A stretch of 64,000 nucleotides of DNA, from contig JAPWHL010000012.1 in NCBI GenBank assembly GCA_027214255.1, positions 1-64,000 on the forward strand, in the 5' to 3' direction. Positions 1 to 64,000 of the stretch are shown here, in pieces. Position numbers and translations under genes: made by a program. Position 1 is the stretch's first letter, and each line of letters opens with the position of its first letter. Origin of the DNA: Roseovarius aestuarii. Its GTDB lineage: Bacteria; Pseudomonadota; Alphaproteobacteria; Rhodobacterales; Rhodobacteraceae. Under the pieces are notes generated by a model that was given only the letters and a program-made list of their open reading frames with translations, made no database searches and had not been told where the DNA came from.

Positions 1-55
1 CCGTAAGCGCCAAAGCGCCACCCAAAACCAACTTCGCCTTCGTTAATATCGTCAT
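1..55 (-). CDS. N-terminus of a probable secreted protein (cut by window edge)
   Basis: An ATG at 55-53 opens a frame that runs off the window start. It encodes about 18 residues beginning MTILTKAKLVLGG, a basic start followed by a hydrophobic stretch, like a signal peptide. A strong Shine-Dalgarno GGGAGGA lies 7 bases upstream. It is downstream of and co-directional with the alcohol dehydrogenase gene, 59 bases after its stop, so the two may be one operon. A periplasmic binding protein of a transporter would fit the context, but too little is visible to assign a family. Confidence 0.55.
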   Translation of the reverse strand, partial: MTILTKAKLVLGGALALT

Positions 56-114
56 CTAATGTCCTCCCATGGATCGTGTGTTATCATGTGTCTTTTCCAG
101 TAGATCGTCTGTCC

Positions 115-1227
115 CTAGATGACCCCTAACCGGTTCGCTGCATTCAGAAAGTTCTCTTTTTGGCCGACAAAATTGCGCCCGCGCTCCCCTGCGAATGCCT
201 CGTCTACGATCATTCTAAAGGCCGTTGACGGAACGCCATGATCATTCATTCGGTGCCCCACCCCCAGCTCCGCCAGAAACGCGGTCAATTGCTGCGCACC
301 GGCGCCCAAGTCGGGGCCGAAGATGTCTTTCAGGCTGTCCTCGCGGAAGCCGCCAATACCTTTGACGGATTCCAGCACAACAGGCAGCGTGAACGAGCAC
401 GCGATGCCGTGCTGAACGTGCCAGCCCAAGGTCATGGGATAGGACAGGTTATGGGCGATGGATGTTTTGGTGTTGGAGAACGCCAAACCCGCAGCCAATG
501 ACGCCTCGGCGATAGAGCTGCGCAAATCAAGGTTGCCGAGATCCTTCATCAGCGCGGGCAGGTCGCGCAAAATGGTTTTGGCACCGAAAACTGCATGGCG
601 GGCCGAGACCGGATTCGCGTTGATGTTCCAGATGCTTTCCAACGCATGGGACAACGCGTCCAACCCCGTTGCCAAAGTCAAACCAGCTGGTTTTCCCAGC
701 ATCAGCGCCGGATCGACAACCGCATGCTCGGGATACAGCCCAAGCAAGGCCAGGGAATATTTGTGGTTGCTCTGCTCGTCCCAGACCGTGGCCCAATGGG
801 TCACTTCACTGCCCGTCCCTGCGGTCGTGGGCACCGCGATGATGGGCGTCGCCCCCAGCTCGGACCCGCCTTCCTTGGTTTCAAGGAAACGTTGGACACG
901 CCGAAAATCTCCCAGCGCGGCAGCGTAGACCTTGGCTGAGTCAATAACCGACCCGCCGCCCAGCGCGACCAGAACCTCAGGTGCCTGCGGCAAACCGTCG
1001 AACCGGGCGCATTGGTCGCCTAACAAACGAAAATCCGGGTTCGGCGCGATATCGTTGATCACCAAAACGGCAGCTCCAGCAACCTTTTGCAGTGACTGCG
1101 TCAACGCCTCAAACGGGGCGTCGGGATAGGTGATAATCGCATACCGCCGTCCGTTGATCAGCTTGGGCAGTGCTTCAAACGCCCCTGCCCCGAACGACAC
1201 ATCCACCGGATTGCAATAGCTCCACAT
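115..1227 (-). CDS. Iron-containing alcohol dehydrogenase (group III)
   Basis: A 370-residue protein of the iron-dependent alcohol dehydrogenase family, which oxidises alcohols or reduces aldehydes with NAD(P) in the cytoplasm. The nucleotide-binding signature GGGSVIDSAK is near residue 90. The metal-ligand pattern is visible as DALSHALES (Asp-x3-His), then HNLSYP and HVQHG further on. GSEVTHWATV matches the usual GTGSEV segment. The opening MWSYCNPVDVSFGAG is typical of members annotated as phosphonoacetaldehyde reductase or PsrA-type dehydrogenases, so a role in phosphonate or C2/C3 aldehyde metabolism is possible but not shown. The start is supported by GGGGGA 9 bases upstream. A secreted-protein gene follows 59 bases downstream. 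Confidence 0.85.
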   Translation of the reverse strand: MWSYCNPVDVSFGAGAFEALPKLINGRRYAIITYPDAPFEALTQSLQKVAGAAVLVINDIAPNPDFRLLGDQCARFDGLPQAPEVLVALGGGSVIDSAKVYAAALGDFRRVQRFLETKEGGSELGATPIIAVPTTAGTGSEVTHWATVWDEQSNHKYSLALLGLYPEHAVVDPALMLGKPAGLTLATGLDALSHALESIWNINANPVSARHAVFGAKTILRDLPALMKDLGNLDLRSSIAEASLAAGLAFSNTKTSIAHNLSYPMTLGWHVQHGIACSFTLPVVLESVKGIGGFREDSLKDIFGPDLGAGAQQLTAFLAELGVGHRMNDHGVPSTAFRMIVDEAFAGERGRNFVGQKENFLNAANRLGVI

Positions 1228-1597
1228 AGTCAGACATCCCCCGAGGCGTGACCCTCACTGCTTGCTGTCGGGGTGATTATGTGAGGCTTACGCCTATTGA
1301 ACAAATTGATTGTTAGAATACAATGTATAGATAAAAGGTATTGATTGAAAATCGCGGCAAACGAAATGCCCGCCATCAGACCGCCCTCACCACCCACGTG
1401 TCTGGCCAGTCTTCCCTCGAAATTGTCGCAAGTCGTATCAGTCCATGGTTCTACGACAGGTCGTGACAAACTGTTGGTCTGGCTGACAAACCTCTGGAAA
1501 AACGGCGGTGTAAGTATGGGTCATCGAGCCGCATCAGCGACTCGGGAGAAAACGTCAAAGGCACCTCAAACCGCCCGAGAAACGCAAAGGATTACAT
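1228..1597. other. Divergent intergenic region, no gene seen
   Basis: This 370-base stretch separates the minus-strand dehydrogenase from the plus-strand RcnB-like gene and should hold both promoters. The part next to the dehydrogenase (about 1280-1345) is AT-rich. Small frames on both strands show no recognisable protein and no convincing ribosome site. GGATTACAT just before 1598 gives only a weak ribosome site for the downstream gene. Confidence 0.5.
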
Positions 1598-1978
1598 ATG
1601 ACCCGCCTATCGACATTCATCGCCACATCCCTCGCATTGTCACTTGTTGCGGGATCAGCATTTGCAGCCCCCAACAACTCGCGCGATCGCGACGCCCGAG
1701 ACAGGGTGGTGTATGAAGAAAACTCACGCAGCCATTCCAGCAAGAAGGTGTCCAGAAAAACGGTCACCACCAAGACTGTTACCGTGCAAAAACAAAAGTC
1801 GCAGGGAAAGCGCAACAAGGTCGGCCACCGCTTTTCCAAGAATGAAGTTGTCGTGATCCAAGATTGGGACCGCCGGGGCCTGCGCAACCCCGGAAAGAAC
1901 GAAGTCTATGCCATCAACGGCGATGCGATCTATCTGCTGGCGGCATCGACGCTCGTCGTCAAGGCACTCATGAATTAA
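1598..1978 (+). CDS. RcnB-like small periplasmic protein
   Basis: A 126-residue protein with a clear signal peptide (MTRLSTFIATSLALSLVAG, cleavage near AFA-AP). A very basic, Lys/Thr/Ser-rich middle (KKVSRKTVTTKTVTVQKQK) follows, then a C-terminal segment DWDRRGLRNPGKNEVYAING and a hydrophobic end. The C-terminal layout resembles the RcnB domain, where an R-x-L-x-x-P segment precedes the sequence around Tyr and Ile before a final hydrophobic helix. RcnB of E. coli takes part in nickel/cobalt homeostasis in the periplasm, but many alphaproteobacterial members have no known function, so metal handling is inference. It appears monocistronic and is followed by a long-loop inverted repeat. Confidence 0.6.
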   Translation: MTRLSTFIATSLALSLVAGSAFAAPNNSRDRDARDRVVYEENSRSHSSKKVSRKTVTTKTVTVQKQKSQGKRNKVGHRFSKNEVVVIQDWDRRGLRNPGKNEVYAINGDAIYLLAASTLVVKALMN

Positions 1979-1993
1979 CATCAACCTATAAAT

Positions 1994-2033
1994 GGTGCCG
2001 GCCCCCAAGAAAAAATCGCAGGCGGCCGGCACC
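1994..2033 (+). terminator. Inverted repeat after the RcnB-like gene
   Basis: GGTGCCGGCC at 1994-2003 and GGCCGGCACC at 2024-2033 are perfect 10-bp arms separated by 20 bases, 16 bases after the stop codon. There is no T-run on the plus side, so this is a candidate terminator or mRNA-stabilising hairpin rather than a textbook intrinsic terminator. Confidence 0.4.
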
Positions 2034-2489
2034 TTCAAGATCAAATGCTGTTCCCCGCTGCATCACTGACCGGAAGCTGCGCAAGTTGGCCATCAGGCAC
2101 GACAAGCCCGCTACACATCCCCAAACCGTCTCGAGTTCATACTTGGCAGACTCAACCGCTGCAGGCCCGTCGCGGCCCGCTAGGGCCCCTGCCCCGCGGC
2201 CAATCTTTTCGCAGCCGCCCTCATCTACTCGACGGGTATCGAACAGCAGAAAGCAGCATCAGGTCTAAACCTGATGCACCTTGCAATCGCTGCAAAACTG
2301 TCCGGAAAAGTAGAGCCACTTCTACATAGAAACGAAAACGTGCCATTTTAAAGCTGTGCGGCTGAGTTTAGGCTCAACCTAATCAATGGTACAATAATTC
2401 ATGATTTTAGCCGCTCCTCTCTTTGCTTAGGGATCAAACAAGCCCCTTTACGGGCACGCGTATTTTGGTCGATGGAAGGGATTGCTCAA
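2034..2489. other. Intergenic region carrying the catabolic operon promoter
   Basis: No gene is convincing here: the small plus-strand frames between 1864 and 2692 have no family signal and no good ribosome site. The GC-rich part 2150-2250 holds several short GC palindromes. From about 2330 to 2470 the composition becomes AT-rich, as expected for a promoter, and this part contains the TTAGG-N5-CCTAA operator annotated separately. Confidence 0.5.
2368..2382. promoter_or_regulatory. TTAGG-N5-CCTAA operator of the catabolic operon
   Basis: A perfect inverted repeat TTAGG-CTCAA-CCTAA lies 107 bases before the monooxygenase start codon. Its core T-AGG-N5-CCT-A has the T-N11-A form of a LysR-family binding site. 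The same repeat, again continuing as CCTAATCA, occurs at 9492-9506 before the transporter genes. The LysR gene at 8182-9123 is the obvious candidate regulator. Binding is inferred, not shown. Confidence 0.6.
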
Positions 2490-3767
2490 ATGACGGCAGA
2501 GAAAACCGATACACTGGTCGTTGGCGGGGGGCAGGCAGGCATCGCCATGAGCGAACATCTGGGCAAGGCTGGCGTACCCCATCTCGTTCTGGAAAAGAAC
2601 CGCACCGCCGAAGCATGGCGGACCGGGCGTTGGGACAATCTGGTGGCCAACGGCCCTGCATGGCACGATCGCTTCCCAAATCTGGAATTTGAGGATGTGG
2701 ATCCTGACGAGTTTGTAAGCAAGGATCGGTTTGCCCAGTATCTTGTCGACTATGCAGCGATGAACAAGTCACCAATCCGCGAAGGCGTGGAAGTGCTGGA
2801 AGCCCTCCGGCTGCCCGGACAAGGGCGCTTTTTGGTCAAAACCAGTGAGGGACAAATTGAAGCGCGCCGCATCGTCGCGGCGACGGGTGCGTTTCAACAT
2901 CCAGTCATTCCGCCAATCCTGCCGGAAACCGCAGATGTCACGCAGCTCCATTCCTTCGATTACAAAGCTCCTCATCAGTTGCCTGAAGGTGGCGTGATGG
3001 TTGTTGGCGCTGGTTCATCCGGCGCACAGATCGCAGATGAGTTGAACCGTGCAGGCCGAAAAGTGTTCCTGTCCGTCGGGCCACATGATCGTCCTCCGCG
3101 CCGTTATCGTGGCCGCGACAACGTGTGGTGGTTGGGCGTGCTTGGCCTTTGGGATGCAGCAGCCCCTGCACCGGGGACCGAGCACGTGACCATTTCGGTC
3201 AGCGGTGCCCATGGGGGGCGGACGATGGACTTTCGCCGCCTAGGAGGCGAAGGCGTGATCCTTACCGGCCGGACCAGTAGCTACAGCGACGGTGTGCTCA
3301 GCTTTTCTGACGATCTGGCCCAGAACATTGCCTCGGGTGATGCAAATTATCTTGAGGTTCTGGATATGGCTGACGCCTATGTCGAACGCACCGGACTGGA
3401 TCTTCCCGAGGAACCATCGGCACGTGACATGTTTCCCGACCCTGATAGCCTGACCAACCCGATCAGAACACTTAATCTGGCAGAAGAAGGGATCTCAACG
3501 ATCATCTGGGCAACGGGGTTCCGGCAGGATTTCAGCTGGCTCAAAGTCGATGCCTTTGACGACAGGGGCGCTCCTATCCACAACCGCGGGGTTTCAGTGG
3601 AGCCAGACGTGTATTTCCTTGGATTGCCTTGGCAATCGCGACGTGGCTCTTCGTTTCTTTGGGGCGTCTGGCATGATGCAAAACATGTTGCCGACCAGAT
3701 CGAAATACAACGCTCTTATCAGCGATATAATGGCTCGGCAGCTGTTGTGCTGCCCGCAGCAGAATAA
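2490..3767 (+). CDS. Flavin-dependent monooxygenase (FMO/Baeyer-Villiger type)
   Basis: A 425-residue FAD/NAD(P)H oxygenase, first gene of a five-gene operon. The FAD-binding Rossmann motif GGGQAG is at about residues 12-17 after TDTLVV. A second nucleotide motif, GAGSSG, is near residue 176 after GGVMVV. ATGAFQHP and the C-terminal WATGF segment are typical of class B flavin monooxygenases, which insert one oxygen atom at a nitrogen, sulfur or carbon centre. I chose ATG 2490 rather than the in-frame ATG at 2472 because GGAAGGG lies at the right distance only for the former. The Rid and DUF1028 genes follow closely. Its substrate is unknown; the operon context suggests hydroxylation or ring opening of an N-containing compound. 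Confidence 0.85.
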   Translation: MTAEKTDTLVVGGGQAGIAMSEHLGKAGVPHLVLEKNRTAEAWRTGRWDNLVANGPAWHDRFPNLEFEDVDPDEFVSKDRFAQYLVDYAAMNKSPIREGVEVLEALRLPGQGRFLVKTSEGQIEARRIVAATGAFQHPVIPPILPETADVTQLHSFDYKAPHQLPEGGVMVVGAGSSGAQIADELNRAGRKVFLSVGPHDRPPRRYRGRDNVWWLGVLGLWDAAAPAPGTEHVTISVSGAHGGRTMDFRRLGGEGVILTGRTSSYSDGVLSFSDDLAQNIASGDANYLEVLDMADAYVERTGLDLPEEPSARDMFPDPDSLTNPIRTLNLAEEGISTIIWATGFRQDFSWLKVDAFDDRGAPIHNRGVSVEPDVYFLGLPWQSRRGSSFLWGVWHDAKHVADQIEIQRSYQRYNGSAAVVLPAAE

Positions 3768-3784
3768 ACAAAGGACGCAGGACC

Positions 3785-4201
3785 ATGGCGCATACCCGAA
3801 TTCGTAAATTCAACACTTCCGACACCTATCCCGAACAGAACTTAGACAACGATCTGTGTCAGGCCGTGGTCACCCAAGGCGGCAAAACCGTCTGGCTGCG
3901 CGGGCAATGCCCGCAAAATCTGGACGATGCCAAAAACATCGACAGTCACGATGCCGTCGAGCAAACCCATAAGGTTATGCAAAACATCAAACAATTGATC
4001 GAAGAAGCCGGCGGACAGATGGAACATCTGGTCAAGGTTGTCGTCTACATAACGGACGTGCGTCACCGCGAGGACGTCTATCGAACCATGGGCGAGTACA
4101 TAAAAGGCGTGCACCCAGTATCTACAGGACTGGTGGTGCAGGCGCTCGCTCGGCCTGAGTGGCTGGTCGAGATTGACGGCACGGCGGTGATCCCCGAATG
4201 A
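3785..4201 (+). CDS. Rid-family (YjgF/YER057c/UK114) protein lacking the usual Arg
   Basis: A 138-residue Rid-family protein. Classical RidA hydrolyses reactive enamine/imine intermediates, using an Arg in the motif R-V-E-I-E near the C-terminus to hold the substrate carboxylate. Here the equivalent segment reads PEWLVEIDGTAVIP, with Leu where the Arg is expected. The protein thus resembles the non-archetypal Rid subfamilies whose reaction is different or unknown. HLVKVVVYITD and HPVSTGLVVQALA match the rest of the fold. It starts 17 bases after the monooxygenase stop and overlaps the next start by 4 bases (ATGA). In this operon it may process an imine, enamine or ring-opening intermediate made by the two flavoproteins. 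Confidence 0.85.
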   Translation: MAHTRIRKFNTSDTYPEQNLDNDLCQAVVTQGGKTVWLRGQCPQNLDDAKNIDSHDAVEQTHKVMQNIKQLIEEAGGQMEHLVKVVVYITDVRHREDVYRTMGEYIKGVHPVSTGLVVQALARPEWLVEIDGTAVIPE

Positions 4202-4872
4202 CCTTTTCCCTCGTTGCCCGTTGCGCACAGACTGGCATGTTTGGCGTTGCGATTTCCTCCTCCTCACCCGCTGTTGCCGCGCGATGCTCGTTTGCCCGTG
4301 CAGGCGTGGGGGCTGTCGCCACGCAAAATGTGACAGACCCGTCTCTGGGCCCGCTGACCCTTGATCTTATCGAAAGCGGGCTGAGCGCCGGTGAAGCAAT
4401 CACGCGGATACAGGAACGGGCAAAATTCGTCGAATACCGCCAGGTTCTGGCAATGGATGGCGCGGGGCGCGCCGCAATTCATTCGGGACCAAACTCGCTT
4501 GGGATATGGACGGATGCGCAGGCCGAAAACGTTGCTTCGGGCGGCAATCTGTTGGCCAATGACACTGTCCCGCAAGCGGTTGTTGATGGGTATCTGGCGG
4601 CCAACGGCCATTTGGGCGATCGCCTGATAGCCGCGATGCGCGCGGGCCTGAAGGCGGGCGGCGAAGCGGGGCCGGTTCATTCCGCCGGTATGAAGATTGT
4701 CGACAAGGTCAGCTGGCCAGTTGCCGATCTTCGGTGTGATTGGACAGAAAACTGCCCGATTGAAAACATCGCCACCGCTTGGGATGTCTATAAACCGCAG
4801 CTGGAGGCCTATATCCAACGCGCGCTCGACCCGAGAGAAGCGCCGTCTTACGGCGTTCCGGGCGACCAATGA
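4198..4872 (+). CDS. DUF1028 family protein (putative Ntn-hydrolase fold)
   Basis: A 224-residue member of the DUF1028 family, recognised by the start MTFSLVARCAQTGMFGVAI, the segment GAVATQNVTDPSLGP, and the later ASGGNLLAND and KAGGEAGPVHSAG. The family is related to Ntn-type hydrolases and often sits beside Rid proteins and amidohydrolases in amino-acid or amide catabolic clusters, but no reaction is established. The start overlaps the Rid stop by 4 bases (ATGA), which indicates translational coupling. In this context amide or lactam hydrolysis is a reasonable guess. No signal peptide is seen, so it should be cytoplasmic. Confidence 0.8.
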   Translation: MTFSLVARCAQTGMFGVAISSSSPAVAARCSFARAGVGAVATQNVTDPSLGPLTLDLIESGLSAGEAITRIQERAKFVEYRQVLAMDGAGRAAIHSGPNSLGIWTDAQAENVASGGNLLANDTVPQAVVDGYLAANGHLGDRLIAAMRAGLKAGGEAGPVHSAGMKIVDKVSWPVADLRCDWTENCPIENIATAWDVYKPQLEAYIQRALDPREAPSYGVPGDQ

Positions 4873-4954
4873 AGCAAGTCGATCACATACAAAACCTGAT
4901 GCGCCAAGCCGCCCCTTGGGGTGCAAAGCCCTGAATCCCGTCTAGGAGACACTT

Positions 4955-7024
4955 ATGCGCGATGCTCGCTATGATATACTGTTTGAACCCATAAAGATCG
5001 GCCCGCTAACAGCCAAAAACCGGTTTTATCAGGTGCCTCATTGTAACGGGGGTGGTTACCGCGACCCGTCAGCAGCGGCAGAAATGCGCGGTATCAAATC
5101 CCAAGGTGGCTGGGCGGTGATTTTCACCGAACAATGCGAGATGCATCATTCATCCGAAATCACGCCTTTCATCGAATTGCGCCTATGGGAAGATAAGGAC
5201 ATTCCCCAATTACGCCGCATGTCGGAGAAGATGAAAGAACATGGCGCCTTGGCGGGCATTCAGCTTGCCTATTCGGGCATCAATGGCCCTAACCTATACT
5301 CCAAAGAGGTGCCGCTTGCACCTTCGGCCTTGCCAATCCGCACCTTCACCAATGACCCTGTGCAAGCACGCTCCCTTTCGAAATCCGAAATCAAAGACCT
5401 GCGCCGTTGGTTTGTAAATGCGGCCAAGCGATCAAAAGACGCCGGATTTGATCTGATCAACCTTTATGGCGCTCACGGCTTTGGTATTTTCCAACACTTC
5501 CTGAGCCGCGCCACAAACCAGCGCAGCGACGAATACGGCGGCTCGCTTGAAAACCGCGCGCGATTTGCCAATGAGGTGATTGGCGACATTCGCGATGCGG
5601 TTGGCGATAGCATGGCGATTGCTCTGCGGGTATCGCTGGATGAAACGATAGGCGATCTCGGGTTTTCGAATGCCGAAGTCCGTGACTTCGTCGAGATGAA
5701 CCGGAACCTGCCCGATATCTGGGATCTGGCACAGGGCACTTGGGAAGATTGCTCGGGGCCCTCGCGTTTCAAAGAGGAGGCCGCGCAAGAAGAATTGGTC
5801 AAAGGCATTCATGACCTGACAGATAAACCCATCGTTGGGGTCGGCCGGTTCACCTCTCCGGATGTGATGGCAAAGATGATCAAGTCCGGCACGCTGGACA
5901 TGATCGGGTGCGCGCGGCCCTCCATTGCAGACCCCTTTCTGCCCAAGAAGATCGAAGAAGGACGGATCGAAGATATCCGCGAGTGCATCGGCTGCAACAT
6001 CTGCATCACGGGCGATATGACCATGTCGATCAGCCGCTGTACCCAGAACCCGACCTTCATGGAAGAATGGCGCAAAGGCTGGCATCCTGAGACAATGAAT
6101 GCGAAAGGCGACAGCGAGAATGTGCTTGTAATCGGCTCTGGCCCCGCAGGTCTGGAGGCGGCATGGGCGCTGTGCCGTCGTGGGTACGATGTCGCGGTGG
6201 CCGAAGCGCGTGATGTGATTGGTGGTCGCGTCACCCGGGAACGTGCTTTGCCAGGTTTATCGGCTTGGGGGCGCGTTGTGGATTACCGCGACTACCAATT
6301 GTCGCAACGCCCCAATGTCGAAATTTACCGTGAAAGCGAGCTGGACGCAGATAGCATCCTTGAATTCGGTTTCCAGAATGTCGCCATTGCGACAGGATCG
6401 ACATGGCGGCGTGACGGTGTCGCACGTCAGCACGTCGTCCCGATGCCGATCGCGCAAGCTGCGAAGGTTTATACACCTGACGATCTGATGGATGGTACAG
6501 TGCCGGGCGGCAATGTGGTGGTTTTTGATGACGATCACTATTACATGGGCGGAGTGTTGGCCGAGTTGCTGGTGAAACAGGGTGCCAAAGTCACGCTGAT
6601 TACGCCTTCGGCCTATGTGTCGGACTGGACCAACAACACGTTGGAGCAGGCAACGATTCACGCAAAACTGGATGACTTGGGAGTAGAAATCATTCTCAAT
6701 CGCGGTGTTACAGAAATTGGCGCAGACCATGTGATCAGCAACTGCGTTTACACAGGCAAGACTCGCATATTTGAATGTGACGCGGTGGTCATGGTCGCGT
6801 CACGAACCGGCAATGATCAGCTGTTCCACGACTTGACCAACCGACAGGAAGAATGGGCCGATGCGGGCATCCGCTCGGTCAAACTGTTCGGCGACGCCGA
6901 GGCGTCCGGCCCGATCGCTTGGGCAACTTACGCAGGTCACCGCTATGCCCGTGAGCTGGACGGCGAGGATATAGGAGATGATCTTCCATTCCGTCGAGAA
7001 ATCACGGAGCTTGCAGCGCAATGA
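4955..7024 (+). CDS. Trimethylamine/dimethylamine dehydrogenase-family flavoprotein
   Basis: A 689-residue iron-sulfur flavoprotein. Residues 1-370 form an Old-Yellow-Enzyme-type FMN barrel closely following trimethylamine dehydrogenase: DILFEPIKIGP, then Cys30 in FYQVPHC, the residue that holds 6-S-cysteinyl FMN. YGAH at 171-174 and the 4Fe-4S cysteines at about 344, 347, 350 and 362 are kept. An FAD/NAD-like domain follows (VLVIGSGPAG near 390). Gln60 replaces the Tyr60 of trimethylamine dehydrogenase, as in dimethylamine dehydrogenase, and the Trp of the third wall of the amine bowl (SRWEIGG) is absent here (TGDMTMS). Oxidative N-demethylation of a secondary amine is therefore likely; N-methyl amino acid demethylases share this architecture. 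It overlaps the M20 gene by 4 bases. Confidence 0.85.
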   Translation: MRDARYDILFEPIKIGPLTAKNRFYQVPHCNGGGYRDPSAAAEMRGIKSQGGWAVIFTEQCEMHHSSEITPFIELRLWEDKDIPQLRRMSEKMKEHGALAGIQLAYSGINGPNLYSKEVPLAPSALPIRTFTNDPVQARSLSKSEIKDLRRWFVNAAKRSKDAGFDLINLYGAHGFGIFQHFLSRATNQRSDEYGGSLENRARFANEVIGDIRDAVGDSMAIALRVSLDETIGDLGFSNAEVRDFVEMNRNLPDIWDLAQGTWEDCSGPSRFKEEAAQEELVKGIHDLTDKPIVGVGRFTSPDVMAKMIKSGTLDMIGCARPSIADPFLPKKIEEGRIEDIRECIGCNICITGDMTMSISRCTQNPTFMEEWRKGWHPETMNAKGDSENVLVIGSGPAGLEAAWALCRRGYDVAVAEARDVIGGRVTRERALPGLSAWGRVVDYRDYQLSQRPNVEIYRESELDADSILEFGFQNVAIATGSTWRRDGVARQHVVPMPIAQAAKVYTPDDLMDGTVPGGNVVVFDDDHYYMGGVLAELLVKQGAKVTLITPSAYVSDWTNNTLEQATIHAKLDDLGVEIILNRGVTEIGADHVISNCVYTGKTRIFECDAVVMVASRTGNDQLFHDLTNRQEEWADAGIRSVKLFGDAEASGPIAWATYAGHRYARELDGEDIGDDLPFRREITELAAQ

Positions 7025-8196
7025 CTCCCCATGCGGCCACGCTTGAAATCCTTGATCGGTTGATCGCCTTTCCAACAGTCAGCGACCAGAGCAATCTGGC
7101 GCTGATTGGCTATGTTGAGGACCTGCTGCGCCAATCGGGTTTTGCCACCCAGCGCATTCCCGATCCTGACGGCCCTAAAAGCGGCCTCGCGGCGCGCATT
7201 GGGCCAGAGGGTCAAGGCGGTGTGCTATTGTCTGCCCATAGCGACGTTGTGCCAATCGAGGGTCAGGCGTGGACCTATCCTCCGTTTCAGCTGACGCGAG
7301 ATGACGACAAGCTGTACGGACGCGGCACCACGGATATGAAGGGCTTTCTGGCGTCTATGCTGGCCATGGCACAGCGCGCCGCCAAAGCGACGCTCGCCGA
7401 ACCATTGATGCTGGTGATTTCCTATGACGAGGAGGTCGGGTGTCAGGGTATTCGCAAGATGATGCCAGAGTTGGAAAAACTTGGCTGGGAGCCAGAGCTT
7501 TGCCTTGTCGGTGAACCCACGTCGATGATTCCGGCAACAGGACATAAAGGCAAGGCTGCCTTGCGGGCGACCTGCCGAGGCATTGCGGGGCATTCGGCGC
7601 TGGCGCCACGCTATGTGAATGCGCTGCATCTCGCGGCAGATTTCGTCAGTGCATTGCGAAGGATCCAAGACAGCTATACCGGGGGCAGCAGTCGGGACAA
7701 CGCCTATGACATCCCCTACTCCACCGTGCATGTCGGCAAACTGACAGGCGGCACCGCGCTCAATATTGTTCCAGAAACAGCCGTCATAGAATTTGAATTG
7801 CGTCACCTGCCAGATGACGATCTGCCAACGTTCATGAAAATGTTGGATGATGCTGTGGCGCGCATTCTAGCCCCGTTCAGCGGGTTGAACGGACAGGTCA
7901 GCATTAACATCGATGTGATGAACACCTACCCCGGGCTAGAGATTTCCTCCGACAGTCTGGCGGTGCAAAAGGCCGCTGGATTGAGCGGAGCAAATAGTTT
8001 GACAAAGGTGGCTTTCGGAACGGAAGCAGGCTTTTTCACAGAGCTGAACATCGGCACGGTCGTATGCGGCCCCGGCAACATGGAACACCAAGGCCACAAA
8101 GCAGACGAGTTCATAACGACAGATCAACTCGGCGCATGTGACGAGATGCTGGAGCGGCTGCTCTTGCAGCTATCAGGCGCATCATCCGACGTTTGA
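7021..8196 (+). CDS. M20 family metallo-amidohydrolase (ArgE/acetylornithine deacetylase-like)
   Basis: A 391-residue zinc-dependent amidohydrolase of the M20/ArgE family, which removes acyl groups from acyl-amino acids. Metal-binding and catalytic motifs are present: SAHSDVVP (His73, Asp75), GRGTTDMKG (Asp105), SYDEEVGC (catalytic and metal-binding Glu pair near 137-138), GEPT, and a C-terminal His in MEHQGHKADE. The dimerisation domain around GHSALAP is intact. It overlaps the flavoprotein stop by 4 bases (ATGA) and is the last gene of the operon. True arginine biosynthesis is unlikely in this context; release of an amino acid from an N-acyl or N-formyl intermediate fits better. Its last 15 bases overlap the end of the convergent LysR gene. 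Confidence 0.85.
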   Translation: MTPHAATLEILDRLIAFPTVSDQSNLALIGYVEDLLRQSGFATQRIPDPDGPKSGLAARIGPEGQGGVLLSAHSDVVPIEGQAWTYPPFQLTRDDDKLYGRGTTDMKGFLASMLAMAQRAAKATLAEPLMLVISYDEEVGCQGIRKMMPELEKLGWEPELCLVGEPTSMIPATGHKGKAALRATCRGIAGHSALAPRYVNALHLAADFVSALRRIQDSYTGGSSRDNAYDIPYSTVHVGKLTGGTALNIVPETAVIEFELRHLPDDDLPTFMKMLDDAVARILAPFSGLNGQVSINIDVMNTYPGLEISSDSLAVQKAAGLSGANSLTKVAFGTEAGFFTELNIGTVVCGPGNMEHQGHKADEFITTDQLGACDEMLERLLLQLSGASSDV

Positions 8197-9123
8197 ATGC
8201 GTGCCCAGCAAACTGTCTGCGCGCAGTTCAATCCAGTTTTTTGCATGGGCGATAAAGGCCTTCAATAGCTGCGTTTGATCCGCGCCATTCCCTGTCATTA
8301 TGCCTAGTATCATCGGACGTTGCTTCCCAGTAAGCGGAACGAAACGCATCGGCTTGCCATCTGGTGCAAGGTCGTTTGTCGGTCGGAGATTAACAATGGA
8401 ATACCCCAGCCCATTAGCCACCAAACTGCGCATCACTGCCATGTCGCGCGTTCGTTCGGCAATATTGGCGCGCTGACCGTTCTCGGTGAAAAAGGACAGA
8501 AAATAGTCCGAGCTGTGCGGCAAATCCAGAAGAACCATCGGATATGGGGCCAACTCTTTTATAGATATGCTGGACTGTCGTGCCAGCGGGTGGGTTTCGT
8601 AAAGGGCAACAAGGGGCGGCAATTCCAGAATAGGCAGAAACTGCAGGTCACGCGGCAGGCTCAGGTCATAGGTCAATGCCGCGTCGATTTTGGCCTGACG
8701 CAACAGGCTAAACAATCCTGATTGGTCGGCCTCGACCTGGCTCATTCTGACATCTTCGTTTTCGTTTACAAAGCTTTGCCGCAGACCTGGCAGAACAATC
8801 TGGGCAAACGTACTCAGGCATCCGATGGCAAGGGGACCGCGTACGGATCCTGAAAGGTCACCGGCGAGGTCCTGCATTTTTTCTGCCTGCTGCAAGACAT
8901 ATTTGGCCTGATCCAAAAGCCGTCGTCCGGCCACAGTCGGGGTTAGCCCCTGCGCGTGGTGCCGCACGAACAGGCTCACACCAAGCTCCAATTCCAGCTG
9001 CGACACGCCTGCCGAAATAGACGGAGAGGAGACATTCACAAGTTGCGACGCCGCAGCAATACTGCCTGTGTCACCGACCGCAACGAAATATTCCAGCTGT
9101 CTGAAAGTATAGCGGAGCGGCAT
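8182..9123 (-). CDS. LysR-family transcriptional regulator of the catabolic island
   Basis: A 313-residue LysR-type regulator. The N-terminal winged helix is clear (FRQLEYFVAVGDTGSIAAAS, then SPSISAGVSQLE), followed by the helix LLDQAKYVLQQAEKMQ and a periplasmic-binding-protein-like effector domain from about residue 90. It lies between the catabolic operon and the transporter operon, converging on the first and diverging from the second. Both carry the TTAGG-N5-CCTAA repeat with a T-N11-A core, so this protein is the most likely binder. Effector-domain substrate cannot be read from sequence. The gene end overlaps the M20 gene end by 15 bases, so the two transcripts are antisense to each other there. 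Confidence 0.88.
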   Translation of the reverse strand: MPLRYTFRQLEYFVAVGDTGSIAAASQLVNVSSPSISAGVSQLELELGVSLFVRHHAQGLTPTVAGRRLLDQAKYVLQQAEKMQDLAGDLSGSVRGPLAIGCLSTFAQIVLPGLRQSFVNENEDVRMSQVEADQSGLFSLLRQAKIDAALTYDLSLPRDLQFLPILELPPLVALYETHPLARQSSISIKELAPYPMVLLDLPHSSDYFLSFFTENGQRANIAERTRDMAVMRSLVANGLGYSIVNLRPTNDLAPDGKPMRFVPLTGKQRPMILGIMTGNGADQTQLLKAFIAHAKNWIELRADSLLGTHSNVG

Positions 9124-9630
9124 AGCGAAATCCTGTTTTTGTGGCGCTGTGAGGAGAGTAGTATTTATTGCCCAGCATTGGCAGCTCTATCGTGATCAGG
9201 CAGGACCTACCAAGTTTGGCCGGGGCAAAAACGCGCGATTTACAACAGATTTCGGAAGGTTTTCGTAGCCCGCCCCCGGTGGGTTCAAACACACGCCAAA
9301 CGACGTGTTGATCGGCCTTTCAATCTGGTCAGGTTTGAACCGGCTATCTCGAAAACGCCCATATTCCAGACCGACTGCGTAAAACGAATGCGTTGCCAGC
9401 CACCGGTACGACAAATTTTAATGAGGTCTTTTTCACTAAGGTAAATCAAGCAATTGATTATCATGGTGTTTTCACCTTGCTCGGACACAAATTAGGGAGG
9501 GCCTAATCAGGTGTTTCGCAAGTGCTCATTTATCGACAATCGGCCTGCCCTCTATGTGTTGAATGAGCACCCTGTCGGCAAGCGGATTGTGATGATCTCG
9601 AAGCGGTGCCTAAATTTTGGGGATAGCCAG
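9124..9630. other. Divergent regulatory region between LysR and transporter genes
   Basis: About 500 bases with no convincing gene. Frames on the minus strand (9196-9488) show no family. The part 9415-9510 is AT-rich and contains the operator at 9492-9506 plus a shorter palindrome ATCAA-GC-AATTGAT near 9447. It should hold the LysR promoter and the transporter promoter. Confidence 0.5.
9492..9506. promoter_or_regulatory. TTAGG-N5-CCTAA operator of the transporter operon
   Basis: The inverted repeat TTAGG-GAGGG-CCTAA has the same arms, spacing and trailing CCTAATCA as the site at 2368-2382 before the catabolic operon. It lies 125 bases before the chosen start of the transporter ATPase and 369 bases from the LysR start. 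A T-N11-A core makes it a LysR-site candidate. Confidence 0.6.
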
Positions 9631-10704
9631 ATGAGTCAGCAAACTGCGGTCGGAGTGAACGACGTTTCAAAAAAATTTGGAAGCTATCAGGCGCTTCGTT
9701 CCGTCAACTTTGATATTCGCGAAAATGAATTTTTCACAATGCTTGGGCCGTCAGGCTGTGGTAAGACCACTTTGTTACGCATGATGGCGGGGTTTGAAAC
9801 ACCCGACACAGGCAGCATCCAACTTCATCATCAAAATATCGTCGATATCCCACCACACAAACGTCGTGTGAACACGGTGTTTCAAAGCTACGCGCTTTTC
9901 CCGCATATGACTCTTTCCCAGAATGTCGCCTTCGGGCTTGAGAACCTTGGCTGGGGCCAAGCAAAAATCGAAGCTCGGGTTGGTGAGATGCTGGAGCGTG
10001 TGCATATGCAGGATTTCGCCAGCCGCAAACCCGCGCAATTATCTGGCGGGCAACGCCAACGGATTGCGCTGGCCCGTGCCCTCGCGCCAGAGCCCAAGGT
10101 TCTTTTATTGGACGAACCCCTTTCTGCTTTGGATCTGAAGTTGCGTCAGGCCATGCGCGACGAGCTTCGTTCGCTTCAACGGGACACTGGCATCACATTC
10201 GTTTTCGTAACCCACGATCAGGAAGAAGCCCTTGATATGTCTGATCGCATCGCCGTTCTGGGCAGCGGCGAGGTCCAGCAGATAGGCACCCCTTCGAAGG
10301 TCTACGAGGAACCGGCCAATAAATTCGTCGCAGATTTCATAGGGGAAACCAACTTTCTGGATGTTGACGTACTGGAATCCTCGGGGACATCTGCAACTAT
10401 TCGTACCCCTTTTGGCCAAGTGATTACAGTGCCTTGCGCGTCCGCTGTCCCTCACGGCAAGGCAACATTATCGATCCGCCCAGAGAAGCTGAATTTGGGG
10501 GATCAGGTTGAGGGCGTCGATTTTGAGGCCAAGGTCGTAAAAAAACACTATCTCGGGGGGTACACGCATTACCTTCTCGCCGTAGGTGGCGCCGAAATCC
10601 GCGCATCACGCCGCAACGCATCTCGCGCCGGAGATGATTTCCCGATAGGCGACAACGTACATGTCGGCTTTGTTGAAAACTCAGCACGTGTCTTGGTCAA
10701 ATGA
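9631..10704 (+). CDS. ABC transporter ATP-binding protein (PotA-like)
   Basis: A 357-residue ATPase of the spermidine/putrescine-type importer family. Walker A GPSGCGKTT is at residues 39-47, with FQSYALFPH (Q-loop), LSGGQRQR signature, LLLDEP Walker B and VTHDQEEA switch His. A C-terminal TOBE-like domain begins after about residue 240. I chose ATG 9631 (GGGGA eight bases upstream). A GTG at 9511 with a good Shine-Dalgarno would add 40 residues with no family match. It powers import by the two permeases encoded directly downstream (4-base overlap). With the shared operator it probably imports the substrate of the 2.5-8.2 kb operon. Confidence 0.88.
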   Translation: MSQQTAVGVNDVSKKFGSYQALRSVNFDIRENEFFTMLGPSGCGKTTLLRMMAGFETPDTGSIQLHHQNIVDIPPHKRRVNTVFQSYALFPHMTLSQNVAFGLENLGWGQAKIEARVGEMLERVHMQDFASRKPAQLSGGQRQRIALARALAPEPKVLLLDEPLSALDLKLRQAMRDELRSLQRDTGITFVFVTHDQEEALDMSDRIAVLGSGEVQQIGTPSKVYEEPANKFVADFIGETNFLDVDVLESSGTSATIRTPFGQVITVPCASAVPHGKATLSIRPEKLNLGDQVEGVDFEAKVVKKHYLGGYTHYLLAVGGAEIRASRRNASRAGDDFPIGDNVHVGFVENSARVLVK

Positions 10705-11615
10705 CCGATTTATCCGCTGATAATCGCACCCAAGGCCCAAAGCGCAAGGTGAACCTCCCCTATCTGGGATTGCTTCCGGCTTGGGTGATCATGGGGTTTG
10801 CCCTGATTTTACCGATCTTCATTATCGCGGCGGTTTCGGTTTCGACCCGTGGTGCCTACGGAGGTTTTGACTGGGGGGTTGATTTCGCAGGCTACAGGCA
10901 AATCATTTTCAATGAAGGCTGGAGTGGCGAGATGGAATTCACGCCGCAATATCTTCTGATCATCCTACGCACGATCTTACTGGCGGGGGTGACCACGGGG
11001 ATCTGCCTTCTTTTGGCGGTGCCTGTTGCCTATTGGATTGCCAGCCAACCCGGGAACCGCAAGTCGATACTGGTCTTCTTGGTCACCCTTCCGTTCTGGA
11101 TGTCGATGATCCTGCGGGTGTACGCATGGATGATTATTTTGGGCAGAGGCGGCCCTCTACCGCGGTTTTTGGAGATTTTCGGCGCGCAAGAAGGGCTGTC
11201 GCTGATGTATAATGACGGCGCAACCCTTGCGGCGATGGTTTACACTTACATTCCGCTAATGGTTCTTCCTGTGTTTGCTTCGATCGAGAAACTCGATGGG
11301 ACCTTAATTGAAGCTGCTCACGACTTGTATGGCAACCGCTGGACAACATTACGCCGCGTGATCTTGCCCCTCACTGCTCCGGGGATCGTATCAGGAGCGA
11401 TCCTTGTCTTTGTGCCTGCGCTCGGTGCTGTGCTTGAGCCCATTCTGATGGGCGGTGGCAAGCAGATGATGATGGGATCCCTCATTCAGCTTCAATTCGG
11501 CGGCGGTCGCAACTGGCCCTTTGGTGCGGCCATCGCAATGACATTGCTGATTGTCGTGATGCTGGTCCTGATCGTAATCGCATTGCGCAGCGCCCAGAAG
11601 GATAGGGAAGTATGA
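10701..11615 (+). CDS. ABC transporter permease (PotB-like)
   Basis: A 304-residue inner-membrane permease. After a charged N-terminus it has about six hydrophobic segments, the first being LPAWVIMGFALILPIFIIA. The cytoplasmic EAA loop, which docks on the ATPase, reads EAAHDLYGNRWTTLRRVILP near residue 205. It overlaps the ATPase gene by 4 bases and the next permease gene by 4 bases. It is the PotB/first-permease type of a polyamine/opine/phosphonate importer. Substrate is not readable from the permease. Confidence 0.88.
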   Translation: MTDLSADNRTQGPKRKVNLPYLGLLPAWVIMGFALILPIFIIAAVSVSTRGAYGGFDWGVDFAGYRQIIFNEGWSGEMEFTPQYLLIILRTILLAGVTTGICLLLAVPVAYWIASQPGNRKSILVFLVTLPFWMSMILRVYAWMIILGRGGPLPRFLEIFGAQEGLSLMYNDGATLAAMVYTYIPLMVLPVFASIEKLDGTLIEAAHDLYGNRWTTLRRVILPLTAPGIVSGAILVFVPALGAVLEPILMGGGKQMMMGSLIQLQFGGGRNWPFGAAIAMTLLIVVMLVLIVIALRSAQKDREV

Positions 11616-12424
11616 AAAAAGGACATGATGTAAAACGCTATCCGGGGCTCAGCGTTCTCAGCTTTGCTTTCTTTTTGTACCTCTATGCGCCGCTGTTCGT
11701 CGTCATACTCTATTCCTTTAATGCCAACCGCATCACCAGCGTTTGGACAGGTTTCTCATACAAATGGTACAGCTCGGCACTTAATAATGATGCGCTCATG
11801 GCTGCCTTGAAAACGTCGCTGACCGTCGCTGGGATTGCGACCGTGGTGGCGACCACAATTGCCCTGCTTGCCGCATTGGCGCTTGTCCGGGGCAAGAAAG
11901 TACGGTTCCGCAAACTATCGGAAACCGTGGTGAACCTGCCTTTACTCCTGCCTGAGATCGTTTTGGCAGTTGCCACACTGATCCTGTTTTCGCTTATCGG
12001 CGTGCAAAACGGGATGCTAAAACTGGTCATAGCGCATTCCGCTTTTTGCACTCCTTTTGCGTTTCTGCCCATCCGTGCCCGGCTTCAGGGCATGTCACTT
12101 GATTTCGAAGAGGCCGCAGCCGACCTTTATGCGTCACGATGGGTTGTCTTTCGCCGCGTGACACTTCCACTCATTTTTCCGGGCCTTTTTTCGGGCGCGA
12201 TGTTGGCTTTCCTGATTTCGATGGACGATTTCATCACGTCGAACATGCTCAGCTCGGGCGGAACCACAACCCTACCCGTTTACATTTTTTCGCTCATTCG
12301 GGCCGGTACGTCGCCTGAACTTAACGCCATCGCAACAATGCTCATCATTGGTTCCATCATATTGGCAACCATCGCCTTGAGCATAGCAACACGCGGTCAA
12401 AGTACCGCAGACCAGCCACAATAA
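11612..12424 (+). CDS. ABC transporter permease (PotC-like)
   Basis: A 270-residue second permease with about six membrane segments, starting LSVLSFAFFLYLYAPLFVV. The EAA loop reads EEAAADLYASRWVVFRRVTLP at about residue 165, and the SMDDFITS segment is typical of PotC-type subunits. It forms a heterodimeric channel with the preceding permease. Start and stop codons overlap at 11612-11615 (ATGA), which points to strict co-translation. The binding-protein gene follows after 23 bases. Confidence 0.88.
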   Translation: MKKGHDVKRYPGLSVLSFAFFLYLYAPLFVVILYSFNANRITSVWTGFSYKWYSSALNNDALMAALKTSLTVAGIATVVATTIALLAALALVRGKKVRFRKLSETVVNLPLLLPEIVLAVATLILFSLIGVQNGMLKLVIAHSAFCTPFAFLPIRARLQGMSLDFEEAAADLYASRWVVFRRVTLPLIFPGLFSGAMLAFLISMDDFITSNMLSSGGTTTLPVYIFSLIRAGTSPELNAIATMLIIGSIILATIALSIATRGQSTADQPQ

Positions 12425-12447
12425 GCCTAGCCCAACAGGAGAATGAA

Positions 12448-13464
12448 ATGAAACAGCTCTACTCAGCAACTGCAATCGCGCTTTGCATTGGCTCTTCGGC
12501 CTTTGCCGAAGGCAAGCTCAACCTTTACGTCTGGTCCGAATCCATCGCGCCAGAGCTCATCGAAAAATTCTCGCAAGAGAATGATGTCGAAGTCAGCGTC
12601 GATGGGTATACATCAAACGAAGACCTTCTGACTAAGCTTCAGGCTGGCGCGTCAGGGTACGACATTGCCGCCCCTTCCCAGCATTTTTTGCGCATCATGA
12701 TCGACGAAGGCTTGATCCAGAATTTCGGCGCTAACAAACTGGCCGCCTATGATGCCATCGACGAACGCTGGCGCAACCAGTGGTGGGACGAAACCCAAGA
12801 GTATTCTATCCCGGTTGCTTACGGCACTGCGGGCTTTGCCATCAACACAAATGAATATGACGGCCCCACAGACAGCCTGAAATATTTTTTTGAACCCGAT
12901 AGCGAGCTGTCTGGCAAAATCGCCATGCTGTCCTATCCCGACGAAGTTGTCGGCGCGGCGCAGCTTTACCTTGGCGTGCCTTTCTGCTCCGAGAATCCTG
13001 ACGAAATGAAGCGCGTTCTGGACCTGCTTATGGCCCAGAAGGAACATGTGGCAGCCTATTCCTCGGACAATATTGCTGGTCGTCTCAGCTCGGGTGAGGT
13101 GACTGCTCATTTCTGGTGGGACGGTGAAGTGGTCAAAGCAAAAGCCGGCGGTGCTCCGGTGGACTATGCCATGACCAAGGAAGGTATCGTGGGGTGGATT
13201 GACAGCTTGGTCATCCCCAACGGCGCCCCAAATCGCGAGAATGCGATCAAATTCATCGAATTTATGTCCACGCCAGAAAACGCGACAACCCAGATGAATT
13301 TCTATGCCCATTCTTCACCGGTCAAGGTGATCGAGTCCGAGATGAAGTACACAGCAGAAAACGCTCCGGCACTTTTTCCAGACGTACCTGTAGAAATGTC
13401 TCGGACATGTTCGCCTGCCGCTCAGGATCTGGTCACACGCGTTTGGACACAGCTTCTGCAGTAA
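12448..13464 (+). CDS. ABC transporter substrate-binding protein (PotD-like)
   Basis: A 338-residue periplasmic binding protein. A signal peptide (MKQLYSATAIALCIGSSAFA) precedes the mature start EGKLNLYVWSESIAPELIEKF, the usual opening of PotD-type proteins. YDIAAPSQHF, AYGTAGFAINT and GEVTAHFWWDGE are further family landmarks. Polyamine-binding members use acidic and aromatic residues for the amine; several Trp and Asp residues are available here, but the ligand cannot be fixed by eye. GGAGAATGAA gives the ribosome site. A GC-rich hairpin follows 9 bases after the stop and should lower downstream expression relative to this gene. Confidence 0.88.
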   Translation: MKQLYSATAIALCIGSSAFAEGKLNLYVWSESIAPELIEKFSQENDVEVSVDGYTSNEDLLTKLQAGASGYDIAAPSQHFLRIMIDEGLIQNFGANKLAAYDAIDERWRNQWWDETQEYSIPVAYGTAGFAINTNEYDGPTDSLKYFFEPDSELSGKIAMLSYPDEVVGAAQLYLGVPFCSENPDEMKRVLDLLMAQKEHVAAYSSDNIAGRLSSGEVTAHFWWDGEVVKAKAGGAPVDYAMTKEGIVGWIDSLVIPNGAPNRENAIKFIEFMSTPENATTQMNFYAHSSPVKVIESEMKYTAENAPALFPDVPVEMSRTCSPAAQDLVTRVWTQLLQ

Positions 13465-13473
13465 CCGGCCAGT

Positions 13474-13506
13474 GCGGGGGCCCTAACGGCCCCCGCGCTC
13501 TCTTTT
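13474..13506 (+). terminator. Hairpin after the binding-protein gene
   Basis: GCGGGGGCC (13474-13482) pairs perfectly with GGCCCCCGC (13488-13496) around a 5-base loop, followed by GCTCTCTTTTA. It lies between the transporter genes and the co-directional amidohydrolase gene, 20 bases before the latter's ATG. It may be a leaky terminator that makes the binding protein more abundant. Confidence 0.7.
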
Positions 13507-13525
13507 AGAAAGATGGAAAAAACCG

Positions 13526-15175
13526 ATGACCGCAGAACTTTGTATCTTCAATGCCAAAATACGCCCGCTGTTTGCGCCAGCGGGGACAACCTCGCTGGCG
13601 GTCAAGGATGGAAAAATTCTGGCTTTGGGAAGCGCGTCAGAGATCCGGGCCCATCAGGGCCCAACGACACAGGTGATAGACGCCAAAGAACGCGAGCTGT
13701 TGCCCGGTTTTATCGAAAGCCACCTCCATCTGTTTGGTGGTGGTGCAACCCTGTCCATGCTCAACCTGTCAGACGTTTTCGGGGTCAACGCAGTCAAAGA
13801 CGCATTCACAACCTTCATCAACGACAACCCCGGGGACGGGGTACTCGCTGGATTTTCTGCAAACTACACTATTTTCGGGGATTCCATCCGCCCGGATCGG
13901 CATCTGCTGGACAAGATTAGCACAACCCGCCCGCTCTATATGCTGGCCGTCGATATGCATTGCGCTTGGGCAAATACCTGCGCGCTCGAAGAGGCTGGCA
14001 TTCTGGAGGGTGCCGAACTCGGGCCTGAATCCGAAGTTGTCATGGGCAAAGACGGGCTGGCAACAGGCGAATTGCGCGAATTCGAAGCGATCCGGCTGAT
14101 TCAAAAACTCTCCAAACTGCAAGGCCGCGACAGTCTGGATAACAAAGGCCTTGATCCAGTTTCCGAGGAGGCGCGTGCGCATGATCGTGGCTTGATACAG
14201 CAGGCGGGCGATTACTGCGCGCAACATGGGATCACGACTGCGGTCAATATGGACGGCAATCCCTATCAGGCAGAGCTAATGCGCGATCTTGCGCGTGCCG
14301 GTGATATGGCTGTTCGGGTCAGCCTTCCGCTCAAACTGACCGAGAGTGACGGGCCAGAAGGTGTCGACCGAATTGCTCTCTTTGGCGAAGAGGTCCCAGG
14401 CTGGCTTCATTTTGGCCGCATCAAACTGTTCCTCGACGGGGTTTATGACACTTGGACGGCGTTTACCGTCACTGACTATCCTGACCGTTCAGGTTTCCGT
14501 TCAGAACCACTCATCGCCCCTGACATGTTCAACGCGATCTGTATCGCCGCTGACAAACGTGGTCTGCAAGTTGCCACCCACGCCGTCGGTGATGGGGCTG
14601 TGCGGGCAGCTATTGATGGGTATGAGGCCGCCGCCAAGGCAAACGGTCCCCGAGACAGCCGCCACCGCGTCGAACATATCGACACGATTACACCCAAAGA
14701 TTTGGACCGCTTGAAGCCGCTGGGCATCATCGCCTCGATGCAGCCCGTCCACCCACCAGGGTCTGCCGGCTTGCCGATTGAGCCAACAACGACGATCATG
14801 GGGCGCGATCGCTGGGCAACAGCCTTTCCGTGGGGCATGATCCGCGACCGCAAGGTGCCGCTAGCCTTTGGCACGGATTGGCCCGTTTCGCCTCTCTCGC
14901 CGCTCTATGCGATACATTGCGCGCTAACTCGAACGCCGTGGGACACAAACATGCCCGATCAGCGCATCAGCCTTGATGATTGTCTGACAGCTTACACCAC
15001 CACCGGGGCCTTGGCCGATTTCACCGAAGATCACAGGGGCGCACTGAAAGAAGGCTTCGCTGCGGATATCGTTCTGATCGACGGCGACCTCGAAGGCTTG
15101 GCCACAGACGCATCCGCCGCCAGCATCGCGCTCACAATTTGCAATGGAAAGATCACCTATGACGCAAAGCGCTGA
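13526..15175 (+). CDS. Amidohydrolase family 3 protein (YtcJ-like)
   Basis: A 549-residue metal-dependent hydrolase of the amidohydrolase superfamily. It has the small beta domain start (AVKDGKILALGSASEI), the metal motif GFIESHLHLF (His66, His68), later His residues in VATHAVGDGA and RVEHIDTI, and FGTDWPVSPLSP carrying the conserved Asp. YtcJ-like proteins hydrolyse amides, formamides or cyclic C-N bonds, and most are unassigned. It sits after the transporter genes in the same orientation and may act on the imported compound. The ribosome site is weak (GGAAAAAACCG). Its 3' end overlaps by 17 bases the start of a decayed GMC oxidoreductase frame. Confidence 0.85.
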   Translation: MTAELCIFNAKIRPLFAPAGTTSLAVKDGKILALGSASEIRAHQGPTTQVIDAKERELLPGFIESHLHLFGGGATLSMLNLSDVFGVNAVKDAFTTFINDNPGDGVLAGFSANYTIFGDSIRPDRHLLDKISTTRPLYMLAVDMHCAWANTCALEEAGILEGAELGPESEVVMGKDGLATGELREFEAIRLIQKLSKLQGRDSLDNKGLDPVSEEARAHDRGLIQQAGDYCAQHGITTAVNMDGNPYQAELMRDLARAGDMAVRVSLPLKLTESDGPEGVDRIALFGEEVPGWLHFGRIKLFLDGVYDTWTAFTVTDYPDRSGFRSEPLIAPDMFNAICIAADKRGLQVATHAVGDGAVRAAIDGYEAAAKANGPRDSRHRVEHIDTITPKDLDRLKPLGIIASMQPVHPPGSAGLPIEPTTTIMGRDRWATAFPWGMIRDRKVPLAFGTDWPVSPLSPLYAIHCALTRTPWDTNMPDQRISLDDCLTAYTTTGALADFTEDHRGALKEGFAADIVLIDGDLEGLATDASAASIALTICNGKITYDAKR

Positions 15176-15371
15176 TGACACTGTCATCGGCACGGGGGCT
15201 ACCGGCTGTGAGTTGCCTAACCGGCTATATGACATTTCCGAAAACACGGTTCTGATTGTCAGGCCCGGCCAAGAACATAGGGTGCTACGCGGCAAGCCCG
15301 TCAGATCATGCGAGCGCGTCAAGCATCGGAGAAACGACTGTGAACAGAACAGGACCAGAACGCGAATCTGA
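15159..15371 (+). pseudogene. Remnant of a GMC oxidoreductase (choline dehydrogenase family)
   Basis: A frame starting ATGACGCAAAGC overlaps the amidohydrolase end and reads DDTVIGTGATGCELPNRL, then NTVLIVRPG. This copies the N-terminal FAD-binding motif of GMC oxidoreductases (usual form DYVIVGAGSAGCVLANRL, then VLLLEAG) with one residue missing before GTG. Similarity stops near 15276 and the frame ends at 15371; the other 500 or so residues of the family are absent. It looks like the stub of a deleted last gene of the operon. It could also be a very short chance match, but the motif order and spacing argue against that. Confidence 0.6.
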
Positions 15372-15424
15372 TACCGTTGGTGATACCCTCAAGGGGGTTT
15401 TTTGTGCTAAGCCATTGATTTTAT

Positions 15425-15498
15425 TGGAGGCGAGTACCGGAATCGAACCGGTGTACACGGATTTGCAATCCGCTGCGTAACCACTCCGCCAACTCGCC
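15425..15498 (-). tRNA. tRNA-Cys (GCA)
   Basis: A 74-base tRNA with the CCA end encoded. The acceptor stem GGCGAGT pairs with ACTCGCC, the anticodon loop is TTGCAAA giving anticodon GCA, and the T arm is CCGG-TTCGATT-CCGG. Discriminator base is U, as usual for cysteine tRNA. It lies alone between the catabolic island and dacB. Confidence 0.97.
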
Positions 15499-15618
15499 TG
15501 CCTTGGTGGTGCGCCTCAATTAGTGGATGCTGCGGCGCTGTGCAAGGGTGGTTTGTAAACTGTCGTGACAGTTAACGGGGCATTCGTCAAACGCGCCTAT
15601 AAAAACAGGCTTGGATGG

Positions 15619-17124
15619 TTATCCTGTATACAGAACATCCCAACGCTCGATCAGGGACTGTTGAAGTGTTTTTGCACGCTTGTTCCATGCGGCTGATCCC
15701 GGCGGGCGATCTTGAGATGAGGTTTCAATGCCTTTTCGGCGGTCGTGGTTGGCGACAAAGATAACAAAAGCCAAGGGCCGGTTTTTGGCCCCGGTCGCAT
15801 ACCCGGCGAGTGCACTGACAAAGTGCAGTGTGCCTGTCTTTGCCAAAACCTTGACCGGGTGATGTTCGTTCACCCTGCCGTTCTTGTCCCGCATGGTGAA
15901 GGGTTTGAGCAATGGGCCCAACACGCGCTCTCCATAGGCCCGTGCCAGCGCACGCGCCAGGCTTTCCGCACCAATCCGCGACGCGGCGCCAAGGCCTGAA
16001 TGATCCACCAAGGACGCATCCGTCAGGCCCAAAGTCCCACGTGCCCAAGCCGACATTTCGCGTCCCGACTCGGCCAGAGAGCCAACCTTTCCAAGCCGAG
16101 CGGCGCTGGCTGTCATTCCGACCAATTCTGCGGTCAGATTATTAGAATATTTCAACATGCCACGCAAAATCACCGACAGTTCCGCGCTGTGATGCGTGAC
16201 CAACGCAGTTCCAACAGGTGCGGTTTGCTGCGGCTTGGCCCGCCCCAATTGGATGCCATGGGTGCGTGCGAAATCAGAAAAAACTTCGCCCGCGTAATTG
16301 GCAGGATGGCGCACGGGCAACCAGCGCGACCCGGAATTCCCCAGCGCGCCGCGTGCGACTGTCCATTGATCATGATCGCCACCATCGCGATACGTGTAGA
16401 GCGGGCTGGACCGGTTCTCGATGCTCATGCGCGACACACGCACGGCGGGGCGGTATTTGTCCGACCGCGCATCCATCGTCACCGTGTAATCTCCACCCGC
16501 CTTGACCCACTGGAAATGCACACGATTGAAATTCAGGTTCAAACCGGACAGCGCCGGATTATAGCCGACTTGGTCAGGCTGCCCCGAATCAATCACCTTT
16601 TCATAGGGCAACGCACCACTATAGACGCGGAAGTCACCGGTAATGCTATGCACGCCGCCCGCCTTTAGATCGGCGGCCATATCGGCCAGTGCATTGGTAT
16701 CCAGTGTAGGGTCACCACCGCCCTCCAACACTAAATCGCCCTGAATAACACCATTCACCAGCGGCCCTGCGGCAATCAAACGAGTCCGAAACCGATACGT
16801 CGCGCTCAACGCTTCCAGAGCATAGAGTGCGGTAATTGCCTTAGTCACGCTGGCCGGGGGAAATCCAACGTTAGAGTTGCGCGTTTCCAACACCGATCCA
16901 GTGCCGACGTCGATCACCGCATATCCGATTTGCCCGCCCAGTTTTGCCTGATCAATCAGGTCCTGTGCATCTGGTGCTGTCGGTCGGCCTGCGCTGCTCT
17001 TGAAATTCTTGGGGCGCATCTGAGGGCGCAAGGACACCTTGGGGGCCTCTGCCCCGGCAGCCCCGGCCAACGCCGATGCGGCAACACCGCCCAAAAACAG
17101 GCGTCTGGAAAAACTATTCAACAT
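15619..17124 (-). CDS. dacB: D-alanyl-D-alanine carboxypeptidase/endopeptidase (PBP4, DacB)
   Basis: A 501-residue class C low-molecular-weight penicillin-binding protein that trims or cleaves peptidoglycan cross-links in the periplasm. The three active-site motifs are present: SVTK at 92-95, SNN in KYSNNLTAEL, and KTG in LAKTGTLHF. The N-terminus NSFSRRLFLGGVAASALAG is a twin-arginine type signal, unusual for this family in E. coli but common in alphaproteobacteria with RR-leader cell-wall enzymes. The S13 peptidase layout with a large insert between SxxK and SxN is intact. nadD lies 68 bases upstream in the same direction, a likely shared transcript. Confidence 0.92.
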   Translation of the reverse strand: MLNSFSRRLFLGGVAASALAGAAGAEAPKVSLRPQMRPKNFKSSAGRPTAPDAQDLIDQAKLGGQIGYAVIDVGTGSVLETRNSNVGFPPASVTKAITALYALEALSATYRFRTRLIAAGPLVNGVIQGDLVLEGGGDPTLDTNALADMAADLKAGGVHSITGDFRVYSGALPYEKVIDSGQPDQVGYNPALSGLNLNFNRVHFQWVKAGGDYTVTMDARSDKYRPAVRVSRMSIENRSSPLYTYRDGGDHDQWTVARGALGNSGSRWLPVRHPANYAGEVFSDFARTHGIQLGRAKPQQTAPVGTALVTHHSAELSVILRGMLKYSNNLTAELVGMTASAARLGKVGSLAESGREMSAWARGTLGLTDASLVDHSGLGAASRIGAESLARALARAYGERVLGPLLKPFTMRDKNGRVNEHHPVKVLAKTGTLHFVSALAGYATGAKNRPLAFVIFVANHDRRKGIETSSQDRPPGSAAWNKRAKTLQQSLIERWDVLYTG

Positions 17125-17192
17125 TCGCGCACGTTAACCCCAGCACGGTACAACGGGCAATCAGGATTTGACGCGGAAACAGTCACTTTCTC

Positions 17193-17792
17193 TCACCATT
17201 CTCCAGCCTCGCGAAGGCGGGTTGACGACAGTGTCACCATAGGCACGTTGATAAAGCACCACGCGGGGGCGGTGCTTTGCCCTAATCGCTGGCTTTGTTT
17301 ACCGGGAATACGATAGGGCGCATAAACCCGCGCTGCGACCGAAGCCCGTGCAGCCAATCGCGCGCCCGGCCGGGCCAGAACACCGACGGGAACGGTATGC
17401 ATGATTTGCTGCCAGTCCTGCCACAGGTGAAACTGCGCCAGATTGTCCGCCCCCATCAGCCAGACAAACCGCACTCCGGGGCGCAAACTGCACAATGCGC
17501 GCAAAGTCTGTGCTGTATAGCGCGTACCCAGCTGTGCCTCGGCGTCAGTCAGGTAAACGCGTGGATGATCCATCAATTCGCGCGCCGCCTGCATCCGGCG
17601 CGCCATAGGCGCAGGCCCGTGGGCCTTGAGCGGGTTCCCCGGACTGGCAAGCCACCAAACAGTGTCCAGCCCAAAGCGCTTTAGCGCCTCGCGCGTGATA
17701 TGTACGTGGCCCGCATGGGGCGGGTCAAACGATCCGCCCAGCAGGCCGATAACCTGACCCCGGCGAGAGGGCGGCAGTAGTATATCGGACAT
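17193..17792 (-). CDS. nadD: Nicotinate-nucleotide adenylyltransferase
   Basis: A 199-residue enzyme that adenylates nicotinate mononucleotide to deamido-NAD in NAD synthesis. The nucleotidyltransferase signature [11 protein letters not shown] is at residues 19-29. [16 protein letters not shown] is the usual second motif, and the C-terminal SSTRLRE matches the SxTxxR phosphate-binding motif. The protein ends only four residues after it (AGEW), shorter than E. coli NadD. I chose ATG 17792, which has GGGAGGGG six bases upstream; an upstream in-frame start would add 18 residues and has no such site. dacB follows 68 bases downstream. nadE, the last enzyme of the pathway, is also in this window at 35705-37369. 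Confidence 0.92.
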
Positions 17793-17916
17793 GCGCCCCT
17801 CCCGAAAACCGACGTACAGCTTTAAATTTAGGGGTTTTTTAGACATATAGCGGGGCGAACACCACCGTATATTAAACCCTTTTGCCCAACCATGACTTCA
17901 AGCAAGCGCAGATTAG

Positions 17917-19803
17917 GTGGGGACAGGTGTGGCGCACGGCAAAGCAATAGACAAGCGCGGCGTTCACAAGCGCACGACACTCTCCTGCAATGGTGCGGGC
18001 ACCTTTTCCGCACGACTGCGTTCGGATAGCAATTTAGCGGGCTTGATTTTAGATCACCTGAACGAAGGCATTGCCCTATTGGACATGCAAGGCCGCCTGA
18101 TCTGGGCCAATCCAGCCTTGGAAAACATGATGGGGTGGACGTTGGAGGAATTGTGCGGCCTGAATCCCGCCGCCCTGATCTGCCCGCCCGACACGCGCCC
18201 GGATGAGGCCACTCTGGCCCAGTTTCGATATGATCCGACCACGTCATTGTTTTCGACCTACCACGTGACGCGCCACATACGACGCGACGGTAGCCAGTTT
18301 TGGAATCAGCTTAGCCACGCATTGGTTCCACTGGGGGCCGGTGACGACCAAAAGCTAGTGGCAATAACCTGCCGCGACATTTCGGACCAGATCAAAACAC
18401 ACCGGGCGATGGAGCGGTTGAAGAACGAACTTGAACATGCCGCCTATCACGATGCCCTAACCGGGCTGGGCAATCGAAAGAAACTGTCGCACCATCTGCG
18501 CTTGGATCACGTGCAAGCACAGGTACAGGCGGGACATGTCGGTGTGTTGCAGTTGGATTTGGATAAATTCAAGGAAATCAACGACACTTTAGGTCACAGC
18601 GCGGGGGACGCCACGCTGATTCACGTGGCCCAAGCCTTGACAGCAAATACGGCCCCCGGCGACTTGGCGTGTCGGACTGGTGGAGACGAGTTTTTGTTGA
18701 TCTGTCTAAACATTACAGATCCTTCGGCTTTGCATGAGCGCGCCAAGAACATCATGAAGCACGCCTCGCGCCCTTTTAAATGGCGGGATCAGATGATCCA
18801 TATGGGCGTTTCTATTGGCGCCAACATACCGGACACTCATGCCATTTCGGGCGAGGCGCTGATTCAGCAGGCCGATCAGGCACTGTACAGCGCCAAAAAT
18901 GATGGTCGGGGCAAGGTGGTTTTTTACACAGAACGGTTGGGGAACGACTACAAGGCCCGTCAGGATTTGAACCGTGAATTGCGCGAAGCGATCGAGCAAA
19001 AGCAGTTTACCGTGCATCTTCAGCCAATGCTGAACCTTGCCACGGACAAGATTATCGGATGCGAGGCTTTGTTGCGCTGGCACCACCCGACCCTCGGGCT
19101 TTTATCCCCGGCCAGTTTCCTGTCCGCCGCCGAGCAGGGTCAGATGCTGGGAGATGTCGATTATCTGGCGATGACCGCCGCGCTTGACGCTCTTGTAGAG
19201 CTACGAGAGGCCGGGTTTCCCGACATGCGCGTGTCATTGAACGTATCAGGGGCGGTTCTGGCAGACGCCAATTATCCCGGTTTACTGGATTGGGCGCTGC
19301 AATCACGCGGTCTTCCCGCTGACGCAATCTGCGTCGAGATACTGGAAACCGCTTTTCTGGATGAGGGCGATTTGGACGCCATCACGGCTGTGGAACGCTT
19401 GCGTCACATAGGCGTTCGTGTGGCTTTGGATGATTTCGGAACGGGTTACGCCGGTTTGGCGCATATGTCTGCGCTAAAAATCGACGCCATCAAACTGGAT
19501 CAATCCATGATCGGCCGACTGGAAAAGGATCCACGCACGCGCATCATCACCCGGTCAATCATCCATCTCTGTGCCCTGCTGAAACTGGATGTCGTTGCGG
19601 AGGGTGTCGAAACTCAAGGTCAATTGAACATCCTGCGCCGTGCACGATGCCCGATCATCCAAGGGTATGGCCTTGCTCACCCGATGCCGATGGACAAATT
19701 GATCAGATGGCTACAGGTCCATTCACCGATGAAAATCCCCGTCACCATGAACGACACCCTCCACAAGCGCCCCAAAACGCCACCCAAAGCCCTGCGCGAT
19801 TAA
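17917..19803 (+). CDS. PAS-GGDEF-EAL cyclic-di-GMP signalling protein
   Basis: A 628-residue protein with a PAS domain (about 40-155, with LDMQGRLIWANPALENMMGW), a GGDEF domain (about 170-335, motif CRTGGDEFLL) and an EAL domain (about 360-610, GCEALLRWHHP, later DDFGTGYAGLAH and VVAEGVETQGQ). Both catalytic signatures are intact, so synthesis and breakdown of c-di-GMP are both possible. The inhibitory RxxD site before GGDEF reads APGD, so product inhibition is probably lost. No membrane segment is seen; it is likely cytoplasmic. The start is uncertain: GTG at 17917 or GTG at 17929, the latter behind GGTGGGGA. The ettA gene follows. Confidence 0.9.
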   Translation: MGTGVAHGKAIDKRGVHKRTTLSCNGAGTFSARLRSDSNLAGLILDHLNEGIALLDMQGRLIWANPALENMMGWTLEELCGLNPAALICPPDTRPDEATLAQFRYDPTTSLFSTYHVTRHIRRDGSQFWNQLSHALVPLGAGDDQKLVAITCRDISDQIKTHRAMERLKNELEHAAYHDALTGLGNRKKLSHHLRLDHVQAQVQAGHVGVLQLDLDKFKEINDTLGHSAGDATLIHVAQALTANTAPGDLACRTGGDEFLLICLNITDPSALHERAKNIMKHASRPFKWRDQMIHMGVSIGANIPDTHAISGEALIQQADQALYSAKNDGRGKVVFYTERLGNDYKARQDLNRELREAIEQKQFTVHLQPMLNLATDKIIGCEALLRWHHPTLGLLSPASFLSAAEQGQMLGDVDYLAMTAALDALVELREAGFPDMRVSLNVSGAVLADANYPGLLDWALQSRGLPADAICVEILETAFLDEGDLDAITAVERLRHIGVRVALDDFGTGYAGLAHMSALKIDAIKLDQSMIGRLEKDPRTRIITRSIIHLCALLKLDVVAEGVETQGQLNILRRARCPIIQGYGLAHPMPMDKLIRWLQVHSPMKIPVTMNDTLHKRPKTPPKALRD

Positions 19804-19898
19804 ACTGGCCCACCATCGCGTTACACAGTCCGATTGAAATCATCCCGCCCGGCGGTTACATGGCTGTAACGACTTTTCCCATCACAGAAAGCGCAGTC

Positions 19899-21566
19899 AT
19901 GGCAGCCAATCAATACGTCTACCACATGCAGGGCGTCTCCAAGTCCTACCCCGGCGGCAAGAAATGCTTTGAGAACATTCATCTCAGCTTCTTGCCCGGT
20001 GTCAAAATCGGTGTCGTGGGCGTCAACGGATCGGGCAAATCGACCCTGATGAAAATCATGGCCGGTCTGGATACCGACTTTACCGGCGAAGCATGGGCTG
20101 CCACCGGTGCGACCGTCGGCTATCTGCCACAAGAGCCGCATCTGGACCCCGCTTTGAGCGTGCGCGAGAACGTCATGTTGGGCGTGGCCGACAAAAAGGC
20201 GACGCTGGATCGGTTCAACGAAATCGCAATGAAGATTGCCGAGGATTACTCGGACGAGCTGATGGAAGAAATGACCGCGTTGCAAGATCAGATCGACGCG
20301 GACAATCTTTGGGATTTGGATGCTCAGATCGACGTGTCGATGGAGGCGCTGCGCTGCCCCCCCGATGATGCCGATGTCAATTCCCTGTCGGGTGGTGAAC
20401 GGCGCCGCGTTGCCCTTTGCAAATTGTTGCTCGAAGCGCCTGATATGTTGTTGCTGGACGAACCGACCAACCACCTTGACGCCGAGACCATCGCATGGCT
20501 GCAACAGCACCTGATCGATTATGCAGGCACCATCCTGATTGTTACCCATGACCGGTACTTTCTGGATGACATCACCGGCTGGATTCTGGAACTGGATCGT
20601 GGGCGCGGCATTCCTTACGAAGGCAACTACTCCAGCTGGCTGGAACAAAAGGCCAAGCGGCTTTCGCAGGAAGCGCGCGAGGACAAATCCAAGCAAAAGA
20701 CGCTGGAACGCGAACTTGACTGGATGCGCCAAGGTGCCAAAGCCCGTCAGGCCAAATCCAAGGCCCGGATCAATGCCTATAACGAAATGGCCAATCAATC
20801 CGAGCGCGAGAAACTGGCCCACGCCCAAATCGTCATCCCTAACGGACCACGTCTGGGCCAGAAAGTGATCGAAGTCTCTGGCCTTAAGAAAGCCATGGGC
20901 GACAAACTCTTGATCGAGGATTTGACATTCTCGCTGCCGCCCGGCGGGATCGTCGGCGTCATTGGTCCCAACGGTGCAGGTAAATCCACCCTATTCAAGA
21001 TGCTGACCGGTCAAGAAACCCCTGACGCGGGCAGCGTGGAATATGGCGACACCGTTGACCTGAGCTATGTCGACCAATCGCGCGACGATCTGGACCCGAA
21101 CGCCAACGTTTGGGAGGCGATTGCCGACGGTCAGGATATCATCAAGCTTGGCGATGCCGAGGTGAACGCGCGGGCCTATTGCTCGGCGTTTAATTTCAAG
21201 GGCGGAGATCAGCAAAAGAAAGTCTCGCTGCTGTCCGGGGGCGAGCGCAACCGCGTCCACATGGCACGCCTTTTGCGCGCCGGCGGCAATGTGCTCTTGC
21301 TCGATGAACCGACCAACGATCTGGACGTGGAAACGCTGCGTGCATTGGAAGATGCGCTGGTCGATTTCGCCGGTTGCGCAGTCGTGATCAGCCACGACCG
21401 TTTCTTCCTCGACCGGATTTGCACCCACATGCTGGCCTTTGAAGGCGACGCGCATGTCGAATGGTTCGAAGGAAACTTTGAGGATTACGAAGAAGATAAA
21501 AAGCGTCGTTTGGGCGCAGACGCATTGGAACCCAAACGCCTGAAGCACAAGAAATTCGCCCGCTGA
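19899..21566 (+). CDS. ettA: Energy-dependent translational throttle protein EttA (ABC-F)
   Basis: A 555-residue soluble ABC-F protein with two ATPase domains that binds the ribosomal E site and gates translation according to ATP level. Walker A motifs GVNGSGKST and GPNGAGKST, signatures LSGGERRR and LSGGERNR, and Walker B LLLDEPTNHLD and LLLDEPTNDLD are present. The inter-domain linker carries the EttA-type GNYSSWLEQKAKRL. The C-terminal ADALEPKRLKHKK agrees with E. coli EttA end to end. ATG 19899 (MAANQYVYHMQ) matches the family start; upstream in-frame ATGs lie in the preceding gene or its spacer. A REP-like hairpin follows 3 bases after the stop. Confidence 0.95.
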   Translation: MAANQYVYHMQGVSKSYPGGKKCFENIHLSFLPGVKIGVVGVNGSGKSTLMKIMAGLDTDFTGEAWAATGATVGYLPQEPHLDPALSVRENVMLGVADKKATLDRFNEIAMKIAEDYSDELMEEMTALQDQIDADNLWDLDAQIDVSMEALRCPPDDADVNSLSGGERRRVALCKLLLEAPDMLLLDEPTNHLDAETIAWLQQHLIDYAGTILIVTHDRYFLDDITGWILELDRGRGIPYEGNYSSWLEQKAKRLSQEAREDKSKQKTLERELDWMRQGAKARQAKSKARINAYNEMANQSEREKLAHAQIVIPNGPRLGQKVIEVSGLKKAMGDKLLIEDLTFSLPPGGIVGVIGPNGAGKSTLFKMLTGQETPDAGSVEYGDTVDLSYVDQSRDDLDPNANVWEAIADGQDIIKLGDAEVNARAYCSAFNFKGGDQQKKVSLLSGGERNRVHMARLLRAGGNVLLLDEPTNDLDVETLRALEDALVDFAGCAVVISHDRFFLDRICTHMLAFEGDAHVEWFEGNFEDYEEDKKRRLGADALEPKRLKHKKFAR

Positions 21567-21569
21567 TCT

Positions 21570-21599
21570 GTAAGGTGCGCTTGCTTAAGCGCACCTTAC
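21570..21599. repeat. REP-like palindrome, copy 1
   Basis: GTAAGGTGCGCTT (21570-21582) pairs perfectly with AAGCGCACCTTAC (21587-21599) around the loop GCTT. The stop codon of the decayed transposase (21598-21596) lies inside it. The same palindrome, without the loop and with one mismatch, is at 26612-26637. The combination with a REP-associated transposase suggests a REP element. Confidence 0.65.
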
Positions 21600-22128
21600 C
21601 CAGCCTCCTCGCTCAAAAACCGGTGGTCGGACGGGGCGCAATGGCCGTTGGCGACGTGGCGCAATCCGTCGCGCTCCCGATGGATCGACGAATAGGGCCA
21701 ATCCTGAGGCTGCGACACCAACCCGTGTTTTACTGGGTTCGTCCAACAATGGCGAACATGGGTGGTGAAATCCGCCTGATCCCTGAGGTGATGTTCCCAA
21801 AATCGACGTTGCCATATTCCTTTCTCTCGTCGTTTGACATGGCTTGCCCGCCGATCCCCACTTGGTAAACCAGAGGAAAACCGTGACTTGATTGCGGCCC
21901 ATCGTGTTGAATTGTCCTCATCGCCGCTCGGCAACGTCCAAACCGCATGAATGTGATCCGGCAGTACACCCCATGCATCAATTTGAAAGGGCCGCTCTTG
22001 TCGCGTTTGGAGCACCGCCGCGCGCAACCGCATAATCTCTTGCGTCAAAAGATGCCCCCCCTTTGAGCAAGGCTGACGGTAAAATCAATGCAAGCACCGG
22101 ACCGACGCGGGCGAATATAGTGAGCCAT
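21596..22128 (-). pseudogene. REP-associated tyrosine transposase (RAYT), frameshifted
   Basis: The frame from 22048 to 21596 encodes a Y1/HUH transposase of the REP-associated type: LPDHIHAVWTLP carries the His-x-His motif, and WQRRFWEHHLRDQADF and NPVKHGLV are family landmarks. The N-terminus is found in another frame: ATG at 22128 gives MAHYIRPRRSG, then DFTVSLAQRGG, and joins the rest only if the G-run at 22061-22055 had eight bases instead of seven. The usual Y-x-x-Y before NPVKHG is HCWT here, so both tyrosines are gone. One frameshift plus the lost tyrosines suggest a dead gene; a sequencing slip in the G-run remains possible for the frameshift. Confidence 0.75.
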
Positions 22129-22385
22129 TCCAACACTCTGCGCTGTTTTAGGTTAACCAAAGGTTGAAGCCCGCCTCACTCATTCCCGTATCAAACGCCG
22201 GCAAAACACTGCTTAGGCAAAGATCGTTTGCCTTTTCACTTGCAAGAATTTCACACTCGGAGCATATTTTTAGGGCTACGTTACCACTATCGACCAACTG
22301 CTCCTTAAGGCTCAGGCACTCGATTTGTACTGACGAGCCGGGCTGCCGCACGATGCGGGCAGCACTGAAACTAGGAGATGACGGT

Positions 22386-22592
22386 ATGGCTAGTGGCACC
22401 GTTAAATGGTTTAATTCGACCAAAGGCTTCGGCTTTATTGCACCCGATGGTGGTGGAAAAGACGTGTTTGTTCACATTTCAGCAGTCGAACGGGCCGGTC
22501 TGACCGGTCTTGCAGACGATCAGAAAGTGACCTTCGACGTCGAAGCAGGTCGCGACGGCCGGGAATCGGCCACGAATATCAGCCTCGCCTGA
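22386..22592 (+). CDS. Cold-shock domain protein (CspA family)
   Basis: A 68-residue single cold-shock domain that binds single-stranded RNA/DNA and melts mRNA structure. RNP1 (KGFGFI) and RNP2 (VFVHIS) motifs are present, after the standard opening MASGTVKWFNSTKG. AGGAG lies 8 bases before the ATG; in-frame upstream starts (22164) are not supported. The leader before the gene is long and contains a hairpin around 22340-22366, as is common for csp mRNAs. A strong intrinsic terminator follows, so it is monocistronic. Confidence 0.93.
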   Translation: MASGTVKWFNSTKGFGFIAPDGGGKDVFVHISAVERAGLTGLADDQKVTFDVEAGRDGRESATNISLA

Positions 22593-22633
22593 TAGTCAGG
22601 CCTGAGGGCTTGGATCGAAAAGAAAATGGAATT

Positions 22634-22655
22634 GGGGCCTTTGCGGCCCCTTTTT
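22634..22655 (+). terminator. Intrinsic terminator of the cold-shock gene
   Basis: GGGGCC (22634-22639) and GGCCCC (22645-22650) pair around TTTGC, followed directly by five T. It lies 41 bases after the stop and 29 bases before the convergent esterase stop. Confidence 0.88.
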
Positions 22656-22684
22656 CGTGTTTTGGGTCACAAGCGTTTGCGCGG

Positions 22685-23383
22685 CTATTTGACCTTGGCA
22701 ATCAGCGCCTGCACCTTGGGACCCAATTCGTTAACAAGTAGCGTGACGCCTGCCGCGTTGGGGTGGATGCCATCGCGTTGGAAATACTGCGCGCGCGCTG
22801 CCGGCTCTAAGGGCAGAGGCGCAAAGAAATCCGGCCAAAGGAGCGTGTCATAAGCCGCTGCCAGATCGGTGTAATTTCCCTCAAAGGCCGCCTTGAACTC
22901 CGCGCCGTAATTGCCCGGCGCACGCAGACCTATCAACAAGACAGGCACATCGCGTGCCACCGCCTCCTGCAAAATCCGCTCAAGATTCGCGCGACTGACC
23001 TGTGGATCAATCCCGCGCAGCAGGTCGTTGCCCCCCAATGCCACGATCATCGCATCCGCACCACCATCTAGCGCCCATGCCACGCGCGACGCACCGCCAG
23101 CCGTCGTGCTGCCTGACACGCCGCCATTGATCAACCTTACGGGCACACCAGCGCTTGACCCATGCTCTTCCAGCCATTGACCCAGCTGCGGCACCAACCC
23201 ATCCTCCTGCGCCAGCCCATAGCCCTGCGTCAAACTGTCGCCCAACGCCAGAACACGCAACTCCTGCGCCTGTAACGGACCAGAGAGCAGGCTTAGCGTC
23301 AAAAGAATGATCCCCAGCACCTTGTCCCCAAGGCCCCACAGACCATATCGTGTAATACCTTTCATGATCAGGCAATTTCCCAT
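22685..23383 (-). CDS. tesA: SGNH/GDSL arylesterase-thioesterase (TesA family)
   Basis: A 232-residue periplasmic SGNH hydrolase. The signal segment ends near GPLQAQ, followed by LRVLALGDSLTQGYG (block I, catalytic Ser), GGVSGSTTAGG (block II Gly), GGNDLLRG (block III Asn) and DGIHPNAAG (block V Asp and His). TesA-type enzymes hydrolyse acyl-CoA, aryl esters and lysophospholipids. I chose ATG 23383, which has AGGAG five bases upstream, over ATG 23365. That start codon shares the palindrome CATG with the ATG of the divergent ABC gene. The tesA/ybbA/ybbP arrangement is the same as in E. coli. Confidence 0.88.
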   Translation of the reverse strand: MGNCLIMKGITRYGLWGLGDKVLGIILLTLSLLSGPLQAQELRVLALGDSLTQGYGLAQEDGLVPQLGQWLEEHGSSAGVPVRLINGGVSGSTTAGGASRVAWALDGGADAMIVALGGNDLLRGIDPQVSRANLERILQEAVARDVPVLLIGLRAPGNYGAEFKAAFEGNYTDLAAAYDTLLWPDFFAPLPLEPAARAQYFQRDGIHPNAAGVTLLVNELGPKVQALIAKVK

Positions 23384-24086
23384 GTCCGCTCCTATATTGT
23401 CGCTTTGCGACGCTGCCTTGTCACTTAAGGCGAATGCCGGAATCGTCCAGATTCTGCGCGCCATCACCCTAGATGTCCATAAGGGCGAGACACTGGGCCT
23501 GATTGGGCCATCTGGATCTGGCAAATCTTCGCTATTGATGCTGATGGGCGGGCTAGAACGGGCCACTGGCGGGCGAGTCACGGCACTGGGGCAGGATCTG
23601 GGATCGTTATCCGAAGACGCATTGGCCCGATTGCGGCGCGACAACGTGGGCGTCGTGTTTCAGTCTTTCCATCTGATTCCCACCATGACCGCGTTGGAAA
23701 ACGTCGCGACCCCGATGGAACTATCCGGCGCGCCCGATGCGATGGAGCGGGCGATGGCACAACTGGATGCCGTCGGGCTCAGTGCCCGCGCGCACCATTA
23801 TCCGGCGCAAATGTCCGGAGGAGAGCAACAGCGCGTCGCGTTGGCCCGCGCCACGGCCCCACGTCCGGCGTTGATTTTGGCCGATGAACCCACCGGCAAC
23901 CTCGACAGCACCACGGGTGCCGCCATTATTGACCTTCTGTTTGATTTACGTGCGCAACATGGCGCGACGTTGGTTTTGGTGACGCATGATCCGGCTCTGG
24001 CCGACCGATGCGATCGCGTCGTGACCCTACGCGACGGAAAAATCGACGAAACGTCCCATGGCAATGCCGCGATGGAGGCAACGTGA
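23382..24086 (+). CDS. ABC transporter ATPase (YbbA/LolD-like)
   Basis: A 234-residue MacB/LolD-type ATPase: Walker A GPSGSGKSS, Q-loop VFQSFHLIPTMTA, signature MSGGEQQR, Walker B ILADEPTGNLD and switch LVTHDPAL. Such ATPases pair with FtsX-like permeases in mechanotransmission or lipoprotein/lipid extraction rather than simple import. Divergent from tesA and followed by a YbbP-like permease, it is the YbbA equivalent. ATG 23382 overlaps the tesA start codon on the other strand; its own ribosome site is weak (AGG only). The permease gene overlaps its stop (GTGA). Confidence 0.88.
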   Translation: MSAPILSLCDAALSLKANAGIVQILRAITLDVHKGETLGLIGPSGSGKSSLLMLMGGLERATGGRVTALGQDLGSLSEDALARLRRDNVGVVFQSFHLIPTMTALENVATPMELSGAPDAMERAMAQLDAVGLSARAHHYPAQMSGGEQQRVALARATAPRPALILADEPTGNLDSTTGAAIIDLLFDLRAQHGATLVLVTHDPALADRCDRVVTLRDGKIDETSHGNAAMEAT

Positions 24087-26602
24087 GCTTGCGACTTGCC
24101 GCCCGGCTGGCACGGCGCGAAATGCGCGGAGGTTTGCGCGGATTTCGCATCCTTTTGGGCTGTGTCATTCTGGGCGTGGCGGCAATTGCCGCCGTTGGCA
24201 CTGTTCGCAGCAGCATCACCGCCGGTCTTGCGGCCGAGGGGGCCGCTCTTTTGGGGGGCGATGCCGAGATCGAGCTGACATACCGTTTTGCCACCGAGGC
24301 TGAGAGGCAATGGATGCAAGACACCGCTCAACGGGTCTCGCAGATCGTCGACTTCCGCTCGCTCGCGGTTGCTTTGGACGGCCAACGCGCGTTGACGCAG
24401 GTCAAGTCGGTAGATGACACATACCCCTTGATCGGCGCGATCGGCCTTGAGCCGGCGGTGGCCTTGGATGTGGCATTCGCCGGGAAGGATGGCTTGCCGG
24501 GGGCGGTGATGGATCCCACCCTTATGGCGCAACTACAACTGGACGTCGGTGATACCTTTCGTCTGGGATCGCAGGATTTTGCGGTCATGGCCGCGTTGAT
24601 CAACGAACCGGACAAAGCCACCAGCGGGTTCACGCTTGGCCCCAGCACCTTGGTGCGTACCGACGCGTTGCAGGCGTCCGGCCTGCTGGCACCCGGTTCA
24701 CTCTTCAAGACCCGCTATCGTCTGGACCTAGACGCGGACGTGGACCTGTCTGCGCTGCAACAACAGGCCGAAGATACGTTTTCCGCCAGTGGCCTGTCAT
24801 GGCGCGATTCCCGCAACGGCACGCCCAGAATCACAAAATTCGTTGAACGCCTAGGGGCATTTTTGGTCCTGATCGGTCTCAGCGGCCTGGCCGTGGGCGG
24901 TGTCGGCATTTCGGCAGCGGTGCGCGCCTATCTTGCGCGTAAAACGCCCGTGATCGCCACGCTGCGCACGCTGGGTGCAGATCAATCCACGGTGCGGTCC
25001 GTTTACTTTCTTCAGATTGGTGCCATCACCCTTCTGGGGGTCGTTCTTGGCGTCATTCTCGGCGCAGGCGTGCCGGTGATCCTATCACCGCTGATCGAAG
25101 CGCGCCTGCCCGTCCCTGCCAGATTTGCGTTTTATTCAGGCCCCATGGCCGAGGCCGCAATCTATGGTGTTTTAACAGCGTTGATTTTTACCCTCTGGCC
25201 ACTGGCCCGTGTCGGCGAAGTTCGCGCCGCCAGCCTCTTTCGCGATGGTGCGACGGGCGCGCGCGCCCTGCCTCCGTTGCGCACATTGGCGTTGACCGCC
25301 GCGCTGGTCGCCGCGTTGGTTACGCTGGCGGCTGTGTTTTCTGGCAACGTCAGGCTGACTCTATGGACGGCGGGGGGTATCGCAGGCGCGTTGATCCTTC
25401 TGACATTGACGGCATCGGGTATCCGTCTGCTGGCGAGGCTTGCAACGCCTTTGTCGCGCAGACGTCCTGCCTTACGCTGGGCACTGGCCGCGATACGCGG
25501 CCCCGGCACCAGTGCAGGACCCGTGGTGCTGTCATTGGGACTGGGCTTAAGCGTGCTGGCCGCCGTCGGGCAGATCGACGGCAACCTGCGTGCGGCAATT
25601 TCCCGTGACCTGCCCGAGCGTGCGCCATCCTATTTCTTTATCGACCTGCAACCCGACCAAATGCCCGGTTTCATGGCGCGTCTGGATGGAGATGCAGGCG
25701 TCAGCCGTATTCAAACCGCCCCGATGCTGCGCGGGGTTCTGACCGCCATCAATGGCCGCCCGGCTGCCGAGGTTGCCGGGGATCATTGGGTGATTGAAGG
25801 CGATCGTGGTGTCACGTATTCCGCCACGCAACCCACAGGCACCACCCTAACGGCGGGCACTTGGTGGCCCGAAGGGTATGATGGCCCGCCCCAAGTCAGC
25901 TTTGCCCGGGAAGAAGCCGACGAGATGGGTTTGGCTCTGGGCGATACGATCACCATCAACATATTGGGCCGCGACATCACTGCCACACTGACCAGCCTGC
26001 GTGAGGTAGATTTCTCCACCGCCGGGATCGGGTTTATCATGATGTTGAACCCTGCAGCATTGGCCGGGGCACCGCATAGTTTCATCGCAACGGTCTATGC
26101 GGACAAAGCCGCCGAAGCCGCGATTCTGCGCGACATTTCCGACGCAAACCCCAACGTCACGGCCATCAGGGTACGCGACGCGATTGACCGGGTCGCCGGG
26201 CTGTTGGCCGGATTGGCCTCGGCAACCGCATGGGGCGCATCCGCGACTCTGCTGACCGGGTTTCTGGTATTGATAGGTGCGGCGGCGGCTGATCAAGGCG
26301 CGCGGGTGTACGAGGCCGCGATTCTTAAAACACTAGGCGCAACGCGCGCGCACATCTTGCTAAGCCTTGCGTGGCGCGCGGGATTGCTGGGTGCGGCGGC
26401 TGGCGTAGTGGCCATTGGTGCGGGCATTTTGGGTGGCTGGGCCGTTAGCCGTTTCGTCATGGAAGCGCCCTATCAAATCATGTGGCCCTCGGCCCTGATC
26501 ATCGTCGCAGGCGGCATTACCGTCACGCTGTTGGCTGGCTTGCTTTTCGCATGGCGACCGCTGGCAACAAAACCCGCGCGCGTCTTGCGCGCGCGGGAGT
26601 AA
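24083..26602 (+). CDS. FtsX-like ABC permease (YbbP-like)
   Basis: An 839-residue inner-membrane permease with an N-terminal transmembrane helix (FRILLGCVILGVAAIAAVG), a large periplasmic domain, a block of FtsX-type helices around 275-400, a second periplasmic domain, and a final FtsX block. GTG 24083 overlaps the ATPase stop and has GGAGG five bases upstream; an upstream in-frame ATG would add arginine-rich residues from the ATPase frame. Together with the ATPase and TesA it resembles the E. coli YbbAP-TesA system, proposed to extract hydrophobic compounds from the membrane for hydrolysis in the periplasm. That role is inferred by gene order. Confidence 0.88.
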   Translation: MSLRLAARLARREMRGGLRGFRILLGCVILGVAAIAAVGTVRSSITAGLAAEGAALLGGDAEIELTYRFATEAERQWMQDTAQRVSQIVDFRSLAVALDGQRALTQVKSVDDTYPLIGAIGLEPAVALDVAFAGKDGLPGAVMDPTLMAQLQLDVGDTFRLGSQDFAVMAALINEPDKATSGFTLGPSTLVRTDALQASGLLAPGSLFKTRYRLDLDADVDLSALQQQAEDTFSASGLSWRDSRNGTPRITKFVERLGAFLVLIGLSGLAVGGVGISAAVRAYLARKTPVIATLRTLGADQSTVRSVYFLQIGAITLLGVVLGVILGAGVPVILSPLIEARLPVPARFAFYSGPMAEAAIYGVLTALIFTLWPLARVGEVRAASLFRDGATGARALPPLRTLALTAALVAALVTLAAVFSGNVRLTLWTAGGIAGALILLTLTASGIRLLARLATPLSRRRPALRWALAAIRGPGTSAGPVVLSLGLGLSVLAAVGQIDGNLRAAISRDLPERAPSYFFIDLQPDQMPGFMARLDGDAGVSRIQTAPMLRGVLTAINGRPAAEVAGDHWVIEGDRGVTYSATQPTGTTLTAGTWWPEGYDGPPQVSFAREEADEMGLALGDTITINILGRDITATLTSLREVDFSTAGIGFIMMLNPAALAGAPHSFIATVYADKAAEAAILRDISDANPNVTAIRVRDAIDRVAGLLAGLASATAWGASATLLTGFLVLIGAAAADQGARVYEAAILKTLGATRAHILLSLAWRAGLLGAAAGVVAIGAGILGGWAVSRFVMEAPYQIMWPSALIIVAGGITVTLLAGLLFAWRPLATKPARVLRARE

Positions 26603-26611
26603 GATGTGCAA

Positions 26612-26637
26612 GTAAGGTGCGCTTAAGCGCACCCTAC
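26612..26637. repeat. REP-like palindrome, copy 2
   Basis: GTAAGGTGCGCTT (26612-26624) abuts AAGCGCACCCTAC (26625-26637); all pairs match except one A-C. The core GGTGCGCTT-AAGCGCACC is a perfect 18-base palindrome. It fills the 37-base gap between the convergent permease and gcvP genes. Copy 1 is at 21570-21599. Confidence 0.65.
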
Positions 26638-26639
26638 CC

Positions 26640-29489
26640 TTATTCGGCCGCTTCTTCGTAATCCGACATGGGCGGACATGTGCAGACCAGGTTTCGGTCA
26701 CCATACACGTTATCCACGCGATTGACCGACGGCCAGTATTTGTCCACCCGAAACGCGCCAGGAGGAAAACACCCTTGTTCGCGCGTATAGGGCCGGTCCC
26801 AATCACGCACCAAATCCTCCATCGTATGCGGAGCATTCTTCAACGGATTGTTTTCTGGGTCAATTTTGCCATCCTCAATCGCGCGAATTTCCTCCCGGAT
26901 TGCCAGCATGGCATCGCAAAACCGGTCCAACTCGGCTTTGGTCTCGGACTCGGTTGGCTCAACCATCAGCGTACCCGACACCGGGAAGCTCATCGTAGGT
27001 GCATGGAACCCATTGTCGATCAGCCGCTTGGCAATGTCATCCACCGTCACATGGGCCGAGGTGTCAAAGGGCCGTGTGTCTAGAATGCATTCATGCGCGA
27101 CCCGCCCGTTTTCGCCCTTGTAAAGAACATCATATGCCCCTTCCAACCGCTTGGCGATATAGTTGGCGTTCAGGATTGCAACACGCGTGGCTTGCGTCAG
27201 ACCTTCACCACCCATCATCAGGATATATGCCCATGAGATCGGCAAAAGCGACGGCGACCCGAACGGTGCGGCGCTGACTGGTCCTTCTTCGCCACCTGTG
27301 TGAGGATGGCCCGGCAAATGAGGGATCAGATGCGCCTTGACGCCAATCGGCCCCATGCCGGGTCCGCCGCCGCCATGTGGAATGCAAAACGTTTTGTGCA
27401 GGTTCAGGTGGCTGACGTCCCCGCCCAAATCGCCGGGTCGTGACAGGCCGACCATCGCATTCATATTGGCCCCGTCAATATAAACCTGACCACCGTGTTC
27501 ATGGGTGATCTTACAGACATCGATCACGGTTTCCTCGAACACACCATGGGTACTGGGATAGGTGATCATGCAACCGGCCAGCGCGTCCGAGTGTTTCTCG
27601 GCCTTGGCGCGAAAATCGTCCATGTCGATATCGCCGCGGGCATTGCATTTCACCGGCACGACCTTCCAGCCGACCATATTGGCGCTGGCAGGGTTGGTGC
27701 CATGCGCATTGGTCGGAATCAGGCAAACGTTGCGGTCCCCTTGCCCGTTTGCACGGTGATAGGCCGCAATCGAAAGCAAGCCAGCATATTCCCCCTGCGC
27801 ACCGGAATTGGGCTGCATCGAGATCGCATCATAGCCGGTGATCTGGCACAGCTTGTCACTCAGATCGCCAATCAGTTCGCTATACCCTTCGGCCTGATCC
27901 TTGGGCACAAACGGGTGCATACGCGAAAATTCCCGCCAGCTTACAGGCATCATCTCTGCCGCCGAGTTCAACTTCATCGTGCACGACCCCAACGGGATCA
28001 TTGCGCGATCCAGCGCCAGATCGCGGTCAGCCAAACGGCGCATATAGCGCATCATCTCTGTCTCGGCCCGGTTCATGTGGAAAATCGGGTGCGTCAGGTA
28101 CTCTGATGTGCGGTGCATGTTTTCAGGCACTCGGTACTGTGCCACATACGTGTCATCGGCTTGGAAAATACCAAAGGCGCGCCAGACGGATTCGATATTC
28201 TCAGGGCGCGTGCATTCATCGCACGTGATCCCGATCCGGGTTTCACCCACGCGGCGCAGGTTAATTCCCTCATCCACAGCGGATTTCAGAACAGCTGCCT
28301 GCAAGGGGCCGACATCGACGGTGATCGTATCGAAGAAAACATTTGGATCCACCTTGAACCCGGCCTTTTCTAGGCCGTTTGCCAAACGCACGGTCTTGCG
28401 ATGGATTCGTTGCGCAATTGCTTGCAAACCCTTGGGCCCGTGAAAAACCGCATACATCGACGCCATGACAGCCAGCAGGGCCTGTGCGGTGCACACGTTG
28501 CTGGTGGCCTTTTCGCGGCGAATATGCTGCTCGCGGGTTTGCAGGGACAACCGGTAGGCCCGATTGCCGTGGCTGTCGATGCTCACCCCCACAATCCGGC
28601 CCGGCATCGCGCGTTTATAGGCATCACGACAGGCCATATAAGCCGCATGCGGTCCACCATACCCCAAAGGCACGCCAAACCGCTGGGTGCTGCCGACGGC
28701 AATATCGGCATCCATCGCGCCTGGCTCTTTCAGCAGGGTCAGGGACAAGGGATCGGCACTGACAATCCCGATCGCACCATGCGTATGCAGATCAGCAATA
28801 TGCGAGGTAAAGTCACGCACATGGCCATAGGTGCCCGGATACTGGAACAATGCGCCAAAGACTTTGTCGGCTTCCATCTTGTCGGGGTTGCCGACAATCA
28901 CTTCAATCCCCAAAGGCGCAGCGCGGGTCTGAACCAATGCGATGTTCTGCGGGTGGCAATCACGATCAACAAAAAACGCCTTGGCCTTGGATTTGGCCAG
29001 ACGCTGCGCCATCGTCATTGCCTCGGCACAGGCCGTTGCCTCGTCCAGAAGCGACGCATTGGCAATCTCCAACCCGGTCAGATCACTGACCATCGTCTGG
29101 AAATTCAGCAAGGCTTCCAAACGGCCCTGACTTATCTCGGGCTGATAGGGCGTATAGGCCGTGTACCAAGCAGGGTTCTCGAAAATATTTCGCTGAATTG
29201 CGGGCGGCGTGACCGTGCCGTGATAGCCCTGCCCGATCAGACTGACCAAAACCTTGTTTTTCTGCGCGGTCTTGCGCATGTAATGCAGCAACTCGCGCTC
29301 GGATTTGGGCTTGCCAAATTTTAACGGGGCCTTCTGGCGGATCGCCTTTGGCACGGTCTGGTCAATCAACTCGTCAAGGGATTTGACGCCCAGAACCTCC
29401 AGCATTCCGGCCATTTCGTCGGGCGAAGGGCCGATGTGGCGGCGGTTGGCAAAATCATAGGGCAGATAGTCGGTGGGCTCGAACGCCAT
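26640..29489 (-). CDS. gcvP: Glycine dehydrogenase (decarboxylating), P protein
   Basis: A 949-residue PLP enzyme that decarboxylates glycine and passes the aminomethyl group to lipoyl-GcvH. The PLP-lysine motif [17 protein letters not shown] is in the C-terminal half, and the N-terminal half carries [10 protein letters not shown] and the paired catalytic fold, as in other full-length P proteins. ATG 29489 has GGAG seven bases upstream; an in-frame upstream ATG at 29558 would add 23 residues without family match. It is the third gene after gcvT and gcvH, under the glycine riboswitch. A hairpin-rich repeat lies in the 166-base gap to gcvH and may set its expression relative to gcvTH. Confidence 0.96.
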
Positions 29490-29562
29490 GTCACACTCCA
29501 TCAGGTTCAGGTCAACAAACGGGCCGCCAACACGCCCCGCCTGACTTTCGTCACTCAATCTT

Positions 29563-29636
29563 TCATCTTTCCCGAAATACCTCCGCCGGAGGCGTAAATT
29601 TCTTGCTCAAGAAATTTAAGGTTTTTGCAAAAACCT
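29563..29636. repeat. Two/three-hairpin intergenic repeat, copy A
   Basis: TCATCTTTCCC leads into hairpin CCTCC-GCC-GGAGG (29580-29592), hairpin AAATTTCTT-GCTC-AAGAAATTT (29596-29617) and, in this copy only, hairpin AGGTTTTT-GC-AAAAACCT (29619-29636). It lies 3' of gcvH on the minus strand. Copy B at 35651-35706 has the same layout with changed but still paired stems. Confidence 0.65.
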
Positions 29637-29655
29637 GTCCGGCGCGGCGCTTGAA

Positions 29656-30015
29656 TCAGCCGATGAATTTCAGATAAGCGGCCTCGTTCATCAGGTCATC
29701 CATCTGACTGGGGTCACTGGGCTTGATCTTGAAAAACCACCCATCCCCAATCGCGTCTTCGTTAACCTTGCTGGGGGAATCGGCCAACACCTCGTTCACT
29801 TCGATGATCTCGCCATCGATCGGGGCCAAGATGTCGCTGGCTGCCTTGACGCTCTCGATCACGACAACCTCGTCATCCTTGGCAACTTCTGTGCCCGCTT
29901 CAGGCAGTTCGACGAAAACAATGTCGCCCAGCTGCTCGGCTGCGTGCTCGGTGATACCGACCACAATCAGACCGTCTTCTTCGCGCAGCCATTCGTGTTC
30001 TTCTGTGTACTTCAT
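29656..30015 (-). CDS. gcvH: Glycine cleavage system H protein
   Basis: A 119-residue lipoyl carrier that shuttles the aminomethyl intermediate between GcvP, GcvT and dihydrolipoamide dehydrogenase. The lipoylated lysine is in the motif [12 protein letters not shown], with the usual opening [11 protein letters not shown]. Length is normal for the family. It starts 24 bases after the gcvT stop with an AAGGGAGATCC ribosome site. An interspersed hairpin repeat follows its stop. Confidence 0.97.
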
Positions 30016-30039
30016 CCTTGGATCTCCCTTGGTATTATA

Positions 30040-31176
30040 TCAACGTTTGAAATTTGGCGTGGTGAAAGGCAGTGCCGCCACTTGTGCAGGCTGTCGTTTA
30101 CCGCGCACCTCGCCGTAAACTTGCGTGCCCGGCGCGGCCAGATCGGCAGGCACATACCCCATCGACATTGGGCCTTCGATCGTTGGGCCGAACGCCCCCG
30201 AAGTGATAGTGCCAATGGCCTCGCCCCCTTCGGCGCCGGCAAACAGCACCGTCCCTTCGCGCATTGGCGCACGTCCGTCGGGGCGCAAGCCAACACGACG
30301 GCGCGACGCGCCTTCGATCAGTTGGGGCAGGATGACATCAGCTCCGGGAAAGCCGCCCTCGCGCTTGCCACCTGCGCGGCGCACCTTCTGGATCGCCCAC
30401 CCCAGCGCAGCCTCGGCCGGGGTGGTTTTGGTATCGATATCATGACCATAGAGGCACAAACCGGCCTCCAGCCGCAAAGAATCGCGGGCACCAAGGCCAA
30501 TCGGCTCGACCTCTTCCAGCGCCAGCAATGCGCGCGCCAAGGCAACTGCATCCGTGTCTGCGACAGAAATCTCATAGCCATCTTCACCAGTATAACCGGA
30601 ACGTGAGATCACCACATTGATACCGGCAATATCGACATCACGGGCGACATCCATAAACTTCATATCCGTCACAGCCGGTTGCAGCCGGGCCAGAGCCGTT
30701 TCCGCCGCAGGCCCTTGCAAGGCCAACAAAGCGCGATCGTCCAGCACCTCGATATCGCAGCTATCAGAAAGATGCGCCTTCATATGTTCGATATCGGCCT
30801 GTTTGCAGCCCGCATTCACTACAACAAACAGATGGTTGCCCAAATTGGCCAGCATCAGATCATCAAGAATTCCACCGGCGTCATTCGTAAACATCCCATA
30901 GCGTTGGCGCATCTCGCCCAAACCTGCCACATCCACCGGCACCAATCGTTCCATGGCCAGCGCGGCCTGCTCGTATTCACCCGATTTAGGCCAGACAACC
31001 ACCTGCCCCATATGGCTTACGTCAAACAGACCGGCCTTATTCCGTGTATGCAGATGTTCTTTCATCACGCCCAAAGGGTATTGGACTGGCATTTCATAGC
31101 CGGCAAAGGGCACCATTTTTGCCCCCAGTTCGATATGCAATGCGTGAAGCGGTGTTTGGCGCAGCGGTTCGCTCAT
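30040..31176 (-). CDS. gcvT: Glycine cleavage system T protein (aminomethyltransferase)
   Basis: A 378-residue tetrahydrofolate-dependent enzyme that transfers the methylene group from the H protein to form 5,10-methylene-THF. GAKMVPFAGYEMPVQY, FDVSHMGQV and the GYTGEDGYEI segment with the folate-site acidic residues are typical. First gene of gcvT-gcvH-gcvP; AGGTAGGG lies 9 bases before its ATG. The tandem glycine riboswitch at 31260-31421 is in its leader, so the operon should be induced by glycine. Confidence 0.96.
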   Translation of the reverse strand: MSEPLRQTPLHALHIELGAKMVPFAGYEMPVQYPLGVMKEHLHTRNKAGLFDVSHMGQVVVWPKSGEYEQAALAMERLVPVDVAGLGEMRQRYGMFTNDAGGILDDLMLANLGNHLFVVVNAGCKQADIEHMKAHLSDSCDIEVLDDRALLALQGPAAETALARLQPAVTDMKFMDVARDVDIAGINVVISRSGYTGEDGYEISVADTDAVALARALLALEEVEPIGLGARDSLRLEAGLCLYGHDIDTKTTPAEAALGWAIQKVRRAGGKREGGFPGADVILPQLIEGASRRRVGLRPDGRAPMREGTVLFAGAEGGEAIGTITSGAFGPTIEGPMSMGYVPADLAAPGTQVYGEVRGKRQPAQVAALPFTTPNFKR

Positions 31177-31259
31177 CAGGATCCCTACCTAATTTGCGCC
31201 GTTTGATCTGGAATGTATCAATCCGGCATCGGTTAAACGCAGGCAAATGCCCTGCGCCT

Positions 31260-31421
31260 CGATGCCCCCTCTGTCCTTTCGCCTGAGATCGCTATCCCTT
31301 CGGCGCCCCGAGTCCTCGGGGTCTCTCCAGAGTTTTGACAATCGTAAAGGTCCCTTTGCCTGAGAGTTTCCGGGGCGGTTGCTCCTTCGGCACTGGCATG
31401 TGCCAGTTCTCCCGATACGAT
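31260..31421 (-). promoter_or_regulatory. Tandem glycine riboswitch
   Basis: Reading the minus strand from 31413, the first aptamer shows GGGAGAAC, GCCGAAGGAGCAA and CTCTCAGGCAAAGGGACC. The second shows CTGGAGAGACC, GCGCCGAAGGGATAGC, and ATCTCAGGCGAAAGGACAGAGG. These are the conserved blocks of two glycine aptamers in series. It ends about 85 bases before the gcvT start codon. Glycine-responsive activation of gcvTHP is the established role of this arrangement. Confidence 0.93.
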
Positions 31422-31476
31422 CTTTGTACACCCTAGTATGCCGTGCGCGCATCGGCAAGTCGGATAAATGCCGCTG

Positions 31477-31929
31477 CTACGCGATTTCCAGGCATGGCTC
31501 GGGTGTCAACATGTCAATCAACGTCGAGTTTCCACAGACCAGCGCTTCCAACGTCTCTTCATCCAGGCGTGCATAAAATGCTTCCAGCGCGTCGGCGATT
31601 GCGTGGCGCAAACGACAGGCCGAGACCAGCGGGCAGGTGTTGTCACCATCGGCAAAACACTCAGCGACCGGGAAATTTTCCTCAAGCACGCGAAAAACTC
31701 TGCCAATCACGATGTCCCCTGCCGGCATGCCCAGCATAATACCACCGCCACGGCCACGCTGCGTGCTCAGAAACCCCAGTTGCGCCAAGTGATTAATGAT
31801 CTGGGCAAGGTGGCTTTCGGAGGTTTTGCATCGTTTGGCGACTTCTGCCTTGGTCACCAGCCGTTGATTATTCACAGCGCAGTACATCAAGACCCGTATC
31901 GCAATATTGCTTCGTTTGGTAATTCGCAT
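31477..31929 (-). CDS. Rrf2-family Fe-S regulator, NsrR-like
   Basis: A 150-residue winged-helix regulator. MRITKRSNIAIRVLMYCAV opens the DNA-binding domain. SHLAQIINHLAQLGFL and RGRGGGIMLGMPA match NsrR, the nitric-oxide-sensing repressor whose iron-sulfur cluster is destroyed by NO. Three cluster cysteines are spaced C-x7-C-x5-C (CFADGDNTCPLVSAC). E. coli NsrR has a shorter first spacing, so RirA-like or other Rrf2 identity is not excluded. I chose ATG 31929 because it matches the family start; the frame continues upstream without similarity. An FNR-type box lies 65-78 bases upstream. Confidence 0.82.
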   Translation of the reverse strand: MRITKRSNIAIRVLMYCAVNNQRLVTKAEVAKRCKTSESHLAQIINHLAQLGFLSTQRGRGGGIMLGMPAGDIVIGRVFRVLEENFPVAECFADGDNTCPLVSACRLRHAIADALEAFYARLDEETLEALVCGNSTLIDMLTPEPCLEIA

Positions 31930-31993
31930 TGGGCGCGGCCCTCTAATGTCACTTGCACGAAAATCACTGTGCCCGCAAAATAGGTGCTGCATT

Positions 31994-32007
31994 TTGACAT
32001 AGATCAA
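31994..32007. promoter_or_regulatory. FNR/NnrR-type box
   Basis: TTGAC-ATAG-ATCAA has the TTGAN-N4-NTCAA form recognised by FNR/CRP-family oxygen and NO regulators; TTGAC as left arm is common for NnrR/Dnr-type sites. It lies between the divergent NsrR-like gene and the gamma-glutamylcyclotransferase-like gene (12 bases before its ATG, so more likely to serve the NsrR-like gene, or to repress the other). Confidence 0.45.
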
Positions 32008-32018
32008 GAAGAAACATC

Positions 32019-32597
32019 ATGACCTCTCTGATCAGCTCTTGGTTTTTTGGCTATGGCAGCCTTGTCAATCGCGCCACGCACCACTTTCAGAACGCTGAGT
32101 GCGCACGTTTGAAAGGCTGGCGGCGGGTGTGGCGCCACACAGATTTGCGCCCAGTTGCCTTTCTCACGGTCGTGCCCGACCCCGAGAGTGAGATCAGCGG
32201 CCTGATCGCTCCGGTCCCGGACGGAGACTGGGCCGCACTGGACCTGCGCGAAGGCGCATATCGGCGCACCCCTGCCACCCATCAGGTGACGCATCCCCTA
32301 CCCTATCGCCCCCAGATCGCGGTCTATGCCATCCCCGAAGACCGCCACGGGCGCCCGAACTGCGCGCATCCGGTGCTGCTAAGTTACATCGACGTGGTCG
32401 TTCAGGGGTATCTGACTGAATATGGCGAGGCCGAAGCCCAACGATTCTTTGATACGACCAGCGGCTGGGATGTGCCCATCCTCGATGATCGGGCCGCGCC
32501 ACTTTATCCGCGCCACAGAAAGCTCAGCCCGGATCAGCGCGATTTTGTCGATACCGCGCTGGCCCGCCTGCCCGTGCGGCGACAACCCTCTCGTTAG
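32019..32597 (+). CDS. Gamma-glutamylcyclotransferase-like protein
   Basis: A 192-residue protein with the AIG2/ChaC-type fold. The motif WFFGYGSLVNRAT binds the gamma-glutamyl moiety, and DLREGAYRRTPAT holds the acidic residue that acts as general acid/base in gamma-glutamylcyclotransferases. Such enzymes release 5-oxoproline from gamma-glutamyl amino acids or glutathione. Substrate here is not fixed; ChaC-type glutathione cleavage is only one option. The gene is divergent from the NsrR-like gene and convergent with gltX, with no obvious operon partner. Confidence 0.75.
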   Translation: MTSLISSWFFGYGSLVNRATHHFQNAECARLKGWRRVWRHTDLRPVAFLTVVPDPESEISGLIAPVPDGDWAALDLREGAYRRTPATHQVTHPLPYRPQIAVYAIPEDRHGRPNCAHPVLLSYIDVVVQGYLTEYGEAEAQRFFDTTSGWDVPILDDRAAPLYPRHRKLSPDQRDFVDTALARLPVRRQPSR

Positions 32598-32651
32598 CTA
32601 CCGGCCAAATCCGAATGGCGCAACAGTTCGCAAAAACTGCCGCGCGCGACG

Positions 32652-33977
32652 TTAACTGCGCGCGCGGATCACTTGCAGCAATGGCAAGACCTGCGCCATG
32701 TCAGGACCATGTGCCTGTCCGGTCAACGCCTTGCGCAATGGCATGAATAGGCCGCGCCCCTTGCGGCCGGTGGCCTCTTTGACGGCCGCGGTCCATGTGC
32801 CCCAGCTGGAATCGTCCAACGGCCCTTCGGGCAGCATCGCCATCGCTTGGGCGATGAAATCACGGTCTTCGTCCTCGATCACCGGTTCGGCCCCGTCGCG
32901 GAACAATGTCCACCAGCCCTCTAGATCGTGCAGCGTGGTGATGTTGTCGCGCGTCACCGCCCAGAACAAGGGGGCCTGCGCTTCGGGTACACCCAATGCC
33001 GCAATCCGCTCTGCCACGGCGTCATAGTCCAGCCCTTGCAAATGCCGCGCCGTTAGCGGGAACAGGTCCGCAACGTCGAACTTTGTCGGGGCCGATCCAA
33101 ACCGGCCAATATCAAACCCGTCAATCAACGCACCCATGTCAGCGCGCATCTCGATCGGATCAGCAGACCCCAACCGCGCCATCATGCTAAGCAGTGCCAT
33201 CGGTTCAACGCCCTGCTCGCGCAAGTCTCGCAGCGACAGCGTGCCCAGCCGCTTGGACAGGGATTCCCCTTGCGGCCCCGTCAGCAGTGAGTGGTGGGCA
33301 AAAGACGGCACATTGCCGCCCAGCGCCTGAATGATCTGGATCTGTGTTGCCGTGTTGGTCACATGGTCCGAGCCCCGCACGACATGTGTCACGCCCATTT
33401 CGGTATCATCCACGACCGACGCCAAGGTGTACAAAACCTGCCCGTCACCCCGAATCAGCACCGGATCACTCACCGAAGCCGCATCAATGCTGATGTCGCC
33501 CAGCACGCCATCATTCCATTCAATACGCTGCTGGTCCAGTTTGAACCGCCACACACCCGCGCCGCGCTCGGCGCGCAACGCATCCTTTTCAGCATCAGAC
33601 AACGCTAGGGCCGCACGATCATAAACCGGCGGACGCCCCATGTTCAGTTGTTTCTTGCGCTTCAGGTCCAATTCGGTCGGGCTTTCAAAAGCCTCGTAGA
33701 AACGCCCCATCGCGCGTAGCTCATCCGCCGCTGCATGATAGCGATCCAGCCGCTCGGACTGACGCTCAACGCGGTCCCACGTCAGGCCCAACCATTCCAG
33801 ATCCTGTTTCAGCGCGTCAACATAGGCTTCTTTGCTGCGCTCGGGGTCCGTGTCATCAATACGCAAGATGAACGTTCCGCCGGCCTTGCGGGCTATCAGA
33901 TAATTCATCAGCGCAGTGCGCAGATTGCCAACATGGATGTATCCGGTGGGTGATGGGGCAAATCGGGTGGTGGTCAT
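32652..33977 (-). CDS. gltX: Glutamyl-tRNA synthetase
   Basis: A 441-residue class I aminoacyl-tRNA synthetase that charges tRNA-Glu (or, in some bacteria, tRNA-Gln). The HIGH-type motif is APSPTGYIHVGNL at the N-terminus. The KMSKR-type motif reads GESLSKRLG, with Ser in place of the usual first Lys. ATG 33977 (MTTTRFAPSPTG) has AGGAG at the right distance; an upstream in-frame ATG at 34115 adds 46 unrelated residues. Many alphaproteobacteria carry two gltX genes, so this may be one of a pair. A long GC palindrome (32640-32667) spans its stop codon. Confidence 0.92.
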   Translation of the reverse strand: MTTTRFAPSPTGYIHVGNLRTALMNYLIARKAGGTFILRIDDTDPERSKEAYVDALKQDLEWLGLTWDRVERQSERLDRYHAAADELRAMGRFYEAFESPTELDLKRKKQLNMGRPPVYDRAALALSDAEKDALRAERGAGVWRFKLDQQRIEWNDGVLGDISIDAASVSDPVLIRGDGQVLYTLASVVDDTEMGVTHVVRGSDHVTNTATQIQIIQALGGNVPSFAHHSLLTGPQGESLSKRLGTLSLRDLREQGVEPMALLSMMARLGSADPIEMRADMGALIDGFDIGRFGSAPTKFDVADLFPLTARHLQGLDYDAVAERIAALGVPEAQAPLFWAVTRDNITTLHDLEGWWTLFRDGAEPVIEDEDRDFIAQAMAMLPEGPLDDSSWGTWTAAVKEATGRKGRGLFMPLRKALTGQAHGPDMAQVLPLLQVIRARS

Positions 33978-34249
33978 GGTTAGGCTCCTAGGGCTCGCGC
34001 GGGGTCTGTCACAGCGCTGCCCTTTTGTCCAGAATGCCGCGCACAGACCAAAGTGTCGACGTATCCCAAAATCTGTCCCAGATTCCTCCCAGGGCATCTG
34101 ACCACTCAACGACATTGCACAAAATCCGCGCGATTTAGCGCCGTTTTACAAACCACCGGCGCAATTCACCTCACCTTTACGTGAAACCCACCGTACATTG
34201 GCGAATCCTGCGCTATATTGCCGCCTAGTTCATAATCAAGGAGAGCCCG

Positions 34250-35173
34250 ATGCCCGCCCCCCTCATGACCCGCCGTACTTTGTTGGCCAGCGCCGCTGCC
34301 CTGCCCATCGCCGCCACCCTGCCAAAGCCCGCTCAGGCCACGGCCCCCATGTTAGGCGGGGCTTTGCCCCCGTTTCGGCGGGTCACGCTGGGCAGTTTTG
34401 AGGTAACCACATTGCTGGCCGGAAGCCGCTCGGTTCCCGACCCGCACAGCATTTTCGGACTGAACGTCGACGACACCACCTTTGAAGCGGCGGCCACCGC
34501 AGCCCTGCTGCCCACGGATGCGGCACAATTCTACTTTACCCCCACCGTGATCAACACCGGGGCGCAGCTGATCCTGTTTGACACCGGGCTGTCCCCCGAC
34601 GGCACCACCGCCGCGCTGGAACAGGCAGGATACAGCGCCAATCAGGTGGATGTCGTTGTCCTAACCCACATGCACGGCGATCATATCGGCGGGCTGATGC
34701 AAGGCGATACGCCAACCTTCGCCAACGCCAGCTATTTCACCGGTGCCATTGAATTCGACGCCTGGGCCAAGATGGAAAACGAAAACTTCGACACCAAGAT
34801 GCGCCCCTTGGCGGAACAAACCACAATGCTGTCCCCCGAACAGGAGGTGACAGCAGGCATTACCGCACTCAAAGCATTCGGCCATACACCCGGCCACATG
34901 GCCTACCGTGTCGAAAGCGATGGGCGCGCCCTGATTCTAGGCGCGGATTTTGCCAACCATTACGTGTTCAGCCTGGCCCACCCCGATTGGGAGGTAAAGT
35001 TCGACATGGACAAACCCGCCGCCGCCGCCACGCGCCGTCAAATGCTGGATATGCTATCCGCTGACAAACTGCCCTTCGTCGGCTATCACATGCCGTTCCC
35101 CGCCTTTGGCTATGTCGAAACCGCAGGCGATGGCTTTGCCTATGTTCCAGAAAGCTATCAACTCAGCCTTTAA
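34250..35173 (+). CDS. Secreted metallo-beta-lactamase-fold hydrolase
   Basis: A 307-residue protein with a twin-arginine signal (MTRRTLLASAAALPIAATLP, cleavage near AQA). The metallo-beta-lactamase metal site is THMHGDHIGG (HxHxDH), followed by a later His in GHTPGHMAYR and an Asp in LGADFANHY. The fold hydrolyses lactones, thioesters or other esters; lactonase-like members share the form, but the substrate is not readable. AAGGAGAGCCC gives a strong ribosome site. It precedes a small zincin gene in the same direction after 39 bases. Confidence 0.85.
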   Translation: MPAPLMTRRTLLASAAALPIAATLPKPAQATAPMLGGALPPFRRVTLGSFEVTTLLAGSRSVPDPHSIFGLNVDDTTFEAAATAALLPTDAAQFYFTPTVINTGAQLILFDTGLSPDGTTAALEQAGYSANQVDVVVLTHMHGDHIGGLMQGDTPTFANASYFTGAIEFDAWAKMENENFDTKMRPLAEQTTMLSPEQEVTAGITALKAFGHTPGHMAYRVESDGRALILGADFANHYVFSLAHPDWEVKFDMDKPAAAATRRQMLDMLSADKLPFVGYHMPFPAFGYVETAGDGFAYVPESYQLSL

Positions 35174-35212
35174 AGCATTCAAAACCGGGCGGCGACACTC
35201 CATATAAGGTGC

Positions 35213-35611
35213 ATGACGCCGCTCGATCCTCACTCACTCGACGCTATAGAAGCCATGGCACGCGACACCATCGCGGAATTTCCCGCGCCCTTCGCCCCCC
35301 TTGCCGCGCCGGTGATGCTGCGGGTCGCGGATTGGCCGGACGCAACCCTGCTGCGCGATTTGAACATTGATGATCCGCTTGATTTAACCGGTCTTTACGA
35401 CGGCATTCCGCTGACCCAGAAATCAGTGTCTGACCCGGCACCGCTGCCCGATACGGTCTGGCTGTTTCGTCAGCCCATTCTGGATGAACTGGCCACGCGC
35501 GACGGCATCACATTGCAACAACTGGTGGCCCATATCACCGTGCACGAGTTCGCCCATCACTTCGGCTGGTCCGACGACGACATCGCAACAATCGACCGCT
35601 GGTGGGAATGA
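35213..35611 (+). CDS. Minimal zincin-like metallopeptidase family protein
   Basis: A 132-residue protein with the zinc signature HEFAHHFGWSDDDI (HExxHxxxxxxD), which defines the small possible-metallopeptidase family formerly DUF1025. Most members are about 110-140 residues with no signal peptide and unknown substrate. The upstream half is hydrophobic-acidic without other motifs. It follows the metallo-beta-lactamase-fold gene after 39 bases. A hairpin repeat lies between it and the convergent nadE. Confidence 0.8.
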   Translation: MTPLDPHSLDAIEAMARDTIAEFPAPFAPLAAPVMLRVADWPDATLLRDLNIDDPLDLTGLYDGIPLTQKSVSDPAPLPDTVWLFRQPILDELATRDGITLQQLVAHITVHEFAHHFGWSDDDIATIDRWWE

Positions 35612-35650
35612 CCTCTGCGCACAGCTTATCAAAGCGCGGGGCATCCCCAT

Positions 35651-35706
35651 TCATCTTTCCCCCAAAATACCTGCGCCGCAGGCCCAGATTTTTCTGCGAA
35701 AAATCT
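35651..35706. repeat. Two-hairpin intergenic repeat, copy B
   Basis: TCATCTTTCCC, then hairpin CCTGC-GCC-GCAGG (35670-35682) and hairpin AGATTTTTC-TGC-GAAAAATCT (35686-35706). Relative to copy A (29563-29636), stem bases differ on both arms so that pairing is kept. It runs into the nadE stop codon (35707-35705) on the minus strand and follows the zincin gene on the plus strand, so it may act as a terminator for both. Confidence 0.65.
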
Positions 35707-37369
35707 ATTCGCTTCCCGTGTCCCGCCACCTGTTTGCGATGGGATAACGACGGTCCAGCCAAAACGCCGCTTCGCTAAGCCGTGTACCCGGCGCGGACTG
35801 GAAACGTTTGTATTCACTGATATATAGCAAATGTTCGACCCGTTTGGCATCCTCGCGGGTATAGCCGGCTTTGATGCAATCAGTGATGCTGCCATCGCCA
35901 TCCACCAATATCTCCAGAATACCATCCAGCACCGGATAATCAGGCAACGAATCGCTGTCTTTTTGATCCTCGCGCAGCTCGGCCGAGGGCGGCTTGTCGA
36001 TCACACGGGGTGGAATGACTTCGCCGGCCGGGGCCAGCATCCAGTCGCGGTGATTGGCATTGCGCCAACGGCACATCTCAAAGACACGGGTTTTGTACAT
36101 GTCCTTGATCGGATTATAGCCCCCCGCCATGTCGCCATATATCGTGGCATAGCCAACGGCCACCTCGGATTTATTGCCCGTGGTCAACAGCATCTCGCCA
36201 AATTTGTTGCTCATTGCCATCAACAACAGTCCACGCAGGCGGGATTGGATGTTTTCCTCGGTCACGTCTGGCTGGGTATCTGCAAAGACCGGAGCCAGTG
36301 TCGCCGTGATCGCCGCGCGGCCCTGTGCAATTGGGACGGTGTCGTAATGCACCCCCAATGCCTCGGCCACAGCCCGCGCATCCTCCAGCGACCCTTGGGA
36401 TGTATATTCGGACGGCAACATGACACAGCGCACATTCTCTGGGCCCAGCGCATCCGACGCGATGGTGGCGACAATCGCCGAATCAATTCCGCCCGAAAGT
36501 CCCAGCAGCACCTTTTTGAACCCGGTTTTGCGCAGATAGTCGCGCAACGACAGAACCATTGCGTGATAATCCTGCTCGAACGCATCCGGCAAATGCGCCA
36601 ATTCGCCGGGAATCGCGCGCCACCCGTCCGGGCCGTTTTCCAGATCCAGATGAGCCACGGCCTCGGTCATTAATGGCATTTGCAGCGCCAAGGCCCCGCC
36701 GGGATTCAGAACGAAACTGCCACCGTCAAACACCTGATCGTCCTGTCCGCCGACAAGATTCAGATAGATCAGCGGCAGGCCCGTCTCAATCACGCGGCTC
36801 ACCATCAGGGTCTGGCGCGTGTGCAGCTTGGCCCGGTGATAGGGCGAGCCATTGGGCACCAACAACAGTTGCGCACCGGTTTCGGCCAGTGTTTCGGGCA
36901 CGTCTTGATGCCATGCATCCTCGCAGATCGGGCTGCCGATGCGCAGCGGGCCAACAACATATGGCCCTGCGACGGGGGCCGCCCCGTATAGGCGAACCTC
37001 GTCAAACACCGTTTCGTTGGGAAGGTGGTGCTTCATAACACAGGCCCGCACCTGACCGCCCGACAGAATCCAATACGCATTGAACAGCTCGGCACCTTCC
37101 AGCGCCGGGGCACCGATGGCCATCGCCGGGCCGTCGGCGCATTCGACCGCCAATTGATGCACCATCGCAATTGCGTCTTGATGAAACGCAGGCTTCATCA
37201 CCAAGTCCTGAGTATTGTACCCGGTCAGGAACATTTCAGGCAGGGCCACCATGTCGGCCCCTGCTGCCTTTGCCTGTGCCCACGCGTCGCGCGCCTTGGC
37301 GGCATTGCCTTTGATATCGCCTACAGAGGCATTCAGTTGGGCAAGTGTCAGTCGAAACCGGTCGGCCAT
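35705..37369 (-). CDS. nadE: Glutamine-dependent NAD+ synthetase
   Basis: A 554-residue two-domain enzyme that amidates deamido-NAD. The N-terminal nitrilase-like glutaminase domain shows the Glu in ALPEMFLTGYN, the Lys in CVMKHHLPN and the Cys in GSPICEDAWH. The C-terminal synthetase domain has the PP-loop LGLSGGIDSAIVATIA and the ATP-site segment GNKSEVAVGYATIYGDM. ATG 37369 (MADRFRLTLAQLN) follows AAGGAGAGG and fits the family; the frame upstream to 37453 has no similarity. It is divergent from the MORN gene. Confidence 0.95.
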   Translation of the reverse strand: MADRFRLTLAQLNASVGDIKGNAAKARDAWAQAKAAGADMVALPEMFLTGYNTQDLVMKPAFHQDAIAMVHQLAVECADGPAMAIGAPALEGAELFNAYWILSGGQVRACVMKHHLPNETVFDEVRLYGAAPVAGPYVVGPLRIGSPICEDAWHQDVPETLAETGAQLLLVPNGSPYHRAKLHTRQTLMVSRVIETGLPLIYLNLVGGQDDQVFDGGSFVLNPGGALALQMPLMTEAVAHLDLENGPDGWRAIPGELAHLPDAFEQDYHAMVLSLRDYLRKTGFKKVLLGLSGGIDSAIVATIASDALGPENVRCVMLPSEYTSQGSLEDARAVAEALGVHYDTVPIAQGRAAITATLAPVFADTQPDVTEENIQSRLRGLLLMAMSNKFGEMLLTTGNKSEVAVGYATIYGDMAGGYNPIKDMYKTRVFEMCRWRNANHRDWMLAPAGEVIPPRVIDKPPSAELREDQKDSDSLPDYPVLDGILEILVDGDGSITDCIKAGYTREDAKRVEHLLYISEYKRFQSAPGTRLSEAAFWLDRRYPIANRWRDTGSE

Positions 37370-37524
37370 ATCTGCGCCTCTCCTTGGGAATGGCCCTTGA
37401 TTTAACAGATCATCGGGCGAGGGAAAGCCGATTTGAGCGAATCGCGTTGTCACCCAAGGGCGTGTCCTTTAGATTTTGCCAAACCGTGCGACACTGCGCG
37501 CAACTAGGGCATTCGGGACATCAC

Positions 37525-39030
37525 ATGGCATTCACGCTGATACGGCCACTCTATTTGACATGCGCAATGCGGACCTTGGGGCTGGCCTCGGGGCTGGCCT
37601 TGGCCGGTGGTGGCGCGATGATGTCGGGCTTTGCCACGACGGCGGCTGCGCAGGACAATACCATCCAAACCAAGCAATATGACGATGGCGGCGTCTATGA
37701 GGGCACGTTCAAGGACGGGCTGCAACATGGCACCGGCACATATACCTTGCCCAACGGATACGAATACACCGGCGAATGGGTCGAAGGCGAAATCAAAGGG
37801 GATGGTGTCGCGCGCTTCCCTAACGGGTCGGTCTATGAGGGCCAGTTTGCCTTGGGCAAGCCCAACGGCGTGGGCAAGATCGTGTTCACCGATGGCGGCA
37901 CCTATGAAGGCGTGTGGAACAACGGAAAAATCACCGGGCGCGGCGTGGCCGTTTATGCCAACGGCGTGCGCTATGAGGGCGAATTCGTAAACGCCATGCA
38001 CCACGGTCGCGGCAAGATGACCTCGCCGGGCGGGTATATTTACGACGGCACATGGGACAGCGGCGTCAAGGATGGCACGGCCGAAATTACCTATCCCGAT
38101 GGCGCTGTTTACGAGGGAGAGGTGGCGCGCGGCGCGCGTCATGGCACCGGCACTCTGACGATGCCCGGTGGGCTGATCTACGCCGGGTTATGGCGCGACG
38201 GCCAGATTGACGGCACCGGCACCCTGACCCAACCCAACGGTGACGTCTATGACGGCACGCTGGTATCTGGCCGACGCGAGGGCAAGGGCCGTGTGGATTA
38301 TGCCAATGGCGATGTCTACGAGGGCGACTTCGCCGACGACAAACGTCACGGCACCGGCACGTTCACTGGCACGGATGGGTTTGTCTATGTCGGCAACTGG
38401 GTTGCCGGCCAAATATCGGGCAATGGGCGCGTGACCTATCCGGACGGATCCATTTACGAGGGCGAGTTCCGCAATGATCTGGCCAATGGCGAGGGTAAAA
38501 TCACCTACCCCGATGGGGCCACCTATGAAGGATCGTGGGTGGACGGCGTCATCGAGGGTCAGGGCCGCGCGACATATCCCAACGGTCTGGTCTATGAGGG
38601 CATGTTCAAGGCCGCGCAGAATCACGGTCAAGGCGTTATGACCTACGCCGACGGATACCGTTACGAAGGCGATTGGGTCGAGGGCCAGCGCGAAGGCACA
38701 GGCACCGCAACCTATCCCGATGGCACGGTCTATTCCGGCGGGTTCAAAGCCGGGCAACGCCACGGCCAAGGCCGGATCGAGATGCCCGATGGCTTTGTTT
38801 ACGACGGGCAATGGCAGGCAGGCGAAATCGACGGCACTGGCACCGCGACCTACACCAACGGTGACATCTATGAAGGCACGTTCAAGGACGGCAAACGCCA
38901 AGGCGCGGGCACCATGCGCTATGCCACGGGTGAGCAGGCAACAGGCCAATGGCAAGACGGCGCATTGACCCAACAAACCGGAACCACAGAGCCGGCCGAG
39001 GCACCGGAAGCCGAATCAACCACCGAGTAA
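37525..39030 (+). CDS. Secreted MORN-repeat protein
   Basis: A 501-residue protein. A membrane/signal segment (LGLASGLALAGGGAMMSGF, cleavage near AAAQDN) is followed by 18 complete, gap-free MORN units of 23 residues (form VYEGxF-x8-G-x-G-x6-NG-x) and a partial nineteenth. An acidic Thr/Glu-rich tail ends the protein. Units alternate between a Phe type (often HG in the middle) and a Trp type (often IxG), giving a 46-residue double repeat, broken once between units 9 and 10. MORN repeats form beta-hairpin ribbons that bind lipids or proteins; no enzymatic domain is present. The start MAFTLIRPLYL is preferred to an upstream in-frame start inside the nadE leader. Confidence 0.85.
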   Translation: MAFTLIRPLYLTCAMRTLGLASGLALAGGGAMMSGFATTAAAQDNTIQTKQYDDGGVYEGTFKDGLQHGTGTYTLPNGYEYTGEWVEGEIKGDGVARFPNGSVYEGQFALGKPNGVGKIVFTDGGTYEGVWNNGKITGRGVAVYANGVRYEGEFVNAMHHGRGKMTSPGGYIYDGTWDSGVKDGTAEITYPDGAVYEGEVARGARHGTGTLTMPGGLIYAGLWRDGQIDGTGTLTQPNGDVYDGTLVSGRREGKGRVDYANGDVYEGDFADDKRHGTGTFTGTDGFVYVGNWVAGQISGNGRVTYPDGSIYEGEFRNDLANGEGKITYPDGATYEGSWVDGVIEGQGRATYPNGLVYEGMFKAAQNHGQGVMTYADGYRYEGDWVEGQREGTGTATYPDGTVYSGGFKAGQRHGQGRIEMPDGFVYDGQWQAGEIDGTGTATYTNGDIYEGTFKDGKRQGAGTMRYATGEQATGQWQDGALTQQTGTTEPAEAPEAESTTE

Positions 39031-39170
39031 TCACCCCGGCCTGATCGCGGTAGATCGACATGCGTGCCCCCGCGTTCTGTCATATGTCACCATGGCCGAC
39101 CGAGGACCGACCAACCGGCGTTTTGAAAAATTCGCTTTTCATTCGCGTCAGGCCTGCCTATCGTGCGCCT

Positions 39171-39260
39171 ATGACTCGCAAGCAGCATATCACTCCTGTC
39201 CGTCGCGGCCCTGCCGCGCCTCGGTGCCGTGCTGCCCTGCTGCTCCTAAGCCGCCTCTGA
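39171..39260 (+). CDS. Leucine leader peptide upstream of leuA
   Basis: A 29-codon frame beginning MTRKQHITPVRRG and ending ALLLLSRL-stop. Four consecutive Leu codons (CTG CTG CTC CTA) and a fifth (CTC) directly before the stop make it a leucine-sensing leader. The Leu codons overlap the 5' arm of the nested hairpins annotated at 39244-39318, and leuA follows 79 bases after the stop. Ribosome stalling at scarce Leu-tRNA would alter these hairpins and so leuA expression. No strong ribosome site is evident (GCGCCT), a weak point. Confidence 0.75.
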   Translation: MTRKQHITPVRRGPAAPRCRAALLLLSRL

Positions 39261-39318
39261 GCGTGCCGTCTGGCGCGAGCGCTCAGAGGATGTGCCACCC
39301 CGCGCCGCTGGCTTAGGA
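39244..39318 (+). promoter_or_regulatory. leuA leader attenuator structure
   Basis: Outer arms TCCTAAGCC (39244-39252) and GGCTTAGGA (39310-39318) pair perfectly and enclose a second perfect stem, CCTCTGAGCG (39254-39263) with CGCTCAGAGG (39280-39289). The outer 5' arm covers the last Leu codons of the leader peptide and the inner 5' arm covers its stop codon. No T-run follows the outer arm, so control may be by sequestering the leuA ribosome site or via an alternative fold rather than a simple terminator. Confidence 0.65.
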
Positions 39319-39339
39319 CACTGAAAAAAGAGAACTCAC

Positions 39340-40926
39340 ATGACTGATAGAACCGATAAGACTGCCGTACAGACGGCGGATAAAAACCGCGTTGTCATTT
39401 TTGACACCACGTTGCGCGACGGCGAACAAAGCCCCGGCGCCACTATGACACATGCCGAAAAACTGGAAATTGCGGGCCTGCTGGACGACATGGGCGTCGA
39501 TATCATCGAAGCCGGATTTCCCATCGCATCCGAGGGCGACTTTAACGCTGTCAGCGAAATCTCCAAGCAGGCCAAAAATGCGGTGATCTGCGGGTTGGCG
39601 CGGGCCAATCTGAAGGATATCGATCGCTGCTGGGAAGCGGTCAAACATGCACGCCGCCCACGTATCCACACATTCATTGGCACCTCCGAATTGCATCGTG
39701 CCATTCCGAATCTCAGCATGGATGAAATGGCCGACCGGATTCATGAAACGGTCACGCATGCGCGCAATCTGTGCGACAACGTGCAGTGGTCGCCCATGGA
39801 TGCCACGCGGACCGAATGGGACTATCTGTGCCGCGTCGTGGAAATCGCGATCAAGGCAGGTGCAACCACGATCAACATCCCCGACACCGTCGGCTATACC
39901 GCCCCGTTGGAATCAGCCGACCTGATCCGTCGCTTGATCAACACCGTGCCCGGCGCGGATGACGTGATCTTTGCCACGCATTGTCACAACGATCTGGGCA
40001 TGGCTACGGCTAACAGTCTCGCCGCGGTTGAAGGTGGCGCGCGTCAGATCGAATGCACCATCAACGGTCTGGGCGAACGCGCAGGAAACACCGCGCTGGA
40101 AGAAGTGGTGATGGCCATGAAGGTGCGCCATGACATCATGCCCTATAGCACGGGGATCGACACAACCAAGATCATGAACATCTCGCGCCGGGTGGCGGCG
40201 GTCAGCGGCTTCGCTGTGCAGTTCAACAAGGCCATCGTCGGCAAGAACGCCTTTGCGCATGAATCCGGCATTCATCAGGACGGCATGCTTAAGAACGCCG
40301 AAACCTTTGAAATCATGTGCCCCGAGGACGTAGGACTGTCCGGCACATCATTGCCTTTGGGCAAACATTCAGGTCGCGCCGCATTGCGTGCCAAGCTCAA
40401 GGATCTCGGTATCGAGATGGGCGAGAACCAGTTGAAAGACGTCTTTGTGCGGTTCAAGGATTTGGCTGACCGCAAAAAAGAGGTCTACGACGAGGATATT
40501 CTGGCGCTGGTCAGCACCACCGGCGAAGGCGAGGATCATCTTGAGTTGATCAACCTCAAAGTCGTCTGCGGCACCGGCCCCGCCGAGGCCGTTCTGGAAA
40601 TGGATGTTGGCGGGGTGGAAACCTCGGCCACCTGTCAGGGTGACGGCCCCGTCGATGCGACATTCAAGGCTGTGCGCACGATCTATCCAAACGACGCCCG
40701 CTTGCAACTGTATCAGGTCAGTGCGGTTACCGAAGGCACCGACGCGCAGGCTACGGTCAGCGTCCGCTTGGAAGAAGACGGAATGATTGCCACAGGCCAA
40801 TCCGCCGACACTGACACAGTGGTGGCGTCGGCGCTTGCCTATATTCACGCGCTGAACCGTCTGCGGGTGCGACGCGAAAAAAGCGGCAAGGATACGCCCG
40901 AGGTCAGCTACAAAGACCTGACATAA
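39340..40926 (+). CDS. leuA: 2-isopropylmalate synthase
   Basis: A 528-residue enzyme that condenses acetyl-CoA with 2-oxoisovalerate, the first step of leucine synthesis. FDTTLRDGEQSPG holds the catalytic Arg and metal Asp, HCHNDLGMATANS the metal His pair, and NGLGERAGNTALEE is the second signature. The C-terminal regulatory domain (LPLGKHSGRAALRAKL, later ATVSVRLEEDG) gives leucine feedback inhibition in the family. It is preceded by the leucine leader and followed by a 16-bp terminator stem, so it is expressed alone. Confidence 0.96.
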   Translation: MTDRTDKTAVQTADKNRVVIFDTTLRDGEQSPGATMTHAEKLEIAGLLDDMGVDIIEAGFPIASEGDFNAVSEISKQAKNAVICGLARANLKDIDRCWEAVKHARRPRIHTFIGTSELHRAIPNLSMDEMADRIHETVTHARNLCDNVQWSPMDATRTEWDYLCRVVEIAIKAGATTINIPDTVGYTAPLESADLIRRLINTVPGADDVIFATHCHNDLGMATANSLAAVEGGARQIECTINGLGERAGNTALEEVVMAMKVRHDIMPYSTGIDTTKIMNISRRVAAVSGFAVQFNKAIVGKNAFAHESGIHQDGMLKNAETFEIMCPEDVGLSGTSLPLGKHSGRAALRAKLKDLGIEMGENQLKDVFVRFKDLADRKKEVYDEDILALVSTTGEGEDHLELINLKVVCGTGPAEAVLEMDVGGVETSATCQGDGPVDATFKAVRTIYPNDARLQLYQVSAVTEGTDAQATVSVRLEEDGMIATGQSADTDTVVASALAYIHALNRLRVRREKSGKDTPEVSYKDLT

Positions 40927-40932
40927 AACAAA

Positions 40933-40970
40933 TACGGGGCCGGGAAACATATCAGTTTCCCGGCCCCGTA
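40933..40970. terminator. Bidirectional terminator between leuA and cupin genes
   Basis: TACGGGGCCGGGAAAC (40933-40948) and GTTTCCCGGCCCCGTA (40955-40970) form a perfect 16-bp stem with loop ATATCA. CGTTTTG follows on the plus side and TTTGTTTTATG on the minus side, so it can serve both convergent genes. Confidence 0.88.
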
Positions 40971-41001
40971 CGTTTTGCACCCTACCCGGCGACAATTTCC
41001 A

Positions 41002-41358
41002 TTATTCGGCGATCATATAGATCTTGCGAAGTGTTTCGGTGATCTCCCACACAACCGGCGTGCCCTTGGCAATATAGAAACTGTCGCCTGCGCCCAGGTT
41101 TTCCTTGGTTCCATCCTTATGGGTCAGGGTGATCTTGCCTGAAAGTATCGTCATCAGTTCCGCCACGGGATAGGCTGGAATATCTTCATAAGTCGGCGCA
41201 CATTCCCAGACCCCCGAATACACCTTGCCGTCATCGGATTTGTGATGGGTTCGGTTTAGTTCTGTATGATCATCTGTCGTGAATGCTGACGCCGGCGTAC
41301 CGTCCGACGCCTTCATGTCAGCGGGCTGAGGATCGATGCGGAACGGGATATTGGTCAT
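41002..41358 (-). CDS. Cupin-fold protein (DUF861-like)
   Basis: A 118-residue single-cupin protein. KVYSGVWECAPTYEDIPAY, the motif ELMTILSGKITLTHKDG and the end of the barrel GAGDSFYIAKGTPVVWEI match the small DUF861 type, where a substrate or metal binds inside the barrel. Metal His residues of classical cupins are not conserved here, so catalysis is doubtful. AAAGGAAAG lies 6 bases before ATG 41358; upstream in-frame residues to 41514 have no similarity. It converges with leuA on the shared terminator. Confidence 0.75.
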   Translation of the reverse strand: MTNIPFRIDPQPADMKASDGTPASAFTTDDHTELNRTHHKSDDGKVYSGVWECAPTYEDIPAYPVAELMTILSGKITLTHKDGTKENLGAGDSFYIAKGTPVVWEITETLRKIYMIAE

Positions 41359-41663
41359 GTCGGCTTTCCTTTTCGGGTTGCAGGCCCGGTTGTACGGGCA
41401 CGGTATCGCGCTGCATTGGGGCCCAGATAAATCAACTATGCAAGTGGTGCACGAGCTGAGCAGGCATGAGAATGTGCCCATTTTCGCGCCGCCCCCACTA
41501 CACAATCGCGTCAATGCCGGGCGCCAGCTTGCGATTAGGCAGCGAAAATTCTAAAGATTTTCGTGCTCATCGTCGGGCGTTGACGGATACAGGGAGCCGA
41601 GCATCGGCTGAAATTCGACCCGGATTTTTCTGAGCTCACGTCATCATTAATGAAAGAGCAAAC
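41359..41663. other. Intergenic region, no gene seen
   Basis: This 305-base divergent spacer between the cupin and the small membrane-protein gene has no family-like frame. AT-rich parts near 41410-41450 and 41545-41575 may hold promoters. A short palindrome AAAATTCTAAAGATTTT is seen at about 41546. No known operator or RNA motif was recognised. Confidence 0.45.
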
Positions 41664-41897
41664 GTGACAAAGCTACTGACCATATTCTTTGTTTGGTGCG
41701 TTGTTTATGCAATTGTGACCAGCACGTTGTTTGGATTTCGCTGGACAGAGATCACCTTGCCCCTGCCCCTTCAAACCCTGATTTTGACTGCGTTTCTGGT
41801 TCCTATGATCTCACTTGTGTTTGCTCCGAACGCAGAAAAGCTTGCAGAGTTTCTGTTGAACAAAGGCGCGGGATCAGATCACCCAACAGCAGACTGA
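41664..41897 (+). CDS. Small two-helix membrane protein, unknown function
   Basis: A 77-residue frame starting with GTG (GAAAGAG 7 bases upstream). It has two hydrophobic segments, about residues 4-24 (LLTIFFVWCVVYAIVTSTLFG) and 32-55, and a short hydrophilic tail ending GSDHPTAD. I do not recognise a family. It stands alone between a divergent cupin and a convergent acyl-CoA synthetase gene. Hydrophobic layout and codon use are gene-like, but the GTG start and lack of homology recall make this tentative. Confidence 0.5.
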   Translation: MTKLLTIFFVWCVVYAIVTSTLFGFRWTEITLPLPLQTLILTAFLVPMISLVFAPNAEKLAEFLLNKGAGSDHPTAD

Positions 41898-41930
41898 CAA
41901 ATAGCCCGCCGCCTTGCGCATCTCCATGCG

Positions 41931-43814
41931 TTACTCGGCCCATTCCCATGGACGGGTGAATTGACCCAATGCTGCGGCAACTGCGGCCTCATCCGTTGCC
42001 TCCGTTTTGGCAATCCGCGCCACCAACCCGCGCTTTTTGTCATCCATAACCTCGACCACATGGGCCTGCACGTTTTTGGCCTGTAACGCCGCATCATAGA
42101 CCCGCGTGATGGCCCGTTTGCGCAAATCGGGCTTGAACACCTTGCCCACGGCGGTTTTGGGGAGTTCATCCAGAACCTCAATATGCTTAGGAATGGCCGC
42201 GCGTTCGTGTACGTGCACCTTACAATGTGCAATCAATTCGTCACTGGTGGCGCTCCCACCATCGACCAGTTCGACATAGGCACATGGAATTTCGCCAGAA
42301 TGGGCATCGGGCTGACCGATAGCGCCAGCGCCTGCGACCGCAGGATGGGCCATCAACGCCTCTTCGATATCGGCCGGGTCAATGTTGTGCCCGCCCCGGA
42401 TGATCAGATCCTTGGCGCGCCCTGTAATCCACAGATATCCGTCGTCGTCGATCCGGCCTAGATCGCCGGTTCTCAGGTATTTCTCCTGATAATACAATTC
42501 GCGGTTTTTGGCGGCTTCGGTATAGGTGTTGCCCGGATAAACACCCGGATTATCGATGCAAATTTCGCCGACCTCATCGGGCGGGCATTCCTTGGGGCCA
42601 TCTGGTGTCCCTTGGAAAATCTTAACGTTTGTATAAGGCAACGGCACACCGACCGAACCGACCTTTTTGGCCCCTTCTGGCGGGTTGCACGACACCAGAC
42701 AGGTCGCTTCGGTCAGCCCATACCCCTCGATCACGGTAATACCTGTGGCCCCCTCAAACCGTTTGAACAACTCCATCGGCATTGGTGCTGAACCGGAAAA
42801 TGCGTTTTTGACAGACGACACATCCGCGTCGACCTTGCGCTGCATCAGCGCGGCGACCGCGGTGGGTACGGTGATGATAAAGCTGATCTTCCAGCGCTCG
42901 CACAGCTTCCAGAAATTGTCGAACACGCCGTCGCCGCGATACCCCGCAGGTGTCGGAAACACCACATGCGCGCCGGATTTCATCATGGCCATCAGGATGA
43001 CATGGCAGGCAAAAACGTGAAACAGCGGCAGCGGGCACATGACCACGTCTTGTTCATCAAACAGCAGGCGATCACCCAACCAGCCGTTATAAACCATTCC
43101 CGAATAACGATGCTGTGCGACTTTGGGCATGCCCGTGGTGCCACCCGTGTGGAAATAGGCCGCAACGCGATCTTTGTTACCGTCATCAAACGTCAATGTC
43201 TTGGGCTGGCCCGCGATTTCCTTGTTGTAATTCAGGACATCGGCATGATGCCCTGTCGGATTTTTGGGTCGCACCAACGGCACAATCCAGCTTTTGGGCG
43301 GGCTGAGGTATCGGTTTAGATCAATTTCAAGAATGGTGCGAACGTTAGAGGCATGACGGACGGCCTCGGCCGTTTTCTGGGCGATGTCCGTCTTTGGGAA
43401 ACTTTTCAAAGTGACCACGACTCGCGCATCGGTTTCGCGCAAGATCGCCGATATTTGTTCCGGCTCTAACAGCGGGTTAATCGGGTTGACGATTCCCGCA
43501 ACCATGGCACCGACCAACGCCGTCGCGGTCTCCATGCAATTGGGCAGGATCAACGCAATGACGTCATTTTCTTCTACCCTGAGACTGCGAAACAGGTTCG
43601 CCGCCTGACAGACTTGATCGTGGAACTCTTGCCACGTGAGAGTCTGCGCCTTGTCGGTTGGACCAGAAAACAACTGATAGCTGATCGCCGGGCGATCCGG
43701 AAATGCCTGCGCGGTGGCGCGCAACATTCGATAAACCGTTTCCGGGCGCTCGCGCGCATCCCACGGCATTTCATTTTGAATATCCAGCACGTCCTGCCGC
43801 ACGGCAAAAGTCAT
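41931..43814 (-). CDS. Acyl-CoA synthetase / AMP-dependent ligase
   Basis: A 627-residue ANL-superfamily enzyme that activates a carboxylic acid through an acyl-adenylate to its CoA ester. The AMP-binding loop is YFHTGGTTGMPKVA, the A5 motif VIEGYGLTEAT, and the A8 hinge GRAKDLIIRGGHNIDP. The catalytic Lys is in LPKTAVGKVFKPDLR. An N-terminal extension of about 50 residues precedes the standard fold (MPWDARERPETVYRMLR), as in some fatty-acyl or bile-acid-type ligases. ATG 43814 follows GGGAGGGAACC; an upstream in-frame start at 43868 is unneeded. No thioesterase or dehydrogenase partner is adjacent, so the acid is unknown. Confidence 0.88.
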   Translation of the reverse strand: MTFAVRQDVLDIQNEMPWDARERPETVYRMLRATAQAFPDRPAISYQLFSGPTDKAQTLTWQEFHDQVCQAANLFRSLRVEENDVIALILPNCMETATALVGAMVAGIVNPINPLLEPEQISAILRETDARVVVTLKSFPKTDIAQKTAEAVRHASNVRTILEIDLNRYLSPPKSWIVPLVRPKNPTGHHADVLNYNKEIAGQPKTLTFDDGNKDRVAAYFHTGGTTGMPKVAQHRYSGMVYNGWLGDRLLFDEQDVVMCPLPLFHVFACHVILMAMMKSGAHVVFPTPAGYRGDGVFDNFWKLCERWKISFIITVPTAVAALMQRKVDADVSSVKNAFSGSAPMPMELFKRFEGATGITVIEGYGLTEATCLVSCNPPEGAKKVGSVGVPLPYTNVKIFQGTPDGPKECPPDEVGEICIDNPGVYPGNTYTEAAKNRELYYQEKYLRTGDLGRIDDDGYLWITGRAKDLIIRGGHNIDPADIEEALMAHPAVAGAGAIGQPDAHSGEIPCAYVELVDGGSATSDELIAHCKVHVHERAAIPKHIEVLDELPKTAVGKVFKPDLRKRAITRVYDAALQAKNVQAHVVEVMDDKKRGLVARIAKTEATDEAAVAAALGQFTRPWEWAE

Positions 43815-44006
43815 ATGGTTCCCTCCCTGAGGCGCGCCGCTCCCCAGAGGCGCGCGTATCTGAAACAATGGGTTGTATTGTCGCTTCGTGCAAGATTGAC
43901 GCTGCGTTTTCGGATCTTTATCCCAACGCGTTCCATGTTTCCGAGGCTCAGATCAAAACGCCTATGCCAACGTCCGGTAAGGGGGCTTAGGTCGCGATTG
44001 ATCGCT

Positions 44007-44021
44007 TGACTAATATAGTCA
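44007..44021. promoter_or_regulatory. Iron-box-like palindrome before the Fe(3+)-binding protein
   Basis: TGACTA-ATA-TAGTCA is a perfect 15-base inverted repeat of the form TGA-N9-TCA, as in the IRO boxes bound by RirA-type Rrf2 regulators and similar to iron-responsive motifs of Rhodobacterales. It overlaps a possible -35 TTGACT and lies 51 bases before the start codon. Repression under iron sufficiency is inferred. Confidence 0.6.
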
Positions 44022-44072
44022 GGTTTGCAAGACATACCTAACTAATTTTGTCGGAAACCGAAAGGCTATTTG

Positions 44073-45095
44073 ATGCTACGCACTGCTTTAACCCGCCTAA
44101 CTGCTGTCATGGCATTGTCCACCATTGCCACCGCATCCATGGCGGCCGAGGTCAATGTCTATTCGTCGCGCCACTACGATACCGACGATGCACTTTATGC
44201 CAAGTTCACCGAAGAAACCGGGATCACCGTTAACCGGATCGAAGGCAAAGCCGACGAACTGATCGCCCGCCTGAACGCTGAAGGGGCCAACAGCCCCGCC
44301 GACGTTCTGATCACTGTTGACGCAGGCCGCATGTCCCGCGCCTTAGAGGCCGACGTGATCGCGCCATATAGCCCGGACTTGATCAACCGCGCCGTTCCTG
44401 CGCATCTACGTCACCCCGACAACCTTTGGTTTGGTGTCAGCCAGCGTGCGCGCATCATCTTTTACGCCAAAGATCGGGTAGATACCCCGCCCAGCACCTA
44501 CGCCGAGCTGGCCGACCCCGCCTACAAGGGCCAAATCTGCATTCGCTCTTCCTCCAATGTCTACAACCAATCTCTGCTGGCCTCGATCATCGAAGCCGAA
44601 GGCGAAGAAGCGGCCAAAGAATGGGCCGCAGGCGTTGTGGCCAACATGGCGCGCGCCCCCCAAGGTGGTGACACCGACCAGTTGCGCGGCGTCGTGTCCG
44701 GTGAGTGCGACATCGCTGTGGCTAACCACTATTACTTCCTGCGCGGTTTTGACAAAGACGTCGAAGGCCTGACCGCTGGCATCGACAATCTAGGCTGGGT
44801 TTGGCCCAACCAGTCCGACCGTGGTGCGCACCTGAATCTAACAGCCGTTGCATTGGTCAAATCCTCACCTAACACTGCCGAAGCCCAGAAACTGCTGGAG
44901 TTCATGGTCGGAGACTTTGCGCAGCACCATTTCGCAAACCAGAACAACGAATACCCTGCCGTACCGGGTGTTGGCTTGGACAAAGACACCGCACGTCTGG
45001 GCTTTTTCATCCCCGACAGCACAACACCGACAGCTTCTTTTGCTGCAAACGCCGCCAAAGCACAGGCGATTTTCAACGAGGTCAACTGGCCATAA
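44073..45095 (+). CDS. Fe(3+) ABC transporter substrate-binding protein (FbpA/FutA-like)
   Basis: A 340-residue periplasmic protein of the ferric-iron-binding class. A signal peptide (LRTALTRLTAVMALSTIA, cleavage near SMAAEV) is followed by VNVYSSRHYDTDDALYAKF, the standard mature start. NHYYFLRGF carries the paired tyrosines that ligand iron. The remaining landmark VWPNQSDRGAHLNLTA is typical. ATG 44073 follows AAAGG. No permease or ATPase gene is adjacent; an intrinsic terminator follows, so it is expressed alone, and its partners must be elsewhere. The upstream TGA-N9-TCA palindrome supports iron regulation. Confidence 0.88.
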   Translation: MLRTALTRLTAVMALSTIATASMAAEVNVYSSRHYDTDDALYAKFTEETGITVNRIEGKADELIARLNAEGANSPADVLITVDAGRMSRALEADVIAPYSPDLINRAVPAHLRHPDNLWFGVSQRARIIFYAKDRVDTPPSTYAELADPAYKGQICIRSSSNVYNQSLLASIIEAEGEEAAKEWAAGVVANMARAPQGGDTDQLRGVVSGECDIAVANHYYFLRGFDKDVEGLTAGIDNLGWVWPNQSDRGAHLNLTAVALVKSSPNTAEAQKLLEFMVGDFAQHHFANQNNEYPAVPGVGLDKDTARLGFFIPDSTTPTASFAANAAKAQAIFNEVNWP

Positions 45096-45121
45096 GCCAG
45101 ACCAAGTCTGAAAAGATCAAA

Positions 45122-45149
45122 GGGCGTCGGATCACCGGCGCCCTTTTTT
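45122..45149 (+). terminator. Intrinsic terminator of the iron-binding-protein gene
   Basis: GGGCGTCGG (45122-45130) pairs with CCGGCGCCC (45135-45143), nine pairs with one G-U, loop ATCA, then six T. It lies 26 bases after the stop codon. Confidence 0.9.
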
Positions 45150-45206
45150 CGTTAAATTGGACCTCTGTCGCGCCCTGCGCCCATGCCTCGGGCCCCCTTC
45201 CCTGTC

Positions 45207-46616
45207 TTACGCAACTGTGCGTAAAACTGCGCCCGGATTCATGATGCCCTTTGGGTCCAACGCGGCCTTGATCGCACGCATCGCGGCCAGTTTGGTCGGA
45301 TCGCCGTATCGTTCCAGATCGCCGACTTTCAGCCGCCCGATACCGTGCTCGGCGCTGATCGAGCCGTCAAACTGATCCACCAGATCATGTACAATACGTT
45401 TGATGTCATCGCTTAGATGCATCAGATCGGCGCGGTTTTGGCCCTCGGGGGGGTAGGTGTTGTAATGCAGGTTACCATCCCCCAGATGCCCAAAGCAATT
45501 GATGCGTATATTCCCCAGTGCCGCCAACGCTGCATTTCCTGCGTCAATAAATTCGGAAATCGCGCTCAATGGCACCGAAATATCGTGTGAACTGATTGCG
45601 CCGATGTGACGGTTTGCTTCGGGAATGGATTCGCGCACATTCCAAAAATCTTCCCGCTGGCCTTCGGATTGGGCAATCATCCCATCCGAGACCAGCCCCG
45701 CCTCGGCAGCCTCAACAAACAACGTCTCCAGCGCCTCTGACGGGTTCAGCCCACGTGCCAACCCGACATCAATCAGTACGGTCCATTCCGGATGGGCATC
45801 TCCAAAGGGCAGCCGCACGTCCGGCATGGTTGCAGCCAGAAAATTCAGGCCTTCGCGATGCATCAACTCGAACGCGCTGATCCCTTCTCCCATGTGGTCG
45901 CGTGCCATGGCCAGTAGGGCCAAGGCCGCGGCGGGGCTGTCCACAACCATCAACGCCGTCCCCTCGCCAGCCGGGCGCGGCGACAGTTTCAGCGAAGCGG
46001 CGGTAATCAGGCCCAATGTCCCTTCGGACCCGATCAGCAGATTGCGCAGGTCATAGCCGGTGTTGTCCTTACGCAGCCGTTTCAGGCCATGCCAGATACT
46101 GCCATCGGGCATGACCGCCTCCAGCCCCAGACATAGATCACGCGCGTTACCATAGCGCAGCACATTGACCCCGCCCGCATTCGTCGCCAACAGCCCGCCG
46201 ATGCGAGCACTGCCCTTGGCGGCGATGCTTAGTGCAAACAACCGGCCAATCGCTTCGGCAGCATCATGAACGTCTGACAGAATCGCCCCTGCTTCGACCA
46301 CCATGACGTTTTCTTCTGGATAGACCGCGCGAACGGCCGTCATCCGTTCCAGGCTGATCACAATCGGCGCGGCACCTTCCGGGCTGATCTGACCACCGAC
46401 AAGGCCGGTGCCACCGCCGTAGGGGACGACAGGCACACCTGCATTGGATGCAATGCGAACAGCGGTGGCCGCCTCGTCTACCGTGGATGGGGTAATGAGG
46501 GCACGCGCCTGGCCCTGCCAGCGTCCGCGCGGTTCCTCTAGATAACGTGGTGCGATATCACGCAGGGCGGCGGGCGGAAGGGCGGCGTGGAGCGCCTGAA
46601 TAAATGTATCTGTCAT
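45207..46616 (-). CDS. FAD-linked 2-hydroxyacid oxidoreductase (GlcD/D2HGDH type)
   Basis: A 469-residue flavoprotein of the vanillyl-alcohol-oxidase fold. FAD-binding is shown by VPYGGGTGLVGGQ near residue 65 and by GSARIGGLLATNAGG. The C-terminal cap domain has INCFGHLGDGNLHYN, with metal His residues, and SISAEHGIGRLK, typical of D-2-hydroxyglutarate or D-lactate dehydrogenases. The GlcE and GlcF partners are not adjacent, which fits a D2HGDH/D-lactate dehydrogenase rather than glycolate oxidase. Start ATG 46616 has a poor ribosome site. The GNAT gene lies 73 bases upstream in the same direction; the two could form the tail of the cta operon. Confidence 0.85.
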   Translation of the reverse strand: MTDTFIQALHAALPPAALRDIAPRYLEEPRGRWQGQARALITPSTVDEAATAVRIASNAGVPVVPYGGGTGLVGGQISPEGAAPIVISLERMTAVRAVYPEENVMVVEAGAILSDVHDAAEAIGRLFALSIAAKGSARIGGLLATNAGGVNVLRYGNARDLCLGLEAVMPDGSIWHGLKRLRKDNTGYDLRNLLIGSEGTLGLITAASLKLSPRPAGEGTALMVVDSPAAALALLAMARDHMGEGISAFELMHREGLNFLAATMPDVRLPFGDAHPEWTVLIDVGLARGLNPSEALETLFVEAAEAGLVSDGMIAQSEGQREDFWNVRESIPEANRHIGAISSHDISVPLSAISEFIDAGNAALAALGNIRINCFGHLGDGNLHYNTYPPEGQNRADLMHLSDDIKRIVHDLVDQFDGSISAEHGIGRLKVGDLERYGDPTKLAAMRAIKAALDPKGIMNPGAVLRTVA

Positions 46617-46689
46617 GGGATAAAATGTAGCGTGGCACGGCACCAGGTAAAATGGCAAAAGCACGTTCCCGCATGCCTTGTCGCCAATT

Positions 46690-47277
46690 TCAGCACCCGA
46701 CCTCGGTACGTCCACGCCGATCCATACGCAGCGCGGCATACAAAACATGAGTGCGCCAGCGGCCATCAATTTGAAGATAGCTTTGCGCGACACCTTCATA
46801 TTTGAAACCGCATTTTTCCAGCAGGCCGCGCGACGCAGCGTTTTCAGGCAGGCAGGCCGCCTCGATCCGGCTGAGATCCAGACGTTCAAACGCGTAATGC
46901 GCCGTCGCCTGTATCGCCTCACGCATATACCCTTGGCGAGCGTGGTTTTCACCCACCCAATAGCCCAGCGTGCCCGATTGGCTGGGGCCGCGCCGGATAT
47001 TGTCAAGTGTAATGGCCCCCAACAGGCGATCATCCTCTCTGCGGATCAGAAACAGAGGCAACGCGCTGCCATTGGCAATGGCGCGTTGCGCCCAATAGAC
47101 ACGGTTGGTAAACCCTTTGCGCGTCAGGTGGTCAGGGGACCACTTTGGCTCCCACCGGGTCAGAAATTCAGAGCTTTCCCGGCGAAGATGCACCCAATCG
47201 CGAAAATCAGGCATGGCGGGCTGACGCAAGGTCAAACGCTCGGTTTCGATGCGGACCTTGCGACGCGGCAAAAACAT
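46690..47277 (-). CDS. GNAT-family N-acetyltransferase (RimJ/RimL type)
   Basis: A 195-residue acetyltransferase. Opening VRIETERLTLRQPAMPDF and later GYWVGENHARQGYMREA (acetyl-CoA pyrophosphate loop, Q/RxxGxG/A form) and ENAASRGLLEKCGFKYEG are family landmarks. RimJ/RimL acetylate ribosomal protein N-termini; many homologues act on other amines. The start codon overlaps the M16 stop (TGATG), so the two are translationally coupled. No signal peptide is seen. Confidence 0.88.
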   Translation of the reverse strand: MFLPRRKVRIETERLTLRQPAMPDFRDWVHLRRESSEFLTRWEPKWSPDHLTRKGFTNRVYWAQRAIANGSALPLFLIRREDDRLLGAITLDNIRRGPSQSGTLGYWVGENHARQGYMREAIQATAHYAFERLDLSRIEAACLPENAASRGLLEKCGFKYEGVAQSYLQIDGRWRTHVLYAALRMDRRGRTEVGC

Positions 47278-48539
47278 CAAGCCGCTCGCCGGGTTTGCAA
47301 AGCCTCCAGTGTCGGCGCCGATTCCACCGGACCGTACAGCGCCAATGCCGCAGGGGCGCGCGACGCAATGGTCTCGGCCAGATCACGTACATCCGACAGG
47401 CTGACAGCGTCGATCTTTTCAACGACCTCTTCCAGCCCGGGAACACGGCCCCATATCTGGATCATCCGCGCCAGACGTTCGGCACGGTTGCTGGGGCTTT
47501 CCAGCCCCATTAACAAGCCTGCTTTCATCTGGGCACGGGCACGTTCGATCTCATCCGGACGCATATCATCGGCGGCCCGCTTCATTTCATCCACCGTGAT
47601 TTCGGCCAGACCCTGCACCTGTTCCCCCGAGGTACCGGCGTAAATCGTCATCATACCGGTATCGGCATAGGCCCCGGCCTGCGCATAAATCGTATAGCAC
47701 AGCCCGCGTTTCTCGCGGACCTCCTGAAACAGGCGCGATGACATTGATCCGCCCAGAGCAGTGGCATAGATTTGTGCCGCGTGAATGGCAGGATCGGCGT
47801 AATTGGGGCTTTCAAATGCCAGTGCAAAATGCGCCTGTTCCAACGCTTTCACACTCCGGCTTTCGCCCCCTTCAAAGCGGGCCAAAGGCGCGGCAGGTAC
47901 AGCACCGGGTTCCATATCCGCAAACAAGGCCTCGGCGGCCTTGACCAATGCGTCATGATCCACCGCCCCTGCCGCCGACAGAACCATCTGACCGGGGCGA
48001 TAATGCTCGGCCACGAATCCGGTCAGATCCGCCCGTCCAAACCCGCGCACCCGTTCCTCGGCGCCCAGAATGGCACGGCCCAACGGATGGTCGGGATAGG
48101 CTTTTTCCTGCAACCAGTCGAAAATGATATCGTCCGGTGTGTCCAGTGCCTGACCGATTTCTTGCAAAATCACACCGCGTTCAATCTCGATCTCTGCAAC
48201 ATCAAACACCGGGTTGCGCAAGATATCCGCCACTACGTCCAACGCGAGCGGGACATCGTCTTTGAGCACCCGCGCGTAATAGGCCGTCACCTCGCGACTG
48301 GTATAGGCGTTGATGTACCCGCCGACGTTCTCGATCGCCTCGGCAATATCCAACGCATTGCGCCGCGCCGTGCCCTTGAACGCCATGTGTTCAAGGTAAT
48401 GCGCGATGCCGTTTTGCTCGGGGCGTTCGTGGCGGGCCCCCGCCATGACCCAGATACCGATGGCCGCAGATTGCAGACCCGGCATCGATTCTGTCACGAT
48501 GCGAAATCCGTTAGAAAGGGTGGTGAGGTTAACGCTCAA
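47277..48539 (-). CDS. M16-family zinc peptidase (processing-peptidase-like)
   Basis: A 420-residue peptidase with the inverted zinc motif HYLEH in GIAHYLEHMAFKGTARRNA, followed by the distal Glu about 75 residues later (IERGVILQEI). The C-terminal inactive half of the fold is present (FQEVREKRGLCYTIYAQ). It resembles the mitochondrial processing peptidase beta subunit, and alphaproteobacterial homologues are regarded as its relatives. No signal peptide is seen. It overlaps thrC by 4 bases upstream (ATGA) and the GNAT gene by one downstream, a tightly packed operon. Confidence 0.92.
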   Translation of the reverse strand: MSVNLTTLSNGFRIVTESMPGLQSAAIGIWVMAGARHERPEQNGIAHYLEHMAFKGTARRNALDIAEAIENVGGYINAYTSREVTAYYARVLKDDVPLALDVVADILRNPVFDVAEIEIERGVILQEIGQALDTPDDIIFDWLQEKAYPDHPLGRAILGAEERVRGFGRADLTGFVAEHYRPGQMVLSAAGAVDHDALVKAAEALFADMEPGAVPAAPLARFEGGESRSVKALEQAHFALAFESPNYADPAIHAAQIYATALGGSMSSRLFQEVREKRGLCYTIYAQAGAYADTGMMTIYAGTSGEQVQGLAEITVDEMKRAADDMRPDEIERARAQMKAGLLMGLESPSNRAERLARMIQIWGRVPGLEEVVEKIDAVSLSDVRDLAETIASRAPAALALYGPVESAPTLEALQTRRAA

Positions 48540-49924
48540 TGGCCGGTCCGTTTTCTGATGATGTCTTGGATCGCGCCCAGATCGTTCGGGGCCTCGGTGA
48601 TCCGTTCGCTGCGCTCATACAGGTCCGCCATATGCGGGGGCAAGGGGGGATGCTGACCGCTTGCATCTTTGACCGCCGCCGGGAATTTCGCCGGGTGGGC
48701 CGTGGCAAGGGTGATCATCGGCACGTCTGGGGTCAGATTTTCTTCGGCCACATGGATACCGATGGCACTGTGCGGGCACAATAGCTCGCCAGTTGTCTCA
48801 AACGTTCGGCGGATGGTGGCGCGTGTCTGGTCCTCGTCGCAGCGCCCACTGTCAAACGTTTCGCGCAGGGCTTGCAGCGCACCTTGGCTGACGCTGAACC
48901 CACCTGAGTTCAGCTCTTGCATCAGTTGCGATACGGCATTGCCATCGCGGCCATAAGCCTCAAACAATGCGCGCTCAAAATTGCTGCTTACCTGAATATC
49001 CATCGAGGGGCTGATCGACGGAATCACCCCGTCAGGCGTATAATCTCCTTGGGTAAGGCAGCGGTGCAGAATGTCGTTCTGGTTGGTGGCCACCACCAAA
49101 CGGTCGATCGGTAGCCCCATACGCCCTGCGATGTAACCGGCAAAAATATCGCCAAAATTACCTGTCGGGACGGTAAAGCTCACCTTGCGATGCGGCGCCC
49201 CCAAAGACACCGCCGATGTAAAGTAATAGACAACCTGCGCCAGAACCCGCGCCCAGTTGATCGAGTTGACACCGGCAAGCCCGACAGCATCCCGAAACGC
49301 GAAATCGTTGAACATATCTTTGACGCGGGCCTGACAATCGTCGAAATGCCCGTCGATGGCCAATGCATGCACGTTGCCTTCGCTTGGGGTCGACATCTGG
49401 CGGCGCTGTACCTCGCTGACGCGGCCATTCGGGTACAGGATGAAAACGTCGACCGAATCGAGCCCGCGAAACGCCTCGATCGCGGCCGATCCGGTGTCGC
49501 CACTGGTTGCACCAACGATGCAGACGCGTTTGCCGCTACGTTTCAAAGACGCTTCAAACAACTGGCCGATCAGCTGCATGGCAAAGTCTTTGAACGCCAA
49601 TGTGGGGCCGTGAAACAGCTCCAGAAGATGATGTCCCGATGCCAGTTGCACCAGCGGCGCGCGCGCGGCATGGGCAAACCCAGCATAGGCGCGCGCGATG
49701 ATTGCCTCAAACTCGGCATCGGTAAACGCATCACCGATATAGGGGCGCATCACCCTGAACGCGGCCTCTTCATAGCTAAGGCCCGCAAGCGCCACGATCT
49801 CGGCCGGGGCCATCGCGGGGATGGTTTCAGGCAGGTACAGCCCACCATCGCGCGCCAAACCGGTCAGCATCGCCTCCTCAAAGCTCAGAACCGGTGCCTG
49901 CCCGCGTGTCGATACGTATTTCAT
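48536..49924 (-). CDS. thrC: Threonine synthase
   Basis: A 462-residue PLP enzyme that converts O-phosphohomoserine to threonine. The PLP lysine is in LFHGPTLAFKDFAMQL. The opening MKYVSTRGQAPVLSFEEA and TVPTGNFGDIFAGYIA match the fungal/proteobacterial class II type. It overlaps SURF1 upstream and the M16 gene downstream by 4 bases each. Presence of a biosynthetic gene inside the cytochrome oxidase cluster is a conserved alphaproteobacterial arrangement (as I recall), not a sign of shared pathway. Confidence 0.95.
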   Translation of the reverse strand: MKYVSTRGQAPVLSFEEAMLTGLARDGGLYLPETIPAMAPAEIVALAGLSYEEAAFRVMRPYIGDAFTDAEFEAIIARAYAGFAHAARAPLVQLASGHHLLELFHGPTLAFKDFAMQLIGQLFEASLKRSGKRVCIVGATSGDTGSAAIEAFRGLDSVDVFILYPNGRVSEVQRRQMSTPSEGNVHALAIDGHFDDCQARVKDMFNDFAFRDAVGLAGVNSINWARVLAQVVYYFTSAVSLGAPHRKVSFTVPTGNFGDIFAGYIAGRMGLPIDRLVVATNQNDILHRCLTQGDYTPDGVIPSISPSMDIQVSSNFERALFEAYGRDGNAVSQLMQELNSGGFSVSQGALQALRETFDSGRCDEDQTRATIRRTFETTGELLCPHSAIGIHVAEENLTPDVPMITLATAHPAKFPAAVKDASGQHPPLPPHMADLYERSERITEAPNDLGAIQDIIRKRTGH

Positions 49925-50613
49925 AGTGCCTCACCTTTCGTGGTGCGTCTGCTGCGCCACAAGAAAAAACCCGTCATGATCACCCAGATCGCCGCCAAGG
50001 AAAACCACGTGATCACATATTGCAAGTGATCGTTGGGAATGTTCGAGCTGTCCACCGGCAGCGGTGTGATCTCTGCCGTATCCGGCGTTTCACGTCGTGC
50101 GATGATCAAAATCTGTTCGGTGTTTAACGCTGCCGCCATTGCAGGCACATCGCGTGCAAACCAAATCGAGCGGGCGTTGTCCGGCGCAGGCGTATAGCCA
50201 TCCACCTCATCAGGCCAGTGCAGATTTCCCTCTACCACTGCGGCCTGGACGGTGCGGGGATTCTCCTTGTCTTCAAGATGGATGAACCCGCGATCCACCA
50301 AAATGCGCCGCCTGTCTTCGGTCACAAAAGGTGCAATGACACGGTATCCCGCCCCCAGATCCTTTGCCCCGACCAATACATGCAACTCGGTCGCGTCAAA
50401 AACTCCCGCTACAGAGACGGGCAGATATCGATCCCGTGTTGGGTCGGCTACGACTGGCAAGGCAACTGGCGCACCAGCGATACGCGCATCGATCTGCGCC
50501 AGAACCGCTTCTTTCACCGCCATCCGCTGAATCTGCCAAATGCCAAGGCCGATCAATATCGACGTTCCGATCAAACCAAACAGCAATGGTACCAGCAGAC
50601 GCTTCATGCGCAT
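49921..50613 (-). CDS. SURF1-family cytochrome oxidase assembly protein
   Basis: A 230-residue inner-membrane protein with two transmembrane helices, at the N-terminus (LLVPLLFGLIGTSILIGLGI) and near the C-terminus (YVITWFSLAAIWVIMTGFF). The loop between faces the periplasm and carries family segments such as GLGIWQIQRMAVKE, RILVDRGFI and NDHLQYVITW. SURF1 helps insert heme a into cytochrome c oxidase. I chose ATG 50613; an in-frame ATG two codons later is equally possible. It overlaps thrC by 4 bases. The 160-base gap to coxC holds no gene. Confidence 0.9.
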   Translation of the reverse strand: MRMKRLLVPLLFGLIGTSILIGLGIWQIQRMAVKEAVLAQIDARIAGAPVALPVVADPTRDRYLPVSVAGVFDATELHVLVGAKDLGAGYRVIAPFVTEDRRRILVDRGFIHLEDKENPRTVQAAVVEGNLHWPDEVDGYTPAPDNARSIWFARDVPAMAAALNTEQILIIARRETPDTAEITPLPVDSSNIPNDHLQYVITWFSLAAIWVIMTGFFLWRSRRTTKGEAL

Positions 50614-50773
50614 ATCCAAGCGTTTCAAGACAAAGATGCGGAAGGCACGCCCCCCGCATCTTCTGGCCAAAAATATCCATGCACGCGGTCGCCCCTCGCG
50701 CATCCTGCCGAAATTGGGAGGATCAGGGCCACAACCCTATCCAGCCCCGTTTCGGGTGTTGCTGGCGCAGGTC

Positions 50774-51586
50774 TTACTGCGCCCAGATGTAGACCGCAGC
50801 GAACAGGAACAACCAAACCACGTCAACAAAGTGCCAATACCATGCCGCCGCTTCCATCCCGATATGGTTATCAGGGGTAAAGTGACCCCGCGCGGCGCGC
50901 AGATAGCAGATGAACAAAAAGATCGTTCCGATAATCACGTGGAAACCATGGAACCCGGTCGCCATGAAGAAGTTGGCACCATAGATATTGCCCGAGAAGC
51001 CAAACGCCGCATGGCTGTACTCATAGGCCTGAAAGAACGTGAACAACAGACCCAGACCAACCGCCAGAAGCAGACCAGACTTGATGTCTTTGCGGTTGTT
51101 CTCATGCACCAGCGCATGGTGCGCCCAAGTTGCAGCCGCACCCGAGCAAAGCAGGATCAGCGTGTTGATCAGTGGCAGGTGCCAAGGATCAAATGTTTCG
51201 ATACCCGCAGGCGGCCATGGACCGTCGACGATGGGGGACATTTCACCCATTGGATACATGGCGTGCTTGAAAAAGCTCCAGAACCATGCGGCAAAGAACA
51301 TTGCCTCGGACATGATGAACATGATGAAGCCATAGCGCAGACCGATCCGCACCACTGGCGTATGGTCTCCGGCCTGATTCTCGGCCACGGTCTCGGACCA
51401 CCAGCCGAACATCACGTACAGGACGCCGACAAAACCGATCAAAAAGACCCAAGGTTGGTTCGTTTCGGCCTGTGGCGACATCCATAGGACCGCCCCAAAC
51501 AACATGACGAACCCCGCCACCGCGCCCAGCAAAGGCCAGACCGAGGGGGTGAGAATGTGATAGTCGTGATTTTTTTCGTGTGCCAT
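50774..51586 (-). CDS. coxC: Cytochrome c oxidase subunit III
   Basis: A 270-residue integral membrane subunit of the aa3-type oxidase with seven hydrophobic segments. Landmarks are [13 protein letters not shown] at the start, the acidic pair in [14 protein letters not shown], and [14 protein letters not shown] followed by [15 protein letters not shown] at the end. It is encoded after ctaG with a GAGGGAGCC ribosome site. Subunit I is not in the window, as usual for this cluster. Confidence 0.96.
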
Positions 51587-51609
51587 GTCTGGCTCCCTCG
51601 CTGAAAGGC

Positions 51610-52197
51610 TCAGTTGACGGTTTTATCCGTTTTGACGTCCTGCACAAGTGCAGCCTGCGCGGTTTCGGGCAGGTCTATCTCATAAAATGTATATGAAAGC
51701 GTGATCGTGTGGGTGTATTTCGCATCCCGGTCGGTCACAATTTCAGGGTCGACGTAGAATGTCACCGGCATTTCGACGCGTTCACCAGGTTGCAGGACCT
51801 GTTCGGTAAAGCAAAAGCAATCGATCTTGATAAAGAATCCGCCAGCTTCATAGGGGGTGACGTTATAGGCCGCCTGCCCCGCCACCGGGCGATCCGTCGG
51901 ATTATAGGCCTCGTAAAACGCCAGACCGGTTTCACCGATACGCAGTTCCATTTCACGCGCGACGGGTTTGAATTCCCACGGCATGTTGCGTTCTTTGCTG
52001 GCATCAAAGCGCACCTTGATGGTTTGATCCAGAATCTCGGACCCGTTGTCGCTCGCAACGCCTGGCACGCCACCAAAGCCTGTGACCCGGCAGAACCAGT
52101 CGTAAAACGGGACTGACGCCCATGCCAGTCCCCCCATCACGACAACCAGTCCAACCAGTTGAACAGCGGTGCGGCCTTGGTCGCTAAGCTTATTCAT
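51610..52197 (-). CDS. ctaG: Cytochrome c oxidase assembly protein CtaG/Cox11
   Basis: A 195-residue protein with one N-terminal membrane helix ([20 protein letters not shown]) and a periplasmic domain that delivers copper to the CuB site of subunit I. The copper-binding motif [12 protein letters not shown] is intact, and [13 protein letters not shown] is the second landmark. ATG 52197 follows AAGGGGCG; upstream in-frame residues to 52254 lie in the preceding small gene. It starts 8 bases before that gene ends. Confidence 0.95.
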
Positions 52198-52360
52198 TGT
52201 GCGCCCCTTCAATCTGGTTCGGCATTCTGAACCCTTCGGTCGAGACCTTTGCAATGGTCAAGCCAAACACCAACGCCACCAATCCGCCCAGAACCAGACC
52301 CAAGCCCAGATTGCGGCCAAAACGGCGTTTATGCAGTTCGTGGGGTTTGCGGAAATCCAT
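52190..52360 (-). CDS. Small single-helix protein of the cta cluster
   Basis: A 56-residue protein: basic N-terminus [17 protein letters not shown], one hydrophobic helix ([20 protein letters not shown]) and a short acidic C-terminus. Small proteins of this form are found between ctaB and ctaG in Rhodobacteraceae and are sometimes called CoxF-like or an oxidase assembly factor; no function is proven. Its ATG overlaps the ctaB stop (TGATG) and its end overlaps the ctaG start by 8 bases, so it is translationally coupled on both sides, which supports it being real. Confidence 0.8.
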
Positions 52361-53316
52361 CACCAACCCACCATTGCCCATCCACTCAGGCCAGCCGTGC
52401 GCAGGCTTGCCTCAATCAAAAGCGCGCCAAACAGGCCGCCCAGATAATAGAGTGAATGTTTGAACACTTTCTTTTCGACGCCATAACCATCCGCCTCGGC
52501 CATCACCTCGTCCCGGCGCCAGATGTCCCAAGCGCCCTTTAGGAACAACGCACTATAGAACACCGCAACGGCCAGATAGATCGGCCCGCCAATCGACGTA
52601 AATGCAAGGCCCAGCGCGACAGGCGTCAGAAGCAAAGTGTAGACCAAGATATGCTGACGTGTGGCGCGACGGCCATGGGTGACAGTCAGCATCGGCACGC
52701 CAGCCTCGTCATAATCGGACTTCATAAACAGGGCCAACGCCCAGAAATGCGGCGGGGTCCACATAAAGATCAGCGCAAACATCAGCACCGATTCCAGCGC
52801 GATATCGCCCGTCGCCGCCGCCCATCCCACCATCGGTGGAAACGCACCAGCCGCACCGCCGATGACGATATTCTGCGGGGTCCAGCGCTTTAGCCACATC
52901 GAATAGATGACAACGTAAAAGAAAATCGTAAAGGCCAGCAACCCCGCCGCGACCAGATTTGTCGCCAAGCCCAGCATCACAACCGACATGACCGCCAAGG
53001 TCATACCAAAGCCGAACGCTTCGCCGCGCGTGATGCGCCCTGCGGGGATCGGGCGGCCACGTGTGCGTGTCATGATCAAATCGATGTCGGAATCCCACCA
53101 CATGTTCAACGCACCAGAGGCCCCACCACCCACAGCGATGAACAGGATAGCGGCAAAACCCACGATCGGGTGCACCGGCACTGGCGCAGCCAACAGGCCG
53201 ACCAGCGCAGTAAAGACCACCAATGTCATCACCCGCGGCTTAAGCAGCGCGAAATAGTCACCGAACCCTGCTTCGGGCGTCTGGCTCTGACTGGCATTTA
53301 TGCTTGCATCGCTCAT
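52360..53316 (-). CDS. ctaB: Protoheme IX farnesyltransferase
   Basis: A 318-residue integral membrane prenyltransferase that converts heme b to heme o for the oxidase. Two aspartate-rich motifs are seen: [19 protein letters not shown] (NxxxDxxxD) and the later [12 protein letters not shown]. About nine hydrophobic segments span the protein. It is located between coxB and the small cta protein. The gap to coxB (120 bases) contains two GC hairpins. Confidence 0.95.
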
Positions 53317-53349
53317 GAGCTGTCACATCCCTTAGGGCAGTTTCAAAGA

Positions 53350-53408
53350 CCGGGCTGCCACGCAGGCCCGGCCGGGATATCCTTGGACCGGCCGGGAAAA
53401 TCCCGGCC
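53350..53408. other. GC-rich hairpins between coxB and ctaB
   Basis: CGGGC-N10-GCCCG at 53351-53370 and GGCCGGGA-AAA-TCCCGGCC at 53390-53408 lie in the 120-base gap, which would be transcribed as part of the operon. There is no T-run, so mRNA processing or stabilisation of the abundant coxB message is more likely than termination. Confidence 0.45.
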
Positions 53409-53436
53409 CGTCATGTTCAAATCGCGAGAACGCGGA

Positions 53437-54306
53437 TCAGTTTGCCGAGGCCACATCAAAGTCGAGCGGTGTACCGGCATATTGATCAATCGCGCCTTTC
53501 AGCCATGCATCATATGCCTCTTGGCTGACAACCTTGACGGTGATCGGCATATAGGCGTGATCCTTGCCGCACAGCTCGCTACACTGACCAAAGTACACGC
53601 CTTCACGTTCGGCCTTGAACCACAACTGAGCCAGACGGCCCGGTACGGCGTCCTGTTTGACCCCAAAGGCAGGGATGGTCCAGCTGTGGATCACATCCGC
53701 CCCGGTCACCTGCATGACAACGGTCTTGTTCACAGGCACGACCACAGCAGTATCCGTGGCCAGCAGGAATTCGTCACGCGAATAGCCAGCTGCCTCTAGC
53801 TCGGCCACGACCTCATCGTTCAGAACCTTGCCTTCACCGATCAGGAAACTCTCAAAGCCGAAATCGTGATCCGTATACTCATAGCCCCAGTACCACTGAT
53901 AACCGGTGACCTTGATGTTGATATCGCCCTCGGGAATCTCTTGTTGCTTGAACAGCACCGGAAGCGAGAACGCACCGATAAAGACCAGAATCAGGATCGG
54001 AACCAATGTCCACGCGACTTCCAGTGGCGAGTTATGGGTAAACTTGGCCGGTGTCGGGTTTGCGCGGCGGTTGAAGCGAATGATCGCATAAGCCAGCAAA
54101 ATCGTCACAAACAAGGTGATAAACCCGATGATCACCAACAGCATGCCGTCCAGCCAATGCAAATCACTGGCCAGTTCAGTTGCCGCTGGCTGAAAGCCGA
54201 TGCCGTGGGCGACAGGCTTGCCGACAATTTCTAGATTGTCCTGCGCCTGCGCGGGAAGGGCGGTCAACGCGGCCATCGCGGCCAGCAACTTAGATGTGTT
54301 TCGCAT
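53437..54306 (-). CDS. coxB: Cytochrome c oxidase subunit II
   Basis: A 289-residue periplasm-facing subunit. A signal peptide ([16 protein letters not shown]) and two membrane helices precede the CuA domain. The CuA ligands are visible: His in [12 protein letters not shown], and Cys/Glu/Cys/His/Met in [20 protein letters not shown] 54306 follows AAGG at 7 bases. First gene of the coxB-ctaB-small-ctaG-coxC-SURF1-thrC-M16-GNAT run. An FNR-type box lies 159-172 bases upstream in the shared region with tldD, suggesting oxygen control. Confidence 0.95.
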
Positions 54307-54464
54307 GATGCACCTTGGTCGGTTATAGCGGGTTTGCCGCGTTATTTTTCGAATTTCCTGGGTGACGTCCGACAAGTTCGCGGATTCCCGTTGTTTCATC
54401 GCCCGTTAAAACCATATTCTGACAGGACAGACAAGAATGACGAATGCGGCAAACAGCCGCTTTT

Positions 54465-54478
54465 TTGATTTGGATCAA
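54465..54478. promoter_or_regulatory. FNR-type box between coxB and tldD
   Basis: TTGAT-TTGG-ATCAA is a perfect match to the FNR/FnrL consensus TTGAT-N4-ATCAA. It lies 159 bases before the coxB start on the minus strand and 111 bases before the tldD start. FnrL-type regulators adjust terminal oxidase genes to oxygen in Rhodobacter relatives, so coxB is the likelier target. Confidence 0.6.
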
Positions 54479-54589
54479 ATCGGCCACGCGATCAACGGCG
54501 TCAATGCCGCCCATATGGCGCAGCGAACATGCCACCCTGACCCTGTGCGTAAATGGCGCAGGGATATTGAGTTTATCAAAGGACTACCC

Positions 54590-56011
54590 ATGACAGACGC
54601 CCTTTTCCGCCCTTTCGAAACCTCGCTGGATAAGGACGCCACGCTTGATCTGTTGCGTGGCGCAACTGCGGGTGCGGACGATGGCGAGTTGTTCTTGGAA
54701 CGCACCCGCAGCGAAGCTTTGGTGTTTGACGACGGGCGGATTAAGACCGCCAGCTATGACGCGGGCGAGGGATTCGGCCTGCGCGCCGTACGTGGCGAAG
54801 CCGTGGGATACGCCCACAGTTCAGATATTTCGCACGCTGCGCTCAGCCGCGCTGTTGACACCACCCGTTTGGCCGTCGGTGCAGGCGGGGGCACGCTGGC
54901 CGATGCGCCTCAGGCCACGAATACAAGGCTCTACACCGATGAAGACCCGATTGCGGGGGCCGAGTTTCCCGTCAAGATCGAGACGTTGCGCCAGATAGAT
55001 TCGTTCGCACGTGATCTGGACAGCCGGGTCGTGCAAGTCTCGGCCGTTATCATGGCGTCCTGTCAGGAAGTCGAGATTCTCCGCCCGGATGGCACCCATC
55101 TGCGCGACATACGCCCCATGACACGCGTAAACGTATCAGTGATCGTCGAACAGGACGGTCGGCGCGAACAAGGCACAGCCGGGGGCGGCGGCCGCCTTGG
55201 GCTGAACGGGTTGCTGGACCCGATTGATTGGCAAGACAAGGCGCGCGAAGCCCTGCGCGTGGCATTGGTCAATCTGGACGCGGTGCCTGCCCCTGCTGGG
55301 GTGATGGACGTGGTTCTGGGCCCCGGCTGGCCCGGAATTTTGCTGCATGAAGCCATCGGCCACGGCCTGGAAGGGGATTTCAACCGGAAGGGCAGTTCCG
55401 CATTTGCCGGGTTGATGGGTCAGCGAATCGCCTCTCCGGGCGTTACCGTATTGGATGACGGCACCCTGCCTGACCGTCGCGGCAGCCTGACCATCGATGA
55501 CGAAGGCACCCCATCGCAGCGCAATGTATTGATCGAGGACGGAATTCTGTTGGGGTATATGCAAGATCGCCAGAACGCGCGCCTGATGGGCGTGAAGGCC
55601 ACCGGAAATGGGCGTCGGGAAAGCTATGCACATGCGCCGATGCCGCGCATGACCAACACTTACATGCTGGGCGGTGAGGCCACGCCGGGCGACATCGTTG
55701 CCGATTTGAAGGACGGCATCTACGCCGTCGGATTTGGAGGCGGTCAGGTGGATATCACCAACGGAAAGTTCGTGTTCTCCTGCACCGAAGCCTATCGTGT
55801 GCAAAACGGCCGCGTCGGCGCGCCCGTCAAAGGCGCGACGCTGATCGGGGATGGTGCCACCGCGCTGCAACATATCCGCGCCTTGGGCAATGACATGGCG
55901 TTGGATCCCGGAATGGGCAATTGCGGCAAAGCCGGACAATGGGTGCCCGTCGGTGTCGGTCAGCCAACGGTTATGATCGGCGGCCTAACTGTAGGCGGGT
56001 CGGCCGCCTGA
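54590..56011 (+). CDS. tldD: TldD metalloprotease
   Basis: A 473-residue zinc metalloprotease subunit that, with TldE/PmbA, degrades small peptides and matures some modified peptides. The zinc motif HEAIGHGLEGDFNRKG (HExxxH) is intact, and the C-terminal GGGQVDITNGKFVFSCTEAY completes the fold. ATG 54590 follows AAAGGA; the frame upstream to 54437 lies over the FNR box and has no similarity. The TldE partner is not in the window. Confidence 0.93.
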   Translation: MTDALFRPFETSLDKDATLDLLRGATAGADDGELFLERTRSEALVFDDGRIKTASYDAGEGFGLRAVRGEAVGYAHSSDISHAALSRAVDTTRLAVGAGGGTLADAPQATNTRLYTDEDPIAGAEFPVKIETLRQIDSFARDLDSRVVQVSAVIMASCQEVEILRPDGTHLRDIRPMTRVNVSVIVEQDGRREQGTAGGGGRLGLNGLLDPIDWQDKAREALRVALVNLDAVPAPAGVMDVVLGPGWPGILLHEAIGHGLEGDFNRKGSSAFAGLMGQRIASPGVTVLDDGTLPDRRGSLTIDDEGTPSQRNVLIEDGILLGYMQDRQNARLMGVKATGNGRRESYAHAPMPRMTNTYMLGGEATPGDIVADLKDGIYAVGFGGGQVDITNGKFVFSCTEAYRVQNGRVGAPVKGATLIGDGATALQHIRALGNDMALDPGMGNCGKAGQWVPVGVGQPTVMIGGLTVGGSAA

Positions 56012-56314
56012 AGCAGCTGGAACGCTTCGGGTTTACAAGAACTGCGCCGGTGCACCCTGTTGGATTGGGTATTTACACCAAGAAAAAGCCAGAGCGTGCG
56101 ATTCGAAGTTAACAGTTCTTTGCTTGAGTGAGGCGCGAGACGCGGCGAGTGATGTAAAAACGTCGCGTCTTGCAGCCCCGAAAACGCATTTATAATGCTG
56201 GATATCAGATAGTTGACGCCTGCCTGACGGTAAAATTCCTAGATTTCCAAGCGTGGTTTACCCGCCATTAACCTCGCTAGCTCTAGGGTCAGGAAGCAAG
56301 CAGACGGAGCTATG
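56012..56314. other. Intergenic region before dprA, no gene seen
   Basis: About 300 bases between co-directional tldD and dprA. The first 90 bases are coding-like in composition but have no recognisable frame. The remainder is AT-richer and should hold the dprA promoter. No terminator with T-run follows tldD. Confidence 0.45.
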
Positions 56315-57475
56315 ATGTCCGAGGAAACACATCCTTCCACTCACCCCCCACTCCCACCCACCACGGAAGATGATCGGGTGTCTTGGCTTCGTCTCTTGCG
56401 ATCCCGCCGTGTGGGCGTGCAGACATTTTACAGGTTGCTGGCTGCCCATGGTACGGCACAGGCAGCATTGGCGGCGTTGCCCGACGTGGCCCGCGCCGCT
56501 GGCATGGACAAATATTGCCCCTGCCCCGAGGCGACCGTCATCGCCGAGATGAAAGCCGCGCGTATGGCGGGCGCGCAGATGTTGCTGATCACCGACCCGT
56601 TGTATCCAGAACTGTTGCGCGAAATTGCAGATCCCCCTCCGATTCTGTGGATGATGGGGGACCCGGGTGTTCTGGCCCGTCCCAAGATCGCCATGGTCGG
56701 CGCAAGAAATGCATCGTCATTAGGCACGCGGATGGCAAGGGCGCTGGCACTGGATCTGTCAAAGACAGGGCAGGTCTTGGTCTCGGGCCTTGCACGCGGC
56801 GTAGATGCCGCCGCCCACACGGCCGCTTTGGAAGGTGGGACAATCGCAGTTATGGCCGGCGGGGTTGATGTGATGTACCCGGCCGAGAATACGCAACTGG
56901 CTTGCGACATCCTGCGCACCGGGCTGCGTCTGTCCGAACAACCCATCGGTACGGTGCCGCAAGCGCGCCATTTTCCACGACGCAACCGGATCATCAGCGG
57001 GCTGTGCCCGGCCGTGGTGATCGTGGAGGCCGCGTCCAAATCGGGGTCTTTGATCACAGCGCGCAATGCGCTGGATCAAGGGCGCGATGTGCTCGCGGTT
57101 CCCGGGCACCCTTTTGATGCGCGTGCGGCGGGGTGCAACATGCTGATCCGAGATGGGGCGCGGCTGATTCGATCCGCCGATGACGTGATCGAAGCCTTGC
57201 CCGAAACGCGCCCTGTCTTGGCCCGAGAGCCCGATTTACCACTGGAGGTCAATCTACATCCGGCGGATCCCTCCATCCAGGCAACGCCCAATTTGAAAGA
57301 GAGAGCCGATCTGCACAGCCAGATTCTGAACCGCTTGGGCCCATCACCTTTGGCCGAGGATCAGTTGATCCGCGATCTGAACGCGCCTGCGCGCACAGTT
57401 TCCCCCGCGCTTGTCGATCTAGAGCTGGACGGGCGAATTCGCCGCCAACCCGGTGGGCTGTTATCGCTGGCGTGA
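56315..57475 (+). CDS. dprA: DNA processing protein DprA (Smf)
   Basis: A 386-residue protein that loads RecA on incoming single-stranded DNA in transformation. The Rossmann core shows IAMVGARNASSLGTRMA and LVSGLARGVDAAAHTAAL, then IMAGGVDVMYPAEN and the FPRRNRIISGL signature. The N-terminal SAM-like region (SWLRLLRSRRVGVQTFYRLL) and a C-terminal winged-helix (LDGRIRRQPGGLLSLA) are present, so the protein is full length. ATG 56315 has GGAG 5 bases upstream and is preferred to ATG 56312. topA follows 220 bases later, the common dprA-topA order. Confidence 0.94.
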   Translation: MSEETHPSTHPPLPPTTEDDRVSWLRLLRSRRVGVQTFYRLLAAHGTAQAALAALPDVARAAGMDKYCPCPEATVIAEMKAARMAGAQMLLITDPLYPELLREIADPPPILWMMGDPGVLARPKIAMVGARNASSLGTRMARALALDLSKTGQVLVSGLARGVDAAAHTAALEGGTIAVMAGGVDVMYPAENTQLACDILRTGLRLSEQPIGTVPQARHFPRRNRIISGLCPAVVIVEAASKSGSLITARNALDQGRDVLAVPGHPFDARAAGCNMLIRDGARLIRSADDVIEALPETRPVLAREPDLPLEVNLHPADPSIQATPNLKERADLHSQILNRLGPSPLAEDQLIRDLNAPARTVSPALVDLELDGRIRRQPGGLLSLA

Positions 57476-57695
57476 TGCCATCATCATGCCGGGGCGGCCC
57501 TGCCCTGAAGGCCGACAGGAAATGCGCCCCGGCCAACACTTGCCCAAGCGAAATGGTATCCATCCGATGTCATTTCGCAAATCAGCATTGTCAGTGTTGC
57601 CCTCAGACACCTGACAAGAGGGCGCATTGACAAATCTGCTTGCCACCCCACATGGTCCGCCGCCATAAGTGCCGCCCCGAATGCAGAGGACTGTC

Positions 57696-60434
57696 ATGCC
57701 CGTCGTTGTCGTTGAATCCCCGGCCAAGGCCAAGACAATAAACAAATATCTTGGCCCAGGCTTTACTGTTTTGGCCTCATACGGTCATGTTCGTGATTTG
57801 CCGCCCAAGGACGGATCGGTGGATACCGACAACGATTTTGACATGAAATGGGAGATCGGAGTCGACAGTCGCAAGCACGTCAAGGCCATCGCCGACGCGC
57901 TGAAAGACGACCCAGAACTGATCCTTGCGACTGACCCCGACCGCGAAGGCGAGGCGATCAGCTGGCACTTGGAAGAGGCTCTGCGCAAGCGAAAGGCGCT
58001 CAAAAAGGACACGCCCGTCAGCCGCGTGGTTTTCAACGCTATCACCAAGTCAGCCGTGACAGAGGCGATGCAAAACCCCCGTCAGGTCGATGCACCACTG
58101 GTCGAGGCCTATCTTGCCCGACGCGCCTTGGATTATCTTGTCGGATTCAATCTCTCGCCGGTTTTGTGGCGCAAACTGCCCGGTGCGAAATCCGCGGGGC
58201 GCGTGCAATCGGTATGTCTGCGCCTGATCGTCGAGCGCGAGATGGAGATCGAGGCGTTCAACCCACGTGAATACTGGTCCGTCAAGGCGCTTCTGGCGAC
58301 GCCGCGCGGTCAAGAATTCGAGGCCCGTCTGACCACACTGGCGGGAAAAAAGCTGGACAAATTCGATCTGGAGAACGCGACGCAGGCGGAATTGGCCGTG
58401 CAGGCCATCACCTCACGTGCGTTGTCGGTCGCGTCGGTCGAGGCGAAACCGGCCAACCGCAATCCCAGCGCACCGTTTATGACATCCACCTTGCAGCAAG
58501 AGGCCAGCCGCAAATTCGGCATGGGCGCACGTCAGGCGATGAACGCCGCACAGCGTCTCTATGAAGCAGGGCACATTACCTATATGCGTACCGACGGCAT
58601 CGATATGGCCCCTGAGGCCGTGCAGGCCGCACGTGAAGCCATTGGTGATCGCTATGGCAAGGAATATGTGCCGTCCTCGCCGCGTATTTACAAAAACAAG
58701 GCGAAGAACGCACAGGAAGCGCACGAGTGTATCCGCCCGACGGACATGACCCGCGACGCAGCTGCGCTGAAGATCACCGAAAAAGATCAGGCGCGTCTGT
58801 ATGATCTGATCTGGAAACGTACGCTGGCCTGTCAGATGGAAGGTGCGCGACTGGAGCGGACCACTGTGGACATTGCCAGCGCAGATGGTCAGGTTGGCCT
58901 GCGCGCGACCGGTCAGGTGGTGTTGTTTGACGGGTTTCTGCGCGTCTACGAAGAAGGCCGCGATGAGCCCACCGATGACGAAGATGGCCGCCTGCCCCAG
59001 ATTTCCCAAGGCGATCCGGCCCCATTTGCCAAATCATCTTTGCGCGCGCAATTCGCCAAAGCCGACAAATCCGACGACGTGATCGAGGATGCGGGCAAAC
59101 CGGGCATGGCCACACACAGCGCCGCTGTCCTGAGCGAAAACGAAGCCGTGCTGGCCCTGCAATCGCACACCCAGCCACCACCGCGCTATACCGAGGCAAC
59201 CTTGGTGAAACGCATGGAAGAGTTGGGCATCGGCCGCCCCTCAACCTATGCCAGCATTGTCACCACGATTCAGGACCGCGAATATGTCCGCAAGGACGGC
59301 AATCGCCTGATCCCCGAAGACAAGGGCCGGGTTGTCACGATATTCTTGCTGAACTTCTTCCGCAAATACGTCGGCTACGAGTTTACGGCCAATCTTGAGG
59401 AAGAGCTGGATCACGTCAGCGCGGGCGATGCCGACTGGAAGGAACTTCTGGGACGGTTCTGGACAGATTTTTCTGCTGCCATTGGCGAAACGTCTGAATT
59501 GCGGATTTCCGAAGTGCTGGACGTCCTGGACGATGCGCTGGCGCCCACGCTGTATCCGCCACGCGAAGATGGCAGCGACCCGCGCAGTTGCCCCCTGTGC
59601 GGTGAGGGGCAATTGCACCTGAAATCTTCTCGCTCGGGCGGATTCGTGGGCTGCGGTCGCTATCCTGAATGTCGCTACACGCGTCCCATTGGTGGCGACG
59701 CCGCAGAGGGACAAGACCGTATTTTGGGCGAAGATCAGGGTGATATCATCAGCCTGCGCACCGGACGGTTTGGCCCCTATGTCCAACGCGGCGAAGTCAC
59801 CGAAGAGGTCAAGAAGCCGCCGCGTGCCTCGCTACCCAAGGGGTGGACACCTGACGCGATGGATTTAGAAAAGGCGCTCACTCTACTCAGCCTGCCGCGA
59901 GAGGTGGGCGAGCATCCAGAAGGCGGGATGATCACGACCAACTTCGGCCGCTTTGGCCCTTATATATTCCACAAAGGCCCCGAAGACGCCAAAGGCATTT
60001 ATGCCAACCTCAAGGACCCCAATGATGTGTTCGAGGTGGGCATGAACCGCGCGGTTGAACTGTTGGCGGAAAAGAGGTCCAACCCCGGCGGGCGGGGCCG
60101 GACGGCAGCAAAACCTCTGAAAGAACTGGGCGAACATCCCGAAAACGGTGGACCGGTCAACGTGATGGAGGGTCGATATGGCCCTTACGTCAAATGGGAC
60201 AAGATCAACGCGACCGTCCCCAAAGACACCCCACCCGAAGATGTGACCATGGAGCTGGCCGTCAATCTGATCGCTGAACGCGCGGCCAAATCGGGCAAGA
60301 AAACTGCCAAAAAACCTGCGGCGAAAAAAACTGCGGCCAAGAAAACCGCCGCAAAGAAACCGGCGGCAAAAAAGCCAGCCGCGAAAAAGAAGCCAGCCGC
60401 GAAAGCCAAGGCAAAATCCAAGGCCGAAGAATAA
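57696..60434 (+). CDS. topA: DNA topoisomerase I
   Basis: A 912-residue type IA topoisomerase that relaxes negative supercoils. The TOPRIM domain starts PVVVVESPAKAKTINKYLG and includes ATDPDREGEAISWHL. The active-site Tyr is in HITYMRTDGIDM. A C4 zinc ribbon is visible (CPLCGEGQLHL and CGRYPEC), followed by alphaproteobacterial C-terminal repeats with RTGRFGPYVQRG, FGRFGPYIFHKG and EGRYGPYVKWD. The last 45 or so residues are a Lys-Ala-Pro tail made of repeated KKPAA/KKTAA, a disordered DNA-binding extension. ATG 57696 follows GAGGA; the codon at 57669 is not needed. Confidence 0.96.
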   Translation: MPVVVVESPAKAKTINKYLGPGFTVLASYGHVRDLPPKDGSVDTDNDFDMKWEIGVDSRKHVKAIADALKDDPELILATDPDREGEAISWHLEEALRKRKALKKDTPVSRVVFNAITKSAVTEAMQNPRQVDAPLVEAYLARRALDYLVGFNLSPVLWRKLPGAKSAGRVQSVCLRLIVEREMEIEAFNPREYWSVKALLATPRGQEFEARLTTLAGKKLDKFDLENATQAELAVQAITSRALSVASVEAKPANRNPSAPFMTSTLQQEASRKFGMGARQAMNAAQRLYEAGHITYMRTDGIDMAPEAVQAAREAIGDRYGKEYVPSSPRIYKNKAKNAQEAHECIRPTDMTRDAAALKITEKDQARLYDLIWKRTLACQMEGARLERTTVDIASADGQVGLRATGQVVLFDGFLRVYEEGRDEPTDDEDGRLPQISQGDPAPFAKSSLRAQFAKADKSDDVIEDAGKPGMATHSAAVLSENEAVLALQSHTQPPPRYTEATLVKRMEELGIGRPSTYASIVTTIQDREYVRKDGNRLIPEDKGRVVTIFLLNFFRKYVGYEFTANLEEELDHVSAGDADWKELLGRFWTDFSAAIGETSELRISEVLDVLDDALAPTLYPPREDGSDPRSCPLCGEGQLHLKSSRSGGFVGCGRYPECRYTRPIGGDAAEGQDRILGEDQGDIISLRTGRFGPYVQRGEVTEEVKKPPRASLPKGWTPDAMDLEKALTLLSLPREVGEHPEGGMITTNFGRFGPYIFHKGPEDAKGIYANLKDPNDVFEVGMNRAVELLAEKRSNPGGRGRTAAKPLKELGEHPENGGPVNVMEGRYGPYVKWDKINATVPKDTPPEDVTMELAVNLIAERAAKSGKKTAKKPAAKKTAAKKTAAKKPAAKKPAAKKKPAAKAKAKSKAEE

Positions 60435-60467
60435 TAATGCTGCGCCCCGCATCGGGGCGCAGCATTA
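60435..60467 (+). terminator. Hairpin after topA
   Basis: TAATGCTGCGCCCC (60435-60448) and GGGGCGCAGCATTA (60454-60467) are perfect 14-bp arms with loop GCATC, starting at the topA stop codon. No T-run follows; the strong stem still suggests a terminator or 3' stabiliser. Confidence 0.65.
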
Positions 60468-60606
60468 ATGCAGGGTAAAGCGTCATAACGCGCTAAAAAT
60501 GGCGCATTGCTGCCGATCTGCCATGCATCACGACTCCGCGTTGGACGATCGAGTGTTCTGCCCTCAATATGTCCAGAGAATTTCTTCCAAAAAGGCATAA
60601 ATTCCA

Positions 60607-61170
60607 ATGACACATTACCCCATCAATCGCCGCACGGCACTAACCCTTGGCGCGGCGTCGCTGGCCACATTGGCTGCCCCCGCAATCGCCAACACCTTGC
60701 CGCCTGTACGCCGCAACATATCGTCCTTTGTAACGCGGGACTGGCGGGATCACTTCACGTCACTAGGTAAGGGCGCAATCATTGCCGATACTGGATCGCG
60801 TGCGCTTCACTATTGGAACGCTGCTGGCACCGATTATCGCGTTTATCCGACGTCAGTCCCAATGTCCGAGGACATGACCAAGCGGGGCTATACCAAAATC
60901 GTGCGTAAGAAGGTCGGACCCACTTGGACCCCCACCGCCAACATGCGCAAGCGCGACCCTTCTTTGCCGGTATTCATGCCTGCAGGCCCCGACAATCCAC
61001 TTGGCACCCATGCCATGTATCTCAGCTGGCCTGCCTATCTGATCCACGGCACGCATGATACGCGCAAGATCGGACGCAAGTCCTCGTCGGGCTGTATCGG
61101 GCTGTACAATCCGATGATCGCCGAGCTCTACGCGGTGACGCCCATTGGCACGCAGGTTCTTGTACTCTAG
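60607..61170 (+). CDS. L,D-transpeptidase (YkuD domain)
   Basis: A 187-residue cell-wall enzyme with a twin-arginine signal (INRRTALTLGAASLATLAAP). The YkuD active site is YLIHGTHDTRKIGRKSSSGC, with His and catalytic Cys followed by IGLYNP. Such enzymes form 3-3 cross-links or anchor proteins to peptidoglycan. The size is normal for a single-domain member. It stands alone after topA, with its own weak ribosome site. Confidence 0.92.
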   Translation: MTHYPINRRTALTLGAASLATLAAPAIANTLPPVRRNISSFVTRDWRDHFTSLGKGAIIADTGSRALHYWNAAGTDYRVYPTSVPMSEDMTKRGYTKIVRKKVGPTWTPTANMRKRDPSLPVFMPAGPDNPLGTHAMYLSWPAYLIHGTHDTRKIGRKSSSGCIGLYNPMIAELYAVTPIGTQVLVL

Positions 61171-61295
61171 ATTTGTCTGCTGCGCGCCTTGACGCGGCGG
61201 GGGTTTGCGCCTTTTGCTGACGTGTCGCATCGTTGACTTTGCCCATGATGGCGGCGCATACCCCTGAGTGACACGAAACGAAAAAGGGGTCTTTC

Positions 61296-62000
61296 ATGAA
61301 GAAAGTCTATGGTTCGGCCCAAGAGGCGCTGGACGGCTTGCTGTTTGACGGCATGTTCATCGCTTCTGGTGGTTTTGGTCTGTGCGGTATTCCCGAACTG
61401 CTGCTTCAGGCCATCAAGGAAGCAGGCACGAAGGATTTGACCTTTGCCTCCAACAATGCGGGCGTCGACGATTTCGGCATCGGTATCTTGCTGCAAACGC
61501 GGCAGGTCAAAAAAATGCTCAGCTCGTATGTGGGTGAAAACGCCGAATTCATGCGCCAGTATCTGAGCGGTGAATTGGAACTGGAATTCAACCCCCAAGG
61601 CACTTTGGCCGAACGTATGCGCGCCGGTGGCTGCGGCATACCGGGCTTTTACACCAAGACAGGTGTTGGCACCGTGATCGCCGAAGGTAAGGAGGTAAAG
61701 GAATTCGACGGGCAGGAATATATTCTGGAACGTGGGATTTTCGCAGACCTCAGCATCGTCAAGGCTTGGAAGGCCGATGATACGGGCAACCTGATTTTCC
61801 GCAAGACCGCCCGCAACTTTAACCCCCCTGCCGCAATGTGCGGTAAGGTATGTGTTGCCGAAGTCGAAGAGATCGTGCCGCGCGGCTCGCTGGACCCTGA
61901 CGCTATCCACCTGCCCGGCATCTATGTGCATCGCATTGTCCAAGGCGATCATGAGAAACGCATCGAACAGCGCACGACACGCAAGCGGGAGGACGTATAA
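61296..62000 (+). CDS. scoA: 3-oxoacid CoA-transferase subunit A
   Basis: A 234-residue subunit of a type I CoA-transferase that moves CoA from succinyl-CoA (or acetyl-CoA) to acetoacetate. [36 protein letters not shown] carries the glycine-rich CoA site, split here as [23 protein letters not shown] and [15 protein letters not shown] are further landmarks. The B subunit starts one base after its stop codon. The pair opens ketone-body or short-chain 3-oxoacid catabolism. Confidence 0.93.
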
Positions 62001-62001
62001 A

Positions 62002-62622
62002 ATGTGGGACCGCAATCAAATGGCCGCCCGCGCGGCGCAAGAGCTGGAAGACGGCATGTATGTCAACCTTGGCATCGGCATCCCCACACTTGTGGCCAAC
62101 TATGTCGGCGACAAGGACATCACCCTGCAATCCGAAAACGGTATGCTAGGCATGGGCCCCTTCCCTTTTGAAGGCGAAGAAGACCCCGATCTGATCAACG
62201 CCGGAAAACAAACTATCACCGAGCTAAGCCGCACCGCCTATTTCGACAGTGCGCAAAGTTTCGGCATGATCCGGGGCGGCAAGATCGCGGCGGCAATCTT
62301 GGGCGCGATGGAAGTTGCCGAAAACGGTGACCTGGCGAACTGGATGATCCCTGGCAAGCTGGTCAAAGGAATGGGCGGCGCGATGGATCTGGTTGCAGGT
62401 GTCGGCAAAGTGATTGTTGTGATGGATCACACCAGCAAACACGGCGACAGCAAGCTGTTAAAGGAATGCACCCTGCCCCTGACCGGCAAGGCTGTGGTGG
62501 ACCGGATCATCACCAATCTGGGCGTGTTGGACGTGGTGGAGGGCGGTTTGAAGATCGTCGAGACCGCTGACGGCGTGACCGAAGATGAATTGCGCGCAGC
62601 AACCGAGGCAACAATCGTCTAA
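62002..62622 (+). CDS. scoB: 3-oxoacid CoA-transferase subunit B
   Basis: A 206-residue B subunit. YVNLGIGIPTLVANYV is the CoA-binding segment, and the catalytic glutamate is in LQSENGMLGMGP, which forms a thioester intermediate with CoA. GGKVI-like and DRIITNLGV segments close the fold. GGGAGG lies 10 bases before ATG 62002, and translation is coupled to subunit A. A shared bidirectional terminator follows, facing the lytic transglycosylase gene. Confidence 0.94.
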   Translation: MWDRNQMAARAAQELEDGMYVNLGIGIPTLVANYVGDKDITLQSENGMLGMGPFPFEGEEDPDLINAGKQTITELSRTAYFDSAQSFGMIRGGKIAAAILGAMEVAENGDLANWMIPGKLVKGMGGAMDLVAGVGKVIVVMDHTSKHGDSKLLKECTLPLTGKAVVDRIITNLGVLDVVEGGLKIVETADGVTEDELRAATEATIV

Positions 62623-62653
62623 ACGCCGCGCAATCCAAGCCATATGAATTTAC

Positions 62654-62685
62654 CGGGGCGGTTCTGAAAAGGGCCGCCCCGTTTT
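62654..62685. terminator. Bidirectional terminator after scoB
   Basis: CGGGGCGG (62654-62661) pairs with CCGCCCCG (62674-62681), extendable through TTC and GGG with G-U pairs, then TTTT. It lies between the convergent scoB and lytic transglycosylase genes. Confidence 0.82.
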
Positions 62686-63533
62686 CAATTCTTCGCCAGC
62701 ATAAGCGCACAGCCGTCCGAGATAAACTGAGGGCGCGTTTTGCACAGCCCGCGGGCCACGTCATAGGCGGCCAGAACCTTGGGCACATAATCACGCGTCT
62801 CAGAATAAGGTGGCACGCCCTTGTTGGCCTTTACCGCGTTCTCACCGGCATTATATCCTGCAAGCGCCAGTATCGGGTCACCGTCGAACTCTTTCAGCAA
62901 CCAATCCAGATAGGCCACGCCCCCTTTGATGTTATCCGCGGCCGAGGTCGAGTCGGTCACGCCGAACCGTTCAGCCGTAGCCGGGATCAATTGCATCAGC
63001 CCCGTGGCCCCGGCACTGCTGACGGCATCAGTACGCCCGGCGGACTCAACCGAGATCACCGCCAGCACAAGCGCGGGTGACACGTCGGTGCCAATCGTCG
63101 CCGTCAGGATGTTCTGCCCCTGCGCCTGCGCGATGACTTGTATATCCTGAAGGCGCGGGCGCGGCGATGGCATCCCCTGCGGCGGCGTGGCGAGTTTCAA
63201 AAGCGCACTTTCAAATCTCAGAGCACCGGCGTCGGAATAGCCCGGCGGAATGTGGTCCCAGAACCAGTCATACTGTGCAACGCGCGCTGTCGGGGTTTTC
63301 GGGATCGCGTCGGTCTCGGTGTCTGTGGCCTTGTCGCTGGCAGAGGGCAACGCCTGATCTCCGGGCTCGATCTGAACCGTAATCAGTTTGGCCCCTTTCT
63401 TTGGGGGCTTGCCCATCTTGAACGTAAATTCGGGGAACGGGGCCGGATCCGCCGAAAAGGCAGGATTGGCAAGTCCGCCCATAAGGACGAAAGGAATCAA
63501 AACGGCCGTAAGATTCGGGATATGTCGCACCAT
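62685..63533 (-). CDS. Lytic transglycosylase (SLT domain)
   Basis: A 282-residue periplasmic muramidase. A signal peptide (LTAVLIPFVLMGGLANPAFS) precedes a 100-residue linker and the SLT domain: VISVESAGRTDAVSSAGATG has the catalytic Glu. GLMQLIPATAERFGV and LALAGYNAGENAV complete the fold. It cleaves peptidoglycan to anhydro-muropeptides; the same family often serves pilus or secretion machines. I chose ATG 63533 (MVRHIPN); an upstream in-frame start at 63614 would put 27 residues before the signal. The Flp pilin gene lies divergently 366 bases away, so a role in Flp assembly is possible but unproven. Confidence 0.88.
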   Translation of the reverse strand: MVRHIPNLTAVLIPFVLMGGLANPAFSADPAPFPEFTFKMGKPPKKGAKLITVQIEPGDQALPSASDKATDTETDAIPKTPTARVAQYDWFWDHIPPGYSDAGALRFESALLKLATPPQGMPSPRPRLQDIQVIAQAQGQNILTATIGTDVSPALVLAVISVESAGRTDAVSSAGATGLMQLIPATAERFGVTDSTSAADNIKGGVAYLDWLLKEFDGDPILALAGYNAGENAVKANKGVPPYSETRDYVPKVLAAYDVARGLCKTRPQFISDGCALMLAKN

Positions 63534-63899
63534 GTGTCGCCTGCTCAATTTTTTTTCATTGGTTTTGTGCAAATCATCGCAAAAAACAGCGACTCGCGCC
63601 AGCTTTGCCTGCAATTCCCCCCCGGATTCGCACCCTTTTTAACGTGATTTCACTAGTTCTCACAAAGAATGCAAATTCTTACTCTAATTTAAAATGTTAA
63701 AAAACAATTGGTTACCTAAGATCACCGCTATATTTTCAACCTGCGCCAAAAACGCGCCATTCGTGCCCAATTCCTGCCCCAGTTGGACGGCTATAAGTGT
63801 TCATCCGAGGCGCTGATGAGCCAACGTAGAGAGGCGGCACAGACAGCAAGACGGACAGAAACCTGAGTAAAACCACTTGATCCTTTGGAGGGACACAAC
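63534..63899. other. Divergent promoter region before the pilin gene
   Basis: The stretch is AT-rich, mainly 63640-63720 with several A- and T-runs, and contains no gene. It separates the lytic transglycosylase from the Flp pilin and probably holds both promoters and a long pilin leader. No operator was recognised. Confidence 0.5.
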
Positions 63900-64000
63900 A
63901 TGATTAAATTTTTCAAAAACTTCAAAAAAGACGAAGACGGCGCAGTAACAGTTGACTGGGTTGTTCTGACCGCAGCCGTTGTTGGCCTGGGCGTTGCCGG
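63900..64000 (+). CDS. Flp/Fap-type type IVb pilin (cut by window edge)
   Basis: The frame begins MIKFFKNFKKDEDGAVTVDW and continues VVLTAAVVGLGVAG to the window end. GGAGG lies 9 bases before the ATG. The short basic leader ending in Gly, followed by a hydrophobic helix, is the Flp prepilin form, with cleavage after DG; the usual Glu at position +5 of the mature chain is Asp here. Flp pilins build adhesive tad pili. Only 33 codons are visible, so the tad genes expected downstream cannot be seen. Confidence 0.8.
   Translation, partial: MIKFFKNFKKDEDGAVTVDWVVLTAAVVGLGVA

Follow-up and report, generated by a model that had tools for sequence, protein, structure and literature searches.

Many Rhodobacteraceae share a short element that sits at gene ends. 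Its conserved unit is a sequence core, which an earlier sequence-only reading had treated as the flanking words TCATCTTTCCC and AAATACC of a two-hairpin repeat. The tail of this core has a genome-specific spelling, consistent within each of several genomes; the sequence-only reading missed this because one window cannot show it. The window is the 64,000-nt stretch of contig JAPWHL010000012.1 that was analysed, and the genome it comes from, that of Roseovarius aestuarii, is called the own genome below. A tail spelling that is consistent per genome suggests that a putative partner reads it as a tag. We tentatively propose a gene 3' boundary element, in which an optional terminator hairpin and TATTT would lie beside the docking site of a putative DNA-binding protein, and we judge its chances to be somewhat short of even.

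Two copies of the element in the window

The two-hairpin repeat was confirmed in the window, with a copy at each of the two sites where it had been reported (Table 1). The core of each copy is asymmetric and, on the minus strand, has the layout AGG-TATTT-N3/N5-GAAAGATGAA. The pattern TATTTN0-6GAAAGATGA matched twice in the window, compared to a mean of 0 in 100 dinucleotide shuffles. Both copies lie 3' of a minus-strand gene, as had been claimed: copy 1 is found after gcvH and copy 2 after nadE, and a plus-strand ORF ending at 35611 converges on copy 2 from the other side.

Table 1. Features at the two copies in the window
Feature	Position	Strand	Remark
Copy 1 core, AGGTATTT-CGG-GAAAGATGAAAG (head, spacer, tail)	29560..29582	-	0 mismatches to genome-wide consensus
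Copy 1 GC stem-loop, CCTCC-GGC-GGAGG	29580..29592	-	final 3 bases shared with the core (its AGG)
Copy 1 AT-rich hairpin, 10-bp arms TAAATTTCTT...AAGAAATTTA	29595..29618	-	
Copy 1 second AT-rich hairpin, AGGTTTTTGCAAAAACCT	29619..29636	-	direct reading; present in minimum-energy fold
Copy 2 core, AGGTATTT-TGGGG-GAAAGATGAATG	35648..35672	-	spacer 2 bases longer than usual
Copy 2 GC stem-loop, CCTGC-GGC-GCAGG	35670..35682	-	
Copy 2 AT-rich hairpin, AGATTTTTCGCAGAAAAATCT	35686..35706	-	direct reading; first 2 bases within nadE stop codon (35705-35707)
gcvH	29656..30015	-	3' end faces copy 1
gcvP	26640..29489	-	next glycine-cleavage cluster gene; named from protein reading; start placed at ATG after 166-nt spacer downstream of gcvH
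nadE (glutamine-dependent NAD synthetase)	35705..37369	-	3' end faces copy 2; named from protein reading
Convergent small ORF	35213..35611	+	HExxH motif by eye; stop 36 nt from copy 2 tail

The Rfam covariance models gave no match at either copy at E values up to 1, and over the whole window only tRNA and the glycine riboswitch reached gathering scores. The sequence-only reading named no described function for such motifs. Our search agrees with this, since the available portions of the open PMC literature, including PMC8632094, PMC12306157, PMC5107571 and PMC2267715, hold neither a description of the element nor a function for it.

Copy number and sharpness of the core

Further copies are numerous. 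The own genome contains about 50 core copies, mostly perfect, and the reversed control gave none. With a fixed spacer, 34 copies were perfect, 9 had one mismatch, 1 had two and 3 had three (control 0); a core with a fixed 6-nt gap gave 0 matches. The spacer is varied, with 26 kinds among 49 copies. The core is not palindromic, and its flanks are near random. When two letters of a 13-mer from the tail were left free, 38 matches were obtained in the own genome, all reading AAAG and all (38/38) within listed core copies. The same 13-mer gave 62 matches in the related genome G003, where 53 read AACA and 59 lay within listed core copies.

For the own genome, G004 and G007, copies were collected with a pattern in which AAGATGA is fixed. 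There were 71 own matches, and 70 were read after C121 was left out. Five of these were dropped: L033, L053 and L073, which lie in genes and were treated as chance, and L061 and L062, which are near-identical copies on short contigs. The remaining 65 own copies comprise 50 of type A and 15 of type B. From the relatives, 69 of 76 copies were taken in G003, 15 of 66 in G004 and 15 of 52 in G007.

Similar motifs, which the sequence-only reading had mentioned for other Rhodobacteraceae, were found in relatives and in other genera. In a sample of 100 genomes, one from each genus, 43 contain CCTCCGGCGGGAGTATTT as an exact string (control 0). A single pattern found 46 copies in the own genome and a maximum of 130 in any of 149 genomes. 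Among these 149 genomes, each from a different genus, only 29 had eight or more copies of the ATGAA type, and 89 had none. In sixteen genomes outside the family there were 0-25 matches, whose tails were mixed, against as many as 14 in the control; these were read as chance. One IMG/VR contig has the core, near the contig end.

Tail dialects and orthologous sites

The tail is spelled GAAAGATGAA in the own genome and mainly GAACAATGAA, GAACGATGAA or GCAAGATGAA in relatives. The dialect claim uses the letters left free in the AAGATGA pattern, together with freer patterns. The tail was GCAAGATGA in 66/66 copies of G004, GAAAGATGA in 51/52 of G007 and GAACAATGAA in 57/69 of G003. Among the matches listed, G010 has GAACGATGAA in 33/47 and, like G006, is only partly uniform; G016 mixes GCAAGATGAA and GAACAATGAA; G055, G089 and G136 have at least two tail kinds; and the tails of G137, G084 and G080 are mixed. 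In other genera, among the matches listed, the hairpin-TATTT head stays constant, but the tails that follow it are very different. Repeated DNA words with dialects are known chiefly from uptake sequences and recombination signals.

Ten orthologous pairs were found between the own genome and G003, and the tails differ in 9 of them. For six pairs, from five loci, there is support from both flanks; the tail differs in 6/6 and hairpin presence differs in 4/6. At an ABC-transporter locus shared by five genomes, TATTTTAAGAA..ATGAAAGG is kept and the two letters between are AG, CA, CG, CA and CA. The G016 copy at this locus is GAACAATGAA, compared to GCAAGATGAA in most of the G016 copies listed, and the G003 copy after gcvH reads GAAAGATGAA, against the G003 dialect. 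Tail letters have changed in place at orthologous sites, and this speaks for a co-evolving reader rather than a mobile repeat.

A mobile repeat, REP/BIME-like or MITE-like and spread by copying, would explain why copies are intergenic and sometimes form inverted pairs. Nine gaps between copies in G003 are shorter than 100 bp, compared to 0.15 expected, and among the matches listed 8 of these close pairs are tail to tail and 1 is head to head; one congener also has four tandem copies at a 92-bp period. Against copying stand the in-place tail changes and the spacers that differ between copies. Moreover, a search of the own genome for the Y1 transposase (PF01797) gave 0 matches, while in the control 5 of 14 known genomes, E. 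coli among them, were positive, and no target-site duplication of 3-9 nt was seen in 78 hairpin-free copies (40 own and 38 from G003). REP/RAYT and insertion models are disfavoured by the last two results, and we regard a mobile repeat as highly improbable.

The hairpin is optional

A hairpin directly before the core is present in 66 of 148 copies from four genomes of the genus and absent in 82, as called by fixed sequence criteria chosen after reading the copies. These counts include 49 own type-A copies, with type B and window copy 2 (long spacer) left out. The hairpins had been seen as the essence of the repeat; what stands is a real repeat at gene ends, to which the hairpin is an optional addition.

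By eye, both window copies have a 5-bp GC stem-loop directly before UAUUU. The minimum-energy folds differ from the described structure (z -1.78 for copy 1 and -2.49 for copy 2). Both AT hairpins form in the fold of copy 1, with the GC arms pairing elsewhere, and in that of copy 2 the tail is paired with the 5' arm of the AT hairpin. When stems that end at the head were tested by shuffling, the signal was weak: p<=0.05 was reached by 6/49 own, 1/15 G007 and 2/15 G004 type-A copies.

Compensatory stem changes had also been claimed. The own genome has 10 copies with this type of hairpin, and the changes were assessed in 8, with L027 and L042 (other loop lengths) left out. Within these 5-3-5 hairpins, pair 4:10 of the GC stem is GC in 4, UA in 2, AU in 1 and CG in 1 and is always paired; the other four pairs never vary. 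The covariation score of 0.300 was reached by 1 of 500 shuffles, while the count of pairs changed on both sides, which is 1, was reached by 364 of 500. The claim holds for this one stem position. Overall, the observation behind the sequence-only reading was confirmed and its interpretation partly supported.

Placement relative to genes

Across the four genomes, hairpin copies have a same-strand gene upstream in 54/65 cases (p=6e-8), and hairpin-free copies in 48/81 (p=0.12), with no clear orientation bias. Divergent spacers are avoided (12/146 copies vs 24/83 motif-free spacers, p=1e-4), and convergent spacers hold 44/146 copies vs 13/83 motif-free spacers (p=0.017). The motif-free baseline of 83 spacers was drawn from the window and G003 loci only, gene calls came from a simple codon-usage gene finder without annotation, and 2 of 148 copies could not be classed by context. 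Few matches lie inside called genes: 4/70 own (3 treated as chance), 1/69 in G003 and 1/15 in G004. Of the annotated plasmid copies, 5 have an upstream gene that is annotated; in all 5 this gene is on the same strand, and the gene on the other side is convergent. Two of the five come from one locus, present in two species of Leisingera, and the hairpin was part of the query. Among 110 gcvH loci, some of which are one species twice, the gcvH end was located by pattern in only 24, with an element-like head recognised by hand-made patterns.

The strand preference of hairpin copies, the compensatory change at one stem pair and the wide occurrence of exact CCTCCGGCGGGAGTATTT would all be expected of ordinary weak intrinsic terminators. 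Here, a short GC hairpin and UAUUU would end transcription, and the shared downstream sequence would be incidental. The terminator scan of the window listed neither copy, with 13 hits compared to a shuffle mean of 13.0. This explanation is at odds with the 82 copies that lack an adjacent hairpin by the criteria used, and with the hairpin differences in two-flank orthologous pairs. The tail lies after the U-tract, yet it is strongly conserved and has genome-wide dialects. We find this reading unlikely.

Another possible explanation is that the copies are sites of a chromosome-organising or segregation protein, placed at gene ends since promoters are avoided and having no role in termination. 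The copies are spread along the G003 chromosome (KS p=0.12) and number at most 130 per genome, hairpin-free copies have no clear orientation bias, and dialects are as expected of a protein-DNA pair. In the G007 list, strands look mixed with respect to a KOPS-like replichore skew, by eye only. The attached hairpins argue against this explanation, being on the head side and in terminator orientation (54/65), and we hold it to be improbable.

A proposed boundary element

The proposed boundary element has four parts. The first is an RNA stem-loop of GC or AT kind; it is optional and, where it occurs, is usually after the gene it would serve. The second is a head that stays constant, TATTT preceded by AGG or GAG, and can serve as a short U-tract. 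A few free bases separate it from the fourth part, a purine-rich tail of 12-14 nt with genome-specific spelling. The tail would be read as DNA by a putative sequence-specific protein that co-evolves with it. Once bound, this protein may halt or release RNA polymerase leaving a gene on either side, and the hairpin and TATTT would aid release for the gene on the head side. At gcvH/gcvP, one could speculate that a partial stop or 3' protection leads to more GcvT and GcvH than GcvP. Several observations count against the proposal. UAUUU is a weak U-tract, and the next bases are mostly CGG in G004. Canonical terminators at facing gene ends, which were rare and uninformative, were not rarer near the core (5/61 hairpin-free, 5/43 hairpin and 5/115 motif-free). 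Most genomes have few or no copies of the ATGAA type, some genomes have tails of several kinds, single copies depart from the dialect of their genome, and some copies lie between divergent genes or inside called genes.

A more specific version, possible but doubtful, is a previously undescribed gene-boundary system of Rhodobacteraceae that gives every lineage a terminator dialect of its own. The private tail beside the shared TATTT head would be read by a fast-evolving factor, or by one to three factors per genome, to stop or insulate transcription that reaches gene 3' ends from either direction. A dialect at such ends would imply that an abundant bacterial family has an undiscovered partner, which co-evolves with dozens of sites and might be a sequence-specific terminator or boundary factor. 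The co-evolving-reader model predicts that the element fails if its tail dialect is swapped.

Comparison with known systems

The closest analogue is the DNA uptake sequence (DUS/USS) of Neisseriaceae and Pasteurellaceae, which is likewise a short asymmetric repeat. Uptake sequences have species dialects, inverted pairs and an association with terminators, as printed in the available parts of PMC3630211 and PMC1852404, and generally number 1,000 or more copies per genome (PMC1852404, in part). The element matches them in dialects, inverted pairs and a terminator-like setting, as would be expected of a label for DNA uptake or packaging. However, it has far fewer copies (maximum 130) and almost none inside genes, whereas intragenic uptake sequences are common. 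It also has a constant TATTT head and a free spacer. An uptake role is conjectural; despite the resemblance in dialects, copy numbers are far too low, which makes the element a poor fit as an uptake sequence, and we consider this role very unlikely.

REP/BIME elements with RAYT transposases are also intergenic repeats, sometimes in inverted pairs. In contrast to these, the core is not palindromic, the own genome lacks the Y1 transposase, and the copies are few and partly decayed. Hairpin-bearing copies appear to resemble intrinsic terminators, with a stem-loop and then a few U-rich bases after the 3' end of a gene, but more than half of the copies (82/148) are without the adjacent hairpin, and beyond the U-run comes a conserved part that is genome-specific. 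In roadblock terminators, such as the eukaryotic Pol I Reb1/TTF-1 sites, the polymerase passes a T-rich release element and then meets a protein site in its path. If the tail binds the putative protein, TATTT and the tail would have this same layout.

The sequence core is the conserved unit of the element

Both copies reported by the sequence-only reading are present in the window. On the minus strand, which is the strand of the gene preceding each copy, they run from one or more AT hairpins through a GC hairpin and TATTT to a purine-rich tail. Copy 1 occupies the gcvH/gcvP spacer, and copy 2 begins within the stop codon of nadE and converges with an ORF on the plus strand. The core pattern (head, spacer and tail) was matched twice in the window and was absent from shuffles. 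gcvT is preceded by a glycine riboswitch, which places copy 1 within a riboswitch-headed glycine-cleavage cluster. The nearest named relatives of GcvH are from Roseovarius spongiae (88%) and R. nubinhibens (87%).

Coordinates of the features discussed
Feature	Sequence	Position	Strand
Copy 1, gcvH/gcvP	window	29560-29636	-
Copy 2, nadE 3' end	window	35648-35706	-
Glycine riboswitch	window	31338-31424	-
Tandem cores (L292)	congener G016, C1	309500-311000	
Viral-database core (L193)	IMG/VR contig	13139-13159	

TATTTN0-10AAGATGA gave 71 matches in the R. aestuarii genome and none with the reversed motif used as a control. Seventy of the 71 were read, and chance and duplicate rows were removed before typing. 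Type A (n=50) reads AGG-TATTT-NNR-GAAAGATGAAAG with near-random flanks; its AGG and final AAG, both outside the search pattern, are strongly conserved. In type B (n=15), GGA or GCA precedes TATTT and the tail is CCAGAAGATGA in 11 of 15. When the spacer was fixed and up to three mismatches were allowed, this genome had 34 perfect cores; one mismatch was present in 9 others, two in 1 and three in 3, and the control gave none. This mostly perfect spectrum contradicts a decaying repeat. The conserved unit is the sequence core and not the hairpins.

Three near-identical type-B-like elements lie by the edges of short contigs (L056, L061 and L062 on C51, C61 and C64) and perhaps belong to a multi-copy region, e.g., an rRNA operon.

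Tail spelling differs between genomes and changes in place

Among 149 genomes, one per genus, 60 had at least one copy and 29 had at least eight, with the control at two or fewer per strand. A tail 13-mer with two letters left free matched 38 times in R. aestuarii, always as AAAG and always inside a core copy; in G003, another genome of the genus, 53 of 62 matches read AACA and 59 lay inside the core copies listed. The hairpin head CCTCCGGCGGGAGTATTT, used as an anchor, matched 43 of 100 genomes (control, 0), and the tails following this constant head were often genome-specific and quite different between genomes. The exact head has no match in R. aestuarii, whose head is AGG, not GAG. Tails were not uniform everywhere in the head-anchored search: among the matches listed, G055, G089 and G136 had two or more kinds, and G137, G084 and G080 were mixed.

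Tail spellings by genome
Genome	Tail	Count	Scope
G004	GCAAGATGA	66/66	same single pattern as G007
G007	GAAAGATGA	51/52	same single pattern as G004
G003	GAACAATGAA	57/69	copies read; four letters free
G010	GAACGATGAA	33/47	matches listed; four letters free
G179	GAACAATGAA		matches listed
G173	GAATAATGAA or GAATGATGAA		matches listed
G055, G086, G105	GCAAGATGAA		matches listed
G189	GAAAGATGAA	one exception	matches listed
G046	GAAANTCGAA	26/27	matches listed, behind CCTCCGGCGGGAGTATTT
G108	CAATAAGAAA	12/14	matches listed, behind CCTCCGGCGGGAGTATTT
G132	CCAGAAAGAAG	5/5	matches listed, behind CCTCCGGCGGGAGTATTT
G050	AAGAGATGAAA	8	matches listed of 33, behind CCTCCGGCGGGAGTATTT
G067	AAAGAGCAA	6/6	matches listed, behind CCTCCGGCGGGAGTATTT

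Flank comparison of 49 R. aestuarii with 69 G003 copies identified 10 orthologous sites. At nine of them the tails differ, each following the spelling predominant in its own genome; the G003 copy 3' of gcvH is the one that departs from this. In the six pairs supported by both flanks, at five loci, the tail differs in all six and hairpin presence in four. At an ABC-transporter ATPase/permease locus (genes named by eye), the spacer TAA and the bases 3' of the tail are constant while the tail letters vary among R. aestuarii, G003, G010, G006 and G016, the G016 copy having the minority spelling among the G016 matches listed. The core here is antisense within the operon, between ATPase and permease, and is conserved in five genomes (L018, L280, L293, L294, L295). 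Copying of whole elements would carry spacers along, yet 26 kinds occur among the 49 copies, which counts against copying. No target-site duplication was found at the copies tested, and no Y1 transposase in the R. aestuarii genome.

Copies are placed at gene 3' ends

Gene calls from our own finder gave a context for 146 of the 148 copies of R. aestuarii, G003, G004 and G007. Convergent spacers held 44 of 146 copies, compared to 13 of 83 motif-free spacers, and divergent spacers 12 of 146, compared to 24 of 83. A same-strand gene lies upstream of 54/65 hairpin copies and 48/81 hairpin-free copies; hairpin-free copies in tandem spacers are co-oriented in 29 of 53. Eight plasmid regions were opened: two had no upstream gene annotated and one no annotation, and all five with an annotated upstream gene have the copy between a same-strand gene (5') and a convergent gene (3'). 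Two of these five represent a single locus found in a pair of Leisingera species, and the search query itself carried the hairpin.

Close pairs in several genomes are mostly tail to tail among the matches listed, with tails 8-22 nt apart. G003 has 9 gaps below 100 bp where 0.15 are expected; among its matches listed, eight pairs are tail to tail and one head to head, the latter common to R. aestuarii and G003. In G016, four tandem cores of one dialect repeat with a 92-bp period within a spacer flanked by called genes. The core on one IMG/VR contig lies near the contig end, which suggests host flank.

The hairpin is optional

By fixed criteria (CCTNC(C/G)GC, CCCC..GAG, or a perfect inverted repeat of at least 7 bp), a hairpin lies immediately 5' of the head in 66 of 148 type-A copies from the four genomes. 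One stem pair in the eight R. aestuarii copies of the CCTNC(C/G)GC kind is GC in four, UA in two, AU in one and CG in one. The proposal that compensatory stem changes mark a selected structure is thus upheld for hairpin copies at this one pair; folding alone fails to select the structure. Of 110 gcvH-gcvP loci, the 21 with adjacent genes could be judged; 10 have an element-like head, preceded in 8 by an AT-rich inverted repeat of variable sequence.

At L017, L051, L065 and other loci, including L194, L207, L209 and L223 in G004/G007, TATTT is preceded by a second 5' module of the form GGGGGCGCTGCCCCC-[variable stem-loop]-CCCCCGGAG or similar. Its G-run could pair with either C-run, like a two-state structure. 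By eye, a GC stem and T-run of canonical appearance lie some tens of nt 5' of the core at L042 and L066, where the core can thus come second, as a later signal.

Possible function and comparison with known systems

A trans-acting DNA reader would best explain the gene-3'-end placement, which lacks clear orientation bias in hairpin-free copies, together with the bipartite asymmetric site and the coordinated genome-wide tail change. The hairpin and TATTT in sense orientation point to transcription termination or 3' protection of the head-side gene. A roadblock-assisted terminator, for which we infer both the protein and the termination step, would unite the DNA reader with the hairpin and TATTT. 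Its strongest rivals are a chromosome-organising site, a plain weak terminator and an uptake label. As speculation, the gcvH/gcvP element would fit unequal expression of the glycine-cleavage cluster.

The partly covered literature that was searched yielded no description of the element, which is weak evidence of absence. Uptake sequences resemble the element in having dialects and inverted pairs at terminators, but differ in generally numbering 1,000 or more per genome and in also being intragenic (PMC3630211, PMC1852404).
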